Assembly (NCBI GenBank): GCA_030428355.1
Contig: JAUIBL010000012.1
Span: 1 to 64,000, forward strand
Reading direction: 5' to 3'
Origin: Alphaproteobacteria bacterium
GTDB taxonomy: Bacteria > Pseudomonadota > Alphaproteobacteria > Rhodobacterales > Rhodobacteraceae
DNA length: 64,000 nucleotides
Below are positions 1-64,000 of this stretch, in pieces. Position 1 is the first letter of the stretch. The number at the start of each line of letters is the position of its first letter. The notes below the pieces were generated by a model. It worked only from the letters and a program-made list of their open reading frames with translations. It did not search any database and was not told the origin of the DNA. Position numbers and translations under genes: made by a program.

Positions 1-78
1 GTAGACGAAGATCAGAACTGCGATGAACGAGGGCGCCAGTACCAATTTGGGCGTGTTTTCTTCAAGCCACTTGGTCAT
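1..78 (-). CDS. Sugar ABC transporter permease, N-terminal fragment
   Basis: Only the first 26 codons lie in the window; the gene continues off the left edge. The ATG is at 78 on the minus strand. The peptide starts with a short charged stretch (MTKWLEENTPK) followed by the beginning of a hydrophobic segment, as expected for a MalF/UgpA-type inner-membrane permease of a carbohydrate ABC importer. It lies 57 nt downstream of the sugar-binding protein gene on the same strand, the usual order for binding protein then permease. The assignment rests mainly on this context and on the N-terminal pattern. Confidence 0.6.
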   Translation of the reverse strand, partial: MTKWLEENTPKLVLAPSFIAVLIFVY

Positions 79-135
79 TGGATCTGTCCCTGAAAGTCCC
101 GCCCCAAGCGGGTGCTTTGGGGCGGGAGAATGTAG

Positions 136-1377
136 TTACATGCTGTTGGCGACGGCGTCGGCCAGCATGTTCACAGCTTCATCCGAGGACATATCGGAGT
201 TGAAGTGTGCGGTCACTACGTCGGTGATCGCACCAGACTGCGCGCCGCGCAGCGCCATGCCGTGAGCATAGCTGGGCAGGAGCGAACCGTTGTCCGAGCT
301 TTCGCTCATGTCCTTGGCGGACAGGTGCGCACAACTGTCGAACTCGTCGAGCGGAACGTCGATACGCGCCGGGATCGAGCCTTTGTTCAGATTGAACACC
401 TTCTGGAAGTTCTGACCCACGATCAGCTCTGCCAGCAGGTCCTGACCGGCTTTCTTGTCGTCGCCATCCACGTTGAACATGGCAAAGCTGTCCACGTTGT
501 AGAGGAAGCCGTCGCCCGGCACGGACGCGCAGAGGAAGTCTTCGCCCGGCACTTTGCCAGCCGCCATGAACTCGCCCTTGGCCCAGTCACCCATGATCTG
601 GAACGCCGCTTCGCCGTTCATGACCATTGCAGTGGCAAGGTTCCAGTCACGACCCGAGAAGTTTTCATCGACATAGCCGCGCATGGTGCGCATCTGGTCG
701 AAGACAGCCTTCATTTCGTCGGACTTCAGAGTGTCCATGTCGAGATCGACAAACGCCTTGCGGAAGCCGTCCGGCCCGAGGATACCAAGCGCAACTGCTT
801 CGAACACGGTTGCGTCCTGCCATGCCTGTCCACCATGGGCTAGCGGGATGACGCCAGCCGCCTGCAGCTTTGCAGCCGCTGCGTTGAACTCGTCCCAAGT
901 TGTCGGCATCTCGATGCCGTTCGCTTCCAGAACGTCAGCGTTCGCCCAGATCCAGTCGACGCGGTGTACGTTGACCGGTGCCGCGCACCAGGTGCCTTCG
1001 CACTTCATGTGACCTGCGATGGATGCGGGCAGAACGTCTGCCCAGCCCTGTGCTTCAGCCACAGCCGAAATGTCCGCCAGAACGCCCTCTTCGTACCATT
1101 CCTGGATGGCCGGGCCCTTGAGTTGCACGGCAGTCGGGGCGTTGCCCGACAGAACGCGCGCACGCAGAGCGGTCATCGCGGCGTCACCGCCACCACCTGC
1201 AACCGGCATGTCGGTCCATGTGCCGCCTTTCGAGGCGAATTCTTCCTGGAGAACGGCGACGGACTTCGCCTCACCGCCGGATGTCCACCAATGCAGCACC
1301 TCTGCCTGAGGTTCAGCATAGGCTGCGGATGCGATCAGAGCGGTCGCCGAAACAGCGCCGTAAAATACGGATTTCAT
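136..1377 (-). CDS. Glucose/mannose-type ABC transporter periplasmic binding protein
   Basis: A 413-residue periplasmic solute-binding protein. I chose the ATG at 1377 because it opens a signal peptide (MKSVFYGAVSATALIASAAYAEP) with an AYA cleavage site; a longer reading would put 22 unlikely residues before it. Family features include LHWWTSGGEAK near the mature N-terminus, GGGGDAAMTALRAR, PLAHGGQAWQD, MGDWAKGEF and NVDSFAMF, which I recognise from the GtsA-like glucose/mannose binding proteins of extracellular binding family 1. The permease follows downstream. The gene is divergent from a response regulator / kinase pair, resembling the gltR-gtrS arrangement near glucose transport genes in Pseudomonas. 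Sugar specificity is inferred, not shown. Confidence 0.85.
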   Translation of the reverse strand: MKSVFYGAVSATALIASAAYAEPQAEVLHWWTSGGEAKSVAVLQEEFASKGGTWTDMPVAGGGGDAAMTALRARVLSGNAPTAVQLKGPAIQEWYEEGVLADISAVAEAQGWADVLPASIAGHMKCEGTWCAAPVNVHRVDWIWANADVLEANGIEMPTTWDEFNAAAAKLQAAGVIPLAHGGQAWQDATVFEAVALGILGPDGFRKAFVDLDMDTLKSDEMKAVFDQMRTMRGYVDENFSGRDWNLATAMVMNGEAAFQIMGDWAKGEFMAAGKVPGEDFLCASVPGDGFLYNVDSFAMFNVDGDDKKAGQDLLAELIVGQNFQKVFNLNKGSIPARIDVPLDEFDSCAHLSAKDMSESSDNGSLLPSYAHGMALRGAQSGAITDVVTAHFNSDMSSDEAVNMLADAVANSM

Positions 1378-1505
1378 GTGTGTAGTCCTCCCAAAATCTG
1401 TGCCGGTTCCGGCATCAGGTGCCCAAGTGTGGCGAGATCCCATTCAGCATTGCAATCTTGTCATGGCGGGTTTTCAGGAATGGCGTGCAGATTTTTTCGG
1501 CTCTC

Positions 1506-1551
1506 GTTACACGCTGTTACACTGGACGAGATTTCGTTTCCTGTTGTTACA
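1506..1551. promoter_or_regulatory. Three GTTACA direct repeats, candidate OmpR-family binding site
   Basis: GTTACA occurs at 1506-1511, 1516-1521 and 1546-1551. The start-to-start distances are 10 and 30 bp, so all copies lie on the same helical face. They sit in the 225-nt divergent gap between the sugar binding protein and the response regulator gene, the usual location for an autoregulated OmpR/PhoB-family site. Binding by the adjacent regulator is inference. Confidence 0.5.
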
Positions 1552-1602
1552 TAACTGGGGGAGGCACGGCAGATATGCGCCGTGCAGGGAGGATAGCGGC
1601 AG

Positions 1603-2340
1603 ATGGCGATTCCACGACTTCTTGTCGTCGACGACGACCCGGACATGCGTCAGATGATGTGCCAGTACCTGCGTCAGCACGGATGCATCGCCCTGCCCGC
1701 TGCAACCGAAGCCGACGTGCATCGTCATCTCGACGACGGGCGCATCGACCTGATCCTTCTGGATGTCATGCTGGGCGACGAGAGCGGTCTGGAGATTTGT
1801 CAGAGCCTGCGCCGCGATCATGACGTACCGATCATCATGGTTTCTGCCCTCTCTGCGGATCACCAGCGCATGGCGGGTTACGAAACAGGCGCGGACGACT
1901 ACATCGCCAAGCCGTTCAACCCGGAACTGCTGCTGGCGCGGGTGCGTGCGGTGCTGTCGCGGGCGCGACGATCGTCATCTTTGATCTACCGGCGGCGCAT
2001 CCAGACTTTCCGCTTCGGCGGCTGGGTCTATGACGGCAAACAGGACGAGGTGCGGTCGCCAGACGGCTATCAGGTCACACTGTCCCGTCGCGAAACCGCG
2101 CTGCTCAAGGTTTTGCTGGCCAATCCGCACATCCCTCTGACCCGGCAGGAAATCGCGACTGCGCTGGATGTTACCGGAGATCAGGATCAGCCCGAGGCAA
2201 CAGGCCGCGCCATCGACGTGCTGGTCGGGCGCTTGCGATCCAAGATCGAAACCGATCCCAAGGCACCGGACATGATCCGCACCGAACGCGGGATCGGTTA
2301 TGTGTTTGCCGTCGATGTGAGCGCGGACTCCGACGGATGA
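1603..2340 (+). CDS. OmpR-family response regulator next to a sugar ABC transporter
   Basis: A 245-residue two-component response regulator. The receiver domain (about 5-120) has the acidic pocket VVDDDPD, the phospho-acceptor Asp54 in LILLDVMLG, and the conserved Lys in YIAKPF. A winged-helix DNA-binding domain follows (about 145-240), ending in RTERGIGYVF. The ATG at 1603 has GGAGG upstream. Its stop overlaps the kinase ATG by 4 nt (ATGA), so the two are translationally coupled. Position divergent from a glucose-type transporter suggests it senses sugar availability, like GltR; that role is inferred from context. Confidence 0.88.
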   Translation: MAIPRLLVVDDDPDMRQMMCQYLRQHGCIALPAATEADVHRHLDDGRIDLILLDVMLGDESGLEICQSLRRDHDVPIIMVSALSADHQRMAGYETGADDYIAKPFNPELLLARVRAVLSRARRSSSLIYRRRIQTFRFGGWVYDGKQDEVRSPDGYQVTLSRRETALLKVLLANPHIPLTRQEIATALDVTGDQDQPEATGRAIDVLVGRLRSKIETDPKAPDMIRTERGIGYVFAVDVSADSDG

Positions 2341-3764
2341 CACGGGCCTTTCGTCTGCGAAGACTTGCGTTACTCTGGGTTGCACTGGCGATGGTTTCAG
2401 CCTCGGCGGCGACGGTGCTGTGGCTGCGCTCCACGCAATCTTGGGCCGATCATCTGGCGACGGCCCAAACCGCCGGATTGCTGACCTACGAAGCGTTGCG
2501 CACCGGGCAGGACACCCATCCCGACCTGCATGTCAGCCGGCTTACGCCCTCGGACGCAGCACTGGCGGAAACAGGGAAGTTCGAACGCATCAGCGGGATG
2601 CCGCAACCTGCCTATGTCACTGTTCTGTCGCTGCAAAACAGAGAAGGTGGCCTGCGGATCGGCGCTGTGTCGGATATGCTGCAATACCCGGTTGCCGACA
2701 TTCCAGGCGATATTGTTCCTACCGCCTCGGCACAGCTCGCGTCGCTGACGCGCCTCTTTGCAACCTATTGCAGTGATCCCATCCTGATTGCACGGTTTGG
2801 CAACGGGCCTTGGCAACAGGTGGACGGCAACGCGATCTGGGGCTGCGATGCCGCCCCGCGGGACCTGAGGTTGCTTGCCGTTCTGGTCGGTCTTGTCGCG
2901 GTCGCGGCTCTGGTCACGCTGATCGGGAACACAACGCAAAGCTTTGACGCCTTTGCGCAGGCGTTCCGCAACCGCCGTTTCGGTGGCCCTGACAGCTATG
3001 AAACGACCGGCCCCAGCGAACTGCGCGACATCGTGGAGTCGCTGAACGCGTTTCTTGAAGCCGAGCGCAAGCAGCTTGCCAACCGCGCCGCCGTGCTGTC
3101 GAGCGTCAGTCACGATCTGGGCACTCCCGCCACCCGGCTGCGGCTGCGCACAGCTTTGATTCAGGACGAAGACCTGCGCCGGAAACTGGAATCCGACATC
3201 GATTCCATGACCGGGATCATCGAAAGCGCCCTCACCTACACCCGTGCCGAAATGAACGCCGAAGCGCCCCGCAAGCTGTCGCTGAACGCGCTCGTGGAAA
3301 CCATCGTGTCTGACTACCAGGATGTGGGGGAGCCTGTGACGCTGGTGCCCCCGCGCGACAAGGTGGTTCAGGGCGGGCGGTCCCTCTTCATGTCGCGGCA
3401 GGGGCAAAGCGTGGTCACGACAGGGCGGCAGGTGATCATCAGCGGACGCCCTGTCGCGCTGGAGCGGGCGATCACCAACCTGATCGACAACGCGCTGAAA
3501 TACGGCCGCAGCGCGAGTGTCGCTATCGAAACAGATGCCCGCACCGCCACCATCGTGGTCGAGGATGAAGGCTCCGATACGCTGGCCAGGGATGTCGAGG
3601 CCCTGATCGGTCCGTTCGAACGCGGGGACAACACCAGCTTCATCCAAGGGCATGGTCTGGGTCTGTCCATCGTCGCCACCATCGCGGCGCTGCACAACGG
3701 TGCGCTGTCCTTCGAAAACTCCGGCACGGGGCTTCAGGCAAGGTTGAGCCTCCAGCGGGCGTGA
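2337..3764 (+). CDS. Sensor histidine kinase, partner of the preceding regulator
   Basis: A 475-residue inner-membrane kinase. It has an N-terminal membrane segment (about 8-30), a periplasmic region to about 176, a second membrane segment (about 178-197), then a linker, dimerisation domain and ATPase domain. The H box is VSHDLGTPATRLRLR with phospho-acceptor His259; the N box is NLIDNALKYG and the G2 box GHGLGLSIV. It overlaps the response regulator by 4 nt. The periplasmic region of about 145 residues is the likely ligand or partner-binding part, plausibly interacting with the divergent sugar-binding protein. Confidence 0.88.
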   Translation: MTRAFRLRRLALLWVALAMVSASAATVLWLRSTQSWADHLATAQTAGLLTYEALRTGQDTHPDLHVSRLTPSDAALAETGKFERISGMPQPAYVTVLSLQNREGGLRIGAVSDMLQYPVADIPGDIVPTASAQLASLTRLFATYCSDPILIARFGNGPWQQVDGNAIWGCDAAPRDLRLLAVLVGLVAVAALVTLIGNTTQSFDAFAQAFRNRRFGGPDSYETTGPSELRDIVESLNAFLEAERKQLANRAAVLSSVSHDLGTPATRLRLRTALIQDEDLRRKLESDIDSMTGIIESALTYTRAEMNAEAPRKLSLNALVETIVSDYQDVGEPVTLVPPRDKVVQGGRSLFMSRQGQSVVTTGRQVIISGRPVALERAITNLIDNALKYGRSASVAIETDARTATIVVEDEGSDTLARDVEALIGPFERGDNTSFIQGHGLGLSIVATIAALHNGALSFENSGTGLQARLSLQRA

Positions 3765-3769
3765 TCCGA

Positions 3770-3787
3770 TTTTACCAGATGGTAAAA
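3770..3787. promoter_or_regulatory. Inverted repeat TTTTACC-AGAT-GGTAAAA
   Basis: A 7-bp perfect inverted repeat with a 4-nt spacer begins 5 nt after the kinase stop codon and lies about 180 nt before the liv operon. It lacks a following T-run on the plus strand, so as a plus-strand terminator it would be atypical. It could be an operator for the downstream operon. Nothing else was recognised in the rest of the 202-nt gap. Confidence 0.35.
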
Positions 3788-3966
3788 AATGCAACGCCCC
3801 GAAGCAAACGGTGCGCCCGGCTCAAGTTAATCGCACCAATGCCTTGTTTTTCGATCCGCTTTGTTCAACACATTTAAGGATAAAACGTCCTGCGCCAGAT
3901 GTGCCCCGCCGATACGGTGGAAAGTCCACACCTGACAAGCAGGAGTGTCACAACGGGGAGAACCAC

Positions 3967-5097
3967 ATGAAAAAGCTTTTGATGGCCACTGCGGCCTTGG
4001 CAATCGGCGCGACATCCGCCTTTGCCGAAACCAAGATCGGCATGATCACCACCCTGTCCGGCGGCGGCGCGGGCCTTGGCATCGACGTGCGGGATGGCTT
4101 CATGCTGGCCATCGGTCAATCGGGCCGGGACGACATCGAAGTCGTCATCGAGGACGACCAGCAGAAGCCGGACATCGCCGTGCAACTGGCCGACAAGATG
4201 GTCCAGTCCGAACGCGTCGACATCCTGACCGGGATCATCTGGTCGAACCTTGCCATGGCCGTGATCCCGAGCGTCACAGCGCAGGGCAAGTTCTACCTGT
4301 CGCCGAACGCAGGCCCCTCGGCGCTGGCGGGTCAGGGCTGCCATCCCAACTACTTCAACGTGGCATGGCAAAACGACAACCTGCACGAAGCGGCAGGCGC
4401 CTATGCGACCTCGGCGGGCTATTCCAACACCTTCATCCTCGCCCCGAACTACCCGGCGGGTCAGGACGCGCTGACCGGTTTCAAGCGCATGTTCAAGGGC
4501 GAACTGGCGGGTGAAGTTTACACCCAGCTTGGCCAGACCGACTATGCCGCCGAGATCGCGCAGATCCGCGCCTCTGGTGCGGACAGCGTGTTCTTTTTCC
4601 TGCCTGGCGGGATGGGGATTTCCTTCCTCAAGCAATATGCCGACAGCGGCGTCGATCTGCCTGTCGTCGGCCCGGCCTTCAGCTTTGATCAGGGCATCCT
4701 GCAAGCGGTGGGCGACGCCGCCCTTGGCGTGGTTAACACCAGCCAATGGAACAAGGACATCGACAACCCGACCAACGCGGCCTTTGTCGAAAGCTTCCAG
4801 ACCGAATACGGGCGTCTGCCGTCGCTTTATGCAAGCCAGGGCTTTGACACGGCGAACCTGATCCTGTCGGCGCTTGAGAAAGCCGAAGTTTCGGACGCCG
4901 ATGCCTTCCGCGAGGCACTGCGGGCGGCGGATTTCGACAGCACCCGCGGGGAGTTCAAGTTCGGGCCGAACCATCACCCGATCCAGACGATATACGCGCG
5001 CGAGGTCATCAAGGAAGGCGATGTCTTCACCAACAAGATCATCGGTGTCGCCCTTGAGAACCACGGCGACGTCTACGCTGCCGACTGCAAGATGTAA
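3967..5097 (+). CDS. Branched-chain amino acid type ABC transporter substrate-binding protein
   Basis: A 376-residue LivK-type periplasmic binding protein. The ATG at 3967 is preceded by GGGAG and opens a signal peptide (MKKLLMATAALAIGATSAFA-ET); longer in-frame starts from 3811 add residues with no signal character. The mature protein begins KIGMITTLSG and contains a type I periplasmic fold (DDQQKPDIAVQLADKM, then SLYASQGFDTANLI late), typical of the Leu/Ile/Val and aromatic-acid binding family. It heads a five-gene operon with permeases and ATPases. The substrate cannot be told from sequence alone. Confidence 0.88.
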   Translation: MKKLLMATAALAIGATSAFAETKIGMITTLSGGGAGLGIDVRDGFMLAIGQSGRDDIEVVIEDDQQKPDIAVQLADKMVQSERVDILTGIIWSNLAMAVIPSVTAQGKFYLSPNAGPSALAGQGCHPNYFNVAWQNDNLHEAAGAYATSAGYSNTFILAPNYPAGQDALTGFKRMFKGELAGEVYTQLGQTDYAAEIAQIRASGADSVFFFLPGGMGISFLKQYADSGVDLPVVGPAFSFDQGILQAVGDAALGVVNTSQWNKDIDNPTNAAFVESFQTEYGRLPSLYASQGFDTANLILSALEKAEVSDADAFREALRAADFDSTRGEFKFGPNHHPIQTIYAREVIKEGDVFTNKIIGVALENHGDVYAADCKM

Positions 5098-5151
5098 GAC
5101 ATCACACGGCGTGCCGGGGTCCTGCCCCGGCACATCGGGTTTCGGGCAGGC

Positions 5152-6072
5152 ATGTCGACACTTCTGATCATCGAGCAGGTCCTCAACGGGCTGCAATTCG
5201 GCGTCATGCTGTTTCTCATGGCAGCAGGGCTGACGCTGATCTTTGGCGTGATGGGCCTGATCAACCTCGCGCACGGATCGCTCTACATGATCGGCGCGTT
5301 TGCCGCCGCCGCTGTTGCGGGCGCAACCGGATCCTTTGTGCTGGCTCTGGGTGCCGCCTTGGCCGTGGCCGCCATTGCCGGGGCGCTGATCGAGATGACG
5401 GTGATCCGACGGCTTTACGGAAAGGCGCATCTGGATCAGGTGCTCGCGACCTTTGCGCTCATCCTGATCTTTTCCGAAGGGACACGGTGGCTCTTTGGTT
5501 CTTTTCCGCTGTTCCTGGACATTCCGGATTACCTGTCCGGCCCCGTCACCCTGCCCGGTGCCATCCAGTATCCGCTTTATCGGCTGACGCTGATCGCCGT
5601 GGGACTGCTGGTCGGGCTTGGGCTTTGGGCGCTGATCGAACGCACGCGCATCGGCATCCAGATCCGCGCGGGCGAGAATGACCGCGAGATGATAGCTGCC
5701 TTGGGCGTAGACATCCGCCTGCTTTATACGCTGGTCTTTGCCATTGGTGCGGCGCTGGCCGGGTTGGCCGGTGCGCTGGTGGGCGCGATCCAGTCGGTGC
5801 AGGTGGGCATGGGCGAACCCGTGCTGATCCTGGCCTTCGTGGTGATCGTGATCGGCGGAATCGGGTCGATCAAGGGCGCGTTCATCGGCGCTTTGCTGGT
5901 GGGGCTGACCGACACGCTGGGCGGGATCTTCCTGCCGGAACTGTTCAAACTGTTCATGGAGCCGGGGGCTGCCACACAGACCGGATCGGCGCTGGCCTCC
6001 ATGGCGATCTACATCCTGATGAGCCTTGTGCTGATCTGGCGACCCACCGGATTGTTCGGAGCGCGCGCATGA
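5152..6072 (+). CDS. livH: Branched-chain amino acid ABC permease LivH-type
   Basis: A 306-residue inner-membrane permease with about eight hydrophobic segments. LINLAHGSLYMIGAF near residue 40 is the usual LivH signature, and GGIGSIKGAFIGALLVG near the C-terminus is the cytoplasmic coupling loop that contacts the ATPase. It lies 54 nt after the binding protein gene and overlaps livM by 4 nt (ATGA at 6069). Together with LivM it forms the membrane channel of the importer. Confidence 0.92.
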   Translation: MSTLLIIEQVLNGLQFGVMLFLMAAGLTLIFGVMGLINLAHGSLYMIGAFAAAAVAGATGSFVLALGAALAVAAIAGALIEMTVIRRLYGKAHLDQVLATFALILIFSEGTRWLFGSFPLFLDIPDYLSGPVTLPGAIQYPLYRLTLIAVGLLVGLGLWALIERTRIGIQIRAGENDREMIAALGVDIRLLYTLVFAIGAALAGLAGALVGAIQSVQVGMGEPVLILAFVVIVIGGIGSIKGAFIGALLVGLTDTLGGIFLPELFKLFMEPGAATQTGSALASMAIYILMSLVLIWRPTGLFGARA

Positions 6073-7052
6073 TCCCGGAACGGCTGGTCAACTGGATCGT
6101 GTTCGCGGGGCTTCTGGCGGTGCCACTTTGGGCCATTGTCGTCGATGAGCCATTCACGATCACCCTTGTGACGCGCGCCGTGATCCTTGCGATCGCCGCC
6201 GTCGGTCTGAACATCGCGCTTGGCATCGGCGGGCTGGTCAGCCTTGGGCACGCGGTGTTCTTTGGTCTGGGCGGCTATGCGATGGGCATCCTCGCCTATC
6301 ACGCGCAGACCTATACCTCTCTCGATCTGTTCGGGCTAAGCCTTGCCGGCACGAAATCCATGCCGATCATCTGGCTGGTGGCGGTGGTCATGTCCGCCCT
6401 TGCCGCGTGGATCATCGGGCTGCTGAGCCTGCGGACCTCGGGTGTCTATTTCATCATGATCACCCTCGCCTTCGGGCAGATGTTCTACTACTTCGCCATT
6501 TCCTGGAGCACCTATGGCGGCGAAGACGGGCTGTCGATCTATGTGCGCAACGGCTTTCCCGGCCTGAACACGCTGGTTCCGATTCAGTTCTTCGGCCTGT
6601 GCTTTGCCCTGCTCTGCATCGTGCTGTTTCTGAACGCGAGGCTCCAGAACGCGCCGTTCGGTCTGGCGCTGAACGCGGCCCGACAGGTGCCGACGCGGGT
6701 CGAGACCGTGGGCCTGAACCCGATGCGGCTCAAGCTGGTGGCGTTTGTGATCTCGGGCGCGATCACCGGACTGGCGGGGGCGCTCTTTGCCGATCTCAAC
6801 CGGTTCGTGTCGCCCACCATGTTCAGTTGGCAGCTTTCGGGCGAATTGATCGTGCTCATCATCATTGGCGGCGTTGGTCGGCTCTATGGCCCCGTCGTCG
6901 GGGCGTGCCTATTTGTGGCGCTGGAGCATTGGCTGGGTGCCCTGACCGAGTTTTGGCACGTCTATCTGGGCCTGATCCTGCTCGCGATCGTGCTGTTTGC
7001 CCGTGGCGGGATCATTGGCCTTCTGACCGGCAAGGAGGGCGCGCATGTCTGA
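6069..7052 (+). CDS. livM: Branched-chain amino acid ABC permease LivM-type
   Basis: A 327-residue polytopic permease. LGIGGLVSLGHAVFFGLGGYAMG (near 55-77) is the LivM counterpart of the LivH signature, and GGVGRLYGPVVGACLFVALEH is the C-terminal coupling region. It overlaps livH by 4 nt and livG by 8 nt, consistent with a single transcript and coupled translation. Confidence 0.92.
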   Translation: MIPERLVNWIVFAGLLAVPLWAIVVDEPFTITLVTRAVILAIAAVGLNIALGIGGLVSLGHAVFFGLGGYAMGILAYHAQTYTSLDLFGLSLAGTKSMPIIWLVAVVMSALAAWIIGLLSLRTSGVYFIMITLAFGQMFYYFAISWSTYGGEDGLSIYVRNGFPGLNTLVPIQFFGLCFALLCIVLFLNARLQNAPFGLALNAARQVPTRVETVGLNPMRLKLVAFVISGAITGLAGALFADLNRFVSPTMFSWQLSGELIVLIIIGGVGRLYGPVVGACLFVALEHWLGALTEFWHVYLGLILLAIVLFARGGIIGLLTGKEGAHV

Positions 7053-7794
7053 GCCAATCCTTGCCACGCGCAATCTGCGCAAGAGCTTCGGCGCTTTGAC
7101 CGCGACTGACGATGTGTCCATCGACCTGTATGCGGGCGAAATCCACGCCATCATCGGCCCGAACGGCGCAGGCAAGTCGACTTTGATCGCGCAGATCTGC
7201 GGTGGTTTGCGGCCAGACGCGGGATCGGTGCACCTTTTGGGGCGCGAGGTGACGCAAGACAGCACGCAGGCGCGTGCGCGGGCCGGGCTGGGGCGGACGT
7301 TCCAGATCTCAGCGCTGGCGATGGAAGACAGCGTGCTTGAGAACGTCGTGCTGGGCGCATTGGGCGCGTCGGGCAATCCGTGGCGGTTCTGGTCGCGGGC
7401 GCTGTCGGACGCATCGCTGACCGCCAAGGCCGAAGCGGCGCTGGAACGTGTCGGGCTGATCGAGCACCGGCACACGCGCTGCGCCGAGCTGTCACACGGG
7501 CAACGCCGTCAGCTCGAGGTCGCGGTGGCTCTGACGCTGACGCCCAAGGCGTTCGTCATGGACGAACCGATGGCGGGGCTTGGCGCGGAAGGATCAAAGC
7601 TGCTGACCGCGTTCCTTGACCAATTGCGCGCTGAGGCCCCGATCCTGCTGGTCGAACACGACATGGACGCGGTCTTTGCCCTCGCCGACCGGATCAGCGT
7701 GCTGGTCTACGGTCAGGTGATCGCCACCGGCACGGTCGACGAGATCCGTCAGAGCCATGCCGTGCGCGAGGCGTATCTGGGGGAAGAAGCGTGA
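7045..7794 (+). CDS. livG: Branched-chain amino acid ABC transporter ATPase LivG-type
   Basis: A 249-residue cytoplasmic ATPase. It has Walker A GPNGAGKST, a Q-loop region QICGG...GRTFQ, the signature LSHGQRRQLEVA (LSGGQ with Gly to His at the third position), Walker B FVMDEPMAGL and the switch His in LLVEHDMD. The GLGRTFQ element after the Walker A region is typical of LivG. It overlaps livM by 8 nt and livF by 4 nt. Confidence 0.92.
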   Translation: MSEPILATRNLRKSFGALTATDDVSIDLYAGEIHAIIGPNGAGKSTLIAQICGGLRPDAGSVHLLGREVTQDSTQARARAGLGRTFQISALAMEDSVLENVVLGALGASGNPWRFWSRALSDASLTAKAEAALERVGLIEHRHTRCAELSHGQRRQLEVAVALTLTPKAFVMDEPMAGLGAEGSKLLTAFLDQLRAEAPILLVEHDMDAVFALADRISVLVYGQVIATGTVDEIRQSHAVREAYLGEEA

Positions 7795-8477
7795 CGCTGC
7801 TGTCGGTCGAAAACCTGACCGCCCGCTATGGCGTGGCACAGGTCCTGTTCGGTGTGACGCTGGAGGTGGCTGAGGGCGAGGTTGTGGCACTCATGGGCCG
7901 TAACGGCATGGGCAAGACGACGACCGTCAAGGCCATCTGCCGGATGATTGCGTCTGAGGGCGGGTTGCGCTTCGCCGGGCAGTCGCTTCACGGGTTGCCC
8001 AGCCACAAGGTCGCGCGTCTGGGGATCGGTCTGGCCCCCGAAGGACGCCGCTGTTTCCGCGATCTGACGGTCGAGGAAAACCTGATCGCCGCTGCACAAC
8101 CGGGGGAGTGGACCTTGCGCAGCATCGCGGACCTGTTTCCACGGCTCGGAGAACGGAGCCACCAGCGCGCCGCATCCCTGTCAGGCGGTGAGCAACAGAT
8201 GCTGGCCATCGGGCGTGCTCTGATGACGAACCCACGCCTCCTGATCCTCGATGAGGCGACTGAAGGCCTTGCCCCGATCATCCGCCAGGAAATCTGGGCC
8301 GCCATCGCTCGGTTGAAGCAAGAGACTGGCACAGCGATCCTGCTGATCGACAAATCGGTCCGGGAACTGGCACAGGTGTCCGACCGCGCCGTGATCCTCG
8401 CCCGTGGACAAACCGTGTGGTCCGGCGGATTCAGCGACATCACCTCCGAGGTCTCGACCACCTATATCGGCGTCTGA
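7791..8477 (+). CDS. livF: Branched-chain amino acid ABC transporter ATPase LivF-type
   Basis: A 228-residue ATPase, the second of the pair. Walker A is GRNGMGKTT, the LivF-type element GLAPEGRRCFRDLTVEENL follows, then signature LSGGEQQMLAIGRAL and Walker B LLILDEATEGLAP. The usual switch His position reads IDKSVRE (Lys where the family has His), as is common in LivF proteins. It starts inside the end of livG (GTGA) and ends the operon, 32 nt before the oppositely oriented tRNA. Confidence 0.92.
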   Translation: MTLLSVENLTARYGVAQVLFGVTLEVAEGEVVALMGRNGMGKTTTVKAICRMIASEGGLRFAGQSLHGLPSHKVARLGIGLAPEGRRCFRDLTVEENLIAAAQPGEWTLRSIADLFPRLGERSHQRAASLSGGEQQMLAIGRALMTNPRLLILDEATEGLAPIIRQEIWAAIARLKQETGTAILLIDKSVRELAQVSDRAVILARGQTVWSGGFSDITSEVSTTYIGV

Positions 8478-8509
8478 GACGGGTGTATCGCGCGGCTGTC
8501 AGGACAAAC

Positions 8510-8584
8510 TGGCTGGGGTGGTAGGATTCGAACCTACGGTACGCGGTACCAAAAACCGTTGCCTTACCACTTGGCTACACCCCA
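8510..8584 (-). tRNA. tRNA-Gln (anticodon UUG)
   Basis: Read on the minus strand, a 75-nt cloverleaf including an encoded CCA. The acceptor stem TGGGGTG pairs with CACCCCA, followed by discriminator G and CCA at 8512-8510. The D-loop contains AAGTGGTAAGG, the anticodon loop TTTTGGT gives UUG, and the T arm has GGTTCGAATCC. It stands alone, between livF (opposite strand) and the MscS gene (same strand). Confidence 0.95.
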
Positions 8585-8647
8585 ACCGTGCGGGCGTACT
8601 TACGCCGCTCTGTGAGCGGGATCAAGACCCGGAATCCGAAAATTTTC

Positions 8648-9994
8648 CTACTCTTCCGGCGCGTCTTTCTTGAGGAGATCATCAACACCTTTCTCGGCGC
8701 GTTCGGTGGCGACGATCCGTTCGAGTTCCTTGTCCATGGCGGCTTCGACATCGCCGATCGTGGCGGTTGCGGCGGCCACGGCGGCGGCGGTCGACCCCGG
8801 CGATCGGGGCGCTGACTGTGGCGCCGGCGCATCGCCCACTCCGACGATCCGCAGCGTGGTTTCCGGCATCACGATGCCGGCGTGGTCGAACGCGGCAAGG
8901 CAGAGCCGCCATGCTTCGCTCCGGGCCTTGAGATAGCTGGTTTCGTGCTGGCGAATCCAGCCGGCCACGTTGAGGATCACGGCGCTGTCCCCCAGCTCTT
9001 CGATCCAGACGGCGGGGGCAGGTTCATCAATGACGAACGGCAGCGACGTGACGGTCTGCAGCGCGAGATCCTGCGCGCGTGCAAGGTCGGTGTCATAGGC
9101 GACGCCGAGGCTGATGAGAAACCGTCTTTCGTCATTCCGGGTGTAGTTCACGATCCGGCTCTTGAAGACCGTCGCGTTGGGAATGCGGATGTGATTGCCG
9201 TCAAAGCTGAGCAGAATCGTCGCGCGGCTGGTCAGGCGGATGACCTTGCCGATGTCGCCTTCGATCTCGACCTGATCATTCGGGCGAAAGGGCTGGCGAA
9301 TCGACAGCATGATCGACGCGATGAAATTCTCGACCGTGTCGCGCACGGCAAACCCGATGGCGAGGCCGATGATCCCGGCGGCACCCAAGATGGTCGAAAG
9401 AAGGGCCGTGGCCCCAAGGATGTCGAGCGCGATCACCAGACCACCCAGAATAAAGGCGATGCGGATCACCTGTCGATAGATGTCGGCAATAAAGGCATTT
9501 GGCGCGATCCGGTCCCATGGCCGTTTCAGGCGGGCGATCAGAAAGCCGACCGCGACGACAAGCGCAAACGCGGCGGCCGCGATGGCGAGAAGCGGCAGGT
9601 AATTGATGAACTGCTCGGATCGGGCGCGGAATCGTTCGAGCGCAGGGTCAAGACGGCGCACCACGTCGGTGGTTTCCTGTACCCGGTTTTCGATGGTCAC
9701 GACCCCTTCGACGCGGCCTGCGATTTCATTCAGCCGGGTGACCGCCGGACCATCAAGGGCTGTGCCCCGCAGCGTGACGATCCCCGAATTGACGGTGACG
9801 GTGACGTCTTCATACCCGTCGAGTTCCATCAGGATTTCGCGGATGCGATTGGCGATGGCGGCGTCCTGTTCGGCGCTGTCTTCGACGGTGATGGTGCCTG
9901 TGGGCTGATCTGCGGTCTGCGCCTGAAGCGGTGCCTCATGAACGCTCAGGACAAAAAGACTGCTCAGAAAAATCAGGCGGAAAATCAGACCCAT
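8648..9994 (-). CDS. BON-domain small-conductance mechanosensitive channel (MscS family)
   Basis: A 448-residue protein with a signal or anchor segment at the N-terminus, then a periplasmic BON domain (about 35-105; VTVTVNSGIVTLRGTALDG), two to three membrane segments, and the MscS pore helix and beta domain. The pore-lining segment reads LGAAGIIGLAIGFAVRDTVENFIAS and the beta domain includes GDIGKVIRLTSRATILLSFDGN. The C-terminal 70 residues are Ala/Glu-rich and charged. It releases solutes when the membrane is stretched; the BON domain probably contacts the outer membrane or periplasmic ligands. ATG at 9994. Confidence 0.88.
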   Translation of the reverse strand: MGLIFRLIFLSSLFVLSVHEAPLQAQTADQPTGTITVEDSAEQDAAIANRIREILMELDGYEDVTVTVNSGIVTLRGTALDGPAVTRLNEIAGRVEGVVTIENRVQETTDVVRRLDPALERFRARSEQFINYLPLLAIAAAAFALVVAVGFLIARLKRPWDRIAPNAFIADIYRQVIRIAFILGGLVIALDILGATALLSTILGAAGIIGLAIGFAVRDTVENFIASIMLSIRQPFRPNDQVEIEGDIGKVIRLTSRATILLSFDGNHIRIPNATVFKSRIVNYTRNDERRFLISLGVAYDTDLARAQDLALQTVTSLPFVIDEPAPAVWIEELGDSAVILNVAGWIRQHETSYLKARSEAWRLCLAAFDHAGIVMPETTLRIVGVGDAPAPQSAPRSPGSTAAAVAAATATIGDVEAAMDKELERIVATERAEKGVDDLLKKDAPEE

Positions 9995-10042
9995 GAAGCA
10001 ACAATGCGCGACGTGGGAAAGGGTTGCAAGCGCACTGTGCCG

Positions 10043-11059
10043 TTACATGGCCTTTGGCTGAGCGTCCTCGAGATCCAGCGACGCAAGGCACTCACCCATA
10101 TCGGTGGACCAGAAGCGGTATTGCCCCCGGCCTAATCTTTTGGCGGCATAGAGCGCCACGTCGGCACGAGAGAGATGGGTCACCGGATCGCAACGCGCCG
10201 TTGCGGCAGACACGGCAATGCCGATGCTGGCCCCGATCGTGACGTCCTGTCCATCGATCTGCGCCGGTTCGGAGATGTCACTGATCAAACGGATCGCCAG
10301 CTCCGTCAGGCGCAGGTGGTCGGTCAGACCCGGGCACACGATGACGAATTCGTCCCCGCCTGCGCGGATCAGCAGATCGTCCTGCCGCGTGTGGCTGCGC
10401 AGGATCAGGGCAACCCGTTTGAGAACACTGTCCCCGATGCCATGACCCAGCGTGTCGTTGACCTGTTTGAAGCGGTCGAGATCCATGTGGAGGATCGCGT
10501 ATTCGGTATTTGATTGTCCAAGCCGGGCCAGCGCCGCGTCGAGCGCGCGCCGGTTGTGCAGCCCTGTGAGACCATCGGTCATCGCGTCGGTTTCAGCGGC
10601 GAGCCGCGCCCCGTTCAGCCGCGCGTTGAGACTGAAAGAGGCTGCGATTGCGCTGGATTTGGCCTCTTGCAGGAACAACAGTTCCATCACCAGATCGCCA
10701 GGCGCAAAATCCTGCGCCGTGAGGCCAAAGCGCTGCACCGCATCAACCACGGCGATGCCGAACGACAGGTCGAGGATCAAGCCCTGTGCCTCGTCGTCGA
10801 TCACCAGACCCCGAAATCCGATCTCGGGTTCCTGCCGAAGGCGCAGGCGCAGGACCTCTCCGGTCAGGCGACGCAGGTCCGACATGGAGGATGGTCGGGC
10901 GGGTCGCAGGATTTCGAACACTTCGAGAAACCGGCAACCGCTTGGATCGTTTATGCCAAGCTTCGAGAAGCTTTTGCCGACTTGCCGAATATGACCGGTT
11001 GGCCCGATGCAGACATGGAGCGGACGGATTGCACGCAAGAGGGCAGGTGCGGCGATCAT
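10043..11059 (-). CDS. HNOBA-GGDEF diguanylate cyclase, partner of an H-NOX-like protein
   Basis: A 338-residue cytoplasmic protein. Residues about 10-135 (RPLHVCIGPTGHIRQVG..., FLEVFEILRP, LTAQDFAPGDLVMELLFL) resemble the HNOBA (haem-NO-binding-associated) domain. A helical linker follows, then a GGDEF domain with DGLTGLHNRRAL, GGDEF at 234-238 and an inhibitory RxxD site (RQDD, 225-228), so it should make cyclic di-GMP and be product-inhibited. Its ATG overlaps the H-NOX-like stop by 4 nt, indicating co-translation as a signalling pair. The activating signal is unknown because the partner lacks the haem ligand. Confidence 0.85.
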   Translation of the reverse strand: MIAAPALLRAIRPLHVCIGPTGHIRQVGKSFSKLGINDPSGCRFLEVFEILRPARPSSMSDLRRLTGEVLRLRLRQEPEIGFRGLVIDDEAQGLILDLSFGIAVVDAVQRFGLTAQDFAPGDLVMELLFLQEAKSSAIAASFSLNARLNGARLAAETDAMTDGLTGLHNRRALDAALARLGQSNTEYAILHMDLDRFKQVNDTLGHGIGDSVLKRVALILRSHTRQDDLLIRAGGDEFVIVCPGLTDHLRLTELAIRLISDISEPAQIDGQDVTIGASIGIAVSAATARCDPVTHLSRADVALYAAKRLGRGQYRFWSTDMGECLASLDLEDAQPKAM

Positions 11060-11655
11060 TGGTGATGTGCCCCATGGGCAACCGACAATGAAAACCCGCG
11101 ATCATCGGCAAAGTCGGTTTCGATGACCTGCACCTCGATGATCTCGGCCCCGTTCCGCAGGCCGCGATGGTCAAGCAGGGCAAGCGTTCCGTAGTCATCG
11201 GCCATCGCGCGCAGCAATCCCACCATGATGTGCCCAAACCCTATCGGATTGTCCGCGCATTGGATCGTGAAGCTTTGCGGTATGGTTTCCTGCACAAGGA
11301 TGCTTGGCAGGTCCAGACCAGACACCGCGAGGCGGGTCCGGTCGGGCAAATCGCCAAGGGACTGCAGAAGTTCCGCGAATGTATCGCCGCCGAACCGCAT
11401 CAGACGCCGCACCGAAGCGTGGTTCTGATGAATGATGAGATAGGCCCCCAGATCCTCAAGGATCACGGACCCAGGCCGATCCAGCACCGTGACACATGCC
11501 TCAAGCAACGTGGGGAAATACCCGGCGTCATATTGCAGCATCGCCTCGAACGAGGTGACAGGCAGGTCGGCCTGAGCCACAGCCCGCGTCCAGTGGTCCG
11601 GACCAAAAACATCCGAGACGAAGGCTTCGAGTGTGCGAAAAATGAGACCGTGCAT
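11056..11655 (-). CDS. H-NOX-like sensor protein lacking haem-binding residues
   Basis: A 199-residue protein with the H-NOX (HNOB) start MHGLIFRTLEAFV and overall fold; I chose ATG 11655 because the family begins MxG. By eye alignment to the soluble guanylate cyclase beta subunit H-NOX domain, the proximal haem His105 corresponds to Pro104 (LGDLPDRTRL), and the YxSxR haem-propionate motif corresponds to CxDxP at 133-137. All canonical haem contacts are therefore missing, although His76 and His79 (IIHQNH) lie nearby. It is co-translated with the HNOBA-GGDEF cyclase. It probably controls that cyclase but by a signal other than classic haem-NO binding. Confidence 0.8.
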   Translation of the reverse strand: MHGLIFRTLEAFVSDVFGPDHWTRAVAQADLPVTSFEAMLQYDAGYFPTLLEACVTVLDRPGSVILEDLGAYLIIHQNHASVRRLMRFGGDTFAELLQSLGDLPDRTRLAVSGLDLPSILVQETIPQSFTIQCADNPIGFGHIMVGLLRAMADDYGTLALLDHRGLRNGAEIIEVQVIETDFADDRGFSLSVAHGAHHQ

Positions 11656-11722
11656 GGGATGCGCCTTTTGTTTGAGGCTCACCATCGCAGTCAGGTCTTA
11701 AGAAACGGCAAATTGCGGACGG

Positions 11723-13282
11723 TCAGAAATCCGTCGGCGCGCCGCCTTCGGCTTTGCGGCGTTCGACAAAAGCCAACAGCTCTTCGTGGATGGCTTCATC
11801 CATCGGCGGCGCCTCGAATTCCTCTAGAATGGCCTTGTACATCACATGGGCCCGTTCCGGCGTCCAGATGCTGCCCGCAGCTTCCCAGGCCTCGTAGTTC
11901 TTCCAGTCGGACAGGAAGGGTTGATAGAACGCCGTCGTGTAGCGTTCCTGCGTGTGTTTCGTGCCGAAGAAATGTCCGTTGCTGCCCACTTCGCGGATCG
12001 CCTCGAGTCCCAGACCGTCATCACTCACGTCGCAGATCGCCGGATCCATGTAGCGGATCAACTGCTGGATCACCTCGCAATCCATGACGAATTTCTCGGG
12101 GCTGGCGATCAGCCCGCCTTCGAGCCACCCGGCGGCGTGGTAGACAAGGTTGGTGCCCGACTGGATGGCGGCCCAGAGGCTGTGCTCGGTTTCCCACATC
12201 GCCTGCCCATCCGGCACGTTGGCCGCGCAGACGCCCGAGGATCGCAGCGGCAGACCGTAAAAGCGGGCCATCTGGCCGGTCATTTGCGTGGCGCGGATGT
12301 ATTCCGGTGTACCAAAGGCCGGCGCGCCGGATTTCATATCGACATTCGATGTGAATGTGCCGATGGCGCAGGGCGCACCGGGGTTGATGATCTGGGCCAG
12401 AACAATGGCGCTCAGCCCTTCAGCCAGCGATTGCGCGACAGCCCCCGCCATCGTGACGGGCGCCATCGCCCCGGCAAGGGTGAAGGGTGTGACGATACAC
12501 CCCTGCCCGCGCGCGGCGCAGCGCATCCAGCCGTCCATCATCGGATGGTCATGCTTGAGCGGCGAGGTCGAGTTGATGTTGGTGTACATGCGCGGGCTGG
12601 CGTCGAATTCCTCGTGCGACAGACCACCGGCGATGCGCACCATCTCCATCACGTCCTCGACGCGCTCTTTGCCCAGCGAATAGGCGTGCGCGACCTTGTC
12701 GGTCAGAGTGAGCTTGTCATAGAGCACATCCAGATGCCGAACGCTGGCATGAATGTCGACGGGTTCGACAGGGTAGCCGCCGACGAAGTGGATACAGTTG
12801 AAATACTGCGACAGCTTGAGGAAATTGCGGCACATCTCGCGCGTGCCGGGCACTTTGCGGCCCATTTCCATGTCCCAGTAATTGGGCGGCGAGGAAACAT
12901 TGCCGAAAAGGATATGCCCGTCTCCGACAACGATCTTCCGGTCCACATTGCGCGGGGTGATGGTGAACGAGCGGGGCGCTTTGCCCACCCACTCCATCAC
13001 GAAATCGCGCCCCATGCGCACGTTTTCGCCGTCAACAGTACAGCCAGCGTCCTTGAGAATGCGCACCGCCTCGGGGTTCAGAAATTCGATCCCGATCTCT
13101 TCGAGAATGATCATGGCGGCATCGTGAACACGCGCCACACCTTCCTCGCTGAGAGGCTCTGTCGGGCGGTCGATGTTGATCGGCAGGCTCCAGGGGAGTT
13201 GTTCGATCACTGCCGAGCCGCGGCGCACGGCATGGCCAGACCGCCCTCCGCTCCGGCGTTTGCGTGTCGTGGCCTCGGTCAT
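11723..13282 (-). CDS. MttB-family (non-pyrrolysine) trimethylamine/betaine-type methyltransferase
   Basis: A 519-residue cytoplasmic protein of the MttB superfamily. Recognisable blocks are EEIGIEFLNPEAVRILKDAG, MGRDFVMEWVGKAPRSF, GGYPVEPVDI, TPFTLAGAMAPVTMAGA and GCIVTPF. There is no in-frame stop, so the pyrrolysine (UAG) of archaeal MttB is absent; such homologues include glycine betaine or other quaternary amine methyltransferases that hand the methyl group to a corrinoid protein. No corrinoid protein or MtgA-like partner lies beside it in this window. Substrate is uncertain. Confidence 0.85.
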   Translation of the reverse strand: MTEATTRKRRSGGRSGHAVRRGSAVIEQLPWSLPINIDRPTEPLSEEGVARVHDAAMIILEEIGIEFLNPEAVRILKDAGCTVDGENVRMGRDFVMEWVGKAPRSFTITPRNVDRKIVVGDGHILFGNVSSPPNYWDMEMGRKVPGTREMCRNFLKLSQYFNCIHFVGGYPVEPVDIHASVRHLDVLYDKLTLTDKVAHAYSLGKERVEDVMEMVRIAGGLSHEEFDASPRMYTNINSTSPLKHDHPMMDGWMRCAARGQGCIVTPFTLAGAMAPVTMAGAVAQSLAEGLSAIVLAQIINPGAPCAIGTFTSNVDMKSGAPAFGTPEYIRATQMTGQMARFYGLPLRSSGVCAANVPDGQAMWETEHSLWAAIQSGTNLVYHAAGWLEGGLIASPEKFVMDCEVIQQLIRYMDPAICDVSDDGLGLEAIREVGSNGHFFGTKHTQERYTTAFYQPFLSDWKNYEAWEAAGSIWTPERAHVMYKAILEEFEAPPMDEAIHEELLAFVERRKAEGGAPTDF

Positions 13283-13382
13283 GGCATCCTCCTGCGTTTC
13301 CCGTGTAGCTAGGCATCGCAGAAGTCACTTATCCTGCCGGAACACGACTCATACGGTCGCTTTTGACCTTTTCAAACGGCGA

Positions 13383-14093
13383 TCACACCAGGCCAAGCCA
13401 AGCCGGAAGATGCCCGATGTCGGGCAACACAAGATCCGCAAAAGGCGCAAGATCCGAGGTTGAGGCCATTCCCGTCAGAACGGCAACTGTGCCCATTCCG
13501 GCGGCACGCCCTGCGATGAGGTCATGCGTGCTGTCACCAACCATCAAAGTCCTGCCGGGGTCTATGCCCACGGCAGAGCTGAATGCCAGCAATTGTCCCG
13601 GTCCGGGTTTCGCACCATAGCCACTGTCGGACCCGGCGATGAAATCGAAACACCGCCGCACCCCAGCAGCATCAAGATGGGCAAAAGCGGGCGCTTCGGC
13701 ATCGTTGGTGGCCACACCAAGCCTGATCCCGGCTGCCGACAGCCTTTCCAGCAGTGGAGCCAGCGGAACCGCCTCGACCATCGGAGCCGCAGCGGCTTCT
13801 TCGTTGATCATCGCGAATAATCTGTCCTTCGAAAGGTGTGGACATTCCGGTGCCAACGTCTCGACCAGCTCGTCCGGGGTTCCCGCGATCACAAAACTGT
13901 CGGGCGCAAAGACACCGGCTGCCAGATCGAACCCGATGATACGCCCTAACACACCGGCGCGATGGGGATCATCATCCGCGATGCGCATGAGAAATGTCTT
14001 GGCCCAGGCGTTCCACGTCGCTCCGAAGTCAAACAGCGTGCCGTCCTTGTCGAACAGGATCGCACCGATCTGGCGCGGGTCGATTTGGGTCAT
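13383..14093 (-). CDS. HAD-family phosphatase (phosphoglycolate phosphatase-like)
   Basis: A 236-residue HAD hydrolase. Motif I is ILFDKDGTLFDF with the two catalytic aspartates, motif II is LGVATND (Thr), and motif IV is LMVGDSTHDLIAGRAAG. The cap insertion of about 70 residues is helical (class C1). The ATG at 14093 overlaps the DUF3572 stop as ATGA; an upstream TTG at 14099 is less likely. The substrate is a small phosphate ester; phosphoglycolate is only the nearest family guess. Confidence 0.8.
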   Translation of the reverse strand: MTQIDPRQIGAILFDKDGTLFDFGATWNAWAKTFLMRIADDDPHRAGVLGRIIGFDLAAGVFAPDSFVIAGTPDELVETLAPECPHLSKDRLFAMINEEAAAAPMVEAVPLAPLLERLSAAGIRLGVATNDAEAPAFAHLDAAGVRRCFDFIAGSDSGYGAKPGPGQLLAFSSAVGIDPGRTLMVGDSTHDLIAGRAAGMGTVAVLTGMASTSDLAPFADLVLPDIGHLPAWLGLV

Positions 14094-14374
14094 GTCCAAT
14101 GCACCTGTTCGCCGCCGGGCAGAACGGCCCGTGCCTGCATCAAGCGGTCATAGGGGATGCCTTCGCTGTCACAGAACGCGATCACCCAGGCATCGTCCAT
14201 CATGATGAAATCCAGCACCGAGGCCTGAAACTCGGGCATGCCGATACCGTCGCGGAACGCCGCCTCGTCTGCGCCGGTCGAGCCCATGAAGACCGGCAGC
14301 AGATCATCGTTTCCAGCCAGCCAGACAATGGCCTTGATTGCGAGCTGCTCTGCCCCGTCTCTTGAAACAGACAT
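14090..14374 (-). CDS. DUF3572 family protein
   Basis: A 94-residue cytoplasmic protein beginning MSVSRDGAEQLAIK. The pattern LAIKAIVWLAGNDDLLPVFMGSTG, then FQASVLDFIMMDDAWV and RAVLPGGEQVHW at the end, matches the DUF3572 family, which is common in alphaproteobacteria and has no known function. It overlaps the HAD gene by 4 nt and is divergent from the PleD-like gene 91 nt away. Confidence 0.8.
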   Translation of the reverse strand: MSVSRDGAEQLAIKAIVWLAGNDDLLPVFMGSTGADEAAFRDGIGMPEFQASVLDFIMMDDAWVIAFCDSEGIPYDRLMQARAVLPGGEQVHWT

Positions 14375-14464
14375 TTTTAGATATTTCCCACACGCTTTCT
14401 TAACCAATAGCGGCAATGAATTGGTGAGCAAAGTCTTAACGCAAGTCAGCTTAACGGAGTCGTC

Positions 14465-15868
14465 GTGCCAAGGTCCGTTCTGATCATCGACGCCATCAGC
14501 ACCCGCCGCATTCACCTGCGCGCGCAGCTCGACACGACGGCCTATCCTGTCGATCTGGCCGAAACACAATCCGAAGGTTTGGCAAGGGCCCGCAAAGACC
14601 CACCGGATGTCGTGATCATCGCCGACGACCTGCCGGACCTGCGCCTGCGCCAATTCTGCAAGACACTGCGCAGCCAGAAGCAAACGCAGTTCACAACCGT
14701 GGTTGTGGCCGTGCAAAGCGAAAATCAGTCGGCACGGGTCAGTGCTCTGGTGGATGGGGCACATGATGTCATCGACATGAAATGCGATGCTGTCGACCTC
14801 AAGGCCCGGATGCGCAGTTTCATGCGATCGAGCGATTACCTCAGCGCCATGGACCGACCGGCACATGGACATATCCCGCAGGGCCTATCGGAATCCCGAC
14901 CGGACTTCGCCCCCATAACCACGGCCACTTTCGTCGCGCCAAACCCCGACACACATCTCTTCGGGTCTCTGCGCAAGATGTCAGCAGATGCAGGCATTGA
15001 CGCACGGCACGCAGCCATGCACACGGTGCGCCGCGATCCGGATGCCGAAAGTGACGTCTACATTCTTTTTGAAACCGAGCCAAATGACGGTATCCGCGAT
15101 ACGCTCATTGCGCTCCGAAACCATCCCGTCAGCCGCAGGAGCCGCATCCTGTTTGTCACCGATTGCACGTCTCGAAGCGCGTCGCCACTGGATCTCGGGG
15201 CCGACGATCAGGTTCCGACGGAGATCAGCCCGTCCGAACTGACCCTGAGGATCACGCGATTGGCGCGCGGCAAGCGGGACGCGGATCGCAGAAGCGCGGA
15301 AACACAGGAACTGGCTCAGAAAGCCTATGTGGATGCGTTGACCGGATTGAACAATCGCACCGCGATGGAGGACTATCTGGTGCGGATGGATCGGGCACTT
15401 GCCGACCAGCCAAAGGCCATCGCCGTGATGATTGCCGATCTCGATCACTTCAAAGCCATCAATGACAGTCACGGTCACGCAGCGGGTGATGTGATCCTTG
15501 CGAAAGTCGCACAGACCCTGAAGTCAAAGCTGCGCGATGGCGATTTCATCGCGCGCTATGGTGGCGAGGAATTTCTGATCGTGTTGCCGAATGTCAAACG
15601 CGATCACGCTCGGGACGTCGCCATGCGCCTGCGTGATGCCGTTGCGGACACCCCGATCGCGCTCACATCGGGAACGGTTGTGCGGGCAACGATCAGCATA
15701 GGACTTGCCGTCGCACACAAGTCAGAACGGAAGACGACCAGAGACTTGCAGCGCGCCGCTGACACTGCGCTCTATTCGGCCAAGCGCAGCGGACGCAACC
15801 GGATCGAGCTGGCACAGATGGTCAGTCCTCTGGGGCGACCTCTTGGCGGCTCCCGCGCAGAGTTGTGA
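14465..15868 (+). CDS. PleD-like REC-REC-GGDEF diguanylate cyclase with degenerate receivers
   Basis: A 467-residue protein starting at GTG 14465. Residues 1-120 form a receiver fold, but the position of the PleD phospho-acceptor Asp53 is Ala53 (VVIIADDLP; Asp54 and Asp55 follow). A second receiver-like domain (about 160-265) also lacks an obvious acceptor. The GGDEF domain (285-460) is intact: DALTGLNNR, GGEEF at 365-369 and inhibitory-site RDGD at 356-359. It should make cyclic di-GMP. Control by phosphorylation like Caulobacter PleD is doubtful unless Asp54 substitutes. Confidence 0.88.
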   Translation: MPRSVLIIDAISTRRIHLRAQLDTTAYPVDLAETQSEGLARARKDPPDVVIIADDLPDLRLRQFCKTLRSQKQTQFTTVVVAVQSENQSARVSALVDGAHDVIDMKCDAVDLKARMRSFMRSSDYLSAMDRPAHGHIPQGLSESRPDFAPITTATFVAPNPDTHLFGSLRKMSADAGIDARHAAMHTVRRDPDAESDVYILFETEPNDGIRDTLIALRNHPVSRRSRILFVTDCTSRSASPLDLGADDQVPTEISPSELTLRITRLARGKRDADRRSAETQELAQKAYVDALTGLNNRTAMEDYLVRMDRALADQPKAIAVMIADLDHFKAINDSHGHAAGDVILAKVAQTLKSKLRDGDFIARYGGEEFLIVLPNVKRDHARDVAMRLRDAVADTPIALTSGTVVRATISIGLAVAHKSERKTTRDLQRAADTALYSAKRSGRNRIELAQMVSPLGRPLGGSRAEL

Positions 15869-15889
15869 CAGGCGCACGGGACACGCGGA

Positions 15890-16381
15890 TCATCGACGCA
15901 GCCGCTTGGCGAGGTCCGCAATACGCTCTTCGATCCGGTCGGCATAGGCCGCCCGTTCGGCATCGGTCATATCCGCAATCCGTTGAACGAGAACCATACG
16001 GCCCATGTCCTCGCGGTCGGCACGGGCACGGGACTGTTCGGCCATCGCCTCGAGAAACGCGTCAGGGCTGAAGGGCGTGGCACGCAGGATGTCGAGCGTT
16101 GCTTCGAGGTCCACCAGAAACGCACCGCGATCCCGCCCCTGACGTTGCAGCCCCGTCTCGAAATCCCGTCGCAATGCGCGGCGGTCTTCATCGCTGAGCG
16201 CCCGCACGAACACGGTTCCGAAATCCGCGCGCGTCCGGTCGACGCGTTTTTCCGGACCACCCGTTATGAAGAAACCCGCAGCGGCGGCAATCACCAGAAG
16301 GTTCAGCGCCACCGAAACGAACAGTGTCACGCGCATCCAGCGGGGAGGTTTCTGATCTCGACGTTCAGCCATGTCAGCCAT
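15890..16381 (-). CDS. CnrX/ZraP-like periplasmic sensor protein
   Basis: A 163-residue protein with one N-terminal membrane segment (LFVSVALNLLVIAAAAGFFI, about residues 18-37) and a periplasmic helical domain rich in Arg, Asp and Glu. Patterns such as LSDEDRRALRRDF and helices ending in MTDAERAAYADRI match the 'periplasmic heavy-metal sensor' family. I took ATG 16381 (8-nt overlap with the upstream gene); ATG 16372 is an alternative. It is the last gene of the ECF sigma operon, so it likely helps sense envelope or metal stress. No cluster of metal ligands is evident. Confidence 0.7.
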   Translation of the reverse strand: MADMAERRDQKPPRWMRVTLFVSVALNLLVIAAAAGFFITGGPEKRVDRTRADFGTVFVRALSDEDRRALRRDFETGLQRQGRDRGAFLVDLEATLDILRATPFSPDAFLEAMAEQSRARADREDMGRMVLVQRIADMTDAERAAYADRIEERIADLAKRLRR

Positions 16382-16715
16382 CCACCAAGAGCAGGTCAAA
16401 CGCGCCAAGCCCGGCCCCGAGATCCAACCCTGCCGCATCGACAGGCGAAAGAGCGGTCATCAGGTCATCGGTCAATACGCCACCGGCCCAGACACCGACA
16501 CAAGCCGTCATGGCAAGACCGGCCATTGCGGGCCACCCCCCAAGCGCCCCGACAACCTGTTTCCAGAAAGGTTGCCGTTCGGTGACCGGAACATGCGCCG
16601 CAGCATCCACCAGAACACGCGCCAGCAACCCATCGGGAAGCGGTGGCGGTGCCTGCCGTGCGGCGGCAAAGGCTGTCTCCAGCGGGTCGTCAACAGGAGG
16701 TTTCGACTGTGTCAT
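16374..16715 (-). CDS. Small membrane protein, candidate anti-sigma factor
   Basis: A 113-residue protein: a cytoplasmic N-terminal part (about 1-60), one hydrophobic segment (WPAMAGLAMTACVGVWAGGVL) and a short periplasmic tail. It overlaps the ECF sigma gene by 26 nt on its 5' side and the sensor gene by 8 nt on its 3' side. Position immediately after an ECF sigma gene plus single-pass topology suggest an anti-sigma factor. It lacks the HxxxCxxC motif of zinc-binding anti-sigma factors. Confidence 0.6.
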   Translation of the reverse strand: MTQSKPPVDDPLETAFAAARQAPPPLPDGLLARVLVDAAAHVPVTERQPFWKQVVGALGGWPAMAGLAMTACVGVWAGGVLTDDLMTALSPVDAAGLDLGAGLGAFDLLLVDG

Positions 16716-17289
16716 CTGAATATCCCAAACCTGTGCGCTGACCGCTGAGAAGGGCGGTCAGAGCCCGTTTGCCACGCGCGGTCAGACTTTCCACCGCACG
16801 AGGCCCAATGTCCATGATCTGGGCAATCTCGGTATTGCCCAGACCTTCGATATGCCTCAGGACAACCGCTTGTCGCTGTCGATCCGGCAATTGCATGAGC
16901 GCGTCTTCCAAAGCCATCTGCCGCGCCTTGGTCTGCAATCTTGCTTCCGCCCCCGGCGCGTCATCCGCAACATCGAGGTCTTCCGGCATCGCATCGGGCC
17001 GCCTTTTGCGCAGACGGTCGATGCAGAGGTTCGCCGTCACCCGGTACAACCAGGTGCGAACCGACGCCCCCCCTGCGCTGTCCCATCCCGGTGCATGACG
17101 CCACAGCCGCAGTATGGCGTCCTGCGCGACATCCTCAGCCTCGGCGCGGTCGTTCAGCATCCGGTAGGCATGCGCGAAGACCAGCGGCGTATAGGTCGTG
17201 GCAAGACGACGTGCCGCGTCAGGGTCTCCGGCGGCGTACGCCTTGAGCAGGGCCGCTTCTGCAGCGGGATCGGTACGGCTTTGGGTCAT
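16690..17289 (-). CDS. RNA polymerase ECF sigma factor
   Basis: A 199-residue sigma-70 family factor of the ECF group. Region 2 (about 25-95) contains LVFAHAYRMLNDRAEAEDVAQDAILRLWRHAP and VRTWLYRVTANLCIDRLRK. Region 4 (about 130-185) contains LPDRQRQAVVLRHIEGLGNTEIAQIMDIGPRAVESLTARGKR, a helix-turn-helix. It starts at ATG 17289 and leads an operon with the candidate anti-sigma factor and the CnrX/ZraP-like protein. Its target promoters are probably near this locus, including the EF-hand gene 82 nt upstream. Confidence 0.9.
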   Translation of the reverse strand: MTQSRTDPAAEAALLKAYAAGDPDAARRLATTYTPLVFAHAYRMLNDRAEAEDVAQDAILRLWRHAPGWDSAGGASVRTWLYRVTANLCIDRLRKRRPDAMPEDLDVADDAPGAEARLQTKARQMALEDALMQLPDRQRQAVVLRHIEGLGNTEIAQIMDIGPRAVESLTARGKRALTALLSGQRTGLGYSDDTVETSC

Positions 17290-17371
17290 GCCACCAATTG
17301 TCTGGTTTCCGGTCCAACCTATCAGACTTCATGAGCGTTGCACACGCGACGCTCATGACCCTGCTCGACGC

Positions 17372-17857
17372 TCAGAGATTACCGCGGTGCCCCTTGCCAC
17401 TGTGTTTGCCGCCGTGCTTTCCGTCGCGCCCTCCCATGCGGGCGTCGGCGAACTCTTCGGCACTGATCATGCCGTCATCATTCGCATCCAGCCTCTCGAA
17501 GGCCCGGGCCGGATCGCGACGGGATGCAATTTCATCCTCGGACAAAGCGCCATCCCCGTTCCGGTCCAGCCGCACGATCATGCGTTCGGCCCGCTGTGTG
17601 GCGCGCTGTTCGGCGGCCGCCGCAATCTCCTGGGCCGTCAAGAGACCGTCCCCGTTGGTATCTGCGCGGGCAAAGCGATTGGCTCCGGCGGCAAATTCTT
17701 CAGCCGAGACAGCTCCGTCGCCATTCGCATCCAGCTCGGCAAACATTTCGGCACGACGCTCTTGCCATGTTCCCGTGTCCTGCGCAAAAGCCGTCCCGGC
17801 TGTGGTCGCCAGAAGTGCTGCAATCATGACTGCGGAAACCTGCTTGTTCATGGTCAT
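17372..17857 (-). CDS. Periplasmic EF-hand protein with four calcium loops
   Basis: A 161-residue protein with a signal peptide (MTMNKQVSAVMIAALLATTAGTAFA-QD). Four EF-hand loops follow: DANGDGAVSAEE, DTNGDGLLTAQE, DRNGDGALSEDE and DANDDGMISAEE. The C-terminus is rich in Gly, His and Lys (GKHGGKHSGKGHRG), a possible metal-binding tail. The ATG 17857 is preceded by a purine-rich AAGGAAA. It sits directly upstream of the ECF sigma gene on the same strand, so it may be part of the same stress regulon. Confidence 0.85.
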   Translation of the reverse strand: MTMNKQVSAVMIAALLATTAGTAFAQDTGTWQERRAEMFAELDANGDGAVSAEEFAAGANRFARADTNGDGLLTAQEIAAAAEQRATQRAERMIVRLDRNGDGALSEDEIASRRDPARAFERLDANDDGMISAEEFADARMGGRDGKHGGKHSGKGHRGNL

Positions 17858-18089
17858 CTTTTTTCCTTTCCTTGTCCGGCCTTGTGGCCGGCTCCTTTGA
17901 ACGATGGGCCAAACCGACATTCTGTCTCTCTGGCATCCACTGCGTTTCACGGGACAGGTCCGCAGTTCCGTCGCGAAAACTGCGAAATGGTCTTCACAGA
18001 CGCGTGATTTGCGACATCCAGCCGCAAGGACAGTTTGGTCACTGTTCAACCCCACCCCAGACCGCCATCTTGCCCATGGGAGAGCGATC

Positions 18090-18485
18090 ATGGTGACATC
18101 ACGAGTTTCAGAACAGGACGAGCGTCCGACATGGCCTGCGCTGCGCAAAGGCTGGCGTCGGAAATGTCCGAAATGCGGTAGTGGACCGCTGCTGAGCGGC
18201 TACCTCAAGGTGCGTGACACTTGTCCGGTATGCCGTGAGGAATTGCACCACCACCGCGCCGATGACGGTCCCGCCTATCTGACGATTCTCATCGTCGGAC
18301 ATCTGATGGCCCCGCTGCTGCATATCGTCTTCGTCAACTTCCGGCCCGAGCCGTTGGTTCTTTTCACCATCTTCGCGGTTGGCTGTGTCGCTCTGACACT
18401 TTACCTTCTGCCCAGATTGAAGGGGGCGATCGTGGCGTTTCAGTGGTCGCGGCAGATGCACGGATTTGCCAACAGCACATCCTGA
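18090..18485 (+). CDS. DUF983 family membrane protein
   Basis: A 131-residue protein. After a basic N-terminus (WPALRKGWRRKCPKCGSGPL) it has two CxxC pairs (CPKC and CPVC), resembling a zinc ribbon, followed by two hydrophobic segments (LTILIVGHLMAPLLHIVFV and LFTIFAVGCVALTLYLLP). This is the DUF983 pattern, known in alphaproteobacteria and of unknown function. The ATG at 18090 was chosen over upstream in-frame starts because the family begins near RPTW...GxxxKCPxCG. The Nudix gene follows after 24 nt. Confidence 0.85.
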   Translation: MVTSRVSEQDERPTWPALRKGWRRKCPKCGSGPLLSGYLKVRDTCPVCREELHHHRADDGPAYLTILIVGHLMAPLLHIVFVNFRPEPLVLFTIFAVGCVALTLYLLPRLKGAIVAFQWSRQMHGFANSTS

Positions 18486-18509
18486 CCCCGCCACAAGAGG
18501 GGTGCCCGC

Positions 18510-19214
18510 GTGAGCGAACCGGCAAGTTTGGACAAGACGGCAATCCGCGATGCCGCCACGGTGATCGTGCTGCGTGACCGCAACCACGCACCCAGCGTTC
18601 TGATGGGACAACGCGGTGCCAACGCCGCCTTCATGCCCAACAAGTTCGTCTTTCCGGGGGGCGCGGTAGATGCCGAGGATGCCCATGTGCCCTTTGCAGA
18701 TCCGCTCTCCCCGCTCTGCGAAAGCCGTCTGACCGACGGAGTGCCCACGGACCGCGCCGCTGCTCTGGCCGGGGCGGCCATTCGCGAGTTGTGGGAGGAA
18801 ACCGGCCAGATCCTTGGGCGGCCCGGCGTATGGGACATGCCACCTGCAAACTGGCGCGACTTTGCAGCCACAGGTCACACGCCCAGCGCATCACCGCTCC
18901 AATTCGTGTTCCGCGCCATAACGCCGCCAGGGCGGCCGCGCCGATTTGATGCCCGGTTTTTCCTGTTGGATGCCGATGATCTGGCCAGTGATCCCGATGA
19001 TTTCTCGGCCGCGTCAGACGAGCTGGCGCATCTGCAATGGATTGCGCTCGACAAGGTGCGCAGCTTTGATCTCCCTTTCATCACCGAGGTGGTTCTTGCC
19101 GAGGTCGCTGCCCGCGCCGCCGATCCAAGCCCACCCGCCTCGGTCCCTTTCTTTCGCAATGACGACGAGGAAAGCCTGTTCCTGCGGCTCTATGGACGGC
19201 CCATGCCCGATTAG
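18510..19214 (+). CDS. Nudix hydrolase
   Basis: A 234-residue protein starting at GTG 18510. The Nudix helix reads GAAIRELWEETGQILG (about 88-103) and the substrate-side segment FVFPGGAVD lies about 40 residues before it. The length and PNKFVFPGGAVD pattern fit the larger NUDT-like hydrolases active on CoA or nucleoside diphosphate derivatives. Its stop overlaps the convergent EamA gene by 4 nt. The substrate is not determinable here. Confidence 0.85.
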   Translation: MSEPASLDKTAIRDAATVIVLRDRNHAPSVLMGQRGANAAFMPNKFVFPGGAVDAEDAHVPFADPLSPLCESRLTDGVPTDRAAALAGAAIRELWEETGQILGRPGVWDMPPANWRDFAATGHTPSASPLQFVFRAITPPGRPRRFDARFFLLDADDLASDPDDFSAASDELAHLQWIALDKVRSFDLPFITEVVLAEVAARAADPSPPASVPFFRNDDEESLFLRLYGRPMPD

Positions 19215-20113
19215 ATCACAAGGATGAAGGTCAGGATCGACAGGGCCAGAAACCCGATCCCGATCAGTTCCCGCGCGGTGACCTTTTCTTTGAAGAACAA
19301 CACCGAAGCCATCAGCGAAAAGATCAGCTCGATCTGACCGACGGCCTGCACATAGGCGGCAGTTTGCAGCGTGAAGGCCGTGAACCACCCCATTGAACCT
19401 GCCATTGAGGTCAAACCGACCCACACCGCAACTTTCCGCGCGCGCCACACGGCGGTAAGCTGTCCCGGCTCTCGCCAGCGCAGCCAAAGCGCCATGCCGA
19501 TGAATTGGGAGGCCGTCACAAAAGTCAGGGTGACCGCAGCACGCAGCAACGCATCCTCGCTGTCGATCTGCAACGATGCGGCACGGTAGCTGGTGCCGGA
19601 GAAGGCAAAAAAGAACCCAGAGATCAGACCAAGGCCCGTTGCCCGACTGGTCAGGCTGGCCCAGAGGCCTTGCTCGAGCCCCGGCGTGCGCGACAGAAGC
19701 AGAACACCAACCAATCCGATCAGGATCGCGCCCCACCCTTCCAAGGAGACTTCAGCCGCGAAAAGCGCCACGCCAACAATCGCGGTCTGGATGACTTCGG
19801 TTTTCTTGAACGTGATACCAACGGCGAAGTTGCGTTGCCGAAACAACGCCACGACGCAGACCGTGGCCAGTATCTGGGATATGCCGCCCAACCACGCGTA
19901 GAACCAGAACCAGCCGTTCAATGCAGGCACCGGCGCTCCGATGCTCTGCAGATAGACCAGAGTTACCAGCAACGCCGCCGGCGCGGCATAGGCAAACCGG
20001 GCAAAGGTCGAACCGGCCGTACTCAGCACATCCATGCTGAGCACTTTCTGCAGCATAAACCTGACGGTCTGAAACAGCGCAGCCGCGACGCTGGCAAGTA
20101 TCCAGAGTTCCAT
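19211..20113 (-). CDS. EamA/DMT superfamily transporter
   Basis: A 300-residue inner-membrane protein with about ten hydrophobic segments arranged as two EamA repeats. The C-terminal repeat ends QIELIFSLMASVLFFKEKVTARELIGIGFLALSILTFILVI, a typical DMT closing motif with the FKEK turn. It belongs to the drug/metabolite transporter superfamily; cargo is unknown. ATG at 20113. Confidence 0.85.
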   Translation of the reverse strand: MELWILASVAAALFQTVRFMLQKVLSMDVLSTAGSTFARFAYAAPAALLVTLVYLQSIGAPVPALNGWFWFYAWLGGISQILATVCVVALFRQRNFAVGITFKKTEVIQTAIVGVALFAAEVSLEGWGAILIGLVGVLLLSRTPGLEQGLWASLTSRATGLGLISGFFFAFSGTSYRAASLQIDSEDALLRAAVTLTFVTASQFIGMALWLRWREPGQLTAVWRARKVAVWVGLTSMAGSMGWFTAFTLQTAAYVQAVGQIELIFSLMASVLFFKEKVTARELIGIGFLALSILTFILVI

Positions 20114-20132
20114 GTTCCTCTATGGCGTCAGG

Positions 20133-21065
20133 TCAATCGCCTTGTCCATCCCGGTAGAGCGGATGCGGCACCGGATCCTTGGCGCGAAACAGATACTTGC
20201 GGGCGACCTCGCCATAGGTGGCGTAGCGATAGTCATGATTGGATGACAGGTATTGGTCGCGCCGCGACCGGTAGAGATCGGGCAACGCGTACCACGGCAC
20301 CCCCGGATGTTGATGATGCACGACGTGGAAGTTGTTGTAGAGGAACAAGATCCCAAACGGGCCGCGGTCCTCGACAATTGCCGTCCGTGCCGTGGTACGA
20401 TCATGGGCGCGGTGTTCAAGATAGGTGCGGAGCTTGAGCAGAGACAGTGACAGATAGACCGACACAAGCCACGCCCAGATCGGCATATCTGCAACAGATA
20501 CCATCCACCAAAAGACGCTCGCGACCGCCGGGATGTGCAGAAGCCACCCCGCCAGAACACGGCGGTCACGCGCGCGGATCAGGTGCCAGTCCGCGGCCAT
20601 GAAGGCAATCTGCCCGATGACGGGACCAAGGGTCAGCCGCCCCGCCAAAGTGTTGTTCGCGCGGCACAGTGCCTTGCGCCATGCTGGCAGCCGGTCCCAG
20701 ACCTTTGGGTCGAGGTAGTTGGTTTCCGGATCATCATAAGGATCGGTCAGGTTTTCGTCTTTGTGGTGCGCAAGATGGGTGTCGCGGAAGCGCAGGTATG
20801 GCACGACCAGCGTCAGAGGCGGAAAAACCAAGGCCGCGTTCAGAAGCCGGTTGCGCGTCGGATGCCCATGCAATGCCTCGTGGGTGAGAGAGGAATGCTG
20901 CGCGGCTGTCCAGGCGCAGAGCAGGATCGCCAGAAGAACAGAGATGTCGCTGATCCAGACAGTTGCGACACCCCAGACACCATAGGTGATCCCCAGCATC
21001 AGAAGTGTCGGCCATTCGGCCACCCGCCGCAACTCGGCCGATCGCGGCACAGGCATGTCTGTCAT
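20133..21065 (-). CDS. Membrane fatty acid desaturase family protein
   Basis: A 310-residue membrane protein with the three His clusters of the di-iron desaturase/hydroxylase family: HSSLTHEALHGH (about 57-68), HLAHHKDEN (about 96-104) and NNFHVVHHQHPG (about 243-254). Hydrophobic pairs flank them. It likely introduces a double bond or hydroxyl into an acyl or terpenoid chain at the membrane. It is divergent from an XRE-family regulator, 121 nt away, with a perfect palindrome between them, so the regulator may control it. Confidence 0.85.
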   Translation of the reverse strand: MTDMPVPRSAELRRVAEWPTLLMLGITYGVWGVATVWISDISVLLAILLCAWTAAQHSSLTHEALHGHPTRNRLLNAALVFPPLTLVVPYLRFRDTHLAHHKDENLTDPYDDPETNYLDPKVWDRLPAWRKALCRANNTLAGRLTLGPVIGQIAFMAADWHLIRARDRRVLAGWLLHIPAVASVFWWMVSVADMPIWAWLVSVYLSLSLLKLRTYLEHRAHDRTTARTAIVEDRGPFGILFLYNNFHVVHHQHPGVPWYALPDLYRSRRDQYLSSNHDYRYATYGEVARKYLFRAKDPVPHPLYRDGQGD

Positions 21066-21153
21066 GAAGTGACCTCAAGAGTTCCCAGAGGCCAAGATAG
21101 ACCCTGCGTCAGGCTTGCAGAATTCTGAGAACAGTGCACAATTGTCTATAACT

Positions 21154-21167
21154 GTGATAATTATCAC
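21154..21167. promoter_or_regulatory. Perfect 14-bp palindrome GTGATAATTATCAC
   Basis: A perfect palindrome lies 19 nt before the XRE regulator ATG, in an AT-rich 121-nt gap shared with the divergent desaturase. Its position over a TATAACT/GATAAT-like promoter region fits an autoregulatory operator. The regulator-operator pairing is inferred from position. Confidence 0.5.
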
Positions 21168-21186
21168 CACTTGCGGATTTTCACCC

Positions 21187-22035
21187 ATGGACAAGCTGTT
21201 AAGGGCAGATCTCTTCCGCACGCGCCTTCTGATCGCGATCCGACGTGTCGGCACCAACCAGAGCGAACTTGCCCGGCGCACGGGCATCGACCGGTCCACG
21301 ATCTCGCAACTCTTGCGCGATGACGCCGCGCGATTGCCCAATGCGCATGTGGTTGGCTCTTGCGCCAGTGCCTTGGGTGTATCTGCGGACTGGCTGTTGG
21401 GATTGTCGGAACACCCCGAAAACGCGACGGATCTTCTGGCCAATGCGTTGACGCTGACCAACGCGCCCCGAGCCTTGGTCGATCAGCAGATCTTCGACTG
21501 GCACCGCGAGGCCGAGGGCTACAAGATCCGTTATGTGCCCGCAGCACTTCCCGACATGCTCAAGACCAATGAAGTACTGACATGGGAATACGGCCCGCAT
21601 CTGGGCCGCACCACCGGGCAGGCGATCACCGCTTCGGCCAATCGGCTGGCGTGGATGCGGCAGTCGGCCTCGGACTATGAAATCGCCATGCCGCTTTACG
21701 AGGTTCAGAGTTTTGTCGACGGCACCGGGTACTATGCCGATCTGCCACTAGACCTGCGCAAGCAGCAGATCGAGCACTGGCTGGACCTCTCGAAAGCTTT
21801 GTATCCCCGGATGCGCATTTACCTGTTCGACGCCCGGCAGGTCTATTCAGCGCCGATCACTGTCTTCGGACCACTGCTGGCGGTGATCTATCTGGGCAGC
21901 AACTATCTCGCCTTCCGCGACACCCAGAGGGTGCGGGCCTTCTCGGACCATTTCGACAATCTGGTGCGCGAAGCCCGCATCACTGCACGGTCCTTTCCGG
22001 ACCATCTGAGTGAGTTGCGCGAGACGCTGATCTGA
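21187..22035 (+). CDS. XRE-family transcriptional regulator with C-terminal sensing domain
   Basis: A 282-residue protein. The N-terminal helix-turn-helix (about 10-75) reads LLIAIRRVGTNQSELARRTGIDRSTISQLL and ends with SADWLLGLSEH, typical of XRE/Cro-like regulators. A large C-terminal domain (about 100-280) carries EYGPHLG and LYEVQSFVDGTGYYADLP; I recognise no named ligand-binding family. ATG 21187 was chosen because the HTH begins just after it. It is divergent from the desaturase and abuts the CaiB-family gene end to end with no gap. Confidence 0.85.
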   Translation: MDKLLRADLFRTRLLIAIRRVGTNQSELARRTGIDRSTISQLLRDDAARLPNAHVVGSCASALGVSADWLLGLSEHPENATDLLANALTLTNAPRALVDQQIFDWHREAEGYKIRYVPAALPDMLKTNEVLTWEYGPHLGRTTGQAITASANRLAWMRQSASDYEIAMPLYEVQSFVDGTGYYADLPLDLRKQQIEHWLDLSKALYPRMRIYLFDARQVYSAPITVFGPLLAVIYLGSNYLAFRDTQRVRAFSDHFDNLVREARITARSFPDHLSELRETLI

Positions 22036-23169
22036 TCACGGTTCGGTCCGGTCAGGCCAGCCTTTTGACGCCGATAGCGCGGCGAGGATCGTTTCGGTGT
22101 CCTGCCCACGTACCCGAACCTCCGTCGGAGGCGCGGGAGGCTGCCCGCCAAAGCGTGGAGCGGCGGCAGCTTGCAATGTCCCATCAACCTCGTGCCACGT
22201 CTGGCGTGCCGCGTTCTGCGGATGGGCAAATGCTTCGCGCGGCGACAGAACAGGCGCGACGCAGGCATCGCTGCCATCGAAGACGTTTTCCCAATGCAAC
22301 CGGCTCTGTGCGGCGAAAATATCCGACAGTCTTGCAGACAGCCGGGGCCACGCCGCCCGGTCGAATTGGTGCATCGCAAAATCGGTGTCTTCTGAAAGAC
22401 CAAGTCTGCTCAGGAACTCGGCATAGAATTTCGGCTCAAGACACTGCACGCTGATGAACCCGCCCTCGGCGCAGCGATAGGTGCGGGACCAATGCGCACC
22501 GACCAGCGGATTGGCCTGCGCGGATGCGCCGTCCTCGACCGCACCCGCGATCGACATGAGCAGGTTCTGCATATGCGCCGCACCGTCATAGATCGCCGCA
22601 TCAATAACGGTCCCCCGCCCGGTGCGCCCGGCTGCGATGATGCCGGACAGCATCCCGGCCACCAGATAAAGTGCCCCGCCACCGATGTCGCCGACCAGCG
22701 TGGGCGGCACGCTCGGGCGCTCACCCTCCAGAGCAGACGACCACAAAGCGCCCGACAGCGCGATATAGTTCAGGTCATGCCCCGCGCGGTTTGCCAAAGG
22801 CCCGTCCTGCCCCCATCCGGTCATCCGACCATAGACAAGGCGCGGGTTGCGCCCGAGGCAGACATCGGGACCCAAGCCAAGCCGCTCCATGACGCCTGGG
22901 CGAAACCCTTCGATCAAACCGTCGGCATGGGCAATCAGGTCAAGGCATATCGCCCGTTCGGTATCCGATTTCAGATCCAGCACAAGCGACCGTTTGCCCC
23001 GGTCGGTGACGGGACGATCCTTCAACCCGACCACGGGACCAGATCGCGGCCGGTGCACGACAATCACATCTGCGCCCAGATCGGCGAGCATCATCGCGGC
23101 AAACGGACCGGGACCGATGCCTTCAACCTCGACGATGCGCACGCCGCTGAGGGGTTTGTCATTCAGCAT
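22036..23169 (-). CDS. CaiB/BaiF family CoA-transferase, probable alpha-methylacyl-CoA racemase
   Basis: A 377-residue family III CoA-transferase fold. The N-terminal GVRIVEVEGIGPGPFAAMMLADLGADVI is typical. AGHDLNYIALSGAL and GDIGGGALYLVAGML carry the His and Asp that serve as acid/base residues in alpha-methylacyl-CoA racemases, while the CoA-transferase Asp nucleophile context is less evident. It probably epimerises 2-methyl-branched acyl-CoAs so they can enter beta-oxidation. Confidence 0.82.
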   Translation of the reverse strand: MLNDKPLSGVRIVEVEGIGPGPFAAMMLADLGADVIVVHRPRSGPVVGLKDRPVTDRGKRSLVLDLKSDTERAICLDLIAHADGLIEGFRPGVMERLGLGPDVCLGRNPRLVYGRMTGWGQDGPLANRAGHDLNYIALSGALWSSALEGERPSVPPTLVGDIGGGALYLVAGMLSGIIAAGRTGRGTVIDAAIYDGAAHMQNLLMSIAGAVEDGASAQANPLVGAHWSRTYRCAEGGFISVQCLEPKFYAEFLSRLGLSEDTDFAMHQFDRAAWPRLSARLSDIFAAQSRLHWENVFDGSDACVAPVLSPREAFAHPQNAARQTWHEVDGTLQAAAAPRFGGQPPAPPTEVRVRGQDTETILAALSASKGWPDRTEP

Positions 23170-23301
23170 GATCGTCCTTTCATCTGCGGAACTCCCACAG
23201 CGACCCTCTGTGTCGTTTCAAGAAAACGACATCGGGTCGCAGACAGCAATGCATGAACCACACAGGAGCGTATCTGTCGCCCACGACTTCGAAGGCCAGA
23301 C

Positions 23302-24579
23302 ATGCACGAGAGACGCATACCCGAGTGGCTCCGCCACGCCCCCGCCCCGAGCGTGCGGGGCTTTGCCATGCTGGCGGCAGCCGAGGCTGTGGCAAGGGGC
23401 ATCCTGATCTCGGTCTTTCCGCTGCGCATGTATCAAGCCTTACAGGACGCCGCACTGGTCTCGCAGGTCTATTTCCTGATCGGGATCGTGTCACTCTTGA
23501 CCGGGCTGCTTGTGCCTTTCCTCGCACGGTATCTGCCCCGACGCTGGGTCTACATGACCGGCGCGTCCTGTTTCATGGCCGGCTCGCTTCTGGCCATCGA
23601 TGGGTCGGCCATGACAACCATCATCGGCCTGTCTCTGACATCCATGGCGACGGTGACAACCTTTGTCTGCTTTAACGCCTACGTGCTGGACTACATCGCC
23701 AAGATCGAGCTTGGACGCTGCGAAACCTCGCGCATGTTCTACAGTGCTGCGGGCTGGACGGTCGGGCCGGTGCTGGGCGTGACGCTGCTCAAATGGTGGG
23801 AACCGGCCCCGTTTCTTGTGGCTGCGACGGCATCGTGCACCATGCTTTTGATGTTCCTCGCCATGCGCATGGGCAATGGCAAACTGATCACGAAAAGCCG
23901 CCGCGCGCCGACCAATCCGCTTGGGTTCCTGCCAAGGTTCTTTGCACAGCCTCGTCTTGTGGCAGGCTGGCTCTTTGCCGTGATCCGGTCCTGTGGGTGG
24001 TGGGTCTATGTCGTCTATCTGCCGATCTTCGCCATCCAGTCGGGACTGGGCGAACAACTGGGCGGGATCGCGTTATCGATCTCGAACGCGGCCCTGTTCG
24101 TCACACCCTTCATGCTGCGGTTCATGCAGCGCTATTCGATCCGCCACGCCGTGCGCACCGGGTTCCTGATGTCAGGACTGCTGTTCGCGGTTGCGGGGAT
24201 CCTGTCGGGACTGCCCTGGGTCGCTGTCCTGTGCCTGATGTGCGGGTCGTTCTTCCTGATCCTGCTCGATGTCTCGGCGGGCCTGCCGTTCCTGCTGGCG
24301 GTGAAACCATCGGAACGGACCGAGATGTCGGCCGTGTATTCCAGCTTCCGCGACGTGTCGGGCATTCTGACACCCGGCGTGGCGTGGCTTGTCCTGCTTG
24401 TCGCCCCCTTGGCCGGGATCTTTGGCGCAGGGGCGACCGCGCTGCTGGGCGCATGGGCGTTGTCCGGCACGCTTCCCGCACGACTGGGCAAGACGGGAAG
24501 CCGCCCTGCCCCGATCCCAGAGCCACCTGAACCTGACATTGCGGCGGCTGGCGGGGCTGAGATTCGAAGCTCGGTGTAA
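23302..24579 (+). CDS. MFS transporter
   Basis: A 425-residue membrane protein with about twelve hydrophobic segments. It starts at ATG 23302 and opens with a short cytoplasmic stretch (MHERRIPEWLRHAPAPS). The central basic loop (ITKSRRAPTNPLG) separates the two six-helix halves. It looks like a major facilitator superfamily protein; no substrate-specific motif was recognised. It converges on the aldo/keto reductase gene 18 nt away. Confidence 0.8.
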   Translation: MHERRIPEWLRHAPAPSVRGFAMLAAAEAVARGILISVFPLRMYQALQDAALVSQVYFLIGIVSLLTGLLVPFLARYLPRRWVYMTGASCFMAGSLLAIDGSAMTTIIGLSLTSMATVTTFVCFNAYVLDYIAKIELGRCETSRMFYSAAGWTVGPVLGVTLLKWWEPAPFLVAATASCTMLLMFLAMRMGNGKLITKSRRAPTNPLGFLPRFFAQPRLVAGWLFAVIRSCGWWVYVVYLPIFAIQSGLGEQLGGIALSISNAALFVTPFMLRFMQRYSIRHAVRTGFLMSGLLFAVAGILSGLPWVAVLCLMCGSFFLILLDVSAGLPFLLAVKPSERTEMSAVYSSFRDVSGILTPGVAWLVLLVAPLAGIFGAGATALLGAWALSGTLPARLGKTGSRPAPIPEPPEPDIAAAGGAEIRSSV

Positions 24580-24597
24580 CCGGACACCGCGCGGAAC

Positions 24598-25641
24598 TCA
24601 GTACGGCATCGGGTGCTGCTTGTGCGTGGCGTCGAGCGCCCTGAGGACATCGTCACTCAGCGTCATGCCGACCGCCTGCAGCAGATGGGTCAACTGATCC
24701 GCCGTCGTTGCGCCAAAGATCGACGAGGCCACAAAAGGCCGCTGCGCCGACCACGCCAGCGCCATATGGGCAAGATCCAGACCAGCCTCTTTGGCCACCT
24801 TCGCATAGGCATCGACAGCGCCGAACGCCCGGTCCGTCTTGCGGCCCCCCAGGTTGCCATTCAGCGCCATGCGCGATCCTTCGGGCACGGCTCCGTTCTG
24901 GTACTTGCCGGTGAGCAAGCCCGCCGCCAAAGGCGAGAACGGCAGGAGCGACACCTCTTCATGTACCATGACCTCGGCCAGATCGGTGTCGGCCAGTCGG
25001 CACATCAGCGAATATTCGTTCTGGATGCTCTCCATCCGAGGCCCGGCCATCGCATGCGCCACCTGCAGCCACATCATCGTGCCCCACGCGCTTTCGTTTG
25101 ACAGACCGATATGCCGGATGCGGCCCTTTTCGATCTCGCGGCCCAGCGCACCCAGCACATCCGCCATGTTCTGCAACGTTTCCGTGCGGTTCTGGGTCGT
25201 CGCGTCAAAGGTCCAGTTCTGGCGGAACATGTAAGAGCCGCGATTGGGCCAGTGCAGTTGATAGAGGTCGATATGATCGGTCTTGAGCCGCTTCAGCGAC
25301 CCTTCCACCGCACCCGGAATGGTCTCGCTCGAGATCGGCGCGCCGTCGCGGACATGCTGCATGCCTTCGCCGGAGTGTTTGGTCGCCAGAACCCAATCAT
25401 TGCGACGCCCGGTTTTCTGCATCCAATTGCCAAGGATCTCTTCAGTCAGACCAATGGTTTCCTTTGCAACCGGGTTCACCGGGTACATCTCGGCCGCGTC
25501 GATGAAATTGATCCCGGCATCCAGCGCCATGTTCATCTGGGTATGGGCATCCGCCTCGGGTGTCTGGTTGCCGTAGGTCATCGTGCCAAGGCACAGTTCG
25601 GACACCATCAGATCGGTCTTGCCCAGTCGGTTCATCTTCAT
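24598..25641 (-). CDS. Aldo/keto reductase
   Basis: A 347-residue cytoplasmic NADPH-dependent oxidoreductase of the Tas/YajO type. It has LGKTDLMVSELCLGTMTYG, the catalytic set NFIDAAEMYP (Asp, Tyr) with KHSGEG (Lys) and YQLHWPN (His). ATG 25641 has AAGGA upstream. The C-terminus SSIFGATTADQL is the cofactor-binding segment. The substrate is unknown. Confidence 0.88.
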   Translation of the reverse strand: MKMNRLGKTDLMVSELCLGTMTYGNQTPEADAHTQMNMALDAGINFIDAAEMYPVNPVAKETIGLTEEILGNWMQKTGRRNDWVLATKHSGEGMQHVRDGAPISSETIPGAVEGSLKRLKTDHIDLYQLHWPNRGSYMFRQNWTFDATTQNRTETLQNMADVLGALGREIEKGRIRHIGLSNESAWGTMMWLQVAHAMAGPRMESIQNEYSLMCRLADTDLAEVMVHEEVSLLPFSPLAAGLLTGKYQNGAVPEGSRMALNGNLGGRKTDRAFGAVDAYAKVAKEAGLDLAHMALAWSAQRPFVASSIFGATTADQLTHLLQAVGMTLSDDVLRALDATHKQHPMPY

Positions 25642-25827
25642 CGCGCGTTCCTTCAAGCTGTCGTTGCGCGCACCCTAGCGGCTGCTGCCCGCCCTGCAAG
25701 CCGTGTGCGCATCACGCGGTGGTTCATCACTGCAAGCGAGGGCATGCTTGTGACAGATGCGAAACCTGCCAAAGCCCAAGCGGACCAAACGTGCAGACCT
25801 ACAGGTATGGCGCAACGAATCTCTTGA

Positions 25828-25842
25828 GAACAAATAGAGAAC
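25828..25842. promoter_or_regulatory. LexA (SOS) box GAAC-N7-GAAC
   Basis: GAAC at 25828-25831 and GAAC at 25839-25842 are separated by exactly 7 nt, matching the alphaproteobacterial LexA operator (direct repeat GTTC-N7-GTTC on the other strand). It ends 15 nt before the imuA ATG and would overlap the start region of its transcript. Confidence 0.8.
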
Positions 25843-25857
25843 ATATAGGATGTGGTC

Positions 25858-26535
25858 ATGTACAGTGCTGCCGATCTCCTGTCCCGACGCCCGCACCGCC
25901 CCGCGCCGCAGATCACGCTGGGCGATCCTGAAATCGCGTTGCGTCTGGGTCGGGTGCATGAGCTTTGCGGCTCCGCGCGGCATACGCTGGCCGTCGCGAT
26001 TGCAGCGCAACTGAGTGGTTCCGTGGTATGGATCACACCGCAGGGAGCGACCGAATACCTTTGCCCCGAAGCCATCGCGGGACAGATCAATCCGGGGCAT
26101 ATCCTGTTCGTCACACCCTCAAAACGGGACATGCTGCTGTGGGCCATGGAAGAGGCGCTGCGCGACGGTCATGCCCCCGTGGTGGTGGCTGATCTGACAG
26201 CGCCCCCCGCGATGGTGCCGATCCGCCGTCTGCATCTGGCCGCCGAAGCGGGCTGTGGTGCGGGCGTCTGCCGTCCCCTTGCCCTGCTTCTGACCCCCGG
26301 TCAGGGCGGAGCACCTGGTATCGAAACCCGCTGGTCGCTGGACCCTGCCCATCACCACGGGGCGGGTCACTGGACCCTCAGCCGCCTGCGCGCCCGCATG
26401 GCCCCTCCGCGCGACTGGCTGATGACATGGGGGGCGGCAGGGCTGGTGCCCGCCACGCCGAAACCAGAAGTTTCGGCACGCCCAAGGCATTTCGCAAGAA
26501 ATTCTCTGAACCGCGCCCGGGAAACGACACCTTAA
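25858..26535 (+). CDS. imuA: ImuA-family SOS mutagenesis protein
   Basis: A 225-residue protein related to ImuA, a RecA-like accessory factor in damage-induced translesion synthesis with ImuB and DnaE2. It shows GRVHELCGSARHTLAVAIAAQLSGSVVWITP, LLWAMEEALRDGH and IRRLHLAAEAG. ATG 25858 has AGGA 7 nt upstream; a GTG at 25852 is possible. A LexA box precedes it. imuB and dnaE2, usually in the same operon, do not follow: the next gene is an MFS transporter. The SOS box supports the assignment. Confidence 0.8.
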   Translation: MYSAADLLSRRPHRPAPQITLGDPEIALRLGRVHELCGSARHTLAVAIAAQLSGSVVWITPQGATEYLCPEAIAGQINPGHILFVTPSKRDMLLWAMEEALRDGHAPVVVADLTAPPAMVPIRRLHLAAEAGCGAGVCRPLALLLTPGQGGAPGIETRWSLDPAHHHGAGHWTLSRLRARMAPPRDWLMTWGAAGLVPATPKPEVSARPRHFARNSLNRARETTP

Positions 26536-26583
26536 GTCGATTATAGGCGACCGGTACCAGTCACCTCGGCTAGGCTCAATCTC

Positions 26584-27804
26584 ATGCGCCTGCCTCTCTC
26601 TTTCGCCGCTCTATTCCTGTCTGTTGCCCTGCTCCAGATTTCATCCGGTGGCGTCGGGCCCCTGGACGCAATCTCGGGCATCACACTTGGCTTCACAACG
26701 GCCGAGATCGGGATGCTGGGATCGGCGCATTTTGTCGGGTTCTTCATCGGTTGCTGGTGGGCGCCGCGCCTGATGGGCACTGTCGGGCACGCGCGCGCCT
26801 TTTCCGCCTTTACCGTGCTGGGGGCCATTGCACTGCTCAGCCACATGATGTGGCCCGACCCCATCGCCTGGGCGCTGATGCGGATCGCGACAGGGGTGTG
26901 CGTGGCAGGCTGCTATACCGTGATCGAAGCATGGCTTCAGGCCGAAGTCACCAACGAGACCCGGGGACGGGCCATGGGCCTGTACCGGATCGCGGATATG
27001 GGCGCATCACTGGTCGCGCAATTGCTGATCGGGGTGCTGACCCCGGCCGCCTATGTCAGCTACAATCTGCTTGCGATTTTCTGCTGTGCCGCGCTGCTGC
27101 CACTCGCGCTGACCACCCGGCCCCAGCCGGAAACGCCCGATGCCCCACGACTGCGCCCCAAGATGGCGGTGGCGCGGTCGCCCCTTGCCGTAGCAGGCGT
27201 GATCGTCGCCGCGATCTCGTCGGCGTCGTTCCGCATGGTGGGCCCGGTCTATGGGCAGGGTGTTGGCCTCGCCCTCGACCAGATCGCACTTTTCATGGCG
27301 GCTTTCGTGGCGGGCGGGGCCTTGGCGCAGTACCCAGTGGGTTGGCTCGCCGACAAATATGACCGGCGCTGGGTGCTGATCTGGCTCTCGGTTGCGGCAA
27401 TTGCCTCGTGCGTGATGACGGCCAGCCTGACCGATCTGTCCACGGAAGGCGTGTTCATTACGGCCATGATCTTTGGCCTGACCACCTTTCCCATCTATTC
27501 CGTCGCCGCGGCACATGCCCATGACTTCGCAAGCTCGAGCGAACGGGTCGAACTCTCGGCCGCTTTGATGTTCTGGTACGCTTGCGGAGCAATTGCGGCG
27601 CCCTATCTCGCGTCGGTACTCATGGGGCTTTATGGCCCCCCGGCCCTTTTTGCGATGATTGCGGTCGGGCATGCGGTTCTGGTTGTGTTCGGCCTGATCC
27701 GCATGCGTGCCCGGCCCAGCCAGCAAAAAACGCCGTATGTCTACGCTCCACGCACATCGTTCCTCATCGGGCGACTGATGAAGTCCAGCCGCGACAGGGA
27801 CTGA
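26584..27804 (+). CDS. MFS transporter (YcaD-like)
   Basis: A 406-residue membrane protein with about twelve membrane segments. Features include GFTTAEIGMLGSAHFVGFFIGCW, EAWLQAEVTNETRGRAMGLYRI and GWLADKYDRRWVL (the loop 8-9 MFS motif A). This arrangement is seen in YcaD/UMF-type transporters. It starts 48 nt after imuA on the same strand and might be read from the same SOS promoter. Substrate unknown. Confidence 0.82.
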   Translation: MRLPLSFAALFLSVALLQISSGGVGPLDAISGITLGFTTAEIGMLGSAHFVGFFIGCWWAPRLMGTVGHARAFSAFTVLGAIALLSHMMWPDPIAWALMRIATGVCVAGCYTVIEAWLQAEVTNETRGRAMGLYRIADMGASLVAQLLIGVLTPAAYVSYNLLAIFCCAALLPLALTTRPQPETPDAPRLRPKMAVARSPLAVAGVIVAAISSASFRMVGPVYGQGVGLALDQIALFMAAFVAGGALAQYPVGWLADKYDRRWVLIWLSVAAIASCVMTASLTDLSTEGVFITAMIFGLTTFPIYSVAAAHAHDFASSSERVELSAALMFWYACGAIAAPYLASVLMGLYGPPALFAMIAVGHAVLVVFGLIRMRARPSQQKTPYVYAPRTSFLIGRLMKSSRDRD

Positions 27805-27874
27805 TCCTCTGGCACTTGGCCCCGCGATCCGCTAAAGCGGCCCAAACCTCAGTTCAAGCGCGGGCGCATACGAC

Positions 27875-29593
27875 ATGGCACGGCACCTCATCACGTCGGC
27901 AATCCCCTATATCAACGGGATCAAGCACCTTGGAAACCTCGTGGGCAGCCAGCTGCCCGCCGACCTATACGCCCGCTACCTTCGGGCGCGCGGCAACGAG
28001 GTGATGTTCCTGTGTGCCACCGACGAACACGGCACACCCGCCGAACTGGCGGCCGCGAAAGCAGGCAAGCCGGTGGCCGAGTATTGCGCTGAAATGCACG
28101 CCGTTCAGTCCGAGATCGCCAAGGGCTTCCGTCTGTCCTTTGACCACTTCGGGCGGTCGTCCAGCCCGCAGAACCACAGGCTGACCCAGCATCTCGCAGG
28201 CCGTCTTGCCGACGCTGGCCTGATCCGCGAAGTGAGCGAAAAGCAGATGTACAGCCACGCAGACAAACGGTTCCTGCCGGACCGCTATATCGAGGGCACC
28301 TGCCCGAACTGCGGCTATGACAAGGCGCGCGGCGACCAGTGCGAGAACTGCACCAAGCAGCTTGACCCCACCGACCTGATCAATCCGCGTTCCGCCATTT
28401 CCGGTTCGACCGATCTGGAAGTGCGCGAGACCAAGCATCTCTACCTGCGCCAGTCCGACATGCGCGGCAAGCTGCAGGACTGGATCGACAGCAAGACGGA
28501 CTGGCCGGTTCTGACCACCTCCATCGCCAAGAAATGGCTGAACGACGGCGACGGGTTGCAGGACCGGGGCATCACACGCGATCTGGACTGGGGCATCCCG
28601 GTCAGGAAAGGCGACCAAGATTGGCCGGGCATGGAGGGCAAGGTCTTCTACGTCTGGTTCGATGCGCCCATCGAATACATTGCCTGCGCCGGTGAATGGG
28701 CCGAGGCCAATGGCAAGACCGACGCCGATTGGGAACGCTGGTGGCGGACCGAGCGCGGCGCGGACGATGTGCGCTACACCCAATTCATGGGCAAGGACAA
28801 TGTGCCCTTCCACACGCTCAGCTTCCCGGCAACGATCCTTGGTTCGGGCGAGGACTGGAAGCTGGTGGATTATATCAAGTCGTTCAACTACCTGAACTAT
28901 GATGGCGGCCAGTTCAGCACCTCGCAAGGTCGCGGTGTGTTCATGGATCAGGCGCTTGAGATCCTGCCCGCGGATTACTGGCGCTGGTGGCTGCTGAGCC
29001 ATGCGCCCGAGAGCTCGGACAGCGAATTCACGTGGGAGAATTTCCAAGGCTCCGTGAACAAGGATCTGGCCGACGTGCTTGGCAACTTCGCCAGCCGCGT
29101 CACCAAGTTCTGCCGCTCCAAGTTCAGCGAGGCGGTCCCGTCTGGCGGCACACCGGGCGCGCGCGAAGACCAGTTGATCGCCGATCTTGAAAAGGGTCTG
29201 CGCGAATACGAGGCGCATATGGACGCAATCGAAGTCCGCAAATCCGCCGCCGCGCTGCGCGCAGTTTGGGTGCTGGGCAACGAATACCTGCAGGATGTCG
29301 CCCCTTGGAGCACATTCAAGGAAGACCCAGATGCGGCAGCCATGCAGATCCGCATCGCGCTGAACCTGATCCGGTTTTACGCGGTGCTGTCGAGCCCGTT
29401 CATCCCGGATGCTTCGGCCCAGCTTTTGACGGCAATGCACGCTGAAGATGCGGACTGGCCGTCAGACGTGGCCTCGGCCATCACCGCCCTTCCGGTCGGT
29501 CATGCCTTCACCGTGCCCGAAGTGACCTTCCGCAAGATCAGCGATGAGGAACGTGCGGATTGGCAATCCCGCTTCGCCGGCGTGCGGACCTGA
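27875..29593 (+). CDS. metG: Methionyl-tRNA synthetase with divergent KMSKS loop
   Basis: A 572-residue class I synthetase that charges tRNA-Met. The HIGH-type motif reads [15 protein letters not shown], the zinc knuckle [17 protein letters not shown] has four Cys, and the anticodon-binding helical domain follows from about 400. The KMSKS loop reads [11 protein letters not shown]: both lysines are replaced (Gln and Thr). The protein lacks the C-terminal tRNA-binding extension found in E. coli MetG. No second metG is visible in the window. The identity is clear; the altered loop is discussed in the findings. Confidence 0.92.
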
Positions 29594-29692
29594 CGCCTGC
29601 CTCATTGGGCTGAAATAGTGTCCGGCAATCGCGAGGGATCGTGCCTATGTTCGCCATTGGCTCAAGAACAAGGGACGACGCCCCGCGTTTCG

Positions 29693-29717
29693 GCCTGATC
29701 GGCCAAGCCGATCAGGC
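29693..29717. terminator. Hairpin between convergent metG and FKBP gene
   Basis: GCCTGATCGGC (29693-29703) and its exact inverted copy (29707-29717) flank a CAA loop: an 11-bp perfect stem. It lies between convergent genes, so it could end transcripts from both sides. No clear T-run follows on either strand, so factor-independent function is uncertain. Confidence 0.5.
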
Positions 29718-29723
29718 ACAGCT

Positions 29724-30158
29724 TCACGGTGCTTTGATTTCGACCAGTTCCACGTCGAAGGTCAGGTCCTGGCCTGCAAGCGGATGGTTTGCGTCCAACG
29801 TCACCTCGGTCTCGGTCACTTCGGCCACCATTACCGGAACGACCTGACCGTTCGGCGTCTGCATCTGCAGCTGCGTGCCCGGCTCGAGCGGGATGTCCGC
29901 AGGGATCTCGGCGCGCGGCACGGCTTGTTGGGCGTTCGGGTCGCGTTGACCATAGGCCTGATCCGCAGGCACCTGCACCGTCTTTGTGTCACCAACGGCC
30001 ATGCCGGGAATCGCCTGATCGAGACCGGGAATGATCTGGCCTGCGCCGACCGTGAATTCCAAAGGCGCGCGGCCTGCGGAACTGTCGAAAGTCGAACCAT
30101 CGGACAGTGTGCCGGTATAATGAATCGAAACGGTATCGCCCGTTTTAACCTGGGTCAT
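29724..30158 (-). CDS. FKBP-type (SlyD-like) peptidyl-prolyl cis-trans isomerase
   Basis: A 144-residue cytoplasmic isomerase. It starts MTQVKTGDTVSIHYTGTLSDGSTFDSS and has LEFTVGAGQIIPGLDQAIPGMAVGDTKTV, the FKBP core, followed by an insert-in-flap region and VTLDANHPLAGQDLTFDVELV at the C-terminus, the SlyD/FkpB signature. It lacks the His-rich tail of E. coli SlyD. ATG 30158 was chosen because upstream residues do not resemble the family. Confidence 0.9.
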   Translation of the reverse strand: MTQVKTGDTVSIHYTGTLSDGSTFDSSAGRAPLEFTVGAGQIIPGLDQAIPGMAVGDTKTVQVPADQAYGQRDPNAQQAVPRAEIPADIPLEPGTQLQMQTPNGQVVPVMVAEVTETEVTLDANHPLAGQDLTFDVELVEIKAP

Positions 30159-30325
30159 GGAATCTCCGTATATCGGGGGGATGAGTGTGGGAGGCCGCAT
30201 CTCTGGCGGGTGCTCCGGCGTGTTGGCGCAGAATACCAAAACGGCGGCAAAGACACAAACCACCCGTGCCAGAGCGTGTTTTCTGTGGAATCCAGGATCT
30301 TCTCTGCTGTGTCTGAGGGTGCGCC

Positions 30326-30784
30326 CTAGACCGGAAGAGCCGTGGTCTTGAACACCGTGCGCAGCGCAAACGAGCTTTGCATCTGCGCCACGCCGGGCAA
30401 ACGGGTGAGGTATTGCCGGTGTATACGCGCGAAGTCCTCGGTGTTTTCTGCCACGATCTTGAGAATGTAATCCGCCGTTCCTGCCATCAGGTGGCATTCC
30501 AGAACATCCGGAACGCGCGCGACTGCCTTTTCGAAGGCCTCGAGCAACTCGTCCGCCTGACTGCTCAGCTTGATTTCGACAAAGACGGTTGTCGGCAGAC
30601 CCAGCTTGCGCGCATTCAAAAGCGCGACATAGTCCCGGATGTACCCATCCGCTTCGAGTCTCTGAACACGACGGTGGCAGGCTGATGCCGACAGATTGAC
30701 CGACTCGGCCAGTTCCGCGTTCGAGATACGCCCTTTGCGCTGAAGCACGCGGAGAATCCGCCGATCCGTGTCATCCAAAGACAT
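30326..30784 (-). CDS. Lrp/AsnC-family regulator, probable ald regulator
   Basis: A 152-residue protein. The N-terminal HTH reads DRRILRVLQRKGRISNAELAESVNLSASACHRRVQRLEADGYI, followed by the RAM effector domain (VFVEIKLSSQADELLEAFEKAV, AGTADYILKIVAENTEDF). It is divergent from the alanine dehydrogenase gene with a 137-nt shared control region, the classic arrangement for an Lrp-type activator of ald responding to alanine. ATG 30784. Confidence 0.9.
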   Translation of the reverse strand: MSLDDTDRRILRVLQRKGRISNAELAESVNLSASACHRRVQRLEADGYIRDYVALLNARKLGLPTTVFVEIKLSSQADELLEAFEKAVARVPDVLECHLMAGTADYILKIVAENTEDFARIHRQYLTRLPGVAQMQSSFALRTVFKTTALPV

Positions 30785-30921
30785 TGCGCCAGTTTCCTCC
30801 CGAAAATTGCCCCTTTCTTCGAAGGGTCTTCGCAAGATGGCCTGCCAGCCGCCAAAGATCCATACGAAATTGCGCAGGATCCGGGGCATCCTGTCACCAG
30901 ACAGAGTCGGAGGAGACAGTC

Positions 30922-32043
30922 ATGAAAATCGGATGCCCAACCGAAATCAAACCCCAGGAATTCCGCGTCGGCGTCACTCCGAGCGCGGCTCAGGAAGCCG
31001 TTGCACATGGCCACACCGTTCTGATCCAGAAAGGTGCAGGCATCGGCGCAGGCTTTGACGACGCGGCCTACACCGCCGCTGGTGCGCAGATCCTCGACAC
31101 CGCAGAAGAGGTGTTCGCGATCGCAGACATGATCGTCAAGGTCAAGGAACCGCAGGCGGTCGAGCGCAAGATGCTGCGCGAAGGCCAGTTGCTGTTCACC
31201 TATCTGCACCTTGCGCCGGACCCCGCACAGACCAAAGACCTGCTCGCCTCGGGCTGCACCGCCATCGCCTATGAAACCGTGACCGACCGCAATGGTGGCC
31301 TGCCCCTTCTGGCCCCTATGTCCGAAGTTGCCGGTAAGCTTGCGCCGCAGATGGGCGCATGGACCTTGCAGAAGGCCAATGGCGGCCGTGGCGTACTGAT
31401 GGGCGGCGTGCCCGGTGTTGGCCCGGCACAGGTCGTCGTCATCGGCGGCGGCGTTGTCGGCACCCATGCGGCCCGCGTCGCGGCTGGCATGGGCGCAGAT
31501 GTGACGGTTCTGGATCGGTCCTTGCCACGCATGCGCTATCTTGACGACGTGTTCGGAGGCACCTTCCGCACACGCTATGCCAGCCAAGCGAACATTGCCG
31601 AAATGATCACAACCGCTGACATGGTTGTCGGTGCCGTGCTGATCCCCGGTGCCGCGGCCCCCAAACTGGTGAGCCGGGCAGACCTTGGCCTGATGAAGCC
31701 GGGTTCCGCGCTTGTGGACGTGGCCATCGACCAGGGCGGATGCTTCGAGACATCGAAAGCCACCACGCATGAGAACCCGATCTACGAGGTGGATGGCATC
31801 ATGCATTACTGTGTGGCCAACATGCCGGGTGCCGTTGCACGCACGTCGACCATCGCGCTGGGCAATGCGACGATGCCGTTTATGCTGGCGCTGGCGGACA
31901 AGGGCTGGCAGCAGGCCTGTGCCGACGATCCGCACTTGCTGGCCGGTCTCAACGTGCACGCAGGTCAGTTGACCTACGGTGCGGTGGGTCAGGCGCTTGG
32001 CCTTGACGTGACCGAGCCTCAGAAGCTGCTCAAGGCGGCGTAA
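30922..32043 (+). CDS. ald: Alanine dehydrogenase
   Basis: A 373-residue NAD-dependent enzyme that interconverts L-alanine with pyruvate and ammonia. It begins [20 protein letters not shown]; the Lys and His of the active site lie in VKVKEPQ and LHLAPD. The Rossmann motif [24 protein letters not shown] is complete, and the C-terminal NLAxxD-like region [18 protein letters not shown] matches. ATG 30922 has GGAGGA upstream. Regulated most likely by the divergent Lrp-family gene. Confidence 0.95.
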
Positions 32044-32052
32044 AACAAACAT

Positions 32053-32079
32053 CCAGCGCCGCTCCGGCGAGGGCGCTGG
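32053..32079. terminator. GC-rich hairpin between convergent ald and spermidine synthase-like gene
   Basis: CCAGCGCC at 32053-32060 pairs with GGCGCTGG at 32072-32079 across an 11-nt loop. It sits 9 nt after the ald stop and 21 nt before the end of the convergent gene. There is no T-run, so the terminator role is a positional inference. Confidence 0.4.
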
Positions 32080-32100
32080 CATGGGTCTGGTCGGGTCCCG

Positions 32101-33585
32101 TCAATCGCGCGGTCCGACCAGACGATCTATCGGCGCGTAGTCGTCTGTCAGATAAACTCCGGCTGCGGCAAGCTGATCCACAAAAGCCGGTCCAAGCGCT
32201 GCAAAGGTCGTTTGTTCCGGCGCTGGTACCGTGAAGCTGTTGGTCGGTGTTTCGGCAGTACCCGCTGCGATCACCATCACAACACGCTCTCCGGGTGCGG
32301 GTCGCCGCGCTTCGGCCCAAACCTCGACAACCGGAAATACCTCGCGCAGCGTCGCGACCAGACTGCCGACCGCCTGCATCCGGTCCGAATAGTCGATCAC
32401 GTTCATAAGATAGGTGCCCTCGGGCGTCAGCCGGTCGCGGACAAGTTGGAAGAATTCAGCCGTGACAAGGTGCTGCGGCACAGCGGTGTCGGTGAACGCA
32501 TCCCCGATCACCACGTCATAGCGGTGATCCTCGGTCAGAAGCGCCCGCCGCGCATCCATGTGAAGGACGCGTATATCCGTGGGATCGAACCAGAAGTCCC
32601 TTTGCGCGAGATCGGTCACAGCCGGGTCGATCTCGGCCACGGTGGTCTGTGTGAAACCGCGATACGCAAACGCGCGCGGCAGGGCGTAATTACCGCCGCC
32701 GATGTGGAAGGTCGCCGGGTCTCTCGTAGGCGCGCGCAGCCGGGTAAGGGCATCCAGCATCGCGGCGTGATCGGTGAACATGATGTCCGGGGCATCTTGT
32801 GCGGATATGCCGTGGACCAGATGATCAATCACCATCGCACGGGTCGGATGTGAAGGATCGGCAGCCACATCGACCGATTGCAGACAGAAGTAACGGCTTT
32901 CTATGGTGCAAGGGCCCTTCGACAGGCCCGAGGACAGCGCAAGCGCAACCAAGGCGACAAGGCTCGCGCCCTGAGCAATGCGAAACCCTTTGCCCAAAGC
33001 GAAGCAGAGTGCGGCCCCAGCCGTGTAGACCAGAGTGACGGTCGTCAGCGTCCATTGGCTGCCCAGCCACGAGATGAAGACGAAGCCCGCCAGCAATGTG
33101 CCCACGATCGCTCCGATGGCACCAGACGCAAACATCGCACCCAGCGCCTGTCCCTGCCGCGACGGGCCGGACAGGGACACCTGGGTCAGCAATGGCGCCG
33201 GAATGCCTGCAAAGAGGGAGGGCAAGAAAAACGCGGCAAGCGTCAGCCCGGTGATCCCCCAAACCGGTTGTGGAAATGCGGATAGCACAGGCTCGGCAGA
33301 TGCGCGCAGAGCGACGCCCGCCAGCGCAGTGGTGACCGCTGCGGCGACCAGCGCCCAAGCGGTCGCCACCATCGGATTGATGCCGGGACGGTCCGCCAGT
33401 CGCCCGCCCCACCAATGCCCGGCTGAAAAGCCCGCCAGCACAACGGCAATCACCGAAGTCCATGTGTAAAGCGACATCCCGACGTAGGGTGCCAACATGC
33501 GCCCGGCGACGATTTCGACCACCATCGACGCAGCGGAGACTGTGGCCTGAAGGGCAACAAGCAGCCAAAGGGGGGCTGTGGGCAT
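32101..33585 (-). CDS. Membrane-anchored spermidine synthase-like protein
   Basis: A 494-residue fusion. The N-terminal half has about seven to eight membrane segments beginning LWLLVALQATVSAASMVVEIVAGRMLAPYVG, the 'fused MFS/spermidine synthase' signature. The C-terminal half is a Rossmann methyltransferase-like polyamine synthase domain with HIGGGNYALPRAF, VAEIDPAV, VLHMDARRAL and YDVVIGDAFTDTAVPQHL. I chose ATG 33585 (GGAG 7 nt upstream) over ATG 33615. The substrate is uncertain; such proteins need not make spermidine. Confidence 0.85.
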   Translation of the reverse strand: MPTAPLWLLVALQATVSAASMVVEIVAGRMLAPYVGMSLYTWTSVIAVVLAGFSAGHWWGGRLADRPGINPMVATAWALVAAAVTTALAGVALRASAEPVLSAFPQPVWGITGLTLAAFFLPSLFAGIPAPLLTQVSLSGPSRQGQALGAMFASGAIGAIVGTLLAGFVFISWLGSQWTLTTVTLVYTAGAALCFALGKGFRIAQGASLVALVALALSSGLSKGPCTIESRYFCLQSVDVAADPSHPTRAMVIDHLVHGISAQDAPDIMFTDHAAMLDALTRLRAPTRDPATFHIGGGNYALPRAFAYRGFTQTTVAEIDPAVTDLAQRDFWFDPTDIRVLHMDARRALLTEDHRYDVVIGDAFTDTAVPQHLVTAEFFQLVRDRLTPEGTYLMNVIDYSDRMQAVGSLVATLREVFPVVEVWAEARRPAPGERVVMVIAAGTAETPTNSFTVPAPEQTTFAALGPAFVDQLAAAGVYLTDDYAPIDRLVGPRD

Positions 33586-33653
33586 GATGGCTCCGCATGG
33601 TTTGGTTTGCCGCATCTTGCGGAGCTTGCAGGTGAAGGCAAGAGACCTTGGCT

Positions 33654-34631
33654 TTAGGCCAACGCGAGAACAGGTCCATCCAGCAGACGCATCAGGTCGC
33701 CGAAATACCCGGCGGACCGGGCGGGTTGGGTTGGGTCCGACGTGATGGCCACGGCAAGATTCCGCGCCTTGTGAGAGGCAATGATCTGCCCGCCATAGCC
33801 GCGGGCCAATGTGTAGCCGGATGGCGACAGAAACCAGCCATAGCCATAGGACAGACCCGACCAGGGCGACCGCGCATAAGGCACGGTCGATGCCGCAATC
33901 CAGCCTTCCGAGATGACCTGTGTCCCATCATATCGCCCGCCATCGCGCATCAACCTCGCGATCCTGAGCATTGCCGTCGGGCGCAGAGCCATTTCATTGC
34001 CACCCATGTAATAGCCCTGCGGATCACGGGTCCAGGGCGGGATCTCGATGCCCAACGGCTGCCCCAAACGGTTACGCGCCTGTGCCAGCAGGCTTTGCCC
34101 CGTGGCCTCGGTCAAGGCCGCGCCCAGGATATGTGTCGATCCGGTGGAATAGAGCATCTGCCCACCCGGTTCAGCCACCATGGGCCGGGACAGCGCATAG
34201 GACAGCCAGTTGCCGGAATTGACCCAAGCGCCATAGTTTGCACCTGACGTGCGTTCCAACCCCGCACGCAGTGTCACCAGGTCTTCGAGCGTGATGCTCC
34301 CCGCTCCCGGTGTCGCGTTGGCAGGCACGATGCGCGGAGCCACCTCGGCCAGTGGCGCGCGCACCGAGGCGATGTCGCCCCTATCCAAGGCCGCGCCCAA
34401 CAAAAGCGCCACGATGCTCTTGGAACAGGATTTGATATTCGCCAGACGATCAAGGCCCGGACCGCGCGGGGCTTCGGCAAAAAGCGTGTCATCCCCCCGG
34501 CTGATCTGGATCGAATGGAGTTGCGGCAGGGCGTCCAGGGCGCTGCGCAGGTCGTCATTTTGAGCCCGTACAAGAAACGGTACGCACAGAGCAGCGCCAG
34601 TCAGTGCGAGGCAGGAACGACGATCCATCAT
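33654..34631 (-). CDS. Serine hydrolase, beta-lactamase fold
   Basis: A 325-residue secreted or periplasmic protein with an Arg-Arg signal (MMDRRSCLALTGAALCVPFLVRA). The class C beta-lactamase-like catalytic SxxK is SCSK in NIKSCSKSIVAL. The tyrosine motif is probably YGAW or YST, and RGYGGQII near the end occupies the K/HxG position as YGG. It resembles esterase or peptidase members of the serine hydrolase family rather than a resistance beta-lactamase. ATG 34628 is an alternative start. It follows the rplT terminator. Confidence 0.82.
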   Translation of the reverse strand: MMDRRSCLALTGAALCVPFLVRAQNDDLRSALDALPQLHSIQISRGDDTLFAEAPRGPGLDRLANIKSCSKSIVALLLGAALDRGDIASVRAPLAEVAPRIVPANATPGAGSITLEDLVTLRAGLERTSGANYGAWVNSGNWLSYALSRPMVAEPGGQMLYSTGSTHILGAALTEATGQSLLAQARNRLGQPLGIEIPPWTRDPQGYYMGGNEMALRPTAMLRIARLMRDGGRYDGTQVISEGWIAASTVPYARSPWSGLSYGYGWFLSPSGYTLARGYGGQIIASHKARNLAVAITSDPTQPARSAGYFGDLMRLLDGPVLALA

Positions 34632-34721
34632 GAGCTTGGGTGTAACGTGCCAGCGCCGCATGTCCATATCAGCGCCGTCACAACTGCGTGCAGGCACGCG
34701 GCACTTGCTCGACCGGCAACG

Positions 34722-34750
34722 AAAAAGCCCCACCGAACCGGCAGGGCTTT
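34722..34750 (-). terminator. Rho-independent terminator of rpmI-rplT
   Basis: On the minus strand AAAGCCCTGCCG, loop GTT, CGGTGGGGCTTT forms a 12-bp stem (two G-T pairs) followed by a run of T (34726-34722). It begins 23 nt after the rplT stop codon. Confidence 0.85.
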
Positions 34751-34773
34751 GATGTTTCGCAAGCTGTGGTCGC

Positions 34774-35139
34774 TTACGCGGCCAGCGCACCTTTGGCCTG
34801 TTCGACGATTGCGCCGAAGGCTTCGGGCTCGTGTACGGCCAGATCGGCCAGCACTTTGCGGTCCACTTCGATCCCGGCCAGGTTCAGGCCGTTGATGAAG
34901 CGGGAATATGTCAGCGCTTCGTCATGCAGACGCACAGCCGCGTTGATCCGCTGAATCCACAGCGCGCGGAAATTGCGCTTGCGGTTCTTGCGGTCGCGTG
35001 TGGCGTACTGGTTGGCCTTGTCGACGGCCTGACGTGCAACCTTGAAGGTGTTCTTGCGGCGGCCATAGTAACCTTTGGCGGCCTTGATGACCTTCTTGTG
35101 ACGGGCGTGTGTGGTGGTTCCGCCTTTTACTCGGGACAT
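34774..35139 (-). CDS. rplT: 50S ribosomal protein L20
   Basis: A 121-residue basic protein starting [42 protein letters not shown] is the conserved rRNA-binding segment, and [19 protein letters not shown] is the C-terminal domain. It is 12 nt after rpmI in the usual order. The infC gene that often precedes this pair is not adjacent. Confidence 0.98.
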
Positions 35140-35151
35140 GGTTCTTCCTCC

Positions 35152-35352
35152 TTAGCGCGCGTAGGGCATCATCGGCTTGATGATACCTTCATCAGGCTTG
35201 GACAGCGTGGTTGTTCCGCGCGCATCGCGGATGAACTTCTTGTGGCGCTTGATCATGCCATGGCGCTTGCCGGCCTGACCCGCCTTGATGCGGCCCGTGG
35301 CCGTCACCTTGAACCGCTTTTTGCAGCTCGACTTCGTCTTCATCTTCGGCAT
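35152..35352 (-). CDS. rpmI: 50S ribosomal protein L35
   Basis: A 66-residue basic protein starting [20 protein letters not shown], with [19 protein letters not shown]. Length and sequence match the family. It has its own upstream gap of 111 nt, in which I see no leader gene or clear hairpin, and it is co-transcribed with rplT. Confidence 0.98.
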
Positions 35353-35463
35353 TTCCGTCTCCTGTACTTGGGTCGGTGTAACGCGCGACTCGGTATGCCA
35401 ACTCGACCGGTCCCGCGGGTAGAGCGCGCCGTATAGGCGGGGTTTGAGGGCAATGCAACTGTT

Positions 35464-36345
35464 TCAAAGCAGGCTGTCGGGGATTTTCTGCTCTGCCGCC
35501 GTATTGGCGCGGCGGAACACCAATGTCACGCAGGTCGAGACGATCACGATGAAGAGCGAGTAGAGCACCGGAACCGCCATGATCGCCTGCGCTTCGGACC
35601 CTTGGAAGGTGAAGACGATGATAGCAATCGCCAGCGGTCCGTTCTGGATACCTGTCTCAAGCGCCACGGTCCGCGCATTCCGGGGATGCAGCCGCAGCGC
35701 GCGGGCGAACAGATAGCCGATGGTGATCCCGAACAGTCCCAGCCCAATCGAGGCGACATATGTGGCGGGCGTCGTTTCCAGAAGGAACTGCCAGTTTCGC
35801 GGAATCCAGCTGACCATCAGGAAGACGATAAAGAAAAGCGCCAGTGCAGACCCGAAGAATTCCGTCACAGCGCCCACGTTCGCGCTCAGTTTGCGCAGCA
35901 CCATCCCGATGGCCACCGGAACCAGCAGCAGAACCAGCGTGACGATGATGTTCTCGCGCGGGATCTCGAGATCGAGCGCCGACGCGTAGAGCAGCAGCAC
36001 CAACGGGATCATCACGACCCCGGTGACGGTCGATGTCACCGTCATCAGAACCGACAGCGCCAGATTGCCCTTGGAGAAGTAGGTAAAGATGTTCGACGTG
36101 GTGCCACCCGGCATACAGGCCATGATGAGAATGCCCAGCGCGATGGCTTCGGGCACAGCCAGAAACGTCGCCAGCAGGAACCCGATCAGCGGCATGAACC
36201 CGTATTGCGAGATCACCCCGATGGCGAGACCGTAGGGCCGCCGCAAGGCCAGATAGAAATCACGCGGCGTGAGGGACGCGCCCATGCCCAGCATGATGAC
36301 GAAGATCATCAGCGCCAGCAGCGCTTGTTCGAAAGCTCCAACCAT
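35464..36345 (-). CDS. Bile acid:sodium symporter family (BASS) transporter
   Basis: A 293-residue membrane protein with nine to ten hydrophobic segments. LGMGASLTPRDFYLALRRP near the N-terminus and MACMPGGTTSNIFTYFSKGNLALSV (sodium-site region) are BASS family features; ALETGIQNGPLAIAI is the second crossover motif. It likely imports an organic anion with sodium. Its ATG is 5 nt after the stop of the acyl-CoA synthetase gene, so the two form an operon. Confidence 0.88.
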   Translation of the reverse strand: MVGAFEQALLALMIFVIMLGMGASLTPRDFYLALRRPYGLAIGVISQYGFMPLIGFLLATFLAVPEAIALGILIMACMPGGTTSNIFTYFSKGNLALSVLMTVTSTVTGVVMIPLVLLLYASALDLEIPRENIIVTLVLLLVPVAIGMVLRKLSANVGAVTEFFGSALALFFIVFLMVSWIPRNWQFLLETTPATYVASIGLGLFGITIGYLFARALRLHPRNARTVALETGIQNGPLAIAIIVFTFQGSEAQAIMAVPVLYSLFIVIVSTCVTLVFRRANTAAEQKIPDSLL

Positions 36346-36350
36346 GCCGA

Positions 36351-38072
36351 TTACTCCGCTGCGATGCGGGCCAGTTCCTCGGCGCGCAGGTCTTTTCTGA
36401 GGATTTTGCCGACGTTCGATTTCGGCAGTTCATCGCGGAATTCGACCCGCTTGGGCACCTTGTAGGCGGTCAGATGCGCCTTGCAGTGGGCGCGAATGTC
36501 CGCCTCGGACAAGCCGCTGTCGCGTTTGACGACAAAAGCCTTCACCGCTTCGCCGGTGGCATCGTCCGGCACACCGATCACGGCTGCCTCGAGGATGCCG
36601 GGATGTCCGGCAAGGCAATCCTCGACCTCGTTCGGATAGACGTTGAAGCCGGATACAACCACCATGTCCTTTTTGCGGTCGACGATGCGGAAATACCCAT
36701 CCGGGTCCATGACACCGATGTCACCGGTCAGGAACCATCCATCACGTAGGGCATGTGCGGTTTCATCAGGCTTGTTCCAGTACCCGGCCATGATCTGCGG
36801 GCCTTTGGCGGCGATCTCGCCGGTTTCGCCCTGTGCCACGGGCTGGCCGCTCTCATCCAGACAGGCCAACATCGTGCCGGGTACCGGGATACCGATGGAG
36901 CCGTCCCGCGTTTTTCCCAAAGGATTGAACGTCAGAACCGGCGAAGTTTCGGTGAGGCCGTAGCCCTGCAGGACAGGTTTTCCGGTGATCCCTTCCCATT
37001 TCTGTGCCACAGCGGCCTGAAGCGCCATACCACCGGCAGAGGAAAACTTGAGATACTTGGGCGGGCTGTCGGTGAACCAGACCTCGTTCGTCAGGCCATT
37101 GAACAACGTGTTCACGCCGCTCATCCAGGTGATCTTGTAGTTCTCGAACGCCCGCTTGAGGTTGGACAAAGGCCGGGGGTTCGGGATCAGGATGTTGCGC
37201 GCACCGAGCCAGTAGAAGGCAAGCATGTTCACCGTGAAGGCGAAGATGTGATAGAGCGGCAGCGCAGTCAGGGCGATTTCCTTGCCCTTCTCGACGCCCT
37301 CCAGCATCTCCATCGTCTGTTCCATGTTCATGATGAGATTGGCATGGGTCAGCATCGCGCCTTTGGCCACACCGGTCGTGCCGCCGGTATACTGAAGGCA
37401 GGCCACGTCATGCGCATCGACGCTCTGAGAATAGACCTCCGGCGCAATGCGTTCGCGCTGCATGTGATCACGCCCAGCGGCCAACGCGTCGGGCAGGCGG
37501 ATATGGGCGACCTCGACCGGCTTCACGGATTTGTCCCAGTGCTTCTGTACCAACCCGACAATCCCGCGTGGCAAAGCGGGCAGAAACTCCGCAACCCGCG
37601 TGACGATGATGTTGGGGATCGGATGCCCTTGGGTGGCTGCCGGGATCTTGTCGGCGAACATGTCCACGATGACCAGCGCATGAGGTTCCGCATCCGTGAA
37701 CTGCTTGGCCATTTCCTCGGCCGTATAGAGCGGGTTCACGTTCACGAGGATGCAGCCCGCCTTGAGGATGCCAAAGGCGGCAACCGGGAAGGAAAGGCAA
37801 TTCGGCATCTGCAGCGCGACCCGATCCCCCTGCCGAAGGCCGGCGACTTCGCGCAGGTAAACTGCGAAGGCATCGGACATCTCGTCAATCTGCTGAAAGC
37901 TCAGCGTGCCGTTCATGCCGTTCGGAAGGCAGGTCGTGAAGGCCGGCGCAGGCCCGAAACTGTGGGACACCGACCGGATGAGATCTGCCAATGTGCGATA
38001 GGATGCGGTCTCGATGTCGGTTCGAACCTTCGGACCATAAAACGCGGTCCACGGACGCGCCTGTGATGTCAT
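36351..38072 (-). CDS. Long-chain acyl-CoA synthetase / AMP-binding ligase
   Basis: A 573-residue ANL superfamily ligase. The phosphate loop is LQYTGGTTGVAKGAMLTH; later motifs are GYGLTETSPVLTFNP, WFLTGDIGVMDPDGYFRIVDRKKDMVVVSGFNVYPNEVE, and the catalytic C-terminal Lys in LPKSNVGKILRKDLR. It activates fatty acids to acyl-CoA (FadD-type). ATG 38072 has GGAGGAG upstream. Co-transcribed with the BASS transporter gene, suggesting uptake plus activation of a carboxylate. Confidence 0.92.
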   Translation of the reverse strand: MTSQARPWTAFYGPKVRTDIETASYRTLADLIRSVSHSFGPAPAFTTCLPNGMNGTLSFQQIDEMSDAFAVYLREVAGLRQGDRVALQMPNCLSFPVAAFGILKAGCILVNVNPLYTAEEMAKQFTDAEPHALVIVDMFADKIPAATQGHPIPNIIVTRVAEFLPALPRGIVGLVQKHWDKSVKPVEVAHIRLPDALAAGRDHMQRERIAPEVYSQSVDAHDVACLQYTGGTTGVAKGAMLTHANLIMNMEQTMEMLEGVEKGKEIALTALPLYHIFAFTVNMLAFYWLGARNILIPNPRPLSNLKRAFENYKITWMSGVNTLFNGLTNEVWFTDSPPKYLKFSSAGGMALQAAVAQKWEGITGKPVLQGYGLTETSPVLTFNPLGKTRDGSIGIPVPGTMLACLDESGQPVAQGETGEIAAKGPQIMAGYWNKPDETAHALRDGWFLTGDIGVMDPDGYFRIVDRKKDMVVVSGFNVYPNEVEDCLAGHPGILEAAVIGVPDDATGEAVKAFVVKRDSGLSEADIRAHCKAHLTAYKVPKRVEFRDELPKSNVGKILRKDLRAEELARIAAE

Positions 38073-38196
38073 GCCTTTCTCCTCCCAAGGCACCGGCTTT
38101 CCGTCTTTGCGGAGGCGCCGGTGTTTTCAGGGAAACGCTAAAGGCATATGCGCGCCTGATCTATAGTGATCGAACGTCACAAGTGCAGAGTTCTGC

Positions 38197-38418
38197 TCAG
38201 GTAAAGCCCTTGAGAACCCGTGCGACGACCTCGGGAATGTCCTCGATGGCATAGCCGCCCGGCTTGTTCGACAGCGCCCAGACCATCATTGTTCCTGCGA
38301 TCATCAGGGTGATCGTCGCAATCCGCGGCCGATCCCCTCTGGAGATCGAAGAAACGACCGCAGGTATGGACAATACGCCAAGCGCGAGACCGATAACAAA
38401 AAGCGTGTCCGGATCCAT
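38197..38418 (-). CDS. Small two-helix membrane protein of unknown function
   Basis: A 73-residue protein starting MDPDTLFVIGLALGVLSIP. It has two hydrophobic stretches (residues about 6-23 and 33-49) separated by a basic loop (ISRGDRPR), and an acidic C-terminal tail (EDIPEVVARVLKGF). ATG 38418 has GGAG upstream; ATG 38439 is possible. It lies 37 nt after the pyruvate kinase stop on the same strand. I do not recognise its family name. Confidence 0.65.
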   Translation of the reverse strand: MDPDTLFVIGLALGVLSIPAVVSSISRGDRPRIATITLMIAGTMMVWALSNKPGGYAIEDIPEVVARVLKGFT

Positions 38419-38454
38419 GACCGACCTGCTCCCACTCATTACACGTGGGACAGA

Positions 38455-39900
38455 TTACTCCGGATCGGTGTTGTAGATCAAACGTTCGTCACATGGGGCC
38501 ACACGAAGAATGTTCGTCGTGCCAGGCGTGTTGAAAGGCACACCGGCCGTGACGAGGATCTGATCGGTTGGCTCTGCATATCCGCCGGACCGTGCCGCGC
38601 GGGCAGCGTTGACAACGGCTTGTTTGAAACGCTCAAGCTCGCCTGTGATCACGCATTTCGTACCCCATGTCAGAGCAAGGCGTCGGGCTGTCTTGACCGA
38701 ATTGGTCATCGCAATGATGGGAACGCGCGGTCGTTCGCGCGCGGTCAGAAGTGCGGTTGTTCCCGAGGATGTAAAGCAGCAAATCGCCTTGATGTCGGTG
38801 GTTTCCGCAATCTCGCGGGCTGCAGCCACGATACCGTCGGCCACGGTGGCCCGTTTGGCGGTCCGGGACGCTTCGATGATCTCGGTATAGGTGGGATCGC
38901 TTTCCACCTCGATCGCGACATTGTTCATCGTTGTCACAGCTTCGATCGGATACTCACCTGCTGCGGATTCCGCCGACAGCATGATCGCATCGGACCCTTC
39001 GTAGATCGCCGTCGCGACGTCAGACACTTCGGCGCGGGTGGGCATGGGCGATTCGATCATCGACTCAAGCATCTGCGTTGCCACGATCACCGGTTTTGCG
39101 GCGGCACGGCACCGGCGGATCAGGCGCTTCTGGATCGGCGGCACATTCTGCACCGGAAGCTCCACACCGAGATCGCCACGCGCAACCATGATGCCGTCGG
39201 ACACTTCAAGGATCTCTTCGAATGCCTTGACGCCTGCAGGCTTTTCGATCTTCGACAGGATCGCTGCGCGCCCTTTGCACAGCTCACGCGCCTCGATCAC
39301 GTCCTGCGCACGCTGCACGAAACTGAGGGCAAGCCAATCAACCCCCAGTTCTGCCACAAATTCAAGGTCACCCCGGTCTTTGTCTGACAGCGCGGCAAGG
39401 GGCAGAACGACATCCGGCACGTTGACCCCCTTGCGATTTGAGATCGTCCCTCCGGTGATCACCGTGCAATCCGCGAAATCCGTGCCGCAGGCTTCAACCT
39501 TGAGGCGGATTTTCCCGTCGTTCACCAGAAGATGCGCACCGGGTTCCAGGGCTGCAAAAATCTCGGGATGGGGCAGCGTGACCCGATCGACCGAGCCTTC
39601 CTGATCCGTCAGATCCAGACGGAATGCGGCCCCTTCGACAAGCTCTTCCTCGCCATTGGCGAACACACCAACCCGCAGTTTCGGGCCTTGAAGGTCAGCA
39701 AGGATACCAATCGTGCTGTCCAGGTCCTTTTCAACCTGCCGGATGATGGCATGCCGTTCGGCGATTTCGGCGTGGCTGCCGTGGCTCATGTTCAGGCGGA
39801 ACACATCGGCCCCCGCTTCGTGCAGAGCACGGATCATCTCGTAGCTGCTTGACGCCGGGCCAAGGGTGGCCACGATCTTTACATTGCGCAAACGTCTCAT
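38455..39900 (-). CDS. pyk: Pyruvate kinase
   Basis: A 481-residue glycolytic enzyme converting phosphoenolpyruvate and ADP to pyruvate and ATP. It begins MRRLRNVKIVATLGPASSSYEMI and has FRLNMSHGSHAEI, KIEKPAGVKAFEEIL (catalytic Lys and Glu), MVARGDLGVELP and ATQMLESMIESPMPTRAEVSDVA. The C-terminal regulatory domain is complete. A LacI-type operator-like sequence lies 93 nt upstream of the ATG. Confidence 0.97.
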   Translation of the reverse strand: MRRLRNVKIVATLGPASSSYEMIRALHEAGADVFRLNMSHGSHAEIAERHAIIRQVEKDLDSTIGILADLQGPKLRVGVFANGEEELVEGAAFRLDLTDQEGSVDRVTLPHPEIFAALEPGAHLLVNDGKIRLKVEACGTDFADCTVITGGTISNRKGVNVPDVVLPLAALSDKDRGDLEFVAELGVDWLALSFVQRAQDVIEARELCKGRAAILSKIEKPAGVKAFEEILEVSDGIMVARGDLGVELPVQNVPPIQKRLIRRCRAAAKPVIVATQMLESMIESPMPTRAEVSDVATAIYEGSDAIMLSAESAAGEYPIEAVTTMNNVAIEVESDPTYTEIIEASRTAKRATVADGIVAAAREIAETTDIKAICCFTSSGTTALLTARERPRVPIIAMTNSVKTARRLALTWGTKCVITGELERFKQAVVNAARAARSGGYAEPTDQILVTAGVPFNTPGTTNILRVAPCDERLIYNTDPE

Positions 39901-39992
39901 CGGGATATCCGTCCTTCAACTGTGTTCCTGGGCGCGCGACACCCTGTTCGGTGCGCTGATCACCCACGTGACCGGCAATATGATGGCATCAT

Positions 39993-40004
39993 GTTACCGC
40001 TAAC
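39993..40004. promoter_or_regulatory. LacI-type operator-like sequence upstream of pyk
   Basis: GTTACCGCTAAC has outer arms GTTA/TAAC that are perfectly inverted around CCGC, one change from the symmetric GTTAGCGCTAAC typical of LacI-family operators. It lies between the divergent pyk and N-formylglutamate amidohydrolase genes. Related sequences occur upstream of pckA. Confidence 0.45.
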
Positions 40005-40080
40005 TTCCGGTTCGCCTTATTGCCCATTTCACTTTCCTGCGCAACTCAACTATCTGATGCGACCGGGAGATCACACTGCT

Positions 40081-40818
40081 ATGACATATGTTCCGTTTTT
40101 TGTGCATGGAGAGAACCGATCGTCGCGTTGGTTGATCACCTGCGACCATGCCGCGAACACAGTCCCGCCCGAGCTTGGCGGAACTTTGGGCCTGCCCGAA
40201 GCGGATATGGCACGCCATATTGCCTACGACCCCGGTGCGGCAGGTGTCACACGGGCGCTTGCGGATGCTTTGGGCGGGACAGCGATCCTGTCAAATTTTT
40301 CGCGGCTCGTGATCGACCCGAACCGAGGCGAGGACGACCCGACGCTGCTGATGCGTCTTTATGACGGATCCGTCATCCCGGCCAACCGACATGCCGACGA
40401 GGCGGAAAAAGAACGTCGCTTGAATGCCTATTACCGCCCGTATCACGATGCTTTGGCCGCCTTGGCACATCGGCGCGAGGACACGGTCATCGTTGCCGTG
40501 CATTCCTTCACACGGCAATTGAAGGCGCGCCCCAGCCGCCCGTGGCATGTTGGTATTCTGCATGCCTATGACCGCCGCCTGTCCGATCCGCTGATTGCCG
40601 CGCTTGAAGCAGAACCCGATCTCGTGGTCGGCCGAAACGAACCCTATCCCGGTCATTTGCCGGGCGACGCGATTGACCGGCACGCCTTGCATCATGGCCG
40701 GATCAACACACTTATCGAGTTGCGCAACGATTTGATCGCGACCGAAGCAACGCAGACAGCATGGGGCGAACGTCTTGCCCCTTTGCTGATGGAAGCTTTG
40801 GCGCAGGTAACAGACTGA
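40081..40818 (+). CDS. N-formylglutamate amidohydrolase family protein
   Basis: A 245-residue hydrolase of the HutG/FGase family. It has LITCDHAANTVP (metal-binding Asp/His pattern), YDPGAAGVTRALADALGG, SRLVIDPNR and AVHSFTRQL. It probably hydrolyses an N-formyl or related amide. ATG 40081. DUF1244 follows 17 nt later. Confidence 0.85.
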   Translation: MTYVPFFVHGENRSSRWLITCDHAANTVPPELGGTLGLPEADMARHIAYDPGAAGVTRALADALGGTAILSNFSRLVIDPNRGEDDPTLLMRLYDGSVIPANRHADEAEKERRLNAYYRPYHDALAALAHRREDTVIVAVHSFTRQLKARPSRPWHVGILHAYDRRLSDPLIAALEAEPDLVVGRNEPYPGHLPGDAIDRHALHHGRINTLIELRNDLIATEATQTAWGERLAPLLMEALAQVTD

Positions 40819-40835
40819 ACCGGAGGACAGAACTG

Positions 40836-41153
40836 ATGGACACACAAACCCAACTTGAGATCGAAGCCGCCGCGTTTCGCCGTTTGCGCCAGCATCTGAT
40901 CGAAGATCGCCCGGATGTTCAGAACATCGACATGATGAACCTGACCGGCTTTTGCCGCAACTGTCTGAGTCGCTGGTATCAGGAAGCAGCCAACGAGCGC
41001 GGGATCGAAATGGACAAGGATGCTGGTCGTGAAGCGTTCTACGGGATGCCGATGTCGGAATGGAAAGCCCGCTACCAGACCGAGGCGAGCGATGCCCAGA
41101 AAGCCGCTTTCGAGGTGGCATTCAAGGAGAACGTGACCGACAAGGAAGGCTGA
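40836..41153 (+). CDS. DUF1244 family protein
   Basis: A 105-residue cytoplasmic protein. RRLRQHLIEDRPDVQNIDMMNLTGFCRNCLSRWYQEAANE and GREAFYGMPMSEWKARYQ match DUF1244, a conserved small family of unknown function in alpha- and gammaproteobacteria; the FCRNC pair of cysteines is conserved. ATG 40836 has GGAGGA upstream. Confidence 0.88.
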   Translation: MDTQTQLEIEAAAFRRLRQHLIEDRPDVQNIDMMNLTGFCRNCLSRWYQEAANERGIEMDKDAGREAFYGMPMSEWKARYQTEASDAQKAAFEVAFKENVTDKEG

Positions 41154-41163
41154 TCCACGGGCG

Positions 41164-41205
41164 GGGCGATGCGTCGACGCATCGCCCGTTTTGGTCGACC
41201 AAAAC
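41164..41205. terminator. Tandem perfect palindromes between convergent genes
   Basis: Two abutting perfect palindromes: 24 bp at 41164-41187, centred on GCGTCGACGC, and 18 bp at 41188-41205, reading GTTTTGGTCGACCAAAAC. They fill the gap between DUF1244 (plus) and the adenosyltransferase (minus) and probably terminate from both sides; GTTTT follows the first stem on the plus strand. A similar element occurs at 62846-62903. Confidence 0.65.
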
Positions 41206-41213
41206 GGTCTGTC

Positions 41214-41786
41214 CTAGCGGTTTGCCCCCGGCACCCAAAGCACGTCGGCCTTGCCGCTGTCATTCGCCATGCGTGCGGCGACAAAGAACCAGTCACTCAG
41301 GCGGTTGAGGTATTTGACTGCGGCCGGATTCACGCTTTCCATCGTCGCCAGTTCGACGGTCAACCGCTCTGCCCGCCGCGCCACCGTGCGACACTGGTGC
41401 AGATAGGCAGACAGGGCCGTCCCACCCGGCAGGATGAAGCTGCGCAAGGGCTGAAGATGTGCATTCATCGCATCGATCTCGGATTCCAGGCGATCCACCT
41501 GTGACGCGACGATCCGAAGCGGCGTGTATTCCGCCTCACCGTCCCGCTCCATGTCGGGGCGGCACAGGTCGGCACCCAGATCGAAGAGATCATTCTGGAT
41601 GCAGGACAGGCTGGCATCGACCTCGGCTTCGGCCTGCAGACGCGCCAGTCCGACAACCGAATTCAGCTCGTCCACCGTCCCATAGGCGGTGACCCGCATG
41701 GAATGTTTGGCGACACGGGCGCCATTGCCAAGCGCCGTTTCACCGTCGTCACCTGTCTTGGTGTAGATCTTGTTCAGTACGACCAT
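41214..41786 (-). CDS. Cob(I)alamin adenosyltransferase, PduO type
   Basis: A 190-residue enzyme transferring the adenosyl group of ATP to cob(I)alamin. It has the start MVVLNKIYTKTGDDGETALGNGARV, YGTVDELNSVVGLAR, and the signature FILPGGTALSAYLHQCRTVARRAER. It supplies adenosylcobalamin, needed for mutases such as ethylmalonyl-CoA mutase of the pathway to which the mcd gene of this window belongs. The HIG1 gene precedes it by 3 nt. Confidence 0.95.
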   Translation of the reverse strand: MVVLNKIYTKTGDDGETALGNGARVAKHSMRVTAYGTVDELNSVVGLARLQAEAEVDASLSCIQNDLFDLGADLCRPDMERDGEAEYTPLRIVASQVDRLESEIDAMNAHLQPLRSFILPGGTALSAYLHQCRTVARRAERLTVELATMESVNPAAVKYLNRLSDWFFVAARMANDSGKADVLWVPGANR

Positions 41787-41789
41787 GGC

Positions 41790-41990
41790 TTATTCCCCCC
41801 GCAGCCAGACAAAGAGAAGGATAAGGATCACCGCGAGGAATTGCGCAATGATCCGCCAGCGCATCGCCCTGTTTGCATATTTCTTGTTGAACTCCCCGCC
41901 CTTGGCAAAGCTGCCGATGCCAAAAAGCAGAACGGCAACCACGGCCAGACAGGCAATGGCTGCAATGATGAATAACGGGTCTTGCATCAT
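41790..41990 (-). CDS. HIG1-domain twin-transmembrane protein
   Basis: A 66-residue protein starting MMQDPLFIIAAIACLAVVAVLLFGIGSF. Two hydrophobic segments flank the conserved FNKKYANRAMRWRIIAQF motif of the HIG1 family. Such small proteins associate with cytochrome oxidase in mitochondria, and bacterial members are accessory to aa3-type oxidases or of unknown role. ATG 41987 is an equally good start. Confidence 0.85.
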   Translation of the reverse strand: MMQDPLFIIAAIACLAVVAVLLFGIGSFAKGGEFNKKYANRAMRWRIIAQFLAVILILLFVWLRGE

Positions 41991-42059
41991 GGCACGGGGT
42001 ATCCTTCGATTGATGTCCACCGGGATGTAGCCGTATCGCGACACAAGGCGAATGAAAAG

Positions 42060-42887
42060 TCAGCCCTTGGACAAAAGCCAATCCAATGCGCGGGTGGGCA
42101 GCACGCGCTTGGCGATGGCCATGGCATGTGTCGGCGTGGTCACCCGGTAACGCGCCTTGGGGCGTTGTGCTGTCAGTGCCTTGAGAACGGCGTCGGTCAC
42201 CGCAGATGCCGGCCATTGCACACCCGAGCTGCCACCCTTCTTGAGCAGATCAAGCAGCGAAGCTTCATACTGTGCGCGGCGGGCCGAACTCTTCCAATCC
42301 ACCCATTTGTCGAACTGCTTGATCGCATTCTTGCGGAAATCCGTCTCGATCGGGCCGGGTTCGATCAGCACGACATGGATGCCGGTCTCTGCCATTTCCA
42401 TGCGCAGGACATCGGCATAGCCTTCCAATGCGAACTTGGTCGCCACATAGGGCCCGCGGTATTTCATCCCGACAAGGCCCAGCACCGATGAATTGAAAAG
42501 AATGCGCCCCCGACCAGTGCGACGCATGGCCGGGATCAGATGGCGGTTCAAGTCGTGCCAGCCAAGAAAATTGGCTTCGAACTGCGCCCGCAAGCCATCC
42601 GCAGGAATATCCTCCAACGGGCCTGGCAAGGCGTAGGCCCCATTGTGAAAAACGGCATCAAGAACCCCGCCTGTCTGTTCCAGCACGTCGGATGCGCAGC
42701 GCGCGATGCTTGACGGGTCTTCGTAATCCAGTTGCGGCGCGGCAAAACCTTCTGCGGCCCGAGCTTCGCAATCAGTCTGCGCGCGGCAGGATGCGAACAC
42801 GGTCCATCCCAGCGACCGCAGCCGCCGGGCTGTATCGAGGCCGATCCCTGAGGAACACCCGGTTATCAGGATCGTCTTCGATGTCAC
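42060..42887 (-). CDS. Short-chain dehydrogenase/reductase
   Basis: A 275-residue SDR. I chose the GTG at 42887, one nt after the upstream stop, because the protein then begins VTSKTILITGCSSGIGLDTARRL, the classical NAD(P)-binding motif. NGAYALPG, the catalytic SSVLG...YVATKFALEG (Ser, Tyr, Lys) are present. It resembles the SDR enzymes acting on lipophilic alcohols or ketones. Translationally linked to the SH3 protein gene. Confidence 0.88.
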   Translation of the reverse strand: MTSKTILITGCSSGIGLDTARRLRSLGWTVFASCRAQTDCEARAAEGFAAPQLDYEDPSSIARCASDVLEQTGGVLDAVFHNGAYALPGPLEDIPADGLRAQFEANFLGWHDLNRHLIPAMRRTGRGRILFNSSVLGLVGMKYRGPYVATKFALEGYADVLRMEMAETGIHVVLIEPGPIETDFRKNAIKQFDKWVDWKSSARRAQYEASLLDLLKKGGSSGVQWPASAVTDAVLKALTAQRPKARYRVTTPTHAMAIAKRVLPTRALDWLLSKG

Positions 42888-42888
42888 G

Positions 42889-43446
42889 TCAGTTGGCAGC
42901 CGTGACCAGCCAATCCGCGATCCAGCCTTCGTCACCGGTCGCCGTGTCGCGCAGATGAAGCCAGCCATTGCCCTCATCGGCAAGGATTTCGACCATGTCG
43001 TTGCGGAAAAGCTTGCCGACAACGGCATAGGTCGTCCCCGGACCGCCGCGCAGGTTCACGCGATCGCCCTCCACAAACCGGAAATCGGGTTCGGGCTGAG
43101 GCGCAGGCACAGTTTCCTGAACCTTAGCTTCCTGCACCGCAACCGGCGCGCTGTTCTGCGCTTGGATGTCACCATCGGACGCAAGCGCCACAGGCGTTAT
43201 GACCGGCTCTGCAATCGGCACCACGGGCTCAATCAGCGCGCGTGTCGGCGCAACGTCCGTCAACCCGACACTGCCGGTTTCGGAGCGTGCGACAACCTCA
43301 GCAAGGGGTTTGGATTCGGTTTGAACGGGTTTCGGTTCTGCGAAAATCACGAGAGAATTGCTCCCCGGCTCAAAGTCCGCACCGCCGGATAACTCGTAAA
43401 ATGCCATCGCCATGACCGCAAAAGCGATCAGAATGTACTTGTTCAT
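42889..43446 (-). CDS. Membrane-anchored bacterial SH3 domain protein
   Basis: A 185-residue protein with an N-terminal anchor or signal (MNKYILIAFAVMAMAFYELSG), a Pro/Val/Ala-rich linker (about 40-120), and a C-terminal SH3b domain (VEGDRVNLRGGPGTTYAVVGKLFRNDMVEILADEGNGWLHL...GWIADWLV). It probably binds peptidoglycan or an envelope partner in the periplasm. ATG 43446. Divergent from parC. Confidence 0.88.
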   Translation of the reverse strand: MNKYILIAFAVMAMAFYELSGGADFEPGSNSLVIFAEPKPVQTESKPLAEVVARSETGSVGLTDVAPTRALIEPVVPIAEPVITPVALASDGDIQAQNSAPVAVQEAKVQETVPAPQPEPDFRFVEGDRVNLRGGPGTTYAVVGKLFRNDMVEILADEGNGWLHLRDTATGDEGWIADWLVTAAN

Positions 43447-43583
43447 ATTGTCCCCCTGCGCCGGGCGGCCACCTGTCGCATGTTTACGGATACCGTGATT
43501 CCCCACGCAACCCGAAGGGGAAATAGAAAAAATATTCCCGCAATTGCTTTACGGCCTCAGAGGGGGTGAGTATCACATCATCT

Positions 43584-45899
43584 ATGGCTGATGATGTCGA
43601 CGACCCCAAGATGACCCCCCGCGACTTTGCGGAACCGCTCCGCCGAGCCATCGGGGAACGCTACCTGACCTATGCGCTGTCGACGATCATGCACCGCGCT
43701 TTGCCCGATGCCCGCGACGGGTTGAAGCCCGTTCACCGCCGCATCCTGTATGCAATGCGCGAACTGCGTCTGAGTTCCACGGGCGGCTTCCGAAAATCGG
43801 CCAAGATCAGCGGCGACGTGATGGGCAACTACCATCCGCATGGCGATGCCGCGATCTACGACGCGATGGCGCGCCTCGCGCAGGATTTCAACGTCCGCTA
43901 CCCGCTGGTCGATGGTCAGGGCAATTTCGGCAATATCGACGGCGACAACCCGGCGGCTGCGCGCTACACCGAAGCGCGGTTGACCATCGTGGCCGAAGCG
44001 CTGCTGGACGGTCTGAACGAGAACGCAGTCGATTTCCGCGCGAACTACGATGGCACGCTGGAAGAACCTGTTGTCCTCCCCGCGCAGTTTCCGAACCTGC
44101 TGGCAAATGGCGCGTCCGGTATCGCGGTCGGCATGGCGACGAACATTCCGCCGCACAACATCTCGGAATTGATCGACGCCTGTCTGCACCTGATCAAGGT
44201 GCCCGATGCGCGCGACGACACACTGCTCAACTACGTTCCGGGGCCGGATTTCCCGACCGGCGGGGTGATCGTCGAGGATCGCGCGTCCATCGCGCAGGCC
44301 TATCGCACAGGTCGTGGGTCGATCCGTTTGCGCTGCCGTTGGGAGGTCGAGGATCTGGGGCGCGGGCAATGGCAGATTGTCGTCACCGAGATCCCCTATC
44401 AGGTGCAGAAATCCAAGCTGGTCGAACGGCTGGCCGAACTGATCCAGACCAAAAAGGTGCCGATCCTCGCCGACATCCGCGATGAATCGGCTGACGACAT
44501 CCGCATGGTGCTGGAACCGCGCACCAAGAACGTGGACCCGGATGTTCTGATGAACATGCTCTTCCGCAACTCCGATCTGGAAACGCGGTTCAGCCTGAAC
44601 ATGAACGTGCTCATCGACGGGCTGACACCCAAGGTCTGTTCGATGAAGGAGGTGCTGCGCGCCTTCCTCGATTTCCGGCGCGAAGTTCTGATCCGCCGCA
44701 GCCAGCACCGGATGGACAAGATCGACCACCGGCTCGAAGTACTGGAAGGCCTGATCGTCGCCTTCCTCAACCTCGACCGCGTGATCGACATCATCCGCTA
44801 TGACGACGATCCCAAGGCCGCCCTGATGCGCGAGGACTGGGGCAAGGATCACCCTCGCGCCATGAACGAGCGGGATTATGTCTCGCCGCCGATGGTGGCG
44901 GGCGATGACGAACTGGGCCTCACCGAGGTACAGACCGAAGCGATCCTCAACATGCGTCTGCGGTCGTTGCGCAAGCTTGAAGAGATGGAGCTTGTGGCCG
45001 AACGCGACCGCCTGATGGAGGAACGCGCGGGTCTCGAAGACCTGCTCGAAAGCGGCGATCTGCAATGGGACGCGATTGCGGATCAACTCCGCGAGACCAG
45101 GAAAACCTTTGGCAAGAATTATGCCGGTGGCGAACGCCGCACCACCTTTGCCGAAGCCGGCGAAGTCGAGGACGTCCCGATTGAAGCCATGATCGAACGC
45201 GAACCGATAACCGTGGTCTGTTCGGAGATGGGCTGGATCCGCGCGATGACGGGTCATATCGACCTCAACCGCGAATTGAAGTTCAAGGACGGGGACGGAC
45301 CGCGCTTCATTTTCCACGCGGAAACGACGGACAAGCTGCTGGTCTTCGGCTCGAATGGTCGGTTCTACACCATTCCAGCGGCCAACCTGCCCGGCGGGCG
45401 AGGGATGGGCGAACCGCTGCGCCTGATGGTTGACCTGCCGAACGAGGCGGCAATTGTCGATCTGTTCATCCACAATCCCGAGCGAAAACTGCTTGTCGCC
45501 TCCAGCGCGGGCGACGGGTTCATCGTGCCCGAAACCGAGGTGGTCGCGCAGACCCGCGCGGGCAAGCAGGTGCTGAACGTCAAAGGCGACGTGCGCGCCA
45601 AGGTGTGCAAACCTGTTACGGGGGATGCGGTGGCAGTTGTCGGCGAAAACCGCAAAGTTCTGGTCTTTGCCTTGGACGAACTACCTGAGATGGGACGCGG
45701 GAAAGGCGTGCGGCTGCAAAAGTACAAGGACGGGGGCCTGTCGGATGCAACCACCTTCACCCTGGGAGAAGGCCTCACCTGGCGCGACCCGGCCGGACGC
45801 ACCAGAACAGAAACCGCCCTTGACGAGTGGACAGGAAAGCGCGCCGGATCAGGGCGAATGGCCCCGCGCGGTTTCCCCAGAGACAACACCTTCACCTGA
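43584..45899 (+). CDS. parC: DNA topoisomerase IV subunit A
   Basis: A 771-residue subunit that cleaves and rejoins DNA during decatenation. It begins [48 protein letters not shown]; the catalytic Tyr is in [10 protein letters not shown]. The C-terminal beta-pinwheel is shorter than in GyrA and lacks a GyrA box, supporting ParC rather than GyrA. The C-terminus [12 protein letters not shown] is typical. ATG 43584 was chosen; GTG 43566 is possible. Its 3' end overlaps the reading frame of the DUF898 gene. Confidence 0.93.
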
Positions 45900-47085
45900 C
45901 GCGGACGTCTTGCAGACCGAGGTTGTCGGCACGCGCGGCACCCTGTTCTGGCTGGCTTTAAAAACCAGTCTTCTTACTGTTCTCACGCTGGGATTTTACC
46001 GCTTCTGGATGCGGACCCGACTGCGCCGCTGGTATTGGTCCGCAATCCGCCCGGGCGGGCATCCGCTTGAATATGTCGGCGACCCGATGGAAAAACTGCT
46101 TGGGTTTCTCTTCGCGGTCGTGGTGCTGGCTTTCTACATCGGCATCGTGAACCTGATCCTGATGTTTGCAAGCTTTTCGCTGTTTCAGGACAATTTCGCA
46201 GCTTATGCCACCAGCGTTGTCGGGGTGATCCCGCTCTGGTTCTTCGCCCAGTACCGCGCACGTCGCTACATTCTGGCCCGCACCCGATGGCGTGGCCTGC
46301 GGTTTGGTCTTGAACCCGGCGCTTGGGGCTATGCATGGCGCGCCGTTCTCCATTGGGCTGTGACGATCCTCAGCCTCGGCCTTCTGCTTCCGCGGATGAC
46401 GTTCTGGCTTGAGAAATACAAGACCGACCGCACCTTTTTCGGCACGGCTCGCATGACGCAAGGGGGCACTTGGAAAATGCTCTACCCCGCGATGAAGCCC
46501 ATGTTTCTGGCGTTGGGAGTCTTGGCGATCGGCGGAGGTGCCATGCTGGCCGGGAATATCCCGCTTGGTGCAGGGATTTGCGTGATTGCAACCTTCATCG
46601 GCGTCTACGGGCTGGTTCATTACCGCGTCGAAAGCCTGCGACGACTGACTGAGACGAAAACGATCAACGGGGTCGGCTTTACGCTGTCTCCAAACGCCTT
46701 CCGGGTGTTCATGATCTATGCCCTTGGCACAGCTCTGGCCTGTGCTGCGGTGTTCATTCCCTTCATGGTCTTCGGAGTTCTTCTCTTGCTGACACAGTCG
46801 ATGGACGTCTTGACCGAAATGGGCCTCGAAGATGTCATTGCACCGGTCGAGGGGCTGGGCCGGTATGGGATCATCGGACTGAGCGTCATGGTCTACTTCA
46901 CCATTTTCCTGCTGTGGTCAGCCCTCACCAACGTGTTCATCATATTGCCGGTGATCCGGCATTATTTCTCGTCACTCACCTTGTCTCCGGCGTCTGCAGC
47001 GGCCGACATCCGTCAGCGCCCCAGGGATGAATTCGCCGAGGCGGAAGGGTTTGCCGATGCTCTGGATGTGGGGGCATCGCTATGA
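45820..47085 (+). CDS. DUF898 family membrane protein (YjgN-like)
   Basis: A polytopic membrane protein of about 421 residues with eight or more hydrophobic segments. [39 protein letters not shown] and [28 protein letters not shown] are DUF898 hallmarks, with two related halves. The start is uncertain: no ATG lies between the parC stop and the family core. TTG 45820 gives [14 protein letters not shown] 45745 would overlap parC by 155 nt, and TTG 45910 would avoid overlap. It overlaps the peptidase gene by 4 nt (ATGA). Function unknown; the pairing suggests a shared envelope role. Confidence 0.75.
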
Positions 47086-48203
47086 CGATCTTGCGGGTCG
47101 GGGCCGCGCCACAATCCTTTCTGGCGACCGCGACATATTTCGATGGCGCACACGCTGTGCCGTCGCAGGTGACGTTGACCGTCGACGAAGACACGCTTTG
47201 CCTTGTTGGCCTCACGGAAACCGGACGGGACATCCGTTGGCCTTTGTCGGACATCCGCGAAGTGCCGGACCAGGCAGGCGGCGATCAGTTGGTCCTGCAA
47301 CTGGCCGACGATCCTGTTCAGCGCATCATTTTGCCTGATCACGTCCTCGCCCCGCGCCTGCCCAACCGCCACAAACGGCCCAAAGTGGCCAGACGCGGCC
47401 CTCTGATCACCTGGGCGCTTACCGCAGTCGCGTCTGTCGCTCTGATCATCTTCGTTCTGGTCCCGACGATGGCGAACCAGTTGGCACGCTTCATACCGCC
47501 CGAAGGAGAACGTGCCCTTGGAGAGATCACGCTCAATCAGATCAGATCCGCGTTGGATCAAACCGGCCTGAACCCCGTGCCTGTCTGCGACAACCCCGAT
47601 GGCTTGGCCGCCTTGGCCAAAATGGAAACGCGCCTTCAAGACGCCTTGCCCGAGATGCAGACGCTGACGGTCTCGGTACTCGATCACGAGATGATCAATG
47701 CGTTCGCCCTGCCCGGCAACTATATCGTTTTCTTCCGAGGTCTTATCGAAAAAGCACAGACCCCCGAGGAAGTGGCCGCCGTCTTCGCCCATGAGATCGG
47801 CCACGTGGTGAGTCGAGACCCGACCCGACACGCGTTGCGCTCAGCGGGCTCTCTTGGGGTGTTGGGGCTGATTTTTGGCGATTTCGCAGGCGGCGCAGTT
47901 GTTCTGTTGCTCGCAGAACGCCTGATCGAGGCACAATACAGTCAGGACGCAGAGTCACAGGCAGACGCCTTTGCCCATACCGTGCTCTTGGATGCCCGGA
48001 TAGCACCCTCCGCGTTGGCCACGATGTTCGACAGATTCCGCGCCCTTGGTGGCGACGCCGGCCCATTTGTTTCGCATTTTCTCAGCCATCCGTCGCTGGG
48101 AGACCGAATACAGGCCGCTCGCGACGCAACCCCCGCAGGATTCGAAGCGGTCCCGGTGCTGTCCGCTCAGGAATGGCGCGCGCTTCAGAACATCTGCGAT
48201 TGA
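47082..48203 (+). CDS. M48-family membrane zinc metallopeptidase
   Basis: A 373-residue protein. Residues 1-95 form a soluble N-terminal domain, one membrane segment follows (TWALTAVASVALIIFVLVPTM), then the peptidase domain with the zinc motif HEIGHVV and the third ligand Glu in EAQYSQDAESQADAFA. It resembles the Oma1/LoiP group of quality-control peptidases, acting in the periplasm. Translationally coupled to the DUF898 membrane protein. Confidence 0.88.
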   Translation: MTILRVGAAPQSFLATATYFDGAHAVPSQVTLTVDEDTLCLVGLTETGRDIRWPLSDIREVPDQAGGDQLVLQLADDPVQRIILPDHVLAPRLPNRHKRPKVARRGPLITWALTAVASVALIIFVLVPTMANQLARFIPPEGERALGEITLNQIRSALDQTGLNPVPVCDNPDGLAALAKMETRLQDALPEMQTLTVSVLDHEMINAFALPGNYIVFFRGLIEKAQTPEEVAAVFAHEIGHVVSRDPTRHALRSAGSLGVLGLIFGDFAGGAVVLLLAERLIEAQYSQDAESQADAFAHTVLLDARIAPSALATMFDRFRALGGDAGPFVSHFLSHPSLGDRIQAARDATPAGFEAVPVLSAQEWRALQNICD

Positions 48204-48255
48204 TGCCGCATCACAGCATCGCGCTGGCGAAATACTCGAAAACGCGACGTCGGAT

Positions 48256-48264
48256 GGCGCTAAC
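48256..48264. promoter_or_regulatory. GGCGCTAAC half-operator upstream of etfB
   Basis: GGCGCTAAC resembles one arm of the LacI-type operators seen upstream of pyk and pckA (GCGCTAA shared). It lies 107 nt before the etfB ATG. A single half site is weak evidence. Confidence 0.25.
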
Positions 48265-48330
48265 GTGACGATTTTGCCCTGTTTCCCCAGTTCAGGGTTG
48301 GGTATCCCTTGCCCGGAACGAAACGTCAGA

Positions 48331-48350
48331 ATCGCAGGTTTCCCTGCGAT
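48331..48350. other. Leader hairpin upstream of etfB
   Basis: ATCGCAGG (48331-48338) and CCTGCGAT (48343-48350) form an 8-bp stem with a TTTC loop, 21 nt before the etfB start. It lacks a T-run, so it may stabilise or modulate the etfB leader rather than terminate. No conserved riboswitch was recognised. Confidence 0.35.
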
Positions 48351-48371
48351 CCCAACGAGAGGAACGCGCCC

Positions 48372-49130
48372 ATGAAGGTCTTGGTACCTGTGAAACGCGT
48401 GATTGACTACAACGTGAAGGTTCGCGTCAAAGCGGATGGTTCCGGTGTCGATCTCGCCAACGTCAAGATGTCGATGAACCCCTTTGACGAGATCGCCGTG
48501 GAAGAGGCCATTCGTCTTAGAGAGGCAGGCAAAGCCGACGAGATCGTCGCCGTCAGCATCGGCGTGAAGCAGAGCCAGGAAACCCTGCGCACGGCGCTCG
48601 CCATGGGTGCCGACCGGGCGATCCTCGTGGTTGCAGCCGACGACGTCCACACCGACATCGAGCCGCTCGCAGTTGCCAAGATCCTCGCCGCCATCGTCAA
48701 AGAAGAAGCGCCGGGTCTGGTGCTTTGCGGCAAGCAGGCCATCGACAACGACATGAACGCCACCGGCCAGATGCTGTCGGCGCTCTTGGGCTGGTCGCAG
48801 GCGATGTACGCGAACAATGTCGAAATCGACGGCGACCATGCGGTCGTCACACGCGAAGTCGATGGCGGTCTGCAGACGGTCAAAGTCAAAATGCCGACGA
48901 TCATCTCGACCGACCTGCGTCTGAACGAGCCGCGCTATGCGTCCTTGCCGAACATCATGAAGGCCAAGAAAAAGCCGCTCGATGAAAAGACAGCCGCCGA
49001 TTACGGCGTTGATGTCACACCGCGCCTCGAGATCGTGAAAACCTCGGAACCCGCAGAGCGTGCCGCAGGTATCAAGGTGGGCTCGGTCGATGAGCTGGTT
49101 GCAAAACTCAAAGAAGTGGGAGCTGTGTAA
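48372..49130 (+). CDS. etfB: Electron transfer flavoprotein subunit beta
   Basis: A 252-residue subunit of the ETF heterodimer, which takes electrons from acyl-CoA dehydrogenases and passes them to ETF-ubiquinone oxidoreductase. It begins [20 protein letters not shown] and has [45 protein letters not shown]. It overlaps etfA by one nt (TAATG). ATG 48372. Confidence 0.97.
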
Positions 49131-50059
49131 TGGCCGTTCTTCTGATTGCCGAAATCACCGATGGCGCACTGGCGATGGACGCCACCGCCAAGACCGTGAC
49201 CGCCGCTAAGGCACTGGGTGATGTCACCGTTCTGGCCGCTGGCGCGTCTGCCAAGGCCGCTGCTGACGAAGCCGCGACCATTGAAGGTGTCTCCAAGGTT
49301 CTGCTGGCGGAAGATGCGCTTTACGGGCATCGCCTGGCCGAGCCTGTCTCTGCGTTGATCGCATCGATTGCTGGCGATTACAGCCACATCGTCGCCCCCG
49401 CGACAACGGACGCCAAGAACATCCTGCCGCGCGTTGCCGCGCTTCTGGATGTGATGGTGATTACCGACGTGACTGCCGTTGTGGATGCCGACACGTTCGA
49501 GCGCCCGATCTACGCGGGCAACGCGATCCAGACCGTCAAATCCTCGGACGCGACCAAGGTGATCTCGTTCCGCACCTCGACCTTTGACGCCGCACCGACA
49601 GGCGGCTCGGCATCCGTCGAAGCCATCGCAACTGGCGACAATCCGGGCCTCAGCGAATGGGTCGAAGACAAGGTCGCCGCAAGCGACCGTCCGGAACTGA
49701 CCTCTGCGGGCATCGTGGTTTCCGGCGGTCGTGGCGTTGGGTCGGAAAGCGACTTTGCCATGATCGAAAAGCTGGCCGACACGCTGGGTGCGGCCGTGGG
49801 CGCGTCGCGCGCTGCGGTCGACTCGGGCTTTGCCCCGAACGACTGGCAGGTGGGCCAGACCGGCAAGGTCGTCGCACCGGATCTCTACATCGCCGTCGGC
49901 ATCTCGGGTGCGATCCAGCACCTTGCGGGCATGAAGGACAGCAAGATCATTGTCGCCATCAACAAGGACGAAGAAGCCCCGATCTTCCAGGTTGCGGATT
50001 ATGGCCTTGTCGCGGACCTCTTCACCGCTGTGCCGGAACTCACCGAAAAGCTCGGCTGA
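49130..50059 (+). CDS. etfA: Electron transfer flavoprotein subunit alpha
   Basis: A 309-residue FAD-binding subunit. The C-terminal FAD domain reads [76 protein letters not shown]. It is the electron acceptor for dehydrogenases such as the Mcd protein encoded about 9.5 kb to the right. The operon ends at a strong terminator. Confidence 0.97.
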
Positions 50060-50080
50060 GCACAACTCATTGAACGACCA

Positions 50081-50113
50081 AAAGGCGCGCCGAATTCCGG
50101 CGCGCCTTTTTTA
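50081..50113 (+). terminator. Rho-independent terminator of etfBA
   Basis: AAAGGCGCGCCG (50081-50092), loop AATTC, then CGGCGCGCCTTT (50098-50109) gives a 12-bp perfect stem followed by TTT. It lies 21 nt after the etfA stop and just before the convergent DUF6473 gene end, so it probably serves both. Confidence 0.9.
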
Positions 50114-50929
50114 TTGCAGCATCGGCAGAATGGCCTGCGCGACCCGGTCCGCAGCGACGGCATGCGCCTGCGCGCCGGGAAGATGTGATGCGCGGTGTTG
50201 TTCCAGTGGTGGAACTGCAAGACACTCATCGGCCAACCGCCACTGCGTCGGTACCGCTTCGAGCGTACCGCAGACATGCCTTGCAAGTGAATCGACCAGG
50301 TCATGTGTCAGTAGCGGTTCTTTTCCAAGAACGTCGTTCTGCAGGTCTTTCAAAGCCCCAGGCGCGAACCACAGTAGAAAGACATCGCCTTCCATGCGCG
50401 ATACGAAAGACCGCATCCGCGACTGCCAGGCCATCTGCACCTCTTGCGCCACCATGCCAAAGCGTTCAGGGCAGATCGCCTGAAGCCGGGCCAAGAGATG
50501 CCGCGTGAAGTGAACGTCGGTAAAATCCATCTCGGGATAGAGCGAGATCAACGCCTGTGACGCTTTCAGAAAGCGGTCATTCCGCCTTGGATGCGTCGCG
50601 TAAAACCGGTTCGAGGTGTTGTGAGTGCCCGTCAACTGTATCACCAAAACCCTGGCGTTGGCCGCCGTCGCCAAAGCACCGGGATCGTTCAAATACGCAT
50701 CGATGCCCGCGTTCTCGACCCCAAGGTTGACAACCGTGCGACCGATCCGTGCCTCAAGAAGATGGGGCCATGGTGCCCTGACATAGCGGCCATAGACGCC
50801 ACATCCCCCAATACAGGCCACATATGGCGACCGGACCGACCGACGCGGTCCCCGAAACCACAACCGCGATCCGCCATAGCGGCACGGCGCATACTCAATG
50901 ACATCATCGCGCGCAGCGGAAATATCCAT
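50111..50929 (-). CDS. DUF6473 family protein
   Basis: A 272-residue protein starting MDISAARDDVIEYAPCRYGGSRLWFRGP. Conserved blocks GGCGVYGRYVRAPWPHLLE, VVNLGVENAGIDAYLNDP, TGTHNTSNRFYATHPRRNDRFLKAS and MDFTDVHFTRHLLARL fit DUF6473, a family I associate with Rhodobacterales. The N-terminal GGCxxxGR and NLGxxNAG blocks are reminiscent of SGNH-like hydrolases. GTG 50935 is an alternative start. Function unknown. Confidence 0.8.
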   Translation of the reverse strand: MDISAARDDVIEYAPCRYGGSRLWFRGPRRSVRSPYVACIGGCGVYGRYVRAPWPHLLEARIGRTVVNLGVENAGIDAYLNDPGALATAANARVLVIQLTGTHNTSNRFYATHPRRNDRFLKASQALISLYPEMDFTDVHFTRHLLARLQAICPERFGMVAQEVQMAWQSRMRSFVSRMEGDVFLLWFAPGALKDLQNDVLGKEPLLTHDLVDSLARHVCGTLEAVPTQWRLADECLAVPPLEQHRASHLPGAQAHAVAADRVAQAILPMLQ

Positions 50930-51077
50930 GCTCACACCCTTTTCTTCACCCAGGCATGACTGTGGAACGATTCGGTTCCCAAACCGCTAAGGCTAAAATT
51001 CAAGAGATCGCCCCGATCCGCCTTGCAGCGCTTCCCGCCACAAGTCATTGTTGCGGCGAAACGAACGGAGCAGTTGC

Positions 51078-51953
51078 ATGAAGGTCAATTCGATTGGCGT
51101 GGTCGGTGCCGGACAGATGGGCAACGGGATCGCGCATGTGATGGCCCTTGCCGGTTACGACGTTGTGTTGAATGACATCAGTCAGGACGCCCTGGAACGG
51201 GCCGTCGGGCTGATCGAACGAAACATGGATCGGCAGGTCAGCCGCGAAAAGATCACGCAGGCCGAACGCGATCAGGCCATGGCGCGCATCGTGACCACGC
51301 AGGACCTGCCGCAGGTCGCACAGACGGATCTGATCATCGAAGCCGCGACCGAGCAGGAAGCGATCAAGCAAAAGATCTTCGACAGCCTTCTGCCACATCT
51401 TCCTGCGCATACGATCCTGACATCCAACACGTCGTCAATCTCGATCACACGGCTGGCCAGCCGAACGGACCGTCCGGAAAAATTCATGGGTTTTCACTTC
51501 ATGAACCCCGTCCCGGTGATGCAACTCGTCGAACTGATCCGAGGCATCGCCACCGACAAGGAAACCTATGACACCTGTCTTGGTGTGGTCGAAAAACTGG
51601 GCAAGACCGCTGCATCGGCAGAGGATTTTCCTGCGTTCATCGTCAACCGCATCCTCATGCCGATGATCAATGAAGCAGTCTACACGCTGTATGAGGGCGT
51701 CGGGAACGTGAATTCAATCGACCAGTCCATGAAGCTGGGGGCCAACCACCCGATGGGCCCGCTGGAACTGGCCGATTTCATCGGCCTCGACACATGCCTC
51801 GCGATCATGAACGTCCTGCATGACGGTTTGGCCGACACCAAGTACCGCCCCTGCCCCCTTCTGACCAAATATGTCGAGGCCGGTTGGCTGGGTCGGAAAA
51901 CACAACGCGGCTTCTACGACTATCGCGGTGAGACGCCGGTACCGACGCGTTAA
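51078..51953 (+). CDS. 3-hydroxybutyryl-CoA dehydrogenase
   Basis: A 291-residue NAD(P)-dependent enzyme oxidising or forming 3-hydroxybutyryl-CoA. It has the Rossmann motif GVVGAGQMGNGIAHVMALAG, the active-site SNTSSISITRLA and GFHFMNPVPVMQLVELI (catalytic His), and FIVNRILMPMINEAVYTLYEGV. The single-domain length of about 290 fits PaaH/Hbd rather than the FadB fusion. ATG 51078 has GGAG upstream. It overlaps the convergent acyltransferase gene by 4 nt. Confidence 0.93.
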   Translation: MKVNSIGVVGAGQMGNGIAHVMALAGYDVVLNDISQDALERAVGLIERNMDRQVSREKITQAERDQAMARIVTTQDLPQVAQTDLIIEAATEQEAIKQKIFDSLLPHLPAHTILTSNTSSISITRLASRTDRPEKFMGFHFMNPVPVMQLVELIRGIATDKETYDTCLGVVEKLGKTAASAEDFPAFIVNRILMPMINEAVYTLYEGVGNVNSIDQSMKLGANHPMGPLELADFIGLDTCLAIMNVLHDGLADTKYRPCPLLTKYVEAGWLGRKTQRGFYDYRGETPVPTR

Positions 51954-52831
51954 GCCTTTCCACCAAGACCGATCGTGATGTCCCGCAATTCAGCCACGAA
52001 ATCACGGCTGCGACCTGCAAATGCCTCGATCGCTTCCGCCTTGATCGGCTCTCCGATCACCGGGGCTTGCGGTTTGCCGCAGGCTTGTATGACTTCGTGT
52101 ATCAACAGGCCCTGACGTAGGGTTGCAGAAATCTGCGTCGCAATCTGGTAAGCCCGAGAGTTCTGACCGGGAAAGAAGATCGGAACCACAGTCGCACCAG
52201 AACGCTGAATAAGGTTCGCGGTAAACGGATTCCATGTGCGCTCGATGGCCGGGCCGAAGAAACTGTCGCTTGATGCAACGACCCCTGACGGGAACAGCGC
52301 GATCACGCCGCCCTTCTTGAGATGGGCCATAGCACGGCTGCGCATCTCGAGGCTTTGTTCGCGGGCATCCTCTTCATGCGGGAACGGCACCGGGATCATG
52401 AATTCTTCGATCTCGGTCACACCTGTCAGCAACGACCGCGTGAGGATCTTGTAATCGGTGCGCACCCGGCCGATCAGTTCGGCAAGAACCATACCGTCCA
52501 CCAGACCATGCGGATGGTTGGCCACAACGATAACGGGACCCTCTTTCGGAATACGGGCAATCTGTTCGGATGGTGTCTCCACACGGATGTTCATCAGCCC
52601 AAGCGCCTGTCCCCAGAAAGCCTGTCCCTCGGCGGGACCCATGCGCTCAAAACGACGAACGAGACGCAGCAACGGGATCTTGCCGGTCATCCACTCCATC
52701 GCGCGGATCGTGTTGGCTTTCCACGGATTGGTAAAGGTATTGGCGTAGCTGAGCTTGCGCTTGTCATACGGGACATCGACATGGCCCACAGGGTGCGCGT
52801 CAGTCGAACTATGCTGATAGCTTTCCACCAT
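51950..52831 (-). CDS. Lysophospholipid acyltransferase family protein
   Basis: A 293-residue PlsC-like acyltransferase. The catalytic His motif is VVANHPHGLVDGMVLAEL, followed by GGVIALFPSGVVASSD (FPSG block) and VVPIFFPGQN. The spacing of the His and Asp is one longer than the common HX4D, as in some variant LPLAT groups. It probably acylates a lysolipid at the inner membrane. ATG 52831, 48 nt after the HPr gene on the same strand. Confidence 0.85.
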   Translation of the reverse strand: MVESYQHSSTDAHPVGHVDVPYDKRKLSYANTFTNPWKANTIRAMEWMTGKIPLLRLVRRFERMGPAEGQAFWGQALGLMNIRVETPSEQIARIPKEGPVIVVANHPHGLVDGMVLAELIGRVRTDYKILTRSLLTGVTEIEEFMIPVPFPHEEDAREQSLEMRSRAMAHLKKGGVIALFPSGVVASSDSFFGPAIERTWNPFTANLIQRSGATVVPIFFPGQNSRAYQIATQISATLRQGLLIHEVIQACGKPQAPVIGEPIKAEAIEAFAGRSRDFVAELRDITIGLGGKA

Positions 52832-52879
52832 ATGACAGCGTGATGTCCCGTTTCCAATGGCGTGAACTGACCCCGGTGG

Positions 52880-53158
52880 TCAGCAGCCTTCTCCAAAGCG
52901 GTCTGCCACCAGGGTTTCGATTGCGGTGGCAAGGGCCTCTGCATCGGGCCCGGACGTGACTACCTCAATAGAGGTTCCCTTGGACGCTGCCAACATCAAA
53001 AGACCCATGATGCTGTCGCCCGAGGCGCTCATGCCGTCCTTGCGTACCTCTGCCGTGGCATCGAACCCTTCCACGACCTCAACAAGTTTTGCCGACGCCC
53101 GAGCGTGCAAACCCTTTTCGTTTACGATTTTCAAAATGCGCTGCACCGTGGCGGACAT
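52880..53158 (-). CDS. ptsH: HPr family phosphocarrier protein
   Basis: A 92-residue protein. The phospho-His is in KGLHARASAKLVE and the regulatory Ser in SASGDSIMGLLMLAAS, so it can be a substrate for the HprK kinase encoded upstream in the same operon. No sugar-specific EIIBC is present in the window, so it is likely part of a regulatory rather than a transport PTS. Confidence 0.95.
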   Translation of the reverse strand: MSATVQRILKIVNEKGLHARASAKLVEVVEGFDATAEVRKDGMSASGDSIMGLLMLAASKGTSIEVVTSGPDAEALATAIETLVADRFGEGC

Positions 53159-53186
53159 CGTCCCGGGCCTCCCTGAACCCTCGTGA

Positions 53187-53588
53187 TCAGACGTTCTGAT
53201 CGAGAGTTATGTCTTGGCTGTCAATGTATTTCCGACCGGCATCCAACGCGGCTCGTACAGCCTCGGGCACGGATTTGTCCCGGCTTTTGGCCAATTTGAT
53301 CAGCATGGGCAGATTCGCGCCGTAAACGATCCTGCGGTTCTCAGGCTGGCAGGCACGCAGACTAAGGTTTGACGGAGACCCACCGAACATGTCGGTGACG
53401 ATCACCACACCATTTCCCTTGTCGACCTCATCCGCCAGAGTGCAGATCTCGTGCTGCTTGGCATCCCTGTTGTGGTCCGCGTCGATCGACACCGCGACCA
53501 TCCCGGGTTGGTGACCAACGACGTGTTCCACCGCAGATAGATACTCCTGCGCCAAACCACCATGGGCCACGATCACGATCCCGATCAC
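53187..53588 (-). CDS. manX: PTS EIIA-Man family protein
   Basis: A 133-residue protein with the EIIA-Man fold: MIGIVIVAHGGLAQEYL contains the phospho-His (His9) and VVIVTDMFGGSPSNLSL the second conserved block. It starts at GTG 53588 and overlaps the rapZ stop by 4 nt. In alphaproteobacteria such a stand-alone EIIA works with HPr and EI in regulation, not sugar uptake. Confidence 0.92.
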   Translation of the reverse strand: MIGIVIVAHGGLAQEYLSAVEHVVGHQPGMVAVSIDADHNRDAKQHEICTLADEVDKGNGVVIVTDMFGGSPSNLSLRACQPENRRIVYGANLPMLIKLAKSRDKSVPEAVRAALDAGRKYIDSQDITLDQNV

Positions 53589-54508
53589 TCTTCAGGTCCT
53601 CCAAAGGCCGGCAGCACGATACAGCCAGCGGGCGCCAACCCCCGTCGTGCCAGTTCCTTATGGCCAATTGACACCCGCCAGCCCTGTTCTGCAAGGGTTC
53701 GGGCCACACGTTCCGTAACGACAACGGACCTGTGTTGCCCACCGGTACACCCGATTCCGATCGAAACATGGGTTTTGCCCTCGCGATCGACCTCGGGCAG
53801 AAGAAACGACATCAAGTCGGTGATCCTCGACAGGAAGGGGGTCAGCCTCGCGTCTGTTGCAACAAAGGTCTGCACTGCTTCGTCAAGGCCCGTCTTGTCC
53901 CGCAGGTCGGGTTCCCAGTGAGGATTGGTCAGAAAACGGCAGTCGAACACCATGTCGACACCATGCGGAATGCCACGCTTGAACGAAAAGGATTGAACGG
54001 CGACCGAAAGCCGTTGCGAGGTTTCATCAGCAAACCAGTCATGCAGTTGCGCCTTGAGGTCATGCGGCGACAGATGAGACGTATCGATCAGAATATCGGC
54101 GCGGCTTTCCACAGGCCGAAGCAAATCGATTTCCCGCGCGATACCGATTTCCGGCGTTTCACCCTGCGCCATGGGATGCCGACGCCGCGTTTCCGAATAG
54201 CGCCGCAAAAGGATGTCCGGGCGGCAATCAAGATATAACAGAGTGGCATTGCCTTCGGTCTGTCGCACCAGATCCGCGTGCAGTTCAAGCAATCGGGCCA
54301 GCGAAAAGTCCCGGTTCCGCACGTCGATGCCCAAGGCCAGTGGATGCGACACGGGTTCGCCGTCAAACAATCGCGGGATCATCCGCAACGGAATGTTGTC
54401 GATGGCCTCGAAACCCAGATCTTCAAGAACATTGATCGCCGTACTGCGCCCGGCCCCGGACGGTCCGGTCACAAGCACAACGCGCATCGGATTGGATGCA
54501 GGTGTCAT
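53585..54508 (-). CDS. rapZ: RapZ-family nucleotide-binding regulator
   Basis: A 307-residue protein. Walker A is VLVTGPSGAGRSTAINVLEDLGFEAIDN, and the C-terminal domain includes IGCTGGQHRSVVVTERVA and RDLxx-type basic residues. In E. coli RapZ binds the sRNA GlmZ, controlling glucosamine-6-phosphate synthase; the target in alphaproteobacteria is less clear. It lies between hprK and manX, part of the PTS-like operon. ATG 54508. Confidence 0.93.
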   Translation of the reverse strand: MTPASNPMRVVLVTGPSGAGRSTAINVLEDLGFEAIDNIPLRMIPRLFDGEPVSHPLALGIDVRNRDFSLARLLELHADLVRQTEGNATLLYLDCRPDILLRRYSETRRRHPMAQGETPEIGIAREIDLLRPVESRADILIDTSHLSPHDLKAQLHDWFADETSQRLSVAVQSFSFKRGIPHGVDMVFDCRFLTNPHWEPDLRDKTGLDEAVQTFVATDARLTPFLSRITDLMSFLLPEVDREGKTHVSIGIGCTGGQHRSVVVTERVARTLAEQGWRVSIGHKELARRGLAPAGCIVLPAFGGPEE

Positions 54509-54523
54509 GTCTTTCTTCCGCGC

Positions 54524-54964
54524 TCAGCCATGCGACTCCGCCCTACCGCTGCTGCGTAGATATTGCAAAAGAGCCGGAGGAAAATGCTGCGACTCCACTT
54601 TGTGAAGCAAAGGAAACGAATTCGACAACAGCGTGATGGCCCGGTGGATCGGCAGTCGCTTTTCCTCGATCTGATCCATGTCCACCACAAACGCAAGGGC
54701 CGCAGACGGTGTCCAGTCTGCATGTAATAGCCCGATGCCGCGGGCTTCTATCATGCCAAGCAAAGGCTCGGGACAGGTCACGATGACATCGGGCCCGACC
54801 TGCGTGAGGATCACCCGATCATCCGCCACCAGAGTGGCCCCCCGCGCCATCAATTCCAACGCAAGCGAAGATTTTCCGCTGCCCGACGCCCCGGTGATCA
54901 TGACAGCCCGACCACCTGTTGCAACAGCGGTTGCATGCAGGACCAGAGGATCAGAGCCCGGCAT
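54524..54964 (-). CDS. hprK: HPr kinase/phosphorylase, short form
   Basis: A 146-residue protein, about half the length of Firmicutes HprK, having only the catalytic domain. The P-loop is ITGASGSGKSSLALELMARG, followed by LVADDRVILTQ. The loss of the N-terminal regulatory domain is typical of alphaproteobacterial HprK. It phosphorylates the regulatory Ser of HPr. ATG 54964 is 8 nt after the chvG stop; TTG 54970 is an alternative. Confidence 0.9.
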   Translation of the reverse strand: MPGSDPLVLHATAVATGGRAVMITGASGSGKSSLALELMARGATLVADDRVILTQVGPDVIVTCPEPLLGMIEARGIGLLHADWTPSAALAFVVDMDQIEEKRLPIHRAITLLSNSFPLLHKVESQHFPPALLQYLRSSGRAESHG

Positions 54965-54972
54965 CTTCAAAC

Positions 54973-56685
54973 TTAGATGGGAAGACCGACCACAAAGCGC
55001 GCACCAAGCGGTTCTGACGTTGCATCGGCTTCGGTGGGACGGATGTTTTCGGCCCAGATGACGCCGCCATGCGCTTCGACGATCTGCTTCGAGATCGCCA
55101 GACCAAGGCCGGAATTGTTGCCGAAATCGTTTTCCGGGCGCTGCGAATAGAAGCGTTTGAAAATCTTGGTCAATGCCTCATCGGGAATGCCCGGACCGGT
55201 ATCCTCGACCACGATCAGTACGCGGTTTTCGCGACGGCGGGCCCAAATCCGAATGGCATCGCCATCTTCGCAAAAGCTGATCGCGTTGGTGATCAGGTTG
55301 ACAAAGACCTGCGCAAGCCGCGCTTCCAGCCCATGCACAAGAATGGGTTTGTCCGGGAGGTCCGAGATGAATTCGATGCCGCGCCGCTTTGCATCGTCAC
55401 CAAGGAATTGCGCAAGGTTCCTGAGCATGTCGAGCAGGTTGAACTCGGCCTCTTCCTCTTTCACCAACTCGCTGTCCAGACGCGACGCATTTGAAATATC
55501 GCTGACAAGCCGGTCTAGTCGGCGCACATCGTGATCGATGACGTCCAGCAGGCGTTCAACCTGATCCGGCCGTTTGGCCAAACGCAAGGTTCCGACAGCC
55601 GACCGCAGCGACGCCAAGGGGTTCTTGATCTCATGAGCCACATCTGCGGCGAACTGTTCGTTTGCGTCGATCCGGTCATATAGCGCCGCCACCATGCCGC
55701 GCAGGGCGCCGGAGAGGCGTCCGATCTCGTCCGGGCGCGCCGTCAGATCGGGAATGCGAATACGGCCCGAGGAGACGTTGCGCCGGTTTCGGTCGCGCCC
55801 GACCTCGGCTGCGTCGGCAAGGTTCGAAATCGGGTTTGAAATCGTCGATGCAAGAACAAGACTGAGACCGATCGAAACAAGCGTCGCGATGACGAACATC
55901 TGCAGCACACTCTCGCGCTCCAACCGGACGGCAGCGTCGATCTCCGGCGCAAAGCTGACCAGAGCGATGGTTCCGGCAACGCCATTCTCGACTTCGATGG
56001 GGCTGAGAGCGGTGAAGATGGTTTCACCGTTCGGGCCTTCGGACCGTTCCACACGGGTCATCGTCGGGTCGGTCTCTTCGATCTGGCGTCGCAGGATGTC
56101 TTCGAGTGTCAGCGGTTGCAGACCGGCGTCCGACCCGAACACGGCTGAAACGCTGCTCCAGATGGTCAGCAGGAAATCGGAAATGACCGTTGGCCTTTCC
56201 GCAATGGTCAGCCCGCTGCCCTGAGGCGCCGCTTCCGCATTTCCGACAAGAAACCGTGCCGCATCGAAAACGAACACCTGCAGCCCGGGCCGCATCTCAA
56301 GGGTTTCAAGCGTCTGGGTGACATCGATGCCTTCGCCGGTTCCCAGATTGACCGCCGGCCCCTGCATGGCCTGAGCTTCGAATACATTCGCGATCAGCTC
56401 AGCCTCGATGCGGACGGCTTCCGCTTTTTGCTCGGCCAGGGTGTCTCTTGAGGAGTTCAGAAAAAGGATGCCCGCAACCAGAAAGTTGAGGGCAACCAGA
56501 TTGAAGGTAATGATCTTTCGGGTCAAAGGCGACCGGTTAAGGGAAAACAGCCCGCGCTTCTCACGGATGCTGCGCACTTCGGACTCGACAGTTTTGTCGG
56601 GGGCGACCCAGTCGTCCCCGAGCACAACATCCGCATCCTTGCGCCCGCCGTCCTTGCCGTGGGTCACACCCTCAACCAGTGCCAT
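54973..56685 (-). CDS. chvG: ChvG (ExoS)-family sensor histidine kinase
   Basis: A 570-residue membrane kinase. A charged cytoplasmic N-terminus (1-50) leads to a membrane segment (FNLVALNFLVAGILFLNSS), a periplasmic domain to about 265, and a second membrane segment. Then HAMP, dimerisation (ADVAHEIKNPLASLRSAVGTLR, phospho-His) and ATPase (NLITNAISF, GLGLAISKQIVEAHGG). With ChvI it senses acid and envelope signals in alphaproteobacteria. ATG 56685 is 2 nt after the chvI stop. Confidence 0.95.
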   Translation of the reverse strand: MALVEGVTHGKDGGRKDADVVLGDDWVAPDKTVESEVRSIREKRGLFSLNRSPLTRKIITFNLVALNFLVAGILFLNSSRDTLAEQKAEAVRIEAELIANVFEAQAMQGPAVNLGTGEGIDVTQTLETLEMRPGLQVFVFDAARFLVGNAEAAPQGSGLTIAERPTVISDFLLTIWSSVSAVFGSDAGLQPLTLEDILRRQIEETDPTMTRVERSEGPNGETIFTALSPIEVENGVAGTIALVSFAPEIDAAVRLERESVLQMFVIATLVSIGLSLVLASTISNPISNLADAAEVGRDRNRRNVSSGRIRIPDLTARPDEIGRLSGALRGMVAALYDRIDANEQFAADVAHEIKNPLASLRSAVGTLRLAKRPDQVERLLDVIDHDVRRLDRLVSDISNASRLDSELVKEEEAEFNLLDMLRNLAQFLGDDAKRRGIEFISDLPDKPILVHGLEARLAQVFVNLITNAISFCEDGDAIRIWARRRENRVLIVVEDTGPGIPDEALTKIFKRFYSQRPENDFGNNSGLGLAISKQIVEAHGGVIWAENIRPTEADATSEPLGARFVVGLPI

Positions 56686-56687
56686 GG

Positions 56688-57392
56688 TTACTCTTCGTTG
56701 TAACGGTACCCGATCCCGTAAAGCGTTTCGATCGCCGAGAAATCATTGTCGACCGAACGCATCTTCTTGCGCAGGCGTTTGATGTGGCTGTCGATCGTAC
56801 GGTCATCGACATAGACCTGATCGTCATAAGCCACGTCCATCAACTGATCGCGCGACTTCACAAAGCCCGGGCGCTGCGCAAGTGCCTGAAGCAAAAGAAA
56901 TTCCGTTACGGTCAGCGAGACATCCTGACCTTTCCACGAAACCGAGTGGCGCAACGGGTCCATCGTCAGGTTGCCCCGCACCATCAACTTGGCCTCTTCG
57001 ACCTCGCCACCGCCGGCATCGCCGGAAATCGCGTCCTGGCGGCGCAACAATGCGCGGATGCGCTCGACCAAAAGGCGTTGCGAAAAGGGTTTCTTGACGT
57101 AGTCGTCCGCGCCCATGCGAAGGCCCAGAACTTCGTCGATCTCGTCGTCTTTCGACGTCAAGAAGATAACCGGCATCTTGGATTTCTGGCGCACCCGCTG
57201 AAGCAGGTCCATGCCATCCATGCGGGGCATCTTGATGTCGAAGACAGCCATGTCAGGCATCTTCTTGTTGAATGCGTCCAATGCGGCCTGTCCGTCATTG
57301 TAGGTCTCGACTTCGAACCCCTCTGCCTCGAGGGTGATCGCGACCGATGTCAGGATATTCCTGTCATCGTCCACAAGGGCGATTTTCGACAT
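56688..57392 (-). CDS. chvI: ChvI-family response regulator
   Basis: A 234-residue OmpR-family regulator. The receiver has [25 protein letters not shown], the phospho-Asp in [16 protein letters not shown], and [15 protein letters not shown]. The C-terminal winged helix ends [30 protein letters not shown]. It heads the chvI-chvG-hprK-rapZ-manX-ptsH cluster and is divergent from pckA, an arrangement known from rhizobia and relatives. ATG 57392. Confidence 0.95.
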
Positions 57393-57735
57393 GGAGTGTG
57401 TTCCTTGTACTGCTCTCAATTATGTTTTTTCCGGCATTATGTGACTTTTTTCCGTATGCGCCAACTCAATTTTGCGAATCACCCGACAGCGATGGCCATA
57501 TTGAGACGGGAAAACCCTTACGGATGGCTAATTTGCATCACACCTGTCGGCAGAGACCGGCCATGGTTGCGCTAAACCCGTTTTGGTTGCGCTAACTGCG
57601 TGATTGCGTCCTGTTCAGATTTGGAAACGACATGCTAAGAGGCTCTCATCTCCGGCGCACCGCCGCGAGTGGGACGCGGACTCTTCGTCCCTCTTCAATA
57701 CCGCCGCTCGATGCGCGGCTACAGGAGCTTGGCAA
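57393..57735. promoter_or_regulatory. chvI-pckA divergent control region with tandem operator repeats
   Basis: This 343-nt non-coding gap must hold the promoters of both divergent transcripts. TGGTTGCGCTAA occurs exactly twice, at 57564-57575 and 57584-57595, 20 bp start to start (two helical turns). Each copy resembles a LacI-family operator (GTTxGCGCxAAC-like with one position missing). A T-rich stretch at 57421-57452 is probably the chvI promoter side. I see no small gene here. Confidence 0.5.
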
Positions 57736-59334
57736 ATGACATTTGGACGGGTGAACCCGGAATTCCGGCTTGAGGATCAACAGATCACCGGGCTTGGCAA
57801 TGTCTATTACAACCTCACAGAGCCCGCTCTGATCGAAGCGGCTCTGAAACGCGGCGAGGGCACGCTGGGCAATGGCGGGGCGTTCCTTGTGACCACCGGC
57901 AAGTTTACTGGCCGGTCCCCCAAGGACAAGCACGTCGTCAAGACGGACAGCGTGGCCGACACGATCTGGTGGGAAAACAACGCGCCAATGTCGCCCGAAG
58001 GGTTCGATGCGCTCTACGCCGACATGCTTGAGCACATGAAGGGCCGTGAATACTTCGTTCAGGATCTTGTCGGCGGGGCAGACCCCAAGCATTCCATCGA
58101 CGTGCGTTTCATTCAGGAACTGGCGTGGCACAACCTCTTCATCCGCCACATGATGCGCCGCCCCGAACGTGACGACCTCGATACGTTCACCGCTGATTTC
58201 ACGGTCATCAACTGCCCGTCCTTCCAGGCAGACCCCAAGAAACACAACTGCCGGTCGGAGACAGTGATCGCGATGAACTTCGACAAGAAGCTCATCCTGA
58301 TCGGGGGCACCGAATACGCGGGCGAGAACAAGAAATCCATCTTCTCTCTGCTGAACTACCTGTTGCCCGAAAAAGGCATCATGCCGATGCACTGCTCGGC
58401 CAACCATGCGGTCGGCAACCCCGTAGATACGGCAATCTTCTTTGGCCTGTCCGGCACCGGCAAGACCACTTTGTCGGCAGACCCGAACCGCGTTCTGATC
58501 GGCGACGACGAACATGGCTGGTCCGACCGCGGCACCTTCAACTTCGAAGGCGGCTGCTATGCCAAGACGATCAACCTTTCTGCCGAGGCCGAGCCGGAAA
58601 TCTACGCGACCACCACAAAATTCGGCACGGTCATCGAGAACATGGTCTTCGATCCCGAAACCTTCGAGCTGGATTTCAAGGATGACAGCCTGACCGCGAA
58701 CATGCGCTGCGCCTACCCGCTCGAATACATCTCGAACGCGTCTGAAAGCGCGCTTGGCGGGCATCCGAAGAACATCATCATGCTGACGTGCGACGCCTTC
58801 GGTGTTCTGCCTCCGATCGCGCGTCTGACGCCGGCGCAGGCGATGTACCACTTCCTGTCGGGCTTCACCTCCAAGGTCGCCGGGACAGAGCGTGGCGTGA
58901 CCGAACCCGAGCCCACTTTCTCGACCTGCTTTGGCGCACCGTTCATGCCGCGCCGTCCTGAGGTCTACGGCAACCTGCTGCGCGAAAAGATCGCATCGCA
59001 TGGTGCGACGTGCTGGCTGGTAAACACTGGCTGGACCGGCGGGGCCTACGGTTCTGGCCAGCGGATGCCGATCAAGGCAACCCGCGCCCTGCTGACAGCC
59101 GCCCTCGACGGCAGCCTTGCCGAGGCCGAGTTCCGCAAGGACCCCAACTTCGGCTTCGAAGTGCCGGTCAAGGTCGAAGGTGTGCCGGACATGCTGCTTG
59201 ATCCGCGCCGTACCTGGAACGACAAAGACGCGTATGACGCGCAGGCGGAAAAGCTCGTTCAGATGTTTGCCGACAATTTTGCGCAATATGTGCCCTACAT
59301 CGACGACGACGTGAAAGCCGCCGCCATCGGTTAA
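57736..59334 (+). CDS. pckA: Phosphoenolpyruvate carboxykinase (ATP)
   Basis: A 532-residue gluconeogenic enzyme converting oxaloacetate and ATP to phosphoenolpyruvate. [12 protein letters not shown], the kinase P-loop [29 protein letters not shown] and [21 protein letters not shown] are all present. ATG 57736 has GGAG 12 nt upstream; the longer frame from 57604 adds non-homologous residues. It likely works with the ethylmalonyl-CoA pathway to make sugars from acetate-level substrates. Confidence 0.97.
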
Positions 59335-59363
59335 GGCACCTGCGTCGAAAGGCGCTTGGAAAG

Positions 59364-59410
59364 AAAGGGGCGAGCATACCATACTCAGGTGTGCTTGCCC
59401 TTTCTTGTTT
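59364..59410 (+). terminator. Rho-independent terminator of pckA
   Basis: AAAGGGGCGAGCA pairs with TGCTTGCCCTTT (one bulged G, one G-T pair) followed by CTTGTTT. It begins 29 nt after the pckA stop codon. Confidence 0.7.
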
Positions 59411-59551
59411 CTGCGCACGCACCGCGCTTAGCGCCGCAAAGCAGCAATTCAAGACGAAAGATTGAAACAAATTCAGGGCCGGTTTGGTATTTTTGTTGCG
59501 CTGCACCTGCAAAATAGATATTCAGCGCCAAAGCTGAAAAGGACGTGATTC

Positions 59552-61240
59552 ATGGCCCATGACGGACAAGACCTGACCCTGACCACCGCAACGATCCTGC
59601 CTGACCTCTTGGCACTGACTGGCGCGGCAATCGAACCGGTGAACGCAATCCTCGAGATGGCGAATGCCCGTGTGCGCGACATGGTCCAATCCGATGGCCG
59701 TGTGTCCGGTGCCCTGATCGAAGAAAACCAGACCGCAGCGCATGGGTTCGCATGGCTGGCCACCTACGTTGAATCGCTGCGCCAGATGCAGGGCTGGGCC
59801 GAACGCATGACCGCCGACGGCAAATTTGGCGAGGTCGAGCAACTGATCCACCAGATCGCCTTCGGCGAGTATCTCTGGCAGATCTACGGCGGCATCCAGA
59901 TGAACCAGGGCGAGATGGTCCGCCTTCAGGACATCGGCCTAAGCCAGGACGACATGCGCGCCCTGATGACGCCCGAAGTGATGCAACTGACCCAGAGCGG
60001 CAACACGCAGGCCGCGCGCATGCGTCTTGTGGAACTGATGCAGGAGCGCAGCGCAGAATTGACCGTCGGGGCCTGTGGCCTTGACGATGAACTAAACATG
60101 ATCCGAGAGCAATTCCGCCGCTTCTCCCTCGACAAGGTAGAACCCTACGCCCACGAATGGCACCTCAAGGATGAACTCATCCCGATGGAGATCATCGAAG
60201 AGCTGGCCGAGATGGGTGTGTTCGGCCTGACGATCCCCGAAGAACATGGAGGTTTTGGTCTTTCCAAGAACTCCATGTGCGTTGTGTCCGAAGAATTGTC
60301 GCGTGGCTATATCGGCGTCGGCTCTCTTGGCACACGGTCCGAGATCGCGGCTGAACTGGTGATCGCGGGTGGCACGGAAGAACAGAAAGCAAAATGGCTG
60401 CCGGGCCTCGCCTCGGGTGAAATCCTGCCCACCGCTGTCTTCACCGAACCGAACACCGGCTCCGACCTCGGATCGCTGCGGACCCGCGCCGTGAAAGATG
60501 AAAACGGCGACTGGATCATCAACGGCAACAAGACTTGGATCACCCACGCCGCGCGCACCCACGTTATGACCGTGCTGGCGCGCACGATCCCCGACACCAC
60601 CGATTACCGTGGTCTGTCGATGTTCCTGGCTGAAAAGACCCCCGGCACCGACGAGCAGCCCTGGCAGGATCCCGGCATCTCGGGCGGTGAAATCGAAGTG
60701 CTCGGCTATCGCGGGATGAAGGAATACACGCTCAACTTCGACGACTTCAAAGTGAAGGGCGAGAACTTGCTCGGCATGGAAGAAGGCAAGGGCTTCAAAC
60801 AACTTATGGAGACGTTTGAGTCTGCCCGCATCCAGACCGCCGCCCGCGCCATCGGCGTGGCGCAATCGGCCCTCGATGAAGGCATGAAATACGCGCAGGA
60901 CCGCAAGCAATTCGGCAAGGCGCTGATCAACTTCCCACGTGTCGCTTCGAAATTGGCGATGATGGCGGTCGAAATCATGATCGCGCGTCAGCTCACGTAC
61001 TTCTCGGCCCGCGAAAAGGACGAAGGCCGCCGCTGCGATCTCGAAGCCGGCATGGCCAAGCTTCTCGGTGCCCGCGTGGCCTGGGCCGCAGCCGACAACG
61101 CGCTGCAGATCCACGGCGGCAACGGCTTTGCGCTGGAATACAAGATCAGCCGCATCCTGTGTGACGCGCGCATCCTGAACATCTTTGAAGGTGCTGCAGA
61201 AATTCAGGCGCAGGTCATTGCGCGTCGTCTGCTCGGATAA
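59552..61240 (+). CDS. mcd: (2S)-methylsuccinyl-CoA dehydrogenase
   Basis: A 562-residue flavoprotein of the acyl-CoA dehydrogenase family. An N-terminal extension of about 170 residues, absent from ordinary acyl-CoA dehydrogenases, precedes the core (DDELNMIREQFRRFSLDKVEPYAHEWH, AVFTEPNTGSDLGSLRTRA, GNKTWITHAARTHVMTVLAR, and IHGGNGFALEYKISRILCDARILNIFEGAAEIQ). This length and pattern match Mcd of the ethylmalonyl-CoA pathway, which oxidises methylsuccinyl-CoA to mesaconyl-CoA. Electrons go to ETF. ATG 59552. Confidence 0.82.
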   Translation: MAHDGQDLTLTTATILPDLLALTGAAIEPVNAILEMANARVRDMVQSDGRVSGALIEENQTAAHGFAWLATYVESLRQMQGWAERMTADGKFGEVEQLIHQIAFGEYLWQIYGGIQMNQGEMVRLQDIGLSQDDMRALMTPEVMQLTQSGNTQAARMRLVELMQERSAELTVGACGLDDELNMIREQFRRFSLDKVEPYAHEWHLKDELIPMEIIEELAEMGVFGLTIPEEHGGFGLSKNSMCVVSEELSRGYIGVGSLGTRSEIAAELVIAGGTEEQKAKWLPGLASGEILPTAVFTEPNTGSDLGSLRTRAVKDENGDWIINGNKTWITHAARTHVMTVLARTIPDTTDYRGLSMFLAEKTPGTDEQPWQDPGISGGEIEVLGYRGMKEYTLNFDDFKVKGENLLGMEEGKGFKQLMETFESARIQTAARAIGVAQSALDEGMKYAQDRKQFGKALINFPRVASKLAMMAVEIMIARQLTYFSAREKDEGRRCDLEAGMAKLLGARVAWAAADNALQIHGGNGFALEYKISRILCDARILNIFEGAAEIQAQVIARRLLG

Positions 61241-61268
61241 CCTCCGCCCGGACAGCGAAAAACCGAAC

Positions 61269-61294
61269 AAGGCCTCGCAGAACTGCGGGGCCTT
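61269..61294 (+). terminator. Hairpin terminator after mcd
   Basis: AAGGCCTCGCAG followed by CTGCGGGGCCTT forms a GC-rich stem of up to 12 bp around a very small loop, 28 nt after the mcd stop. The trailing sequence CATCGTTTCG is only weakly T-rich. Confidence 0.55.
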
Positions 61295-61444
61295 CATCGT
61301 TTCGCCGCTCGCACGCGCCGTCATCGGCGCATCGTGAACGGCGTATCCAGCGTTTGACGCAGAAATTCAGCCTTTCACGAAGGCGCTCTGGCAGGAAGAC
61401 CCTCTGATTGCGGAAGTGGCGACACCGCAATTCGGAGACACCAC

Positions 61445-61924
61445 ATGCCGCACGTTCTCGCCAATATCCCCGTCTGGGTTCTGCCCCTCTTTCTGAGCCT
61501 TCTCTATATCAGCCTGCGCGCGACCCGGTCGCGGACGGTTCCGAAAGCGGTGATCTACGCCCTGCCCTGTCTTGGCCTTCTCACACTCAGAACGGTGACC
61601 TCTTTTGACGCCCAGTGGATCGCCATCGGTGCCTTTACACCGGCCTACGCAGCCGGAACCGCTCTGGGGTTTCGCGCTCAGGACAAATGGACCATCTCAT
61701 CAACCCGCTCTCATGTCAGCTTGCGGGGCGAATGGATGACCATGATCACCGTCATGGGGGTGTTCTTTCTGAATTTTGCGACCGGCACGATCAACGCCAT
61801 GGCCCCGTCGCTTGCGGCAACTCCGCTCTATGCAGCCGCCTTCGGCACGCTGGCAGGAGGAATGTCCGGCATCTTCTTCGGTCGCGCGCTCCGCGTGATG
61901 CGCACCGCAACAGGGGCCACCTGA
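61445..61924 (+). CDS. Small polytopic membrane protein, possibly DUF6622
   Basis: A 159-residue protein with about five hydrophobic segments (starting ANIPVWVLPLFLSLLYISLRA, and later AIGAFTPAYAAGTALG, MITVMGVFFLNFATGTI, ATPLYAAAFGTLAGGMSGIFFG). The pattern RATRSRTVPKAVIYALPCLGLLTL resembles the DUF6622 group, but I am not certain. Function unknown. ATG 61445 follows a 204-nt gap after mcd. Confidence 0.65.
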   Translation: MPHVLANIPVWVLPLFLSLLYISLRATRSRTVPKAVIYALPCLGLLTLRTVTSFDAQWIAIGAFTPAYAAGTALGFRAQDKWTISSTRSHVSLRGEWMTMITVMGVFFLNFATGTINAMAPSLAATPLYAAAFGTLAGGMSGIFFGRALRVMRTATGAT

Positions 61925-61989
61925 TCTGCATCAAAGACCATCGCGCGACAGAATGCTCTTGCAGGCCAAACACATCTCAGGAGCACGAT

Positions 61990-62325
61990 ATGAGCTGGAA
62001 AGACAAACTCAAGGACATGAAGGCGCAGTTGAAATCCCTCAACGGCGCCATTCCCGACACCACCGCCGCCTTCGGGGCTTTGGGCAAAACGGTCAAGACA
62101 GACGCAGCGCTGACCTTCAAGGAAAAGGAATATGTCGCGCTTGGCATCGCCGTCGCCACCCGCTGTGAACCCTGCATCCTGTTCCACACCGAAGCCCTGA
62201 TCCGTCTTGGAGCCACCCGCGAGGAGGTCTCGGAGGTGCTGGCGACCTGCATCCAGATGGGCGGTGGTCCCGGCCTGATGTACGCGGGCAAAGCCTTGGA
62301 TGTGTACGACGAATTGGCCGACTGA
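61990..62325 (+). CDS. Carboxymuconolactone decarboxylase / AhpD-like protein
   Basis: A 111-residue cytoplasmic helical protein. The AhpD signature CEPCILFHTEALIRLGATREEVSEVL carries the CxxC redox pair and the downstream His. LTFKEKEYVALGIAVAT precedes it. Such proteins reduce peroxiredoxin partners or have unknown roles; the gene is not next to ahpC. ATG 61990. Confidence 0.85.
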   Translation: MSWKDKLKDMKAQLKSLNGAIPDTTAAFGALGKTVKTDAALTFKEKEYVALGIAVATRCEPCILFHTEALIRLGATREEVSEVLATCIQMGGGPGLMYAGKALDVYDELAD

Positions 62326-62404
62326 CCCTGCGACACTTTGGGGTACTGCACTTCGGTGGATCGCCCCATACATATTCCAAATAATTAATATGATGGAGGC
62401 ACAG

Positions 62405-62836
62405 ATGCCCAAATCTTCAATGATCCTCGCCCTTGTTTTCTCTGCCACCAGCGCATTTGCCCAGCAGGGCAATCCCGGCGGTCATTTTGTCGAAAACTGG
62501 GATCTCGACGGCGATGGTCAGGTCACGCTGGCCGAAGCCACGGAACGGCGCGGCGACGTGTTTGTGACCTTCGATGCAGACGAGAACGGCATTCTGACCA
62601 GCGAAGAGCATGACCTCTTCGACGAAGCGCGCGCGCAGGACATGGAGCAGAACGGCATGGGCCATGGCGGCGGCGGGCGCAATCCGGCCAATGGCATGCT
62701 GCGCGACGTGACGGATGCCGATGGCGACGGCAACGTGACCCGCGAGGAATTCATGGCCGCCGTGCCCGCATGGTTCGAGGCGATGGATCGCAATGGCGAT
62801 GGCGTCGTCACCACCGCCGATTTCGGTCGGGGCTGA
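62405..62836 (+). CDS. Secreted EF-hand protein
   Basis: A 143-residue protein with a signal peptide (MPKSSMILALVFSATSAFA-QQ). Four EF-hand-type loops follow: DLDGDGQVTLAE, DADENGILTSEE (weaker, Glu at position 4), DADGDGNVTREE and DRNGDGVVTTAD. A Gly/His-rich linker (MGHGGGGRN) separates the pairs. ATG 62405 has GGAGG 6 nt upstream. It resembles the EF-hand protein at 17372-17857 but lacks its His/Lys tail. Confidence 0.85.
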   Translation: MPKSSMILALVFSATSAFAQQGNPGGHFVENWDLDGDGQVTLAEATERRGDVFVTFDADENGILTSEEHDLFDEARAQDMEQNGMGHGGGGRNPANGMLRDVTDADGDGNVTREEFMAAVPAWFEAMDRNGDGVVTTADFGRG

Positions 62837-62845
62837 GACACCCCG

Positions 62846-62903
62846 CCCGACAGGGGCGTTTTTCCGTCAACGGAAAGACCGGACGCGTCGACGCGTCCGG
62901 TTC
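62846..62903. terminator. Tandem palindromic terminator between convergent genes
   Basis: A hairpin near 62863-62878 (TTTCCG-TCAA-CGGAAA) is followed at about 62879-62902 by a 24-bp perfect palindrome ACCGGAC-GCGTCGACGC-GTCCGGT. The gap separates the plus-strand EF-hand gene and the minus-strand GcvT gene. It mirrors the element at 41164-41205 and probably terminates both transcripts. Confidence 0.6.
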
Positions 62904-62911
62904 CACCCTGA

Positions 62912-64000
62912 TCACCCGTCTTTGCGGATGACCTCGTTCTTCGGGTCGTAGGGGCTGTCCTCGACCACCACGGCATCCCAAAGCTCGTTCAGGATCTTGA
63001 CCTTCAGCTTGGTGCCCACCTCGGCCAGTTCCGGCTTCACGTAACCCATCCCGATGGATTTGCCGAAGGCCACGGAATACCCGCCCGAGGTCAGACGACC
63101 CACACGGGTCTGTCCATCGTACAGCGCCTCCCGGCCCCACGGATCGGCATCCGCCGGTCCGTCGATCAGGAAGGTGCAGCACTTCACCCGTACGCCGGTG
63201 GCGACCAGTTCATCCTTCCCGTGGAAGTCCTTTTCGAGGTCCACAAAGCGCGGCAGATCGGCTTCCAGCGGGGTCGCATCCCGGCCCAGTTCGTTACCGA
63301 AGGCGCGGTAGGATTTCTCCTGACGCAGCCAGTTCTGCGCCCGCGCCCCCACCAGCTTGAGCCCATGCTTGGCCCCCGCCGCCATCAGCTGATCCCAGAG
63401 GTAGTTCTGCATCTCGATCGGGTGATGCAGCTCCCAGCCCAGCTCACCGGTATAGGCCACGCGGATCGCGCGCACCGGGCACATGCCCAGTTCGATGTCG
63501 CGGCAGGTCAGCCACGGGAACCGCTTGTTGCCCAGAACGGTCTCCGGATCGGCGTCCTTGACGATCTCCTTCAGCACATCGCGCGATTTCGGTCCGGCGA
63601 TGGCGAAGACACCCCACTGGGTCGTCACGTCCTGGATCTCGATATACCCGAACTCGCCCATCTTGTCCTCGGCCGCCTTGCGCAGGAAATCCGCGTCATA
63701 GGCTGTCCAGGCACCGGCAGAGACAAGGTAATACTCGTTCTCGGCCAGACGGACGATGGTGTATTCCGTGCGCGTCGTGCCCTTGGCGGTCAGCGCATAG
63801 GTCAGGTTGATCCGACCAACCTTGGGCAGCTTGTTGCAGGTGAACCAATCCAGGAACTGGGTCGCGCCCGGTCCTTTGACGACATGTTTGGTAAACGCGG
63901 TCGCGTCGATCAGACCGACGCCTTCGCGAACGGCCTTGGCCTCTTCGACGGCATATTGCCACCAGCCACCCCGACGGAAGGACCGTGCGTCATGGTCGAA
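62912..64000 (-). CDS. GcvT-domain oxidoreductase (dimethylglycine/sarcosine dehydrogenase-like), C-terminal part
   Basis: The frame is open from the right edge to a stop at 62912, giving 362 residues of the C-terminal GcvT (aminomethyltransferase-like) region; the start and any N-terminal FAD domain lie outside. It opens FDHDARSFRRGGWWQYAVEEAKAVREGVGLID and has FVDLEKDFHGKDEL, GYVKPELAEVG. This matches the folate-binding C-terminal half of FAD-dependent demethylating enzymes. It would transfer a one-carbon unit from a methylated amine to tetrahydrofolate. Confidence 0.8.
   Translation of the reverse strand, partial: FDHDARSFRRGGWWQYAVEEAKAVREGVGLIDATAFTKHVVKGPGATQFLDWFTCNKLPKVGRINLTYALTAKGTTRTEYTIVRLAENEYYLVSAGAWTAYDADFLRKAAEDKMGEFGYIEIQDVTTQWGVFAIAGPKSRDVLKEIVKDADPETVLGNKRFPWLTCRDIELGMCPVRAIRVAYTGELGWELHHPIEMQNYLWDQLMAAGAKHGLKLVGARAQNWLRQEKSYRAFGNELGRDATPLEADLPRFVDLEKDFHGKDELVATGVRVKCCTFLIDGPADADPWGREALYDGQTRVGRLTSGGYSVAFGKSIGMGYVKPELAEVGTKLKVKILNELWDAVVVEDSPYDPKNEVIRKDG

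Follow-up and report, generated by a model that had tools for sequence, protein, structure and literature searches.

The window, a 64,000-nucleotide stretch of a Rhodobacteraceae genome, carries a gene for an H-NOX-like protein at positions 11056–11655. The original prediction had placed the gene correctly and given no strand; it lies on the minus strand. The reading frame of this gene, here called hnoX, starts with an ATG at 11655, its stop codon ends at 11056 and the product has 199 aa, while the plus-strand reading of the same bases is broken by a stop. The frame is open up to another ATG at 11685, ten codons upstream, but it is Met1 at 11655 that lines up with the relatives, giving a protein that begins with MHGLIF. 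The expected likeness to H-NOX domains along the protein was found: Pfam HNOB matches residues 2–156 (E = 1.8e-18, 67.4 bits against a cut-off of 25.5), and a phmmer comparison with the PDB aligns residues 1–179 with the Nostoc H-NOX Alr2278 (E = 1.5e-9). The AlphaFold model has a pLDDT of 91.6, its best PDB matches in Foldseek are H-NOX proteins (E = 4.1e-12), and the TM scores against Nostoc H-NOX are 0.79/0.86. A full H-NOX fold is thus predicted with high confidence. The gene is the sole HNOB match in its own genome, which is assembled in 83 contigs and is 87% complete, and a phage collection searched with the protein at 1e-5 returned zero matches.

The stop codon of hnoX and the start codon of the following gene share the bases ATGA (11056–11059, minus strand). 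This 4-bp overlap with an intact cyclase gene, which also occurs in 49 of 68 relatives, bears out the earlier statement that hnoX is in frame and tied to its cyclase. The cyclase gene (10043–11059, minus strand) encodes 338 aa comprising an HNOBA/PAS-like domain, a helix and a GGDEF domain. The GGDEF domain (residues 159–312, 10124–10585, minus strand) is matched by Pfam with E = 1.3e-40 and contains an RxxD five residues before the GGDEF motif. The N-terminal domain (about residues 1–115, 10715–11059, minus strand) was assigned from the model, from Foldseek and from a Pfam HNOBA match at residues 10–77 that stays below the cut-off (E = 0.0018, 18.2 bits against 23.4). The cyclase model (pLDDT 89.5, pTM 0.53) can be aligned with chains of soluble guanylate cyclase (sGC) and with PAS-GGDEF proteins across some 310 columns, at low overall TM. 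The PAS-GGDEF-EAL protein PA0861 ranks first and sGC chains take ranks 2, 5–10 and others, with TM scores of 0.31–0.35 of the query and rmsd values of 14 and more.

Among 71 loci from named genome records, 68 have an orthologous cyclase directly downstream of hnoX; of the remaining three, L067 and L102 are interrupted or truncated and L077 lies at a contig end. The residues G234, G235, D236, E237, R225 and D228 are invariant in 69/69 cyclases, of which one (L036) reads GGDEC; another (L088) is split into two frames. From its GGDEF and RxxD motifs, the partner is predicted to be an active diguanylate cyclase. Canonical H-NOX loci have a cyclase match within 1.5 kb flanks in 2 of 30 cases. A second GGDEF-like protein is encoded in the window about 3.4 kb away (14465–15868, plus strand), with GGEEF and a PleD-like layout as judged by eye.

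Upstream of hnoX lie genes for an MttB-family methyltransferase (Pfam; 11723–13282, minus strand) and a HAD hydrolase, together spanning 11723–14099 on the minus strand. These are frequent neighbours only, with MttB near 36 of 70 loci and the HAD gene matched in 37 of 70, some of these loci being cut short. Between MttB and hnoX we noticed a CtrA-like promoter element, TTTGCCGTTTCTTAA, lying 57 to 43 bases upstream of the hnoX start codon (11698–11712, minus strand), by a site scan, by alignment on TTAA and by reading the sequence. Its right half TTAA is present and its left half is degenerate, giving two mismatches. Of 69 loci, which are related and not independent, 57 have a site of the form TTAA-N7-TTAA with at most two mismatches in the 250 bases upstream; single-base shuffling would give about 15, and a control stretch gave 11 of 65. 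A perfect site was found in 0 of the 69 upstream regions. A TTAA stands 36–62 bases before the start in 53 of 69 loci, and in 81% of these 53 TTAA-aligned regions an A follows 16 bases after the TTAA start. The combination of TTAA and downstream A resembles the CtrA-activated promoters of R. sphaeroides as described in the accessible part of PMC6180460. The D. shibae HNOX is listed among genes subject to the QS/CtrA phosphorelay in the portion of PMC7232146 available to us.

We then examined the positions that hold haem in H-NOX proteins. In the phmmer alignment, Pro104 (codon CCC, 11344–11346, minus strand) sits on Nostoc His105, and C133, D135 and P137 sit on Tyr134, Ser136 and Arg138 (Nostoc numbers counted by hand). 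Residues 133–137 read C-A-D-N-P in place of YxSxR (11245–11259, minus strand; codons TGC GCG GAC AAT CCG), and the family alignment places both sites in the same way. The canonical proteins have His104, Tyr133 and Ser135 in 30/30 cases and Arg137 in 29/30. The predicted replacements of the axial His and of YxSxR are therefore real. The further claim that every canonical haem contact is lost went too far, since Pro117 (Nostoc Pro118) and Gly146 are kept, as they are in 192/192 members of the clade described below and in 30/30 canonical proteins. According to the available text of PMC7108781, the conserved H-NOX proline corresponding to Pro117 distorts the haem.

Such losses might mark a decaying gene on its way out, and interrupted or truncated copies do exist at three other loci, L067 and L102 (both Ascidiaceihabitans) and L150 (genome G271, internal TAA). 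However, the frame in the window is open, the overlap with the cyclase is conserved, 59 clade sequences share 13 invariant columns, and dN/dS of hnoX is 0.06–0.20 against 11 Marivita or near relatives (synonymous changes saturated in one comparison and high in the others). Decay is thus extremely improbable, as the original prediction had supposed, and on the dN/dS values we rejected the pseudogene reading for the window copy. The cyclase gene has a dN/dS of 0.075–0.19 (6 comparisons).

The H-NOX of the window belongs to a large clade. HNOB matches occur in 296 of 394 genomes of its family, and a clade profile built from 59 sequences matches 199 of 244 order-sampled genomes at 1e-6 or better. 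By profile score (1.2e-42 or better) the clade is present in 195 of these 244; four matches score much lower (G294, G685, G257, G696). Every row listed for the order sample, matched or not, is from the family to which the window belongs; another 25 unmatched genomes have no row there, so the result speaks for this one family. In a class sample the profile matches 7 of 289 genomes, three of which carry the clade, the window's genome among them. The other four (G294, G514, G569 and the fragment G664) read as canonical proteins with His and YxSxR; downstream of three of them comes a protein in which kinase motifs and an HNOBA-like N-terminal part can be made out by eye, and downstream of the one in G294 a GGDEF-EAL-like protein. 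A quick-method tree of 131 proteins recovers the clade as one group (SH-aLRT 99) on a stem of 1.42 changes per column.

Several individual genomes deserve mention. The canonical H-NOX of G294 (L002) precedes a protein that can be aligned with the window cyclase from its residue 10, and it adjoins the clade in the 131-protein tree with weak support (70). One canonical haem-type and one Pro104-type protein are found together in each of G123 (L015/L184), G316 (L031/L168) and G230 (L004/L129), so the two types can coexist. An H-NOX-like protein of G017 (L148) falls outside both groups and shows a His and a YxHxR-like motif by eye. Two clade-profile matches each occur in G719, G756, G807 and G818 and are possible duplicates.

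For residue counts we dropped fragments and interrupted copies (L067, L098, L102, L109), the window's own copies (L001, L105) and a duplicate of L002 (L106). Removal of 7 duplicates by their first 180 residues reduced 232 proteins to 225, and subtracting 30 canonical proteins, L107, L108 and L148 left 192 clade members, with no residue used for the choice. The size of the set depends on the filter (183 with a residue filter, otherwise 191 or 192); in the set of 183 the conservation of D68, R87 and D154 is true by construction and was not used. The sample is not random, as 71 loci were found by their likeness to the window and many others come from better-scoring genomes, and the share of His104 given here may thus be off.

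Position 104 is Pro in 139 of the 192 distinct members, His in 20 and another residue in 33, so that 172 have no His; a first alignment of 71 relatives had given 52 Pro, 4 His, 14 other letters and 1 gap. The complete YxSxR is present in 0/192, and 119 members have none of His104, Tyr133, Ser135 and Arg137. In the proposed check on conservation, Pro104 thus prevails and the complete YxSxR is absent throughout; positions 104, 133, 135 and 137 vary widely within the clade. The idea of a haem-free H-NOX family is partly borne out. The clade is large and mostly lacks the His, but 20 members have His104, among them the protein of D. shibae, which is described as a haem-NO sensor (PMC8846402, in the part available); the clade therefore need not be haem-free throughout.

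On the larger tree, from which L148 and L150 were omitted, position 104 changes often: the His group accounts for 14 changes, at least 6 of them forced by starred branches, and 96 of 193 inner branches are open for the state at this position. Together with the 20 His104 members, these frequent changes suggest that some lineages may use haem. In the smaller tree several His104 members stand near the base. Genomes were scored as positive for an NO-forming nitrite reductase if NirK exceeded its cut-off or cytochrome d1 matched below 1e-50, and a partial d1 match (G256) was excluded. Positives were 9 of the 16 genomes with His104 and 19 of the 62 with Pro104 (Fisher p = 0.08, uncorrected for kinship). 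The window's genome, one of the 62, is negative by this rule and has weak matches only. His104 and Pro104 members differ most at position 104 itself (divergence 1.00) and at 135 (0.52), the next value being 0.41; His104 goes with Trp or His at 135, and Pro104 with Gly, Ser or Ala. This pairing may follow kinship, as the independent pairs supported by starred branches (5 and 6) gave no signal of coupling.

What the clade does conserve lies elsewhere. Residues 66–90 (11386–11460, minus strand) contain the near-invariant motifs LEDxG and RRLxRFGG, with E67 found in 187 of the 192 members, D68 in 188, R84 in 190 and R87 in 192; R106 is found in 186. The most conserved stretch is AMADDYGTL at residues 150–158 (11182–11208, minus strand), in which the near-invariant motif MADDYG includes D153 (191 of 192), D154 (187), Y155 (188) and G156 (191). 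These residues are conserved in the clade and not in the canonical set. Both kinds of member have them: D153 occurs in 171 of 172 His104-less and 20 of 20 His104 proteins, and Y155 in 168 of 172 and 20 of 20. Because they are common to proteins with and without His104, they would be better explained by a partner interface than by a substitute haem site. The clade's own motifs thus look, from the alignment, like the mark of a shared function such as cyclase binding, not of haem replacement.

It is conceivable that the protein still binds haem and senses NO, via His2 or Cys133 or without an axial ligand of its own. His2 is the most conserved His of the clade (158 of 172 His104-less members), whereas position 2 is K, Y or L in 32 of 33 canonical proteins, and Cys133 occurs in 80 of 138 Pro104 members (clade set of 191). 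However, His2 is also present in 17 of the 20 His104 members and is thus not tied to the loss, and the complete YxSxR is found in none of the clade. The two alternative ligands that had been proposed do no better, both being less conserved than His2: His76 occurs in 125 of 172 His104-less and in 14 of 20 His104 members, and His79 in just 20 of 192, so neither qualifies as a replacement. Reports from related species point in both directions. The D. shibae sensor mentioned above is a clade member, and biofilm formation of P. denitrificans responds to NO; the authors of that study take its H-NOX to respond to NO even though the His is absent, but they also state that NO stimulates the biofilm in the hnoX mutant too (PMC5588039, in the sections available). 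Taken together, we consider retained haem-NO sensing by the window protein unlikely, and NO probably is not its input.

Two cysteine-based sites were also tried. The protein has only Cys54 and Cys133, and a zinc-cysteine redox site, which takes three Cys plus His or Gln, was rejected for this reason. A Cys54–Cys133 switch was rejected as well, since both residues occur together in 13 of 139 Pro104 members.

Alternatively, the vacated pocket could take up a different ligand, perhaps a small hydrophobic molecule, which would set the conformation of the H-NOX and thereby the activity of the cyclase. The confidently predicted fold, the universal retention of Pro117 and Gly146 in the clade and the purifying selection on hnoX would all agree with a working sensor, and the positions that we take to line the pocket in Nostoc H-NOX are mostly aliphatic in the clade. 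The wide variation at 104, 133, 135 and 137 is unexpected for a shared specific site at the haem edge, however, and makes this reading rather doubtful.

We favor, with a probability of roughly one half, a model in which the hnoX product is a regulatory partner without haem ligands for the co-encoded cyclase, placed behind a CtrA-like promoter element. The H-NOX would dock on the cyclase at its HNOBA/PAS-like domain and helix, in the manner of the H-NOX and PAS domains of sGC, and the docked protein would restrain c-di-GMP synthesis. Its input would no longer be haem-bound NO, with neither haem nor another ligand taking that place, and it may act mainly through its own amount, set by the conserved promoter if CtrA indeed binds there. 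Such a role would be akin to that of the haem-free alpha-subunit H-NOX of animal sGC. Several findings count against this partner model. The fold and Pro117 are kept, and a pocket may thus persist; the D. shibae protein of the same clade is reported to sense NO by haem, though it has His104 (PMC8846402 and PMC7232146, as far as their accessible text goes); and the HNOBA match of the cyclase is below the Pfam cut-off, with low TM scores for the sGC structural matches.

More tentatively, and on the doubtful side of possible, most Rhodobacteraceae may carry an H-NOX that has dropped haem and reports a non-gas signal to the cyclase under CtrA control, with the His104 minority, such as D. shibae, having kept or regained NO sensing. 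If so, there are haem and haem-free versions of one orthologous H-NOX–cyclase pair. The usual annotation and interpretation of H-NOX proteins is that they sense NO. In the bacterial family studied here, however, most have an H-NOX that is unable to hold haem in the known way, and since the D. shibae protein belongs to the His104 minority, it is unsafe to assume its NO response in relatives. Because nature supplies orthologues with His104 and with Pro104 alongside the same cyclase, cyclase control without haem, and what replaces NO, are directly testable. For P. denitrificans and R. sphaeroides, the loss of the axial His has itself already been published (PMC5588039, in the part available); beyond this Paracoccus statement, we found no account of the clade among the open-licence papers listed by our searches.

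The closest known counterpart is the pair Pden_3719/DgcA (Pden_3720) of P. denitrificans, in which, as in the window, the H-NOX gene overlaps the GGDEF gene and the protein has no axial His, a feature it shares with that of R. sphaeroides (PMC5588039, available sections). The window protein is 30–35% identical to those of Paracoccus loci, and the H-NOX of P. denitrificans HAMBI_2443 has Pro at position 104 and the motifs RRLLRFGG and MADDYGSL. According to the same sections of PMC5588039, the hnoX mutant is partly biofilm-deficient and without BapA, and a dgcAB mutant overproduces both. Together with Pro104 in HAMBI_2443, these reported phenotypes suggest that a His-less member acts in vivo, in the direction of cyclase inhibition; a later study states, in its accessible part, that c-di-GMP could not be measured (PMC12582929).

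The D. shibae H-NOX (L138) shares the clade and the adjoining cyclase gene with the window protein and differs from it by His104 and CxWxR. It comes from genome G035, assigned to D. shibae DFL12; the 3,000 bases compared from its third contig match NC_009956.1 at 100% identity. From its gene position and the available text of PMC7232146 we infer that L138 is Dshi_2815, paired with Dgc1. Later papers describe the D. shibae protein as a haem-NO sensor that inhibits Dgc1 (PMC8846402, PMC7232146 and PMC6473078, in the parts available), and R. capsulatus rcc02630 is named as its homologue, both being called NO-sensor proteins (PMC7232146, same part). Nostoc Alr2278 and the canonical H-NOX proteins have the same fold and the same Pro117 and Gly146 positions and differ by His104 and YxSxR. 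The haem-free redox H-NOX of Vibrio cholerae offers a precedent, acting without haem; its zinc site consists of three Cys plus Gln or His, and the relatives discussed there all keep the axial His (PMC7108781, available text). The H-NOX of the animal sGC alpha subunit, like that proposed for the window protein, is haem-free and works with a PAS domain and coiled coil of its cyclase (PMC6839917, accessible part). It is fused to a guanylate cyclase, whereas the window protein is separate and its partner has a GGDEF domain, and Foldseek places the haem-binding beta subunit of sGC above the alpha subunit as a match to the window protein.
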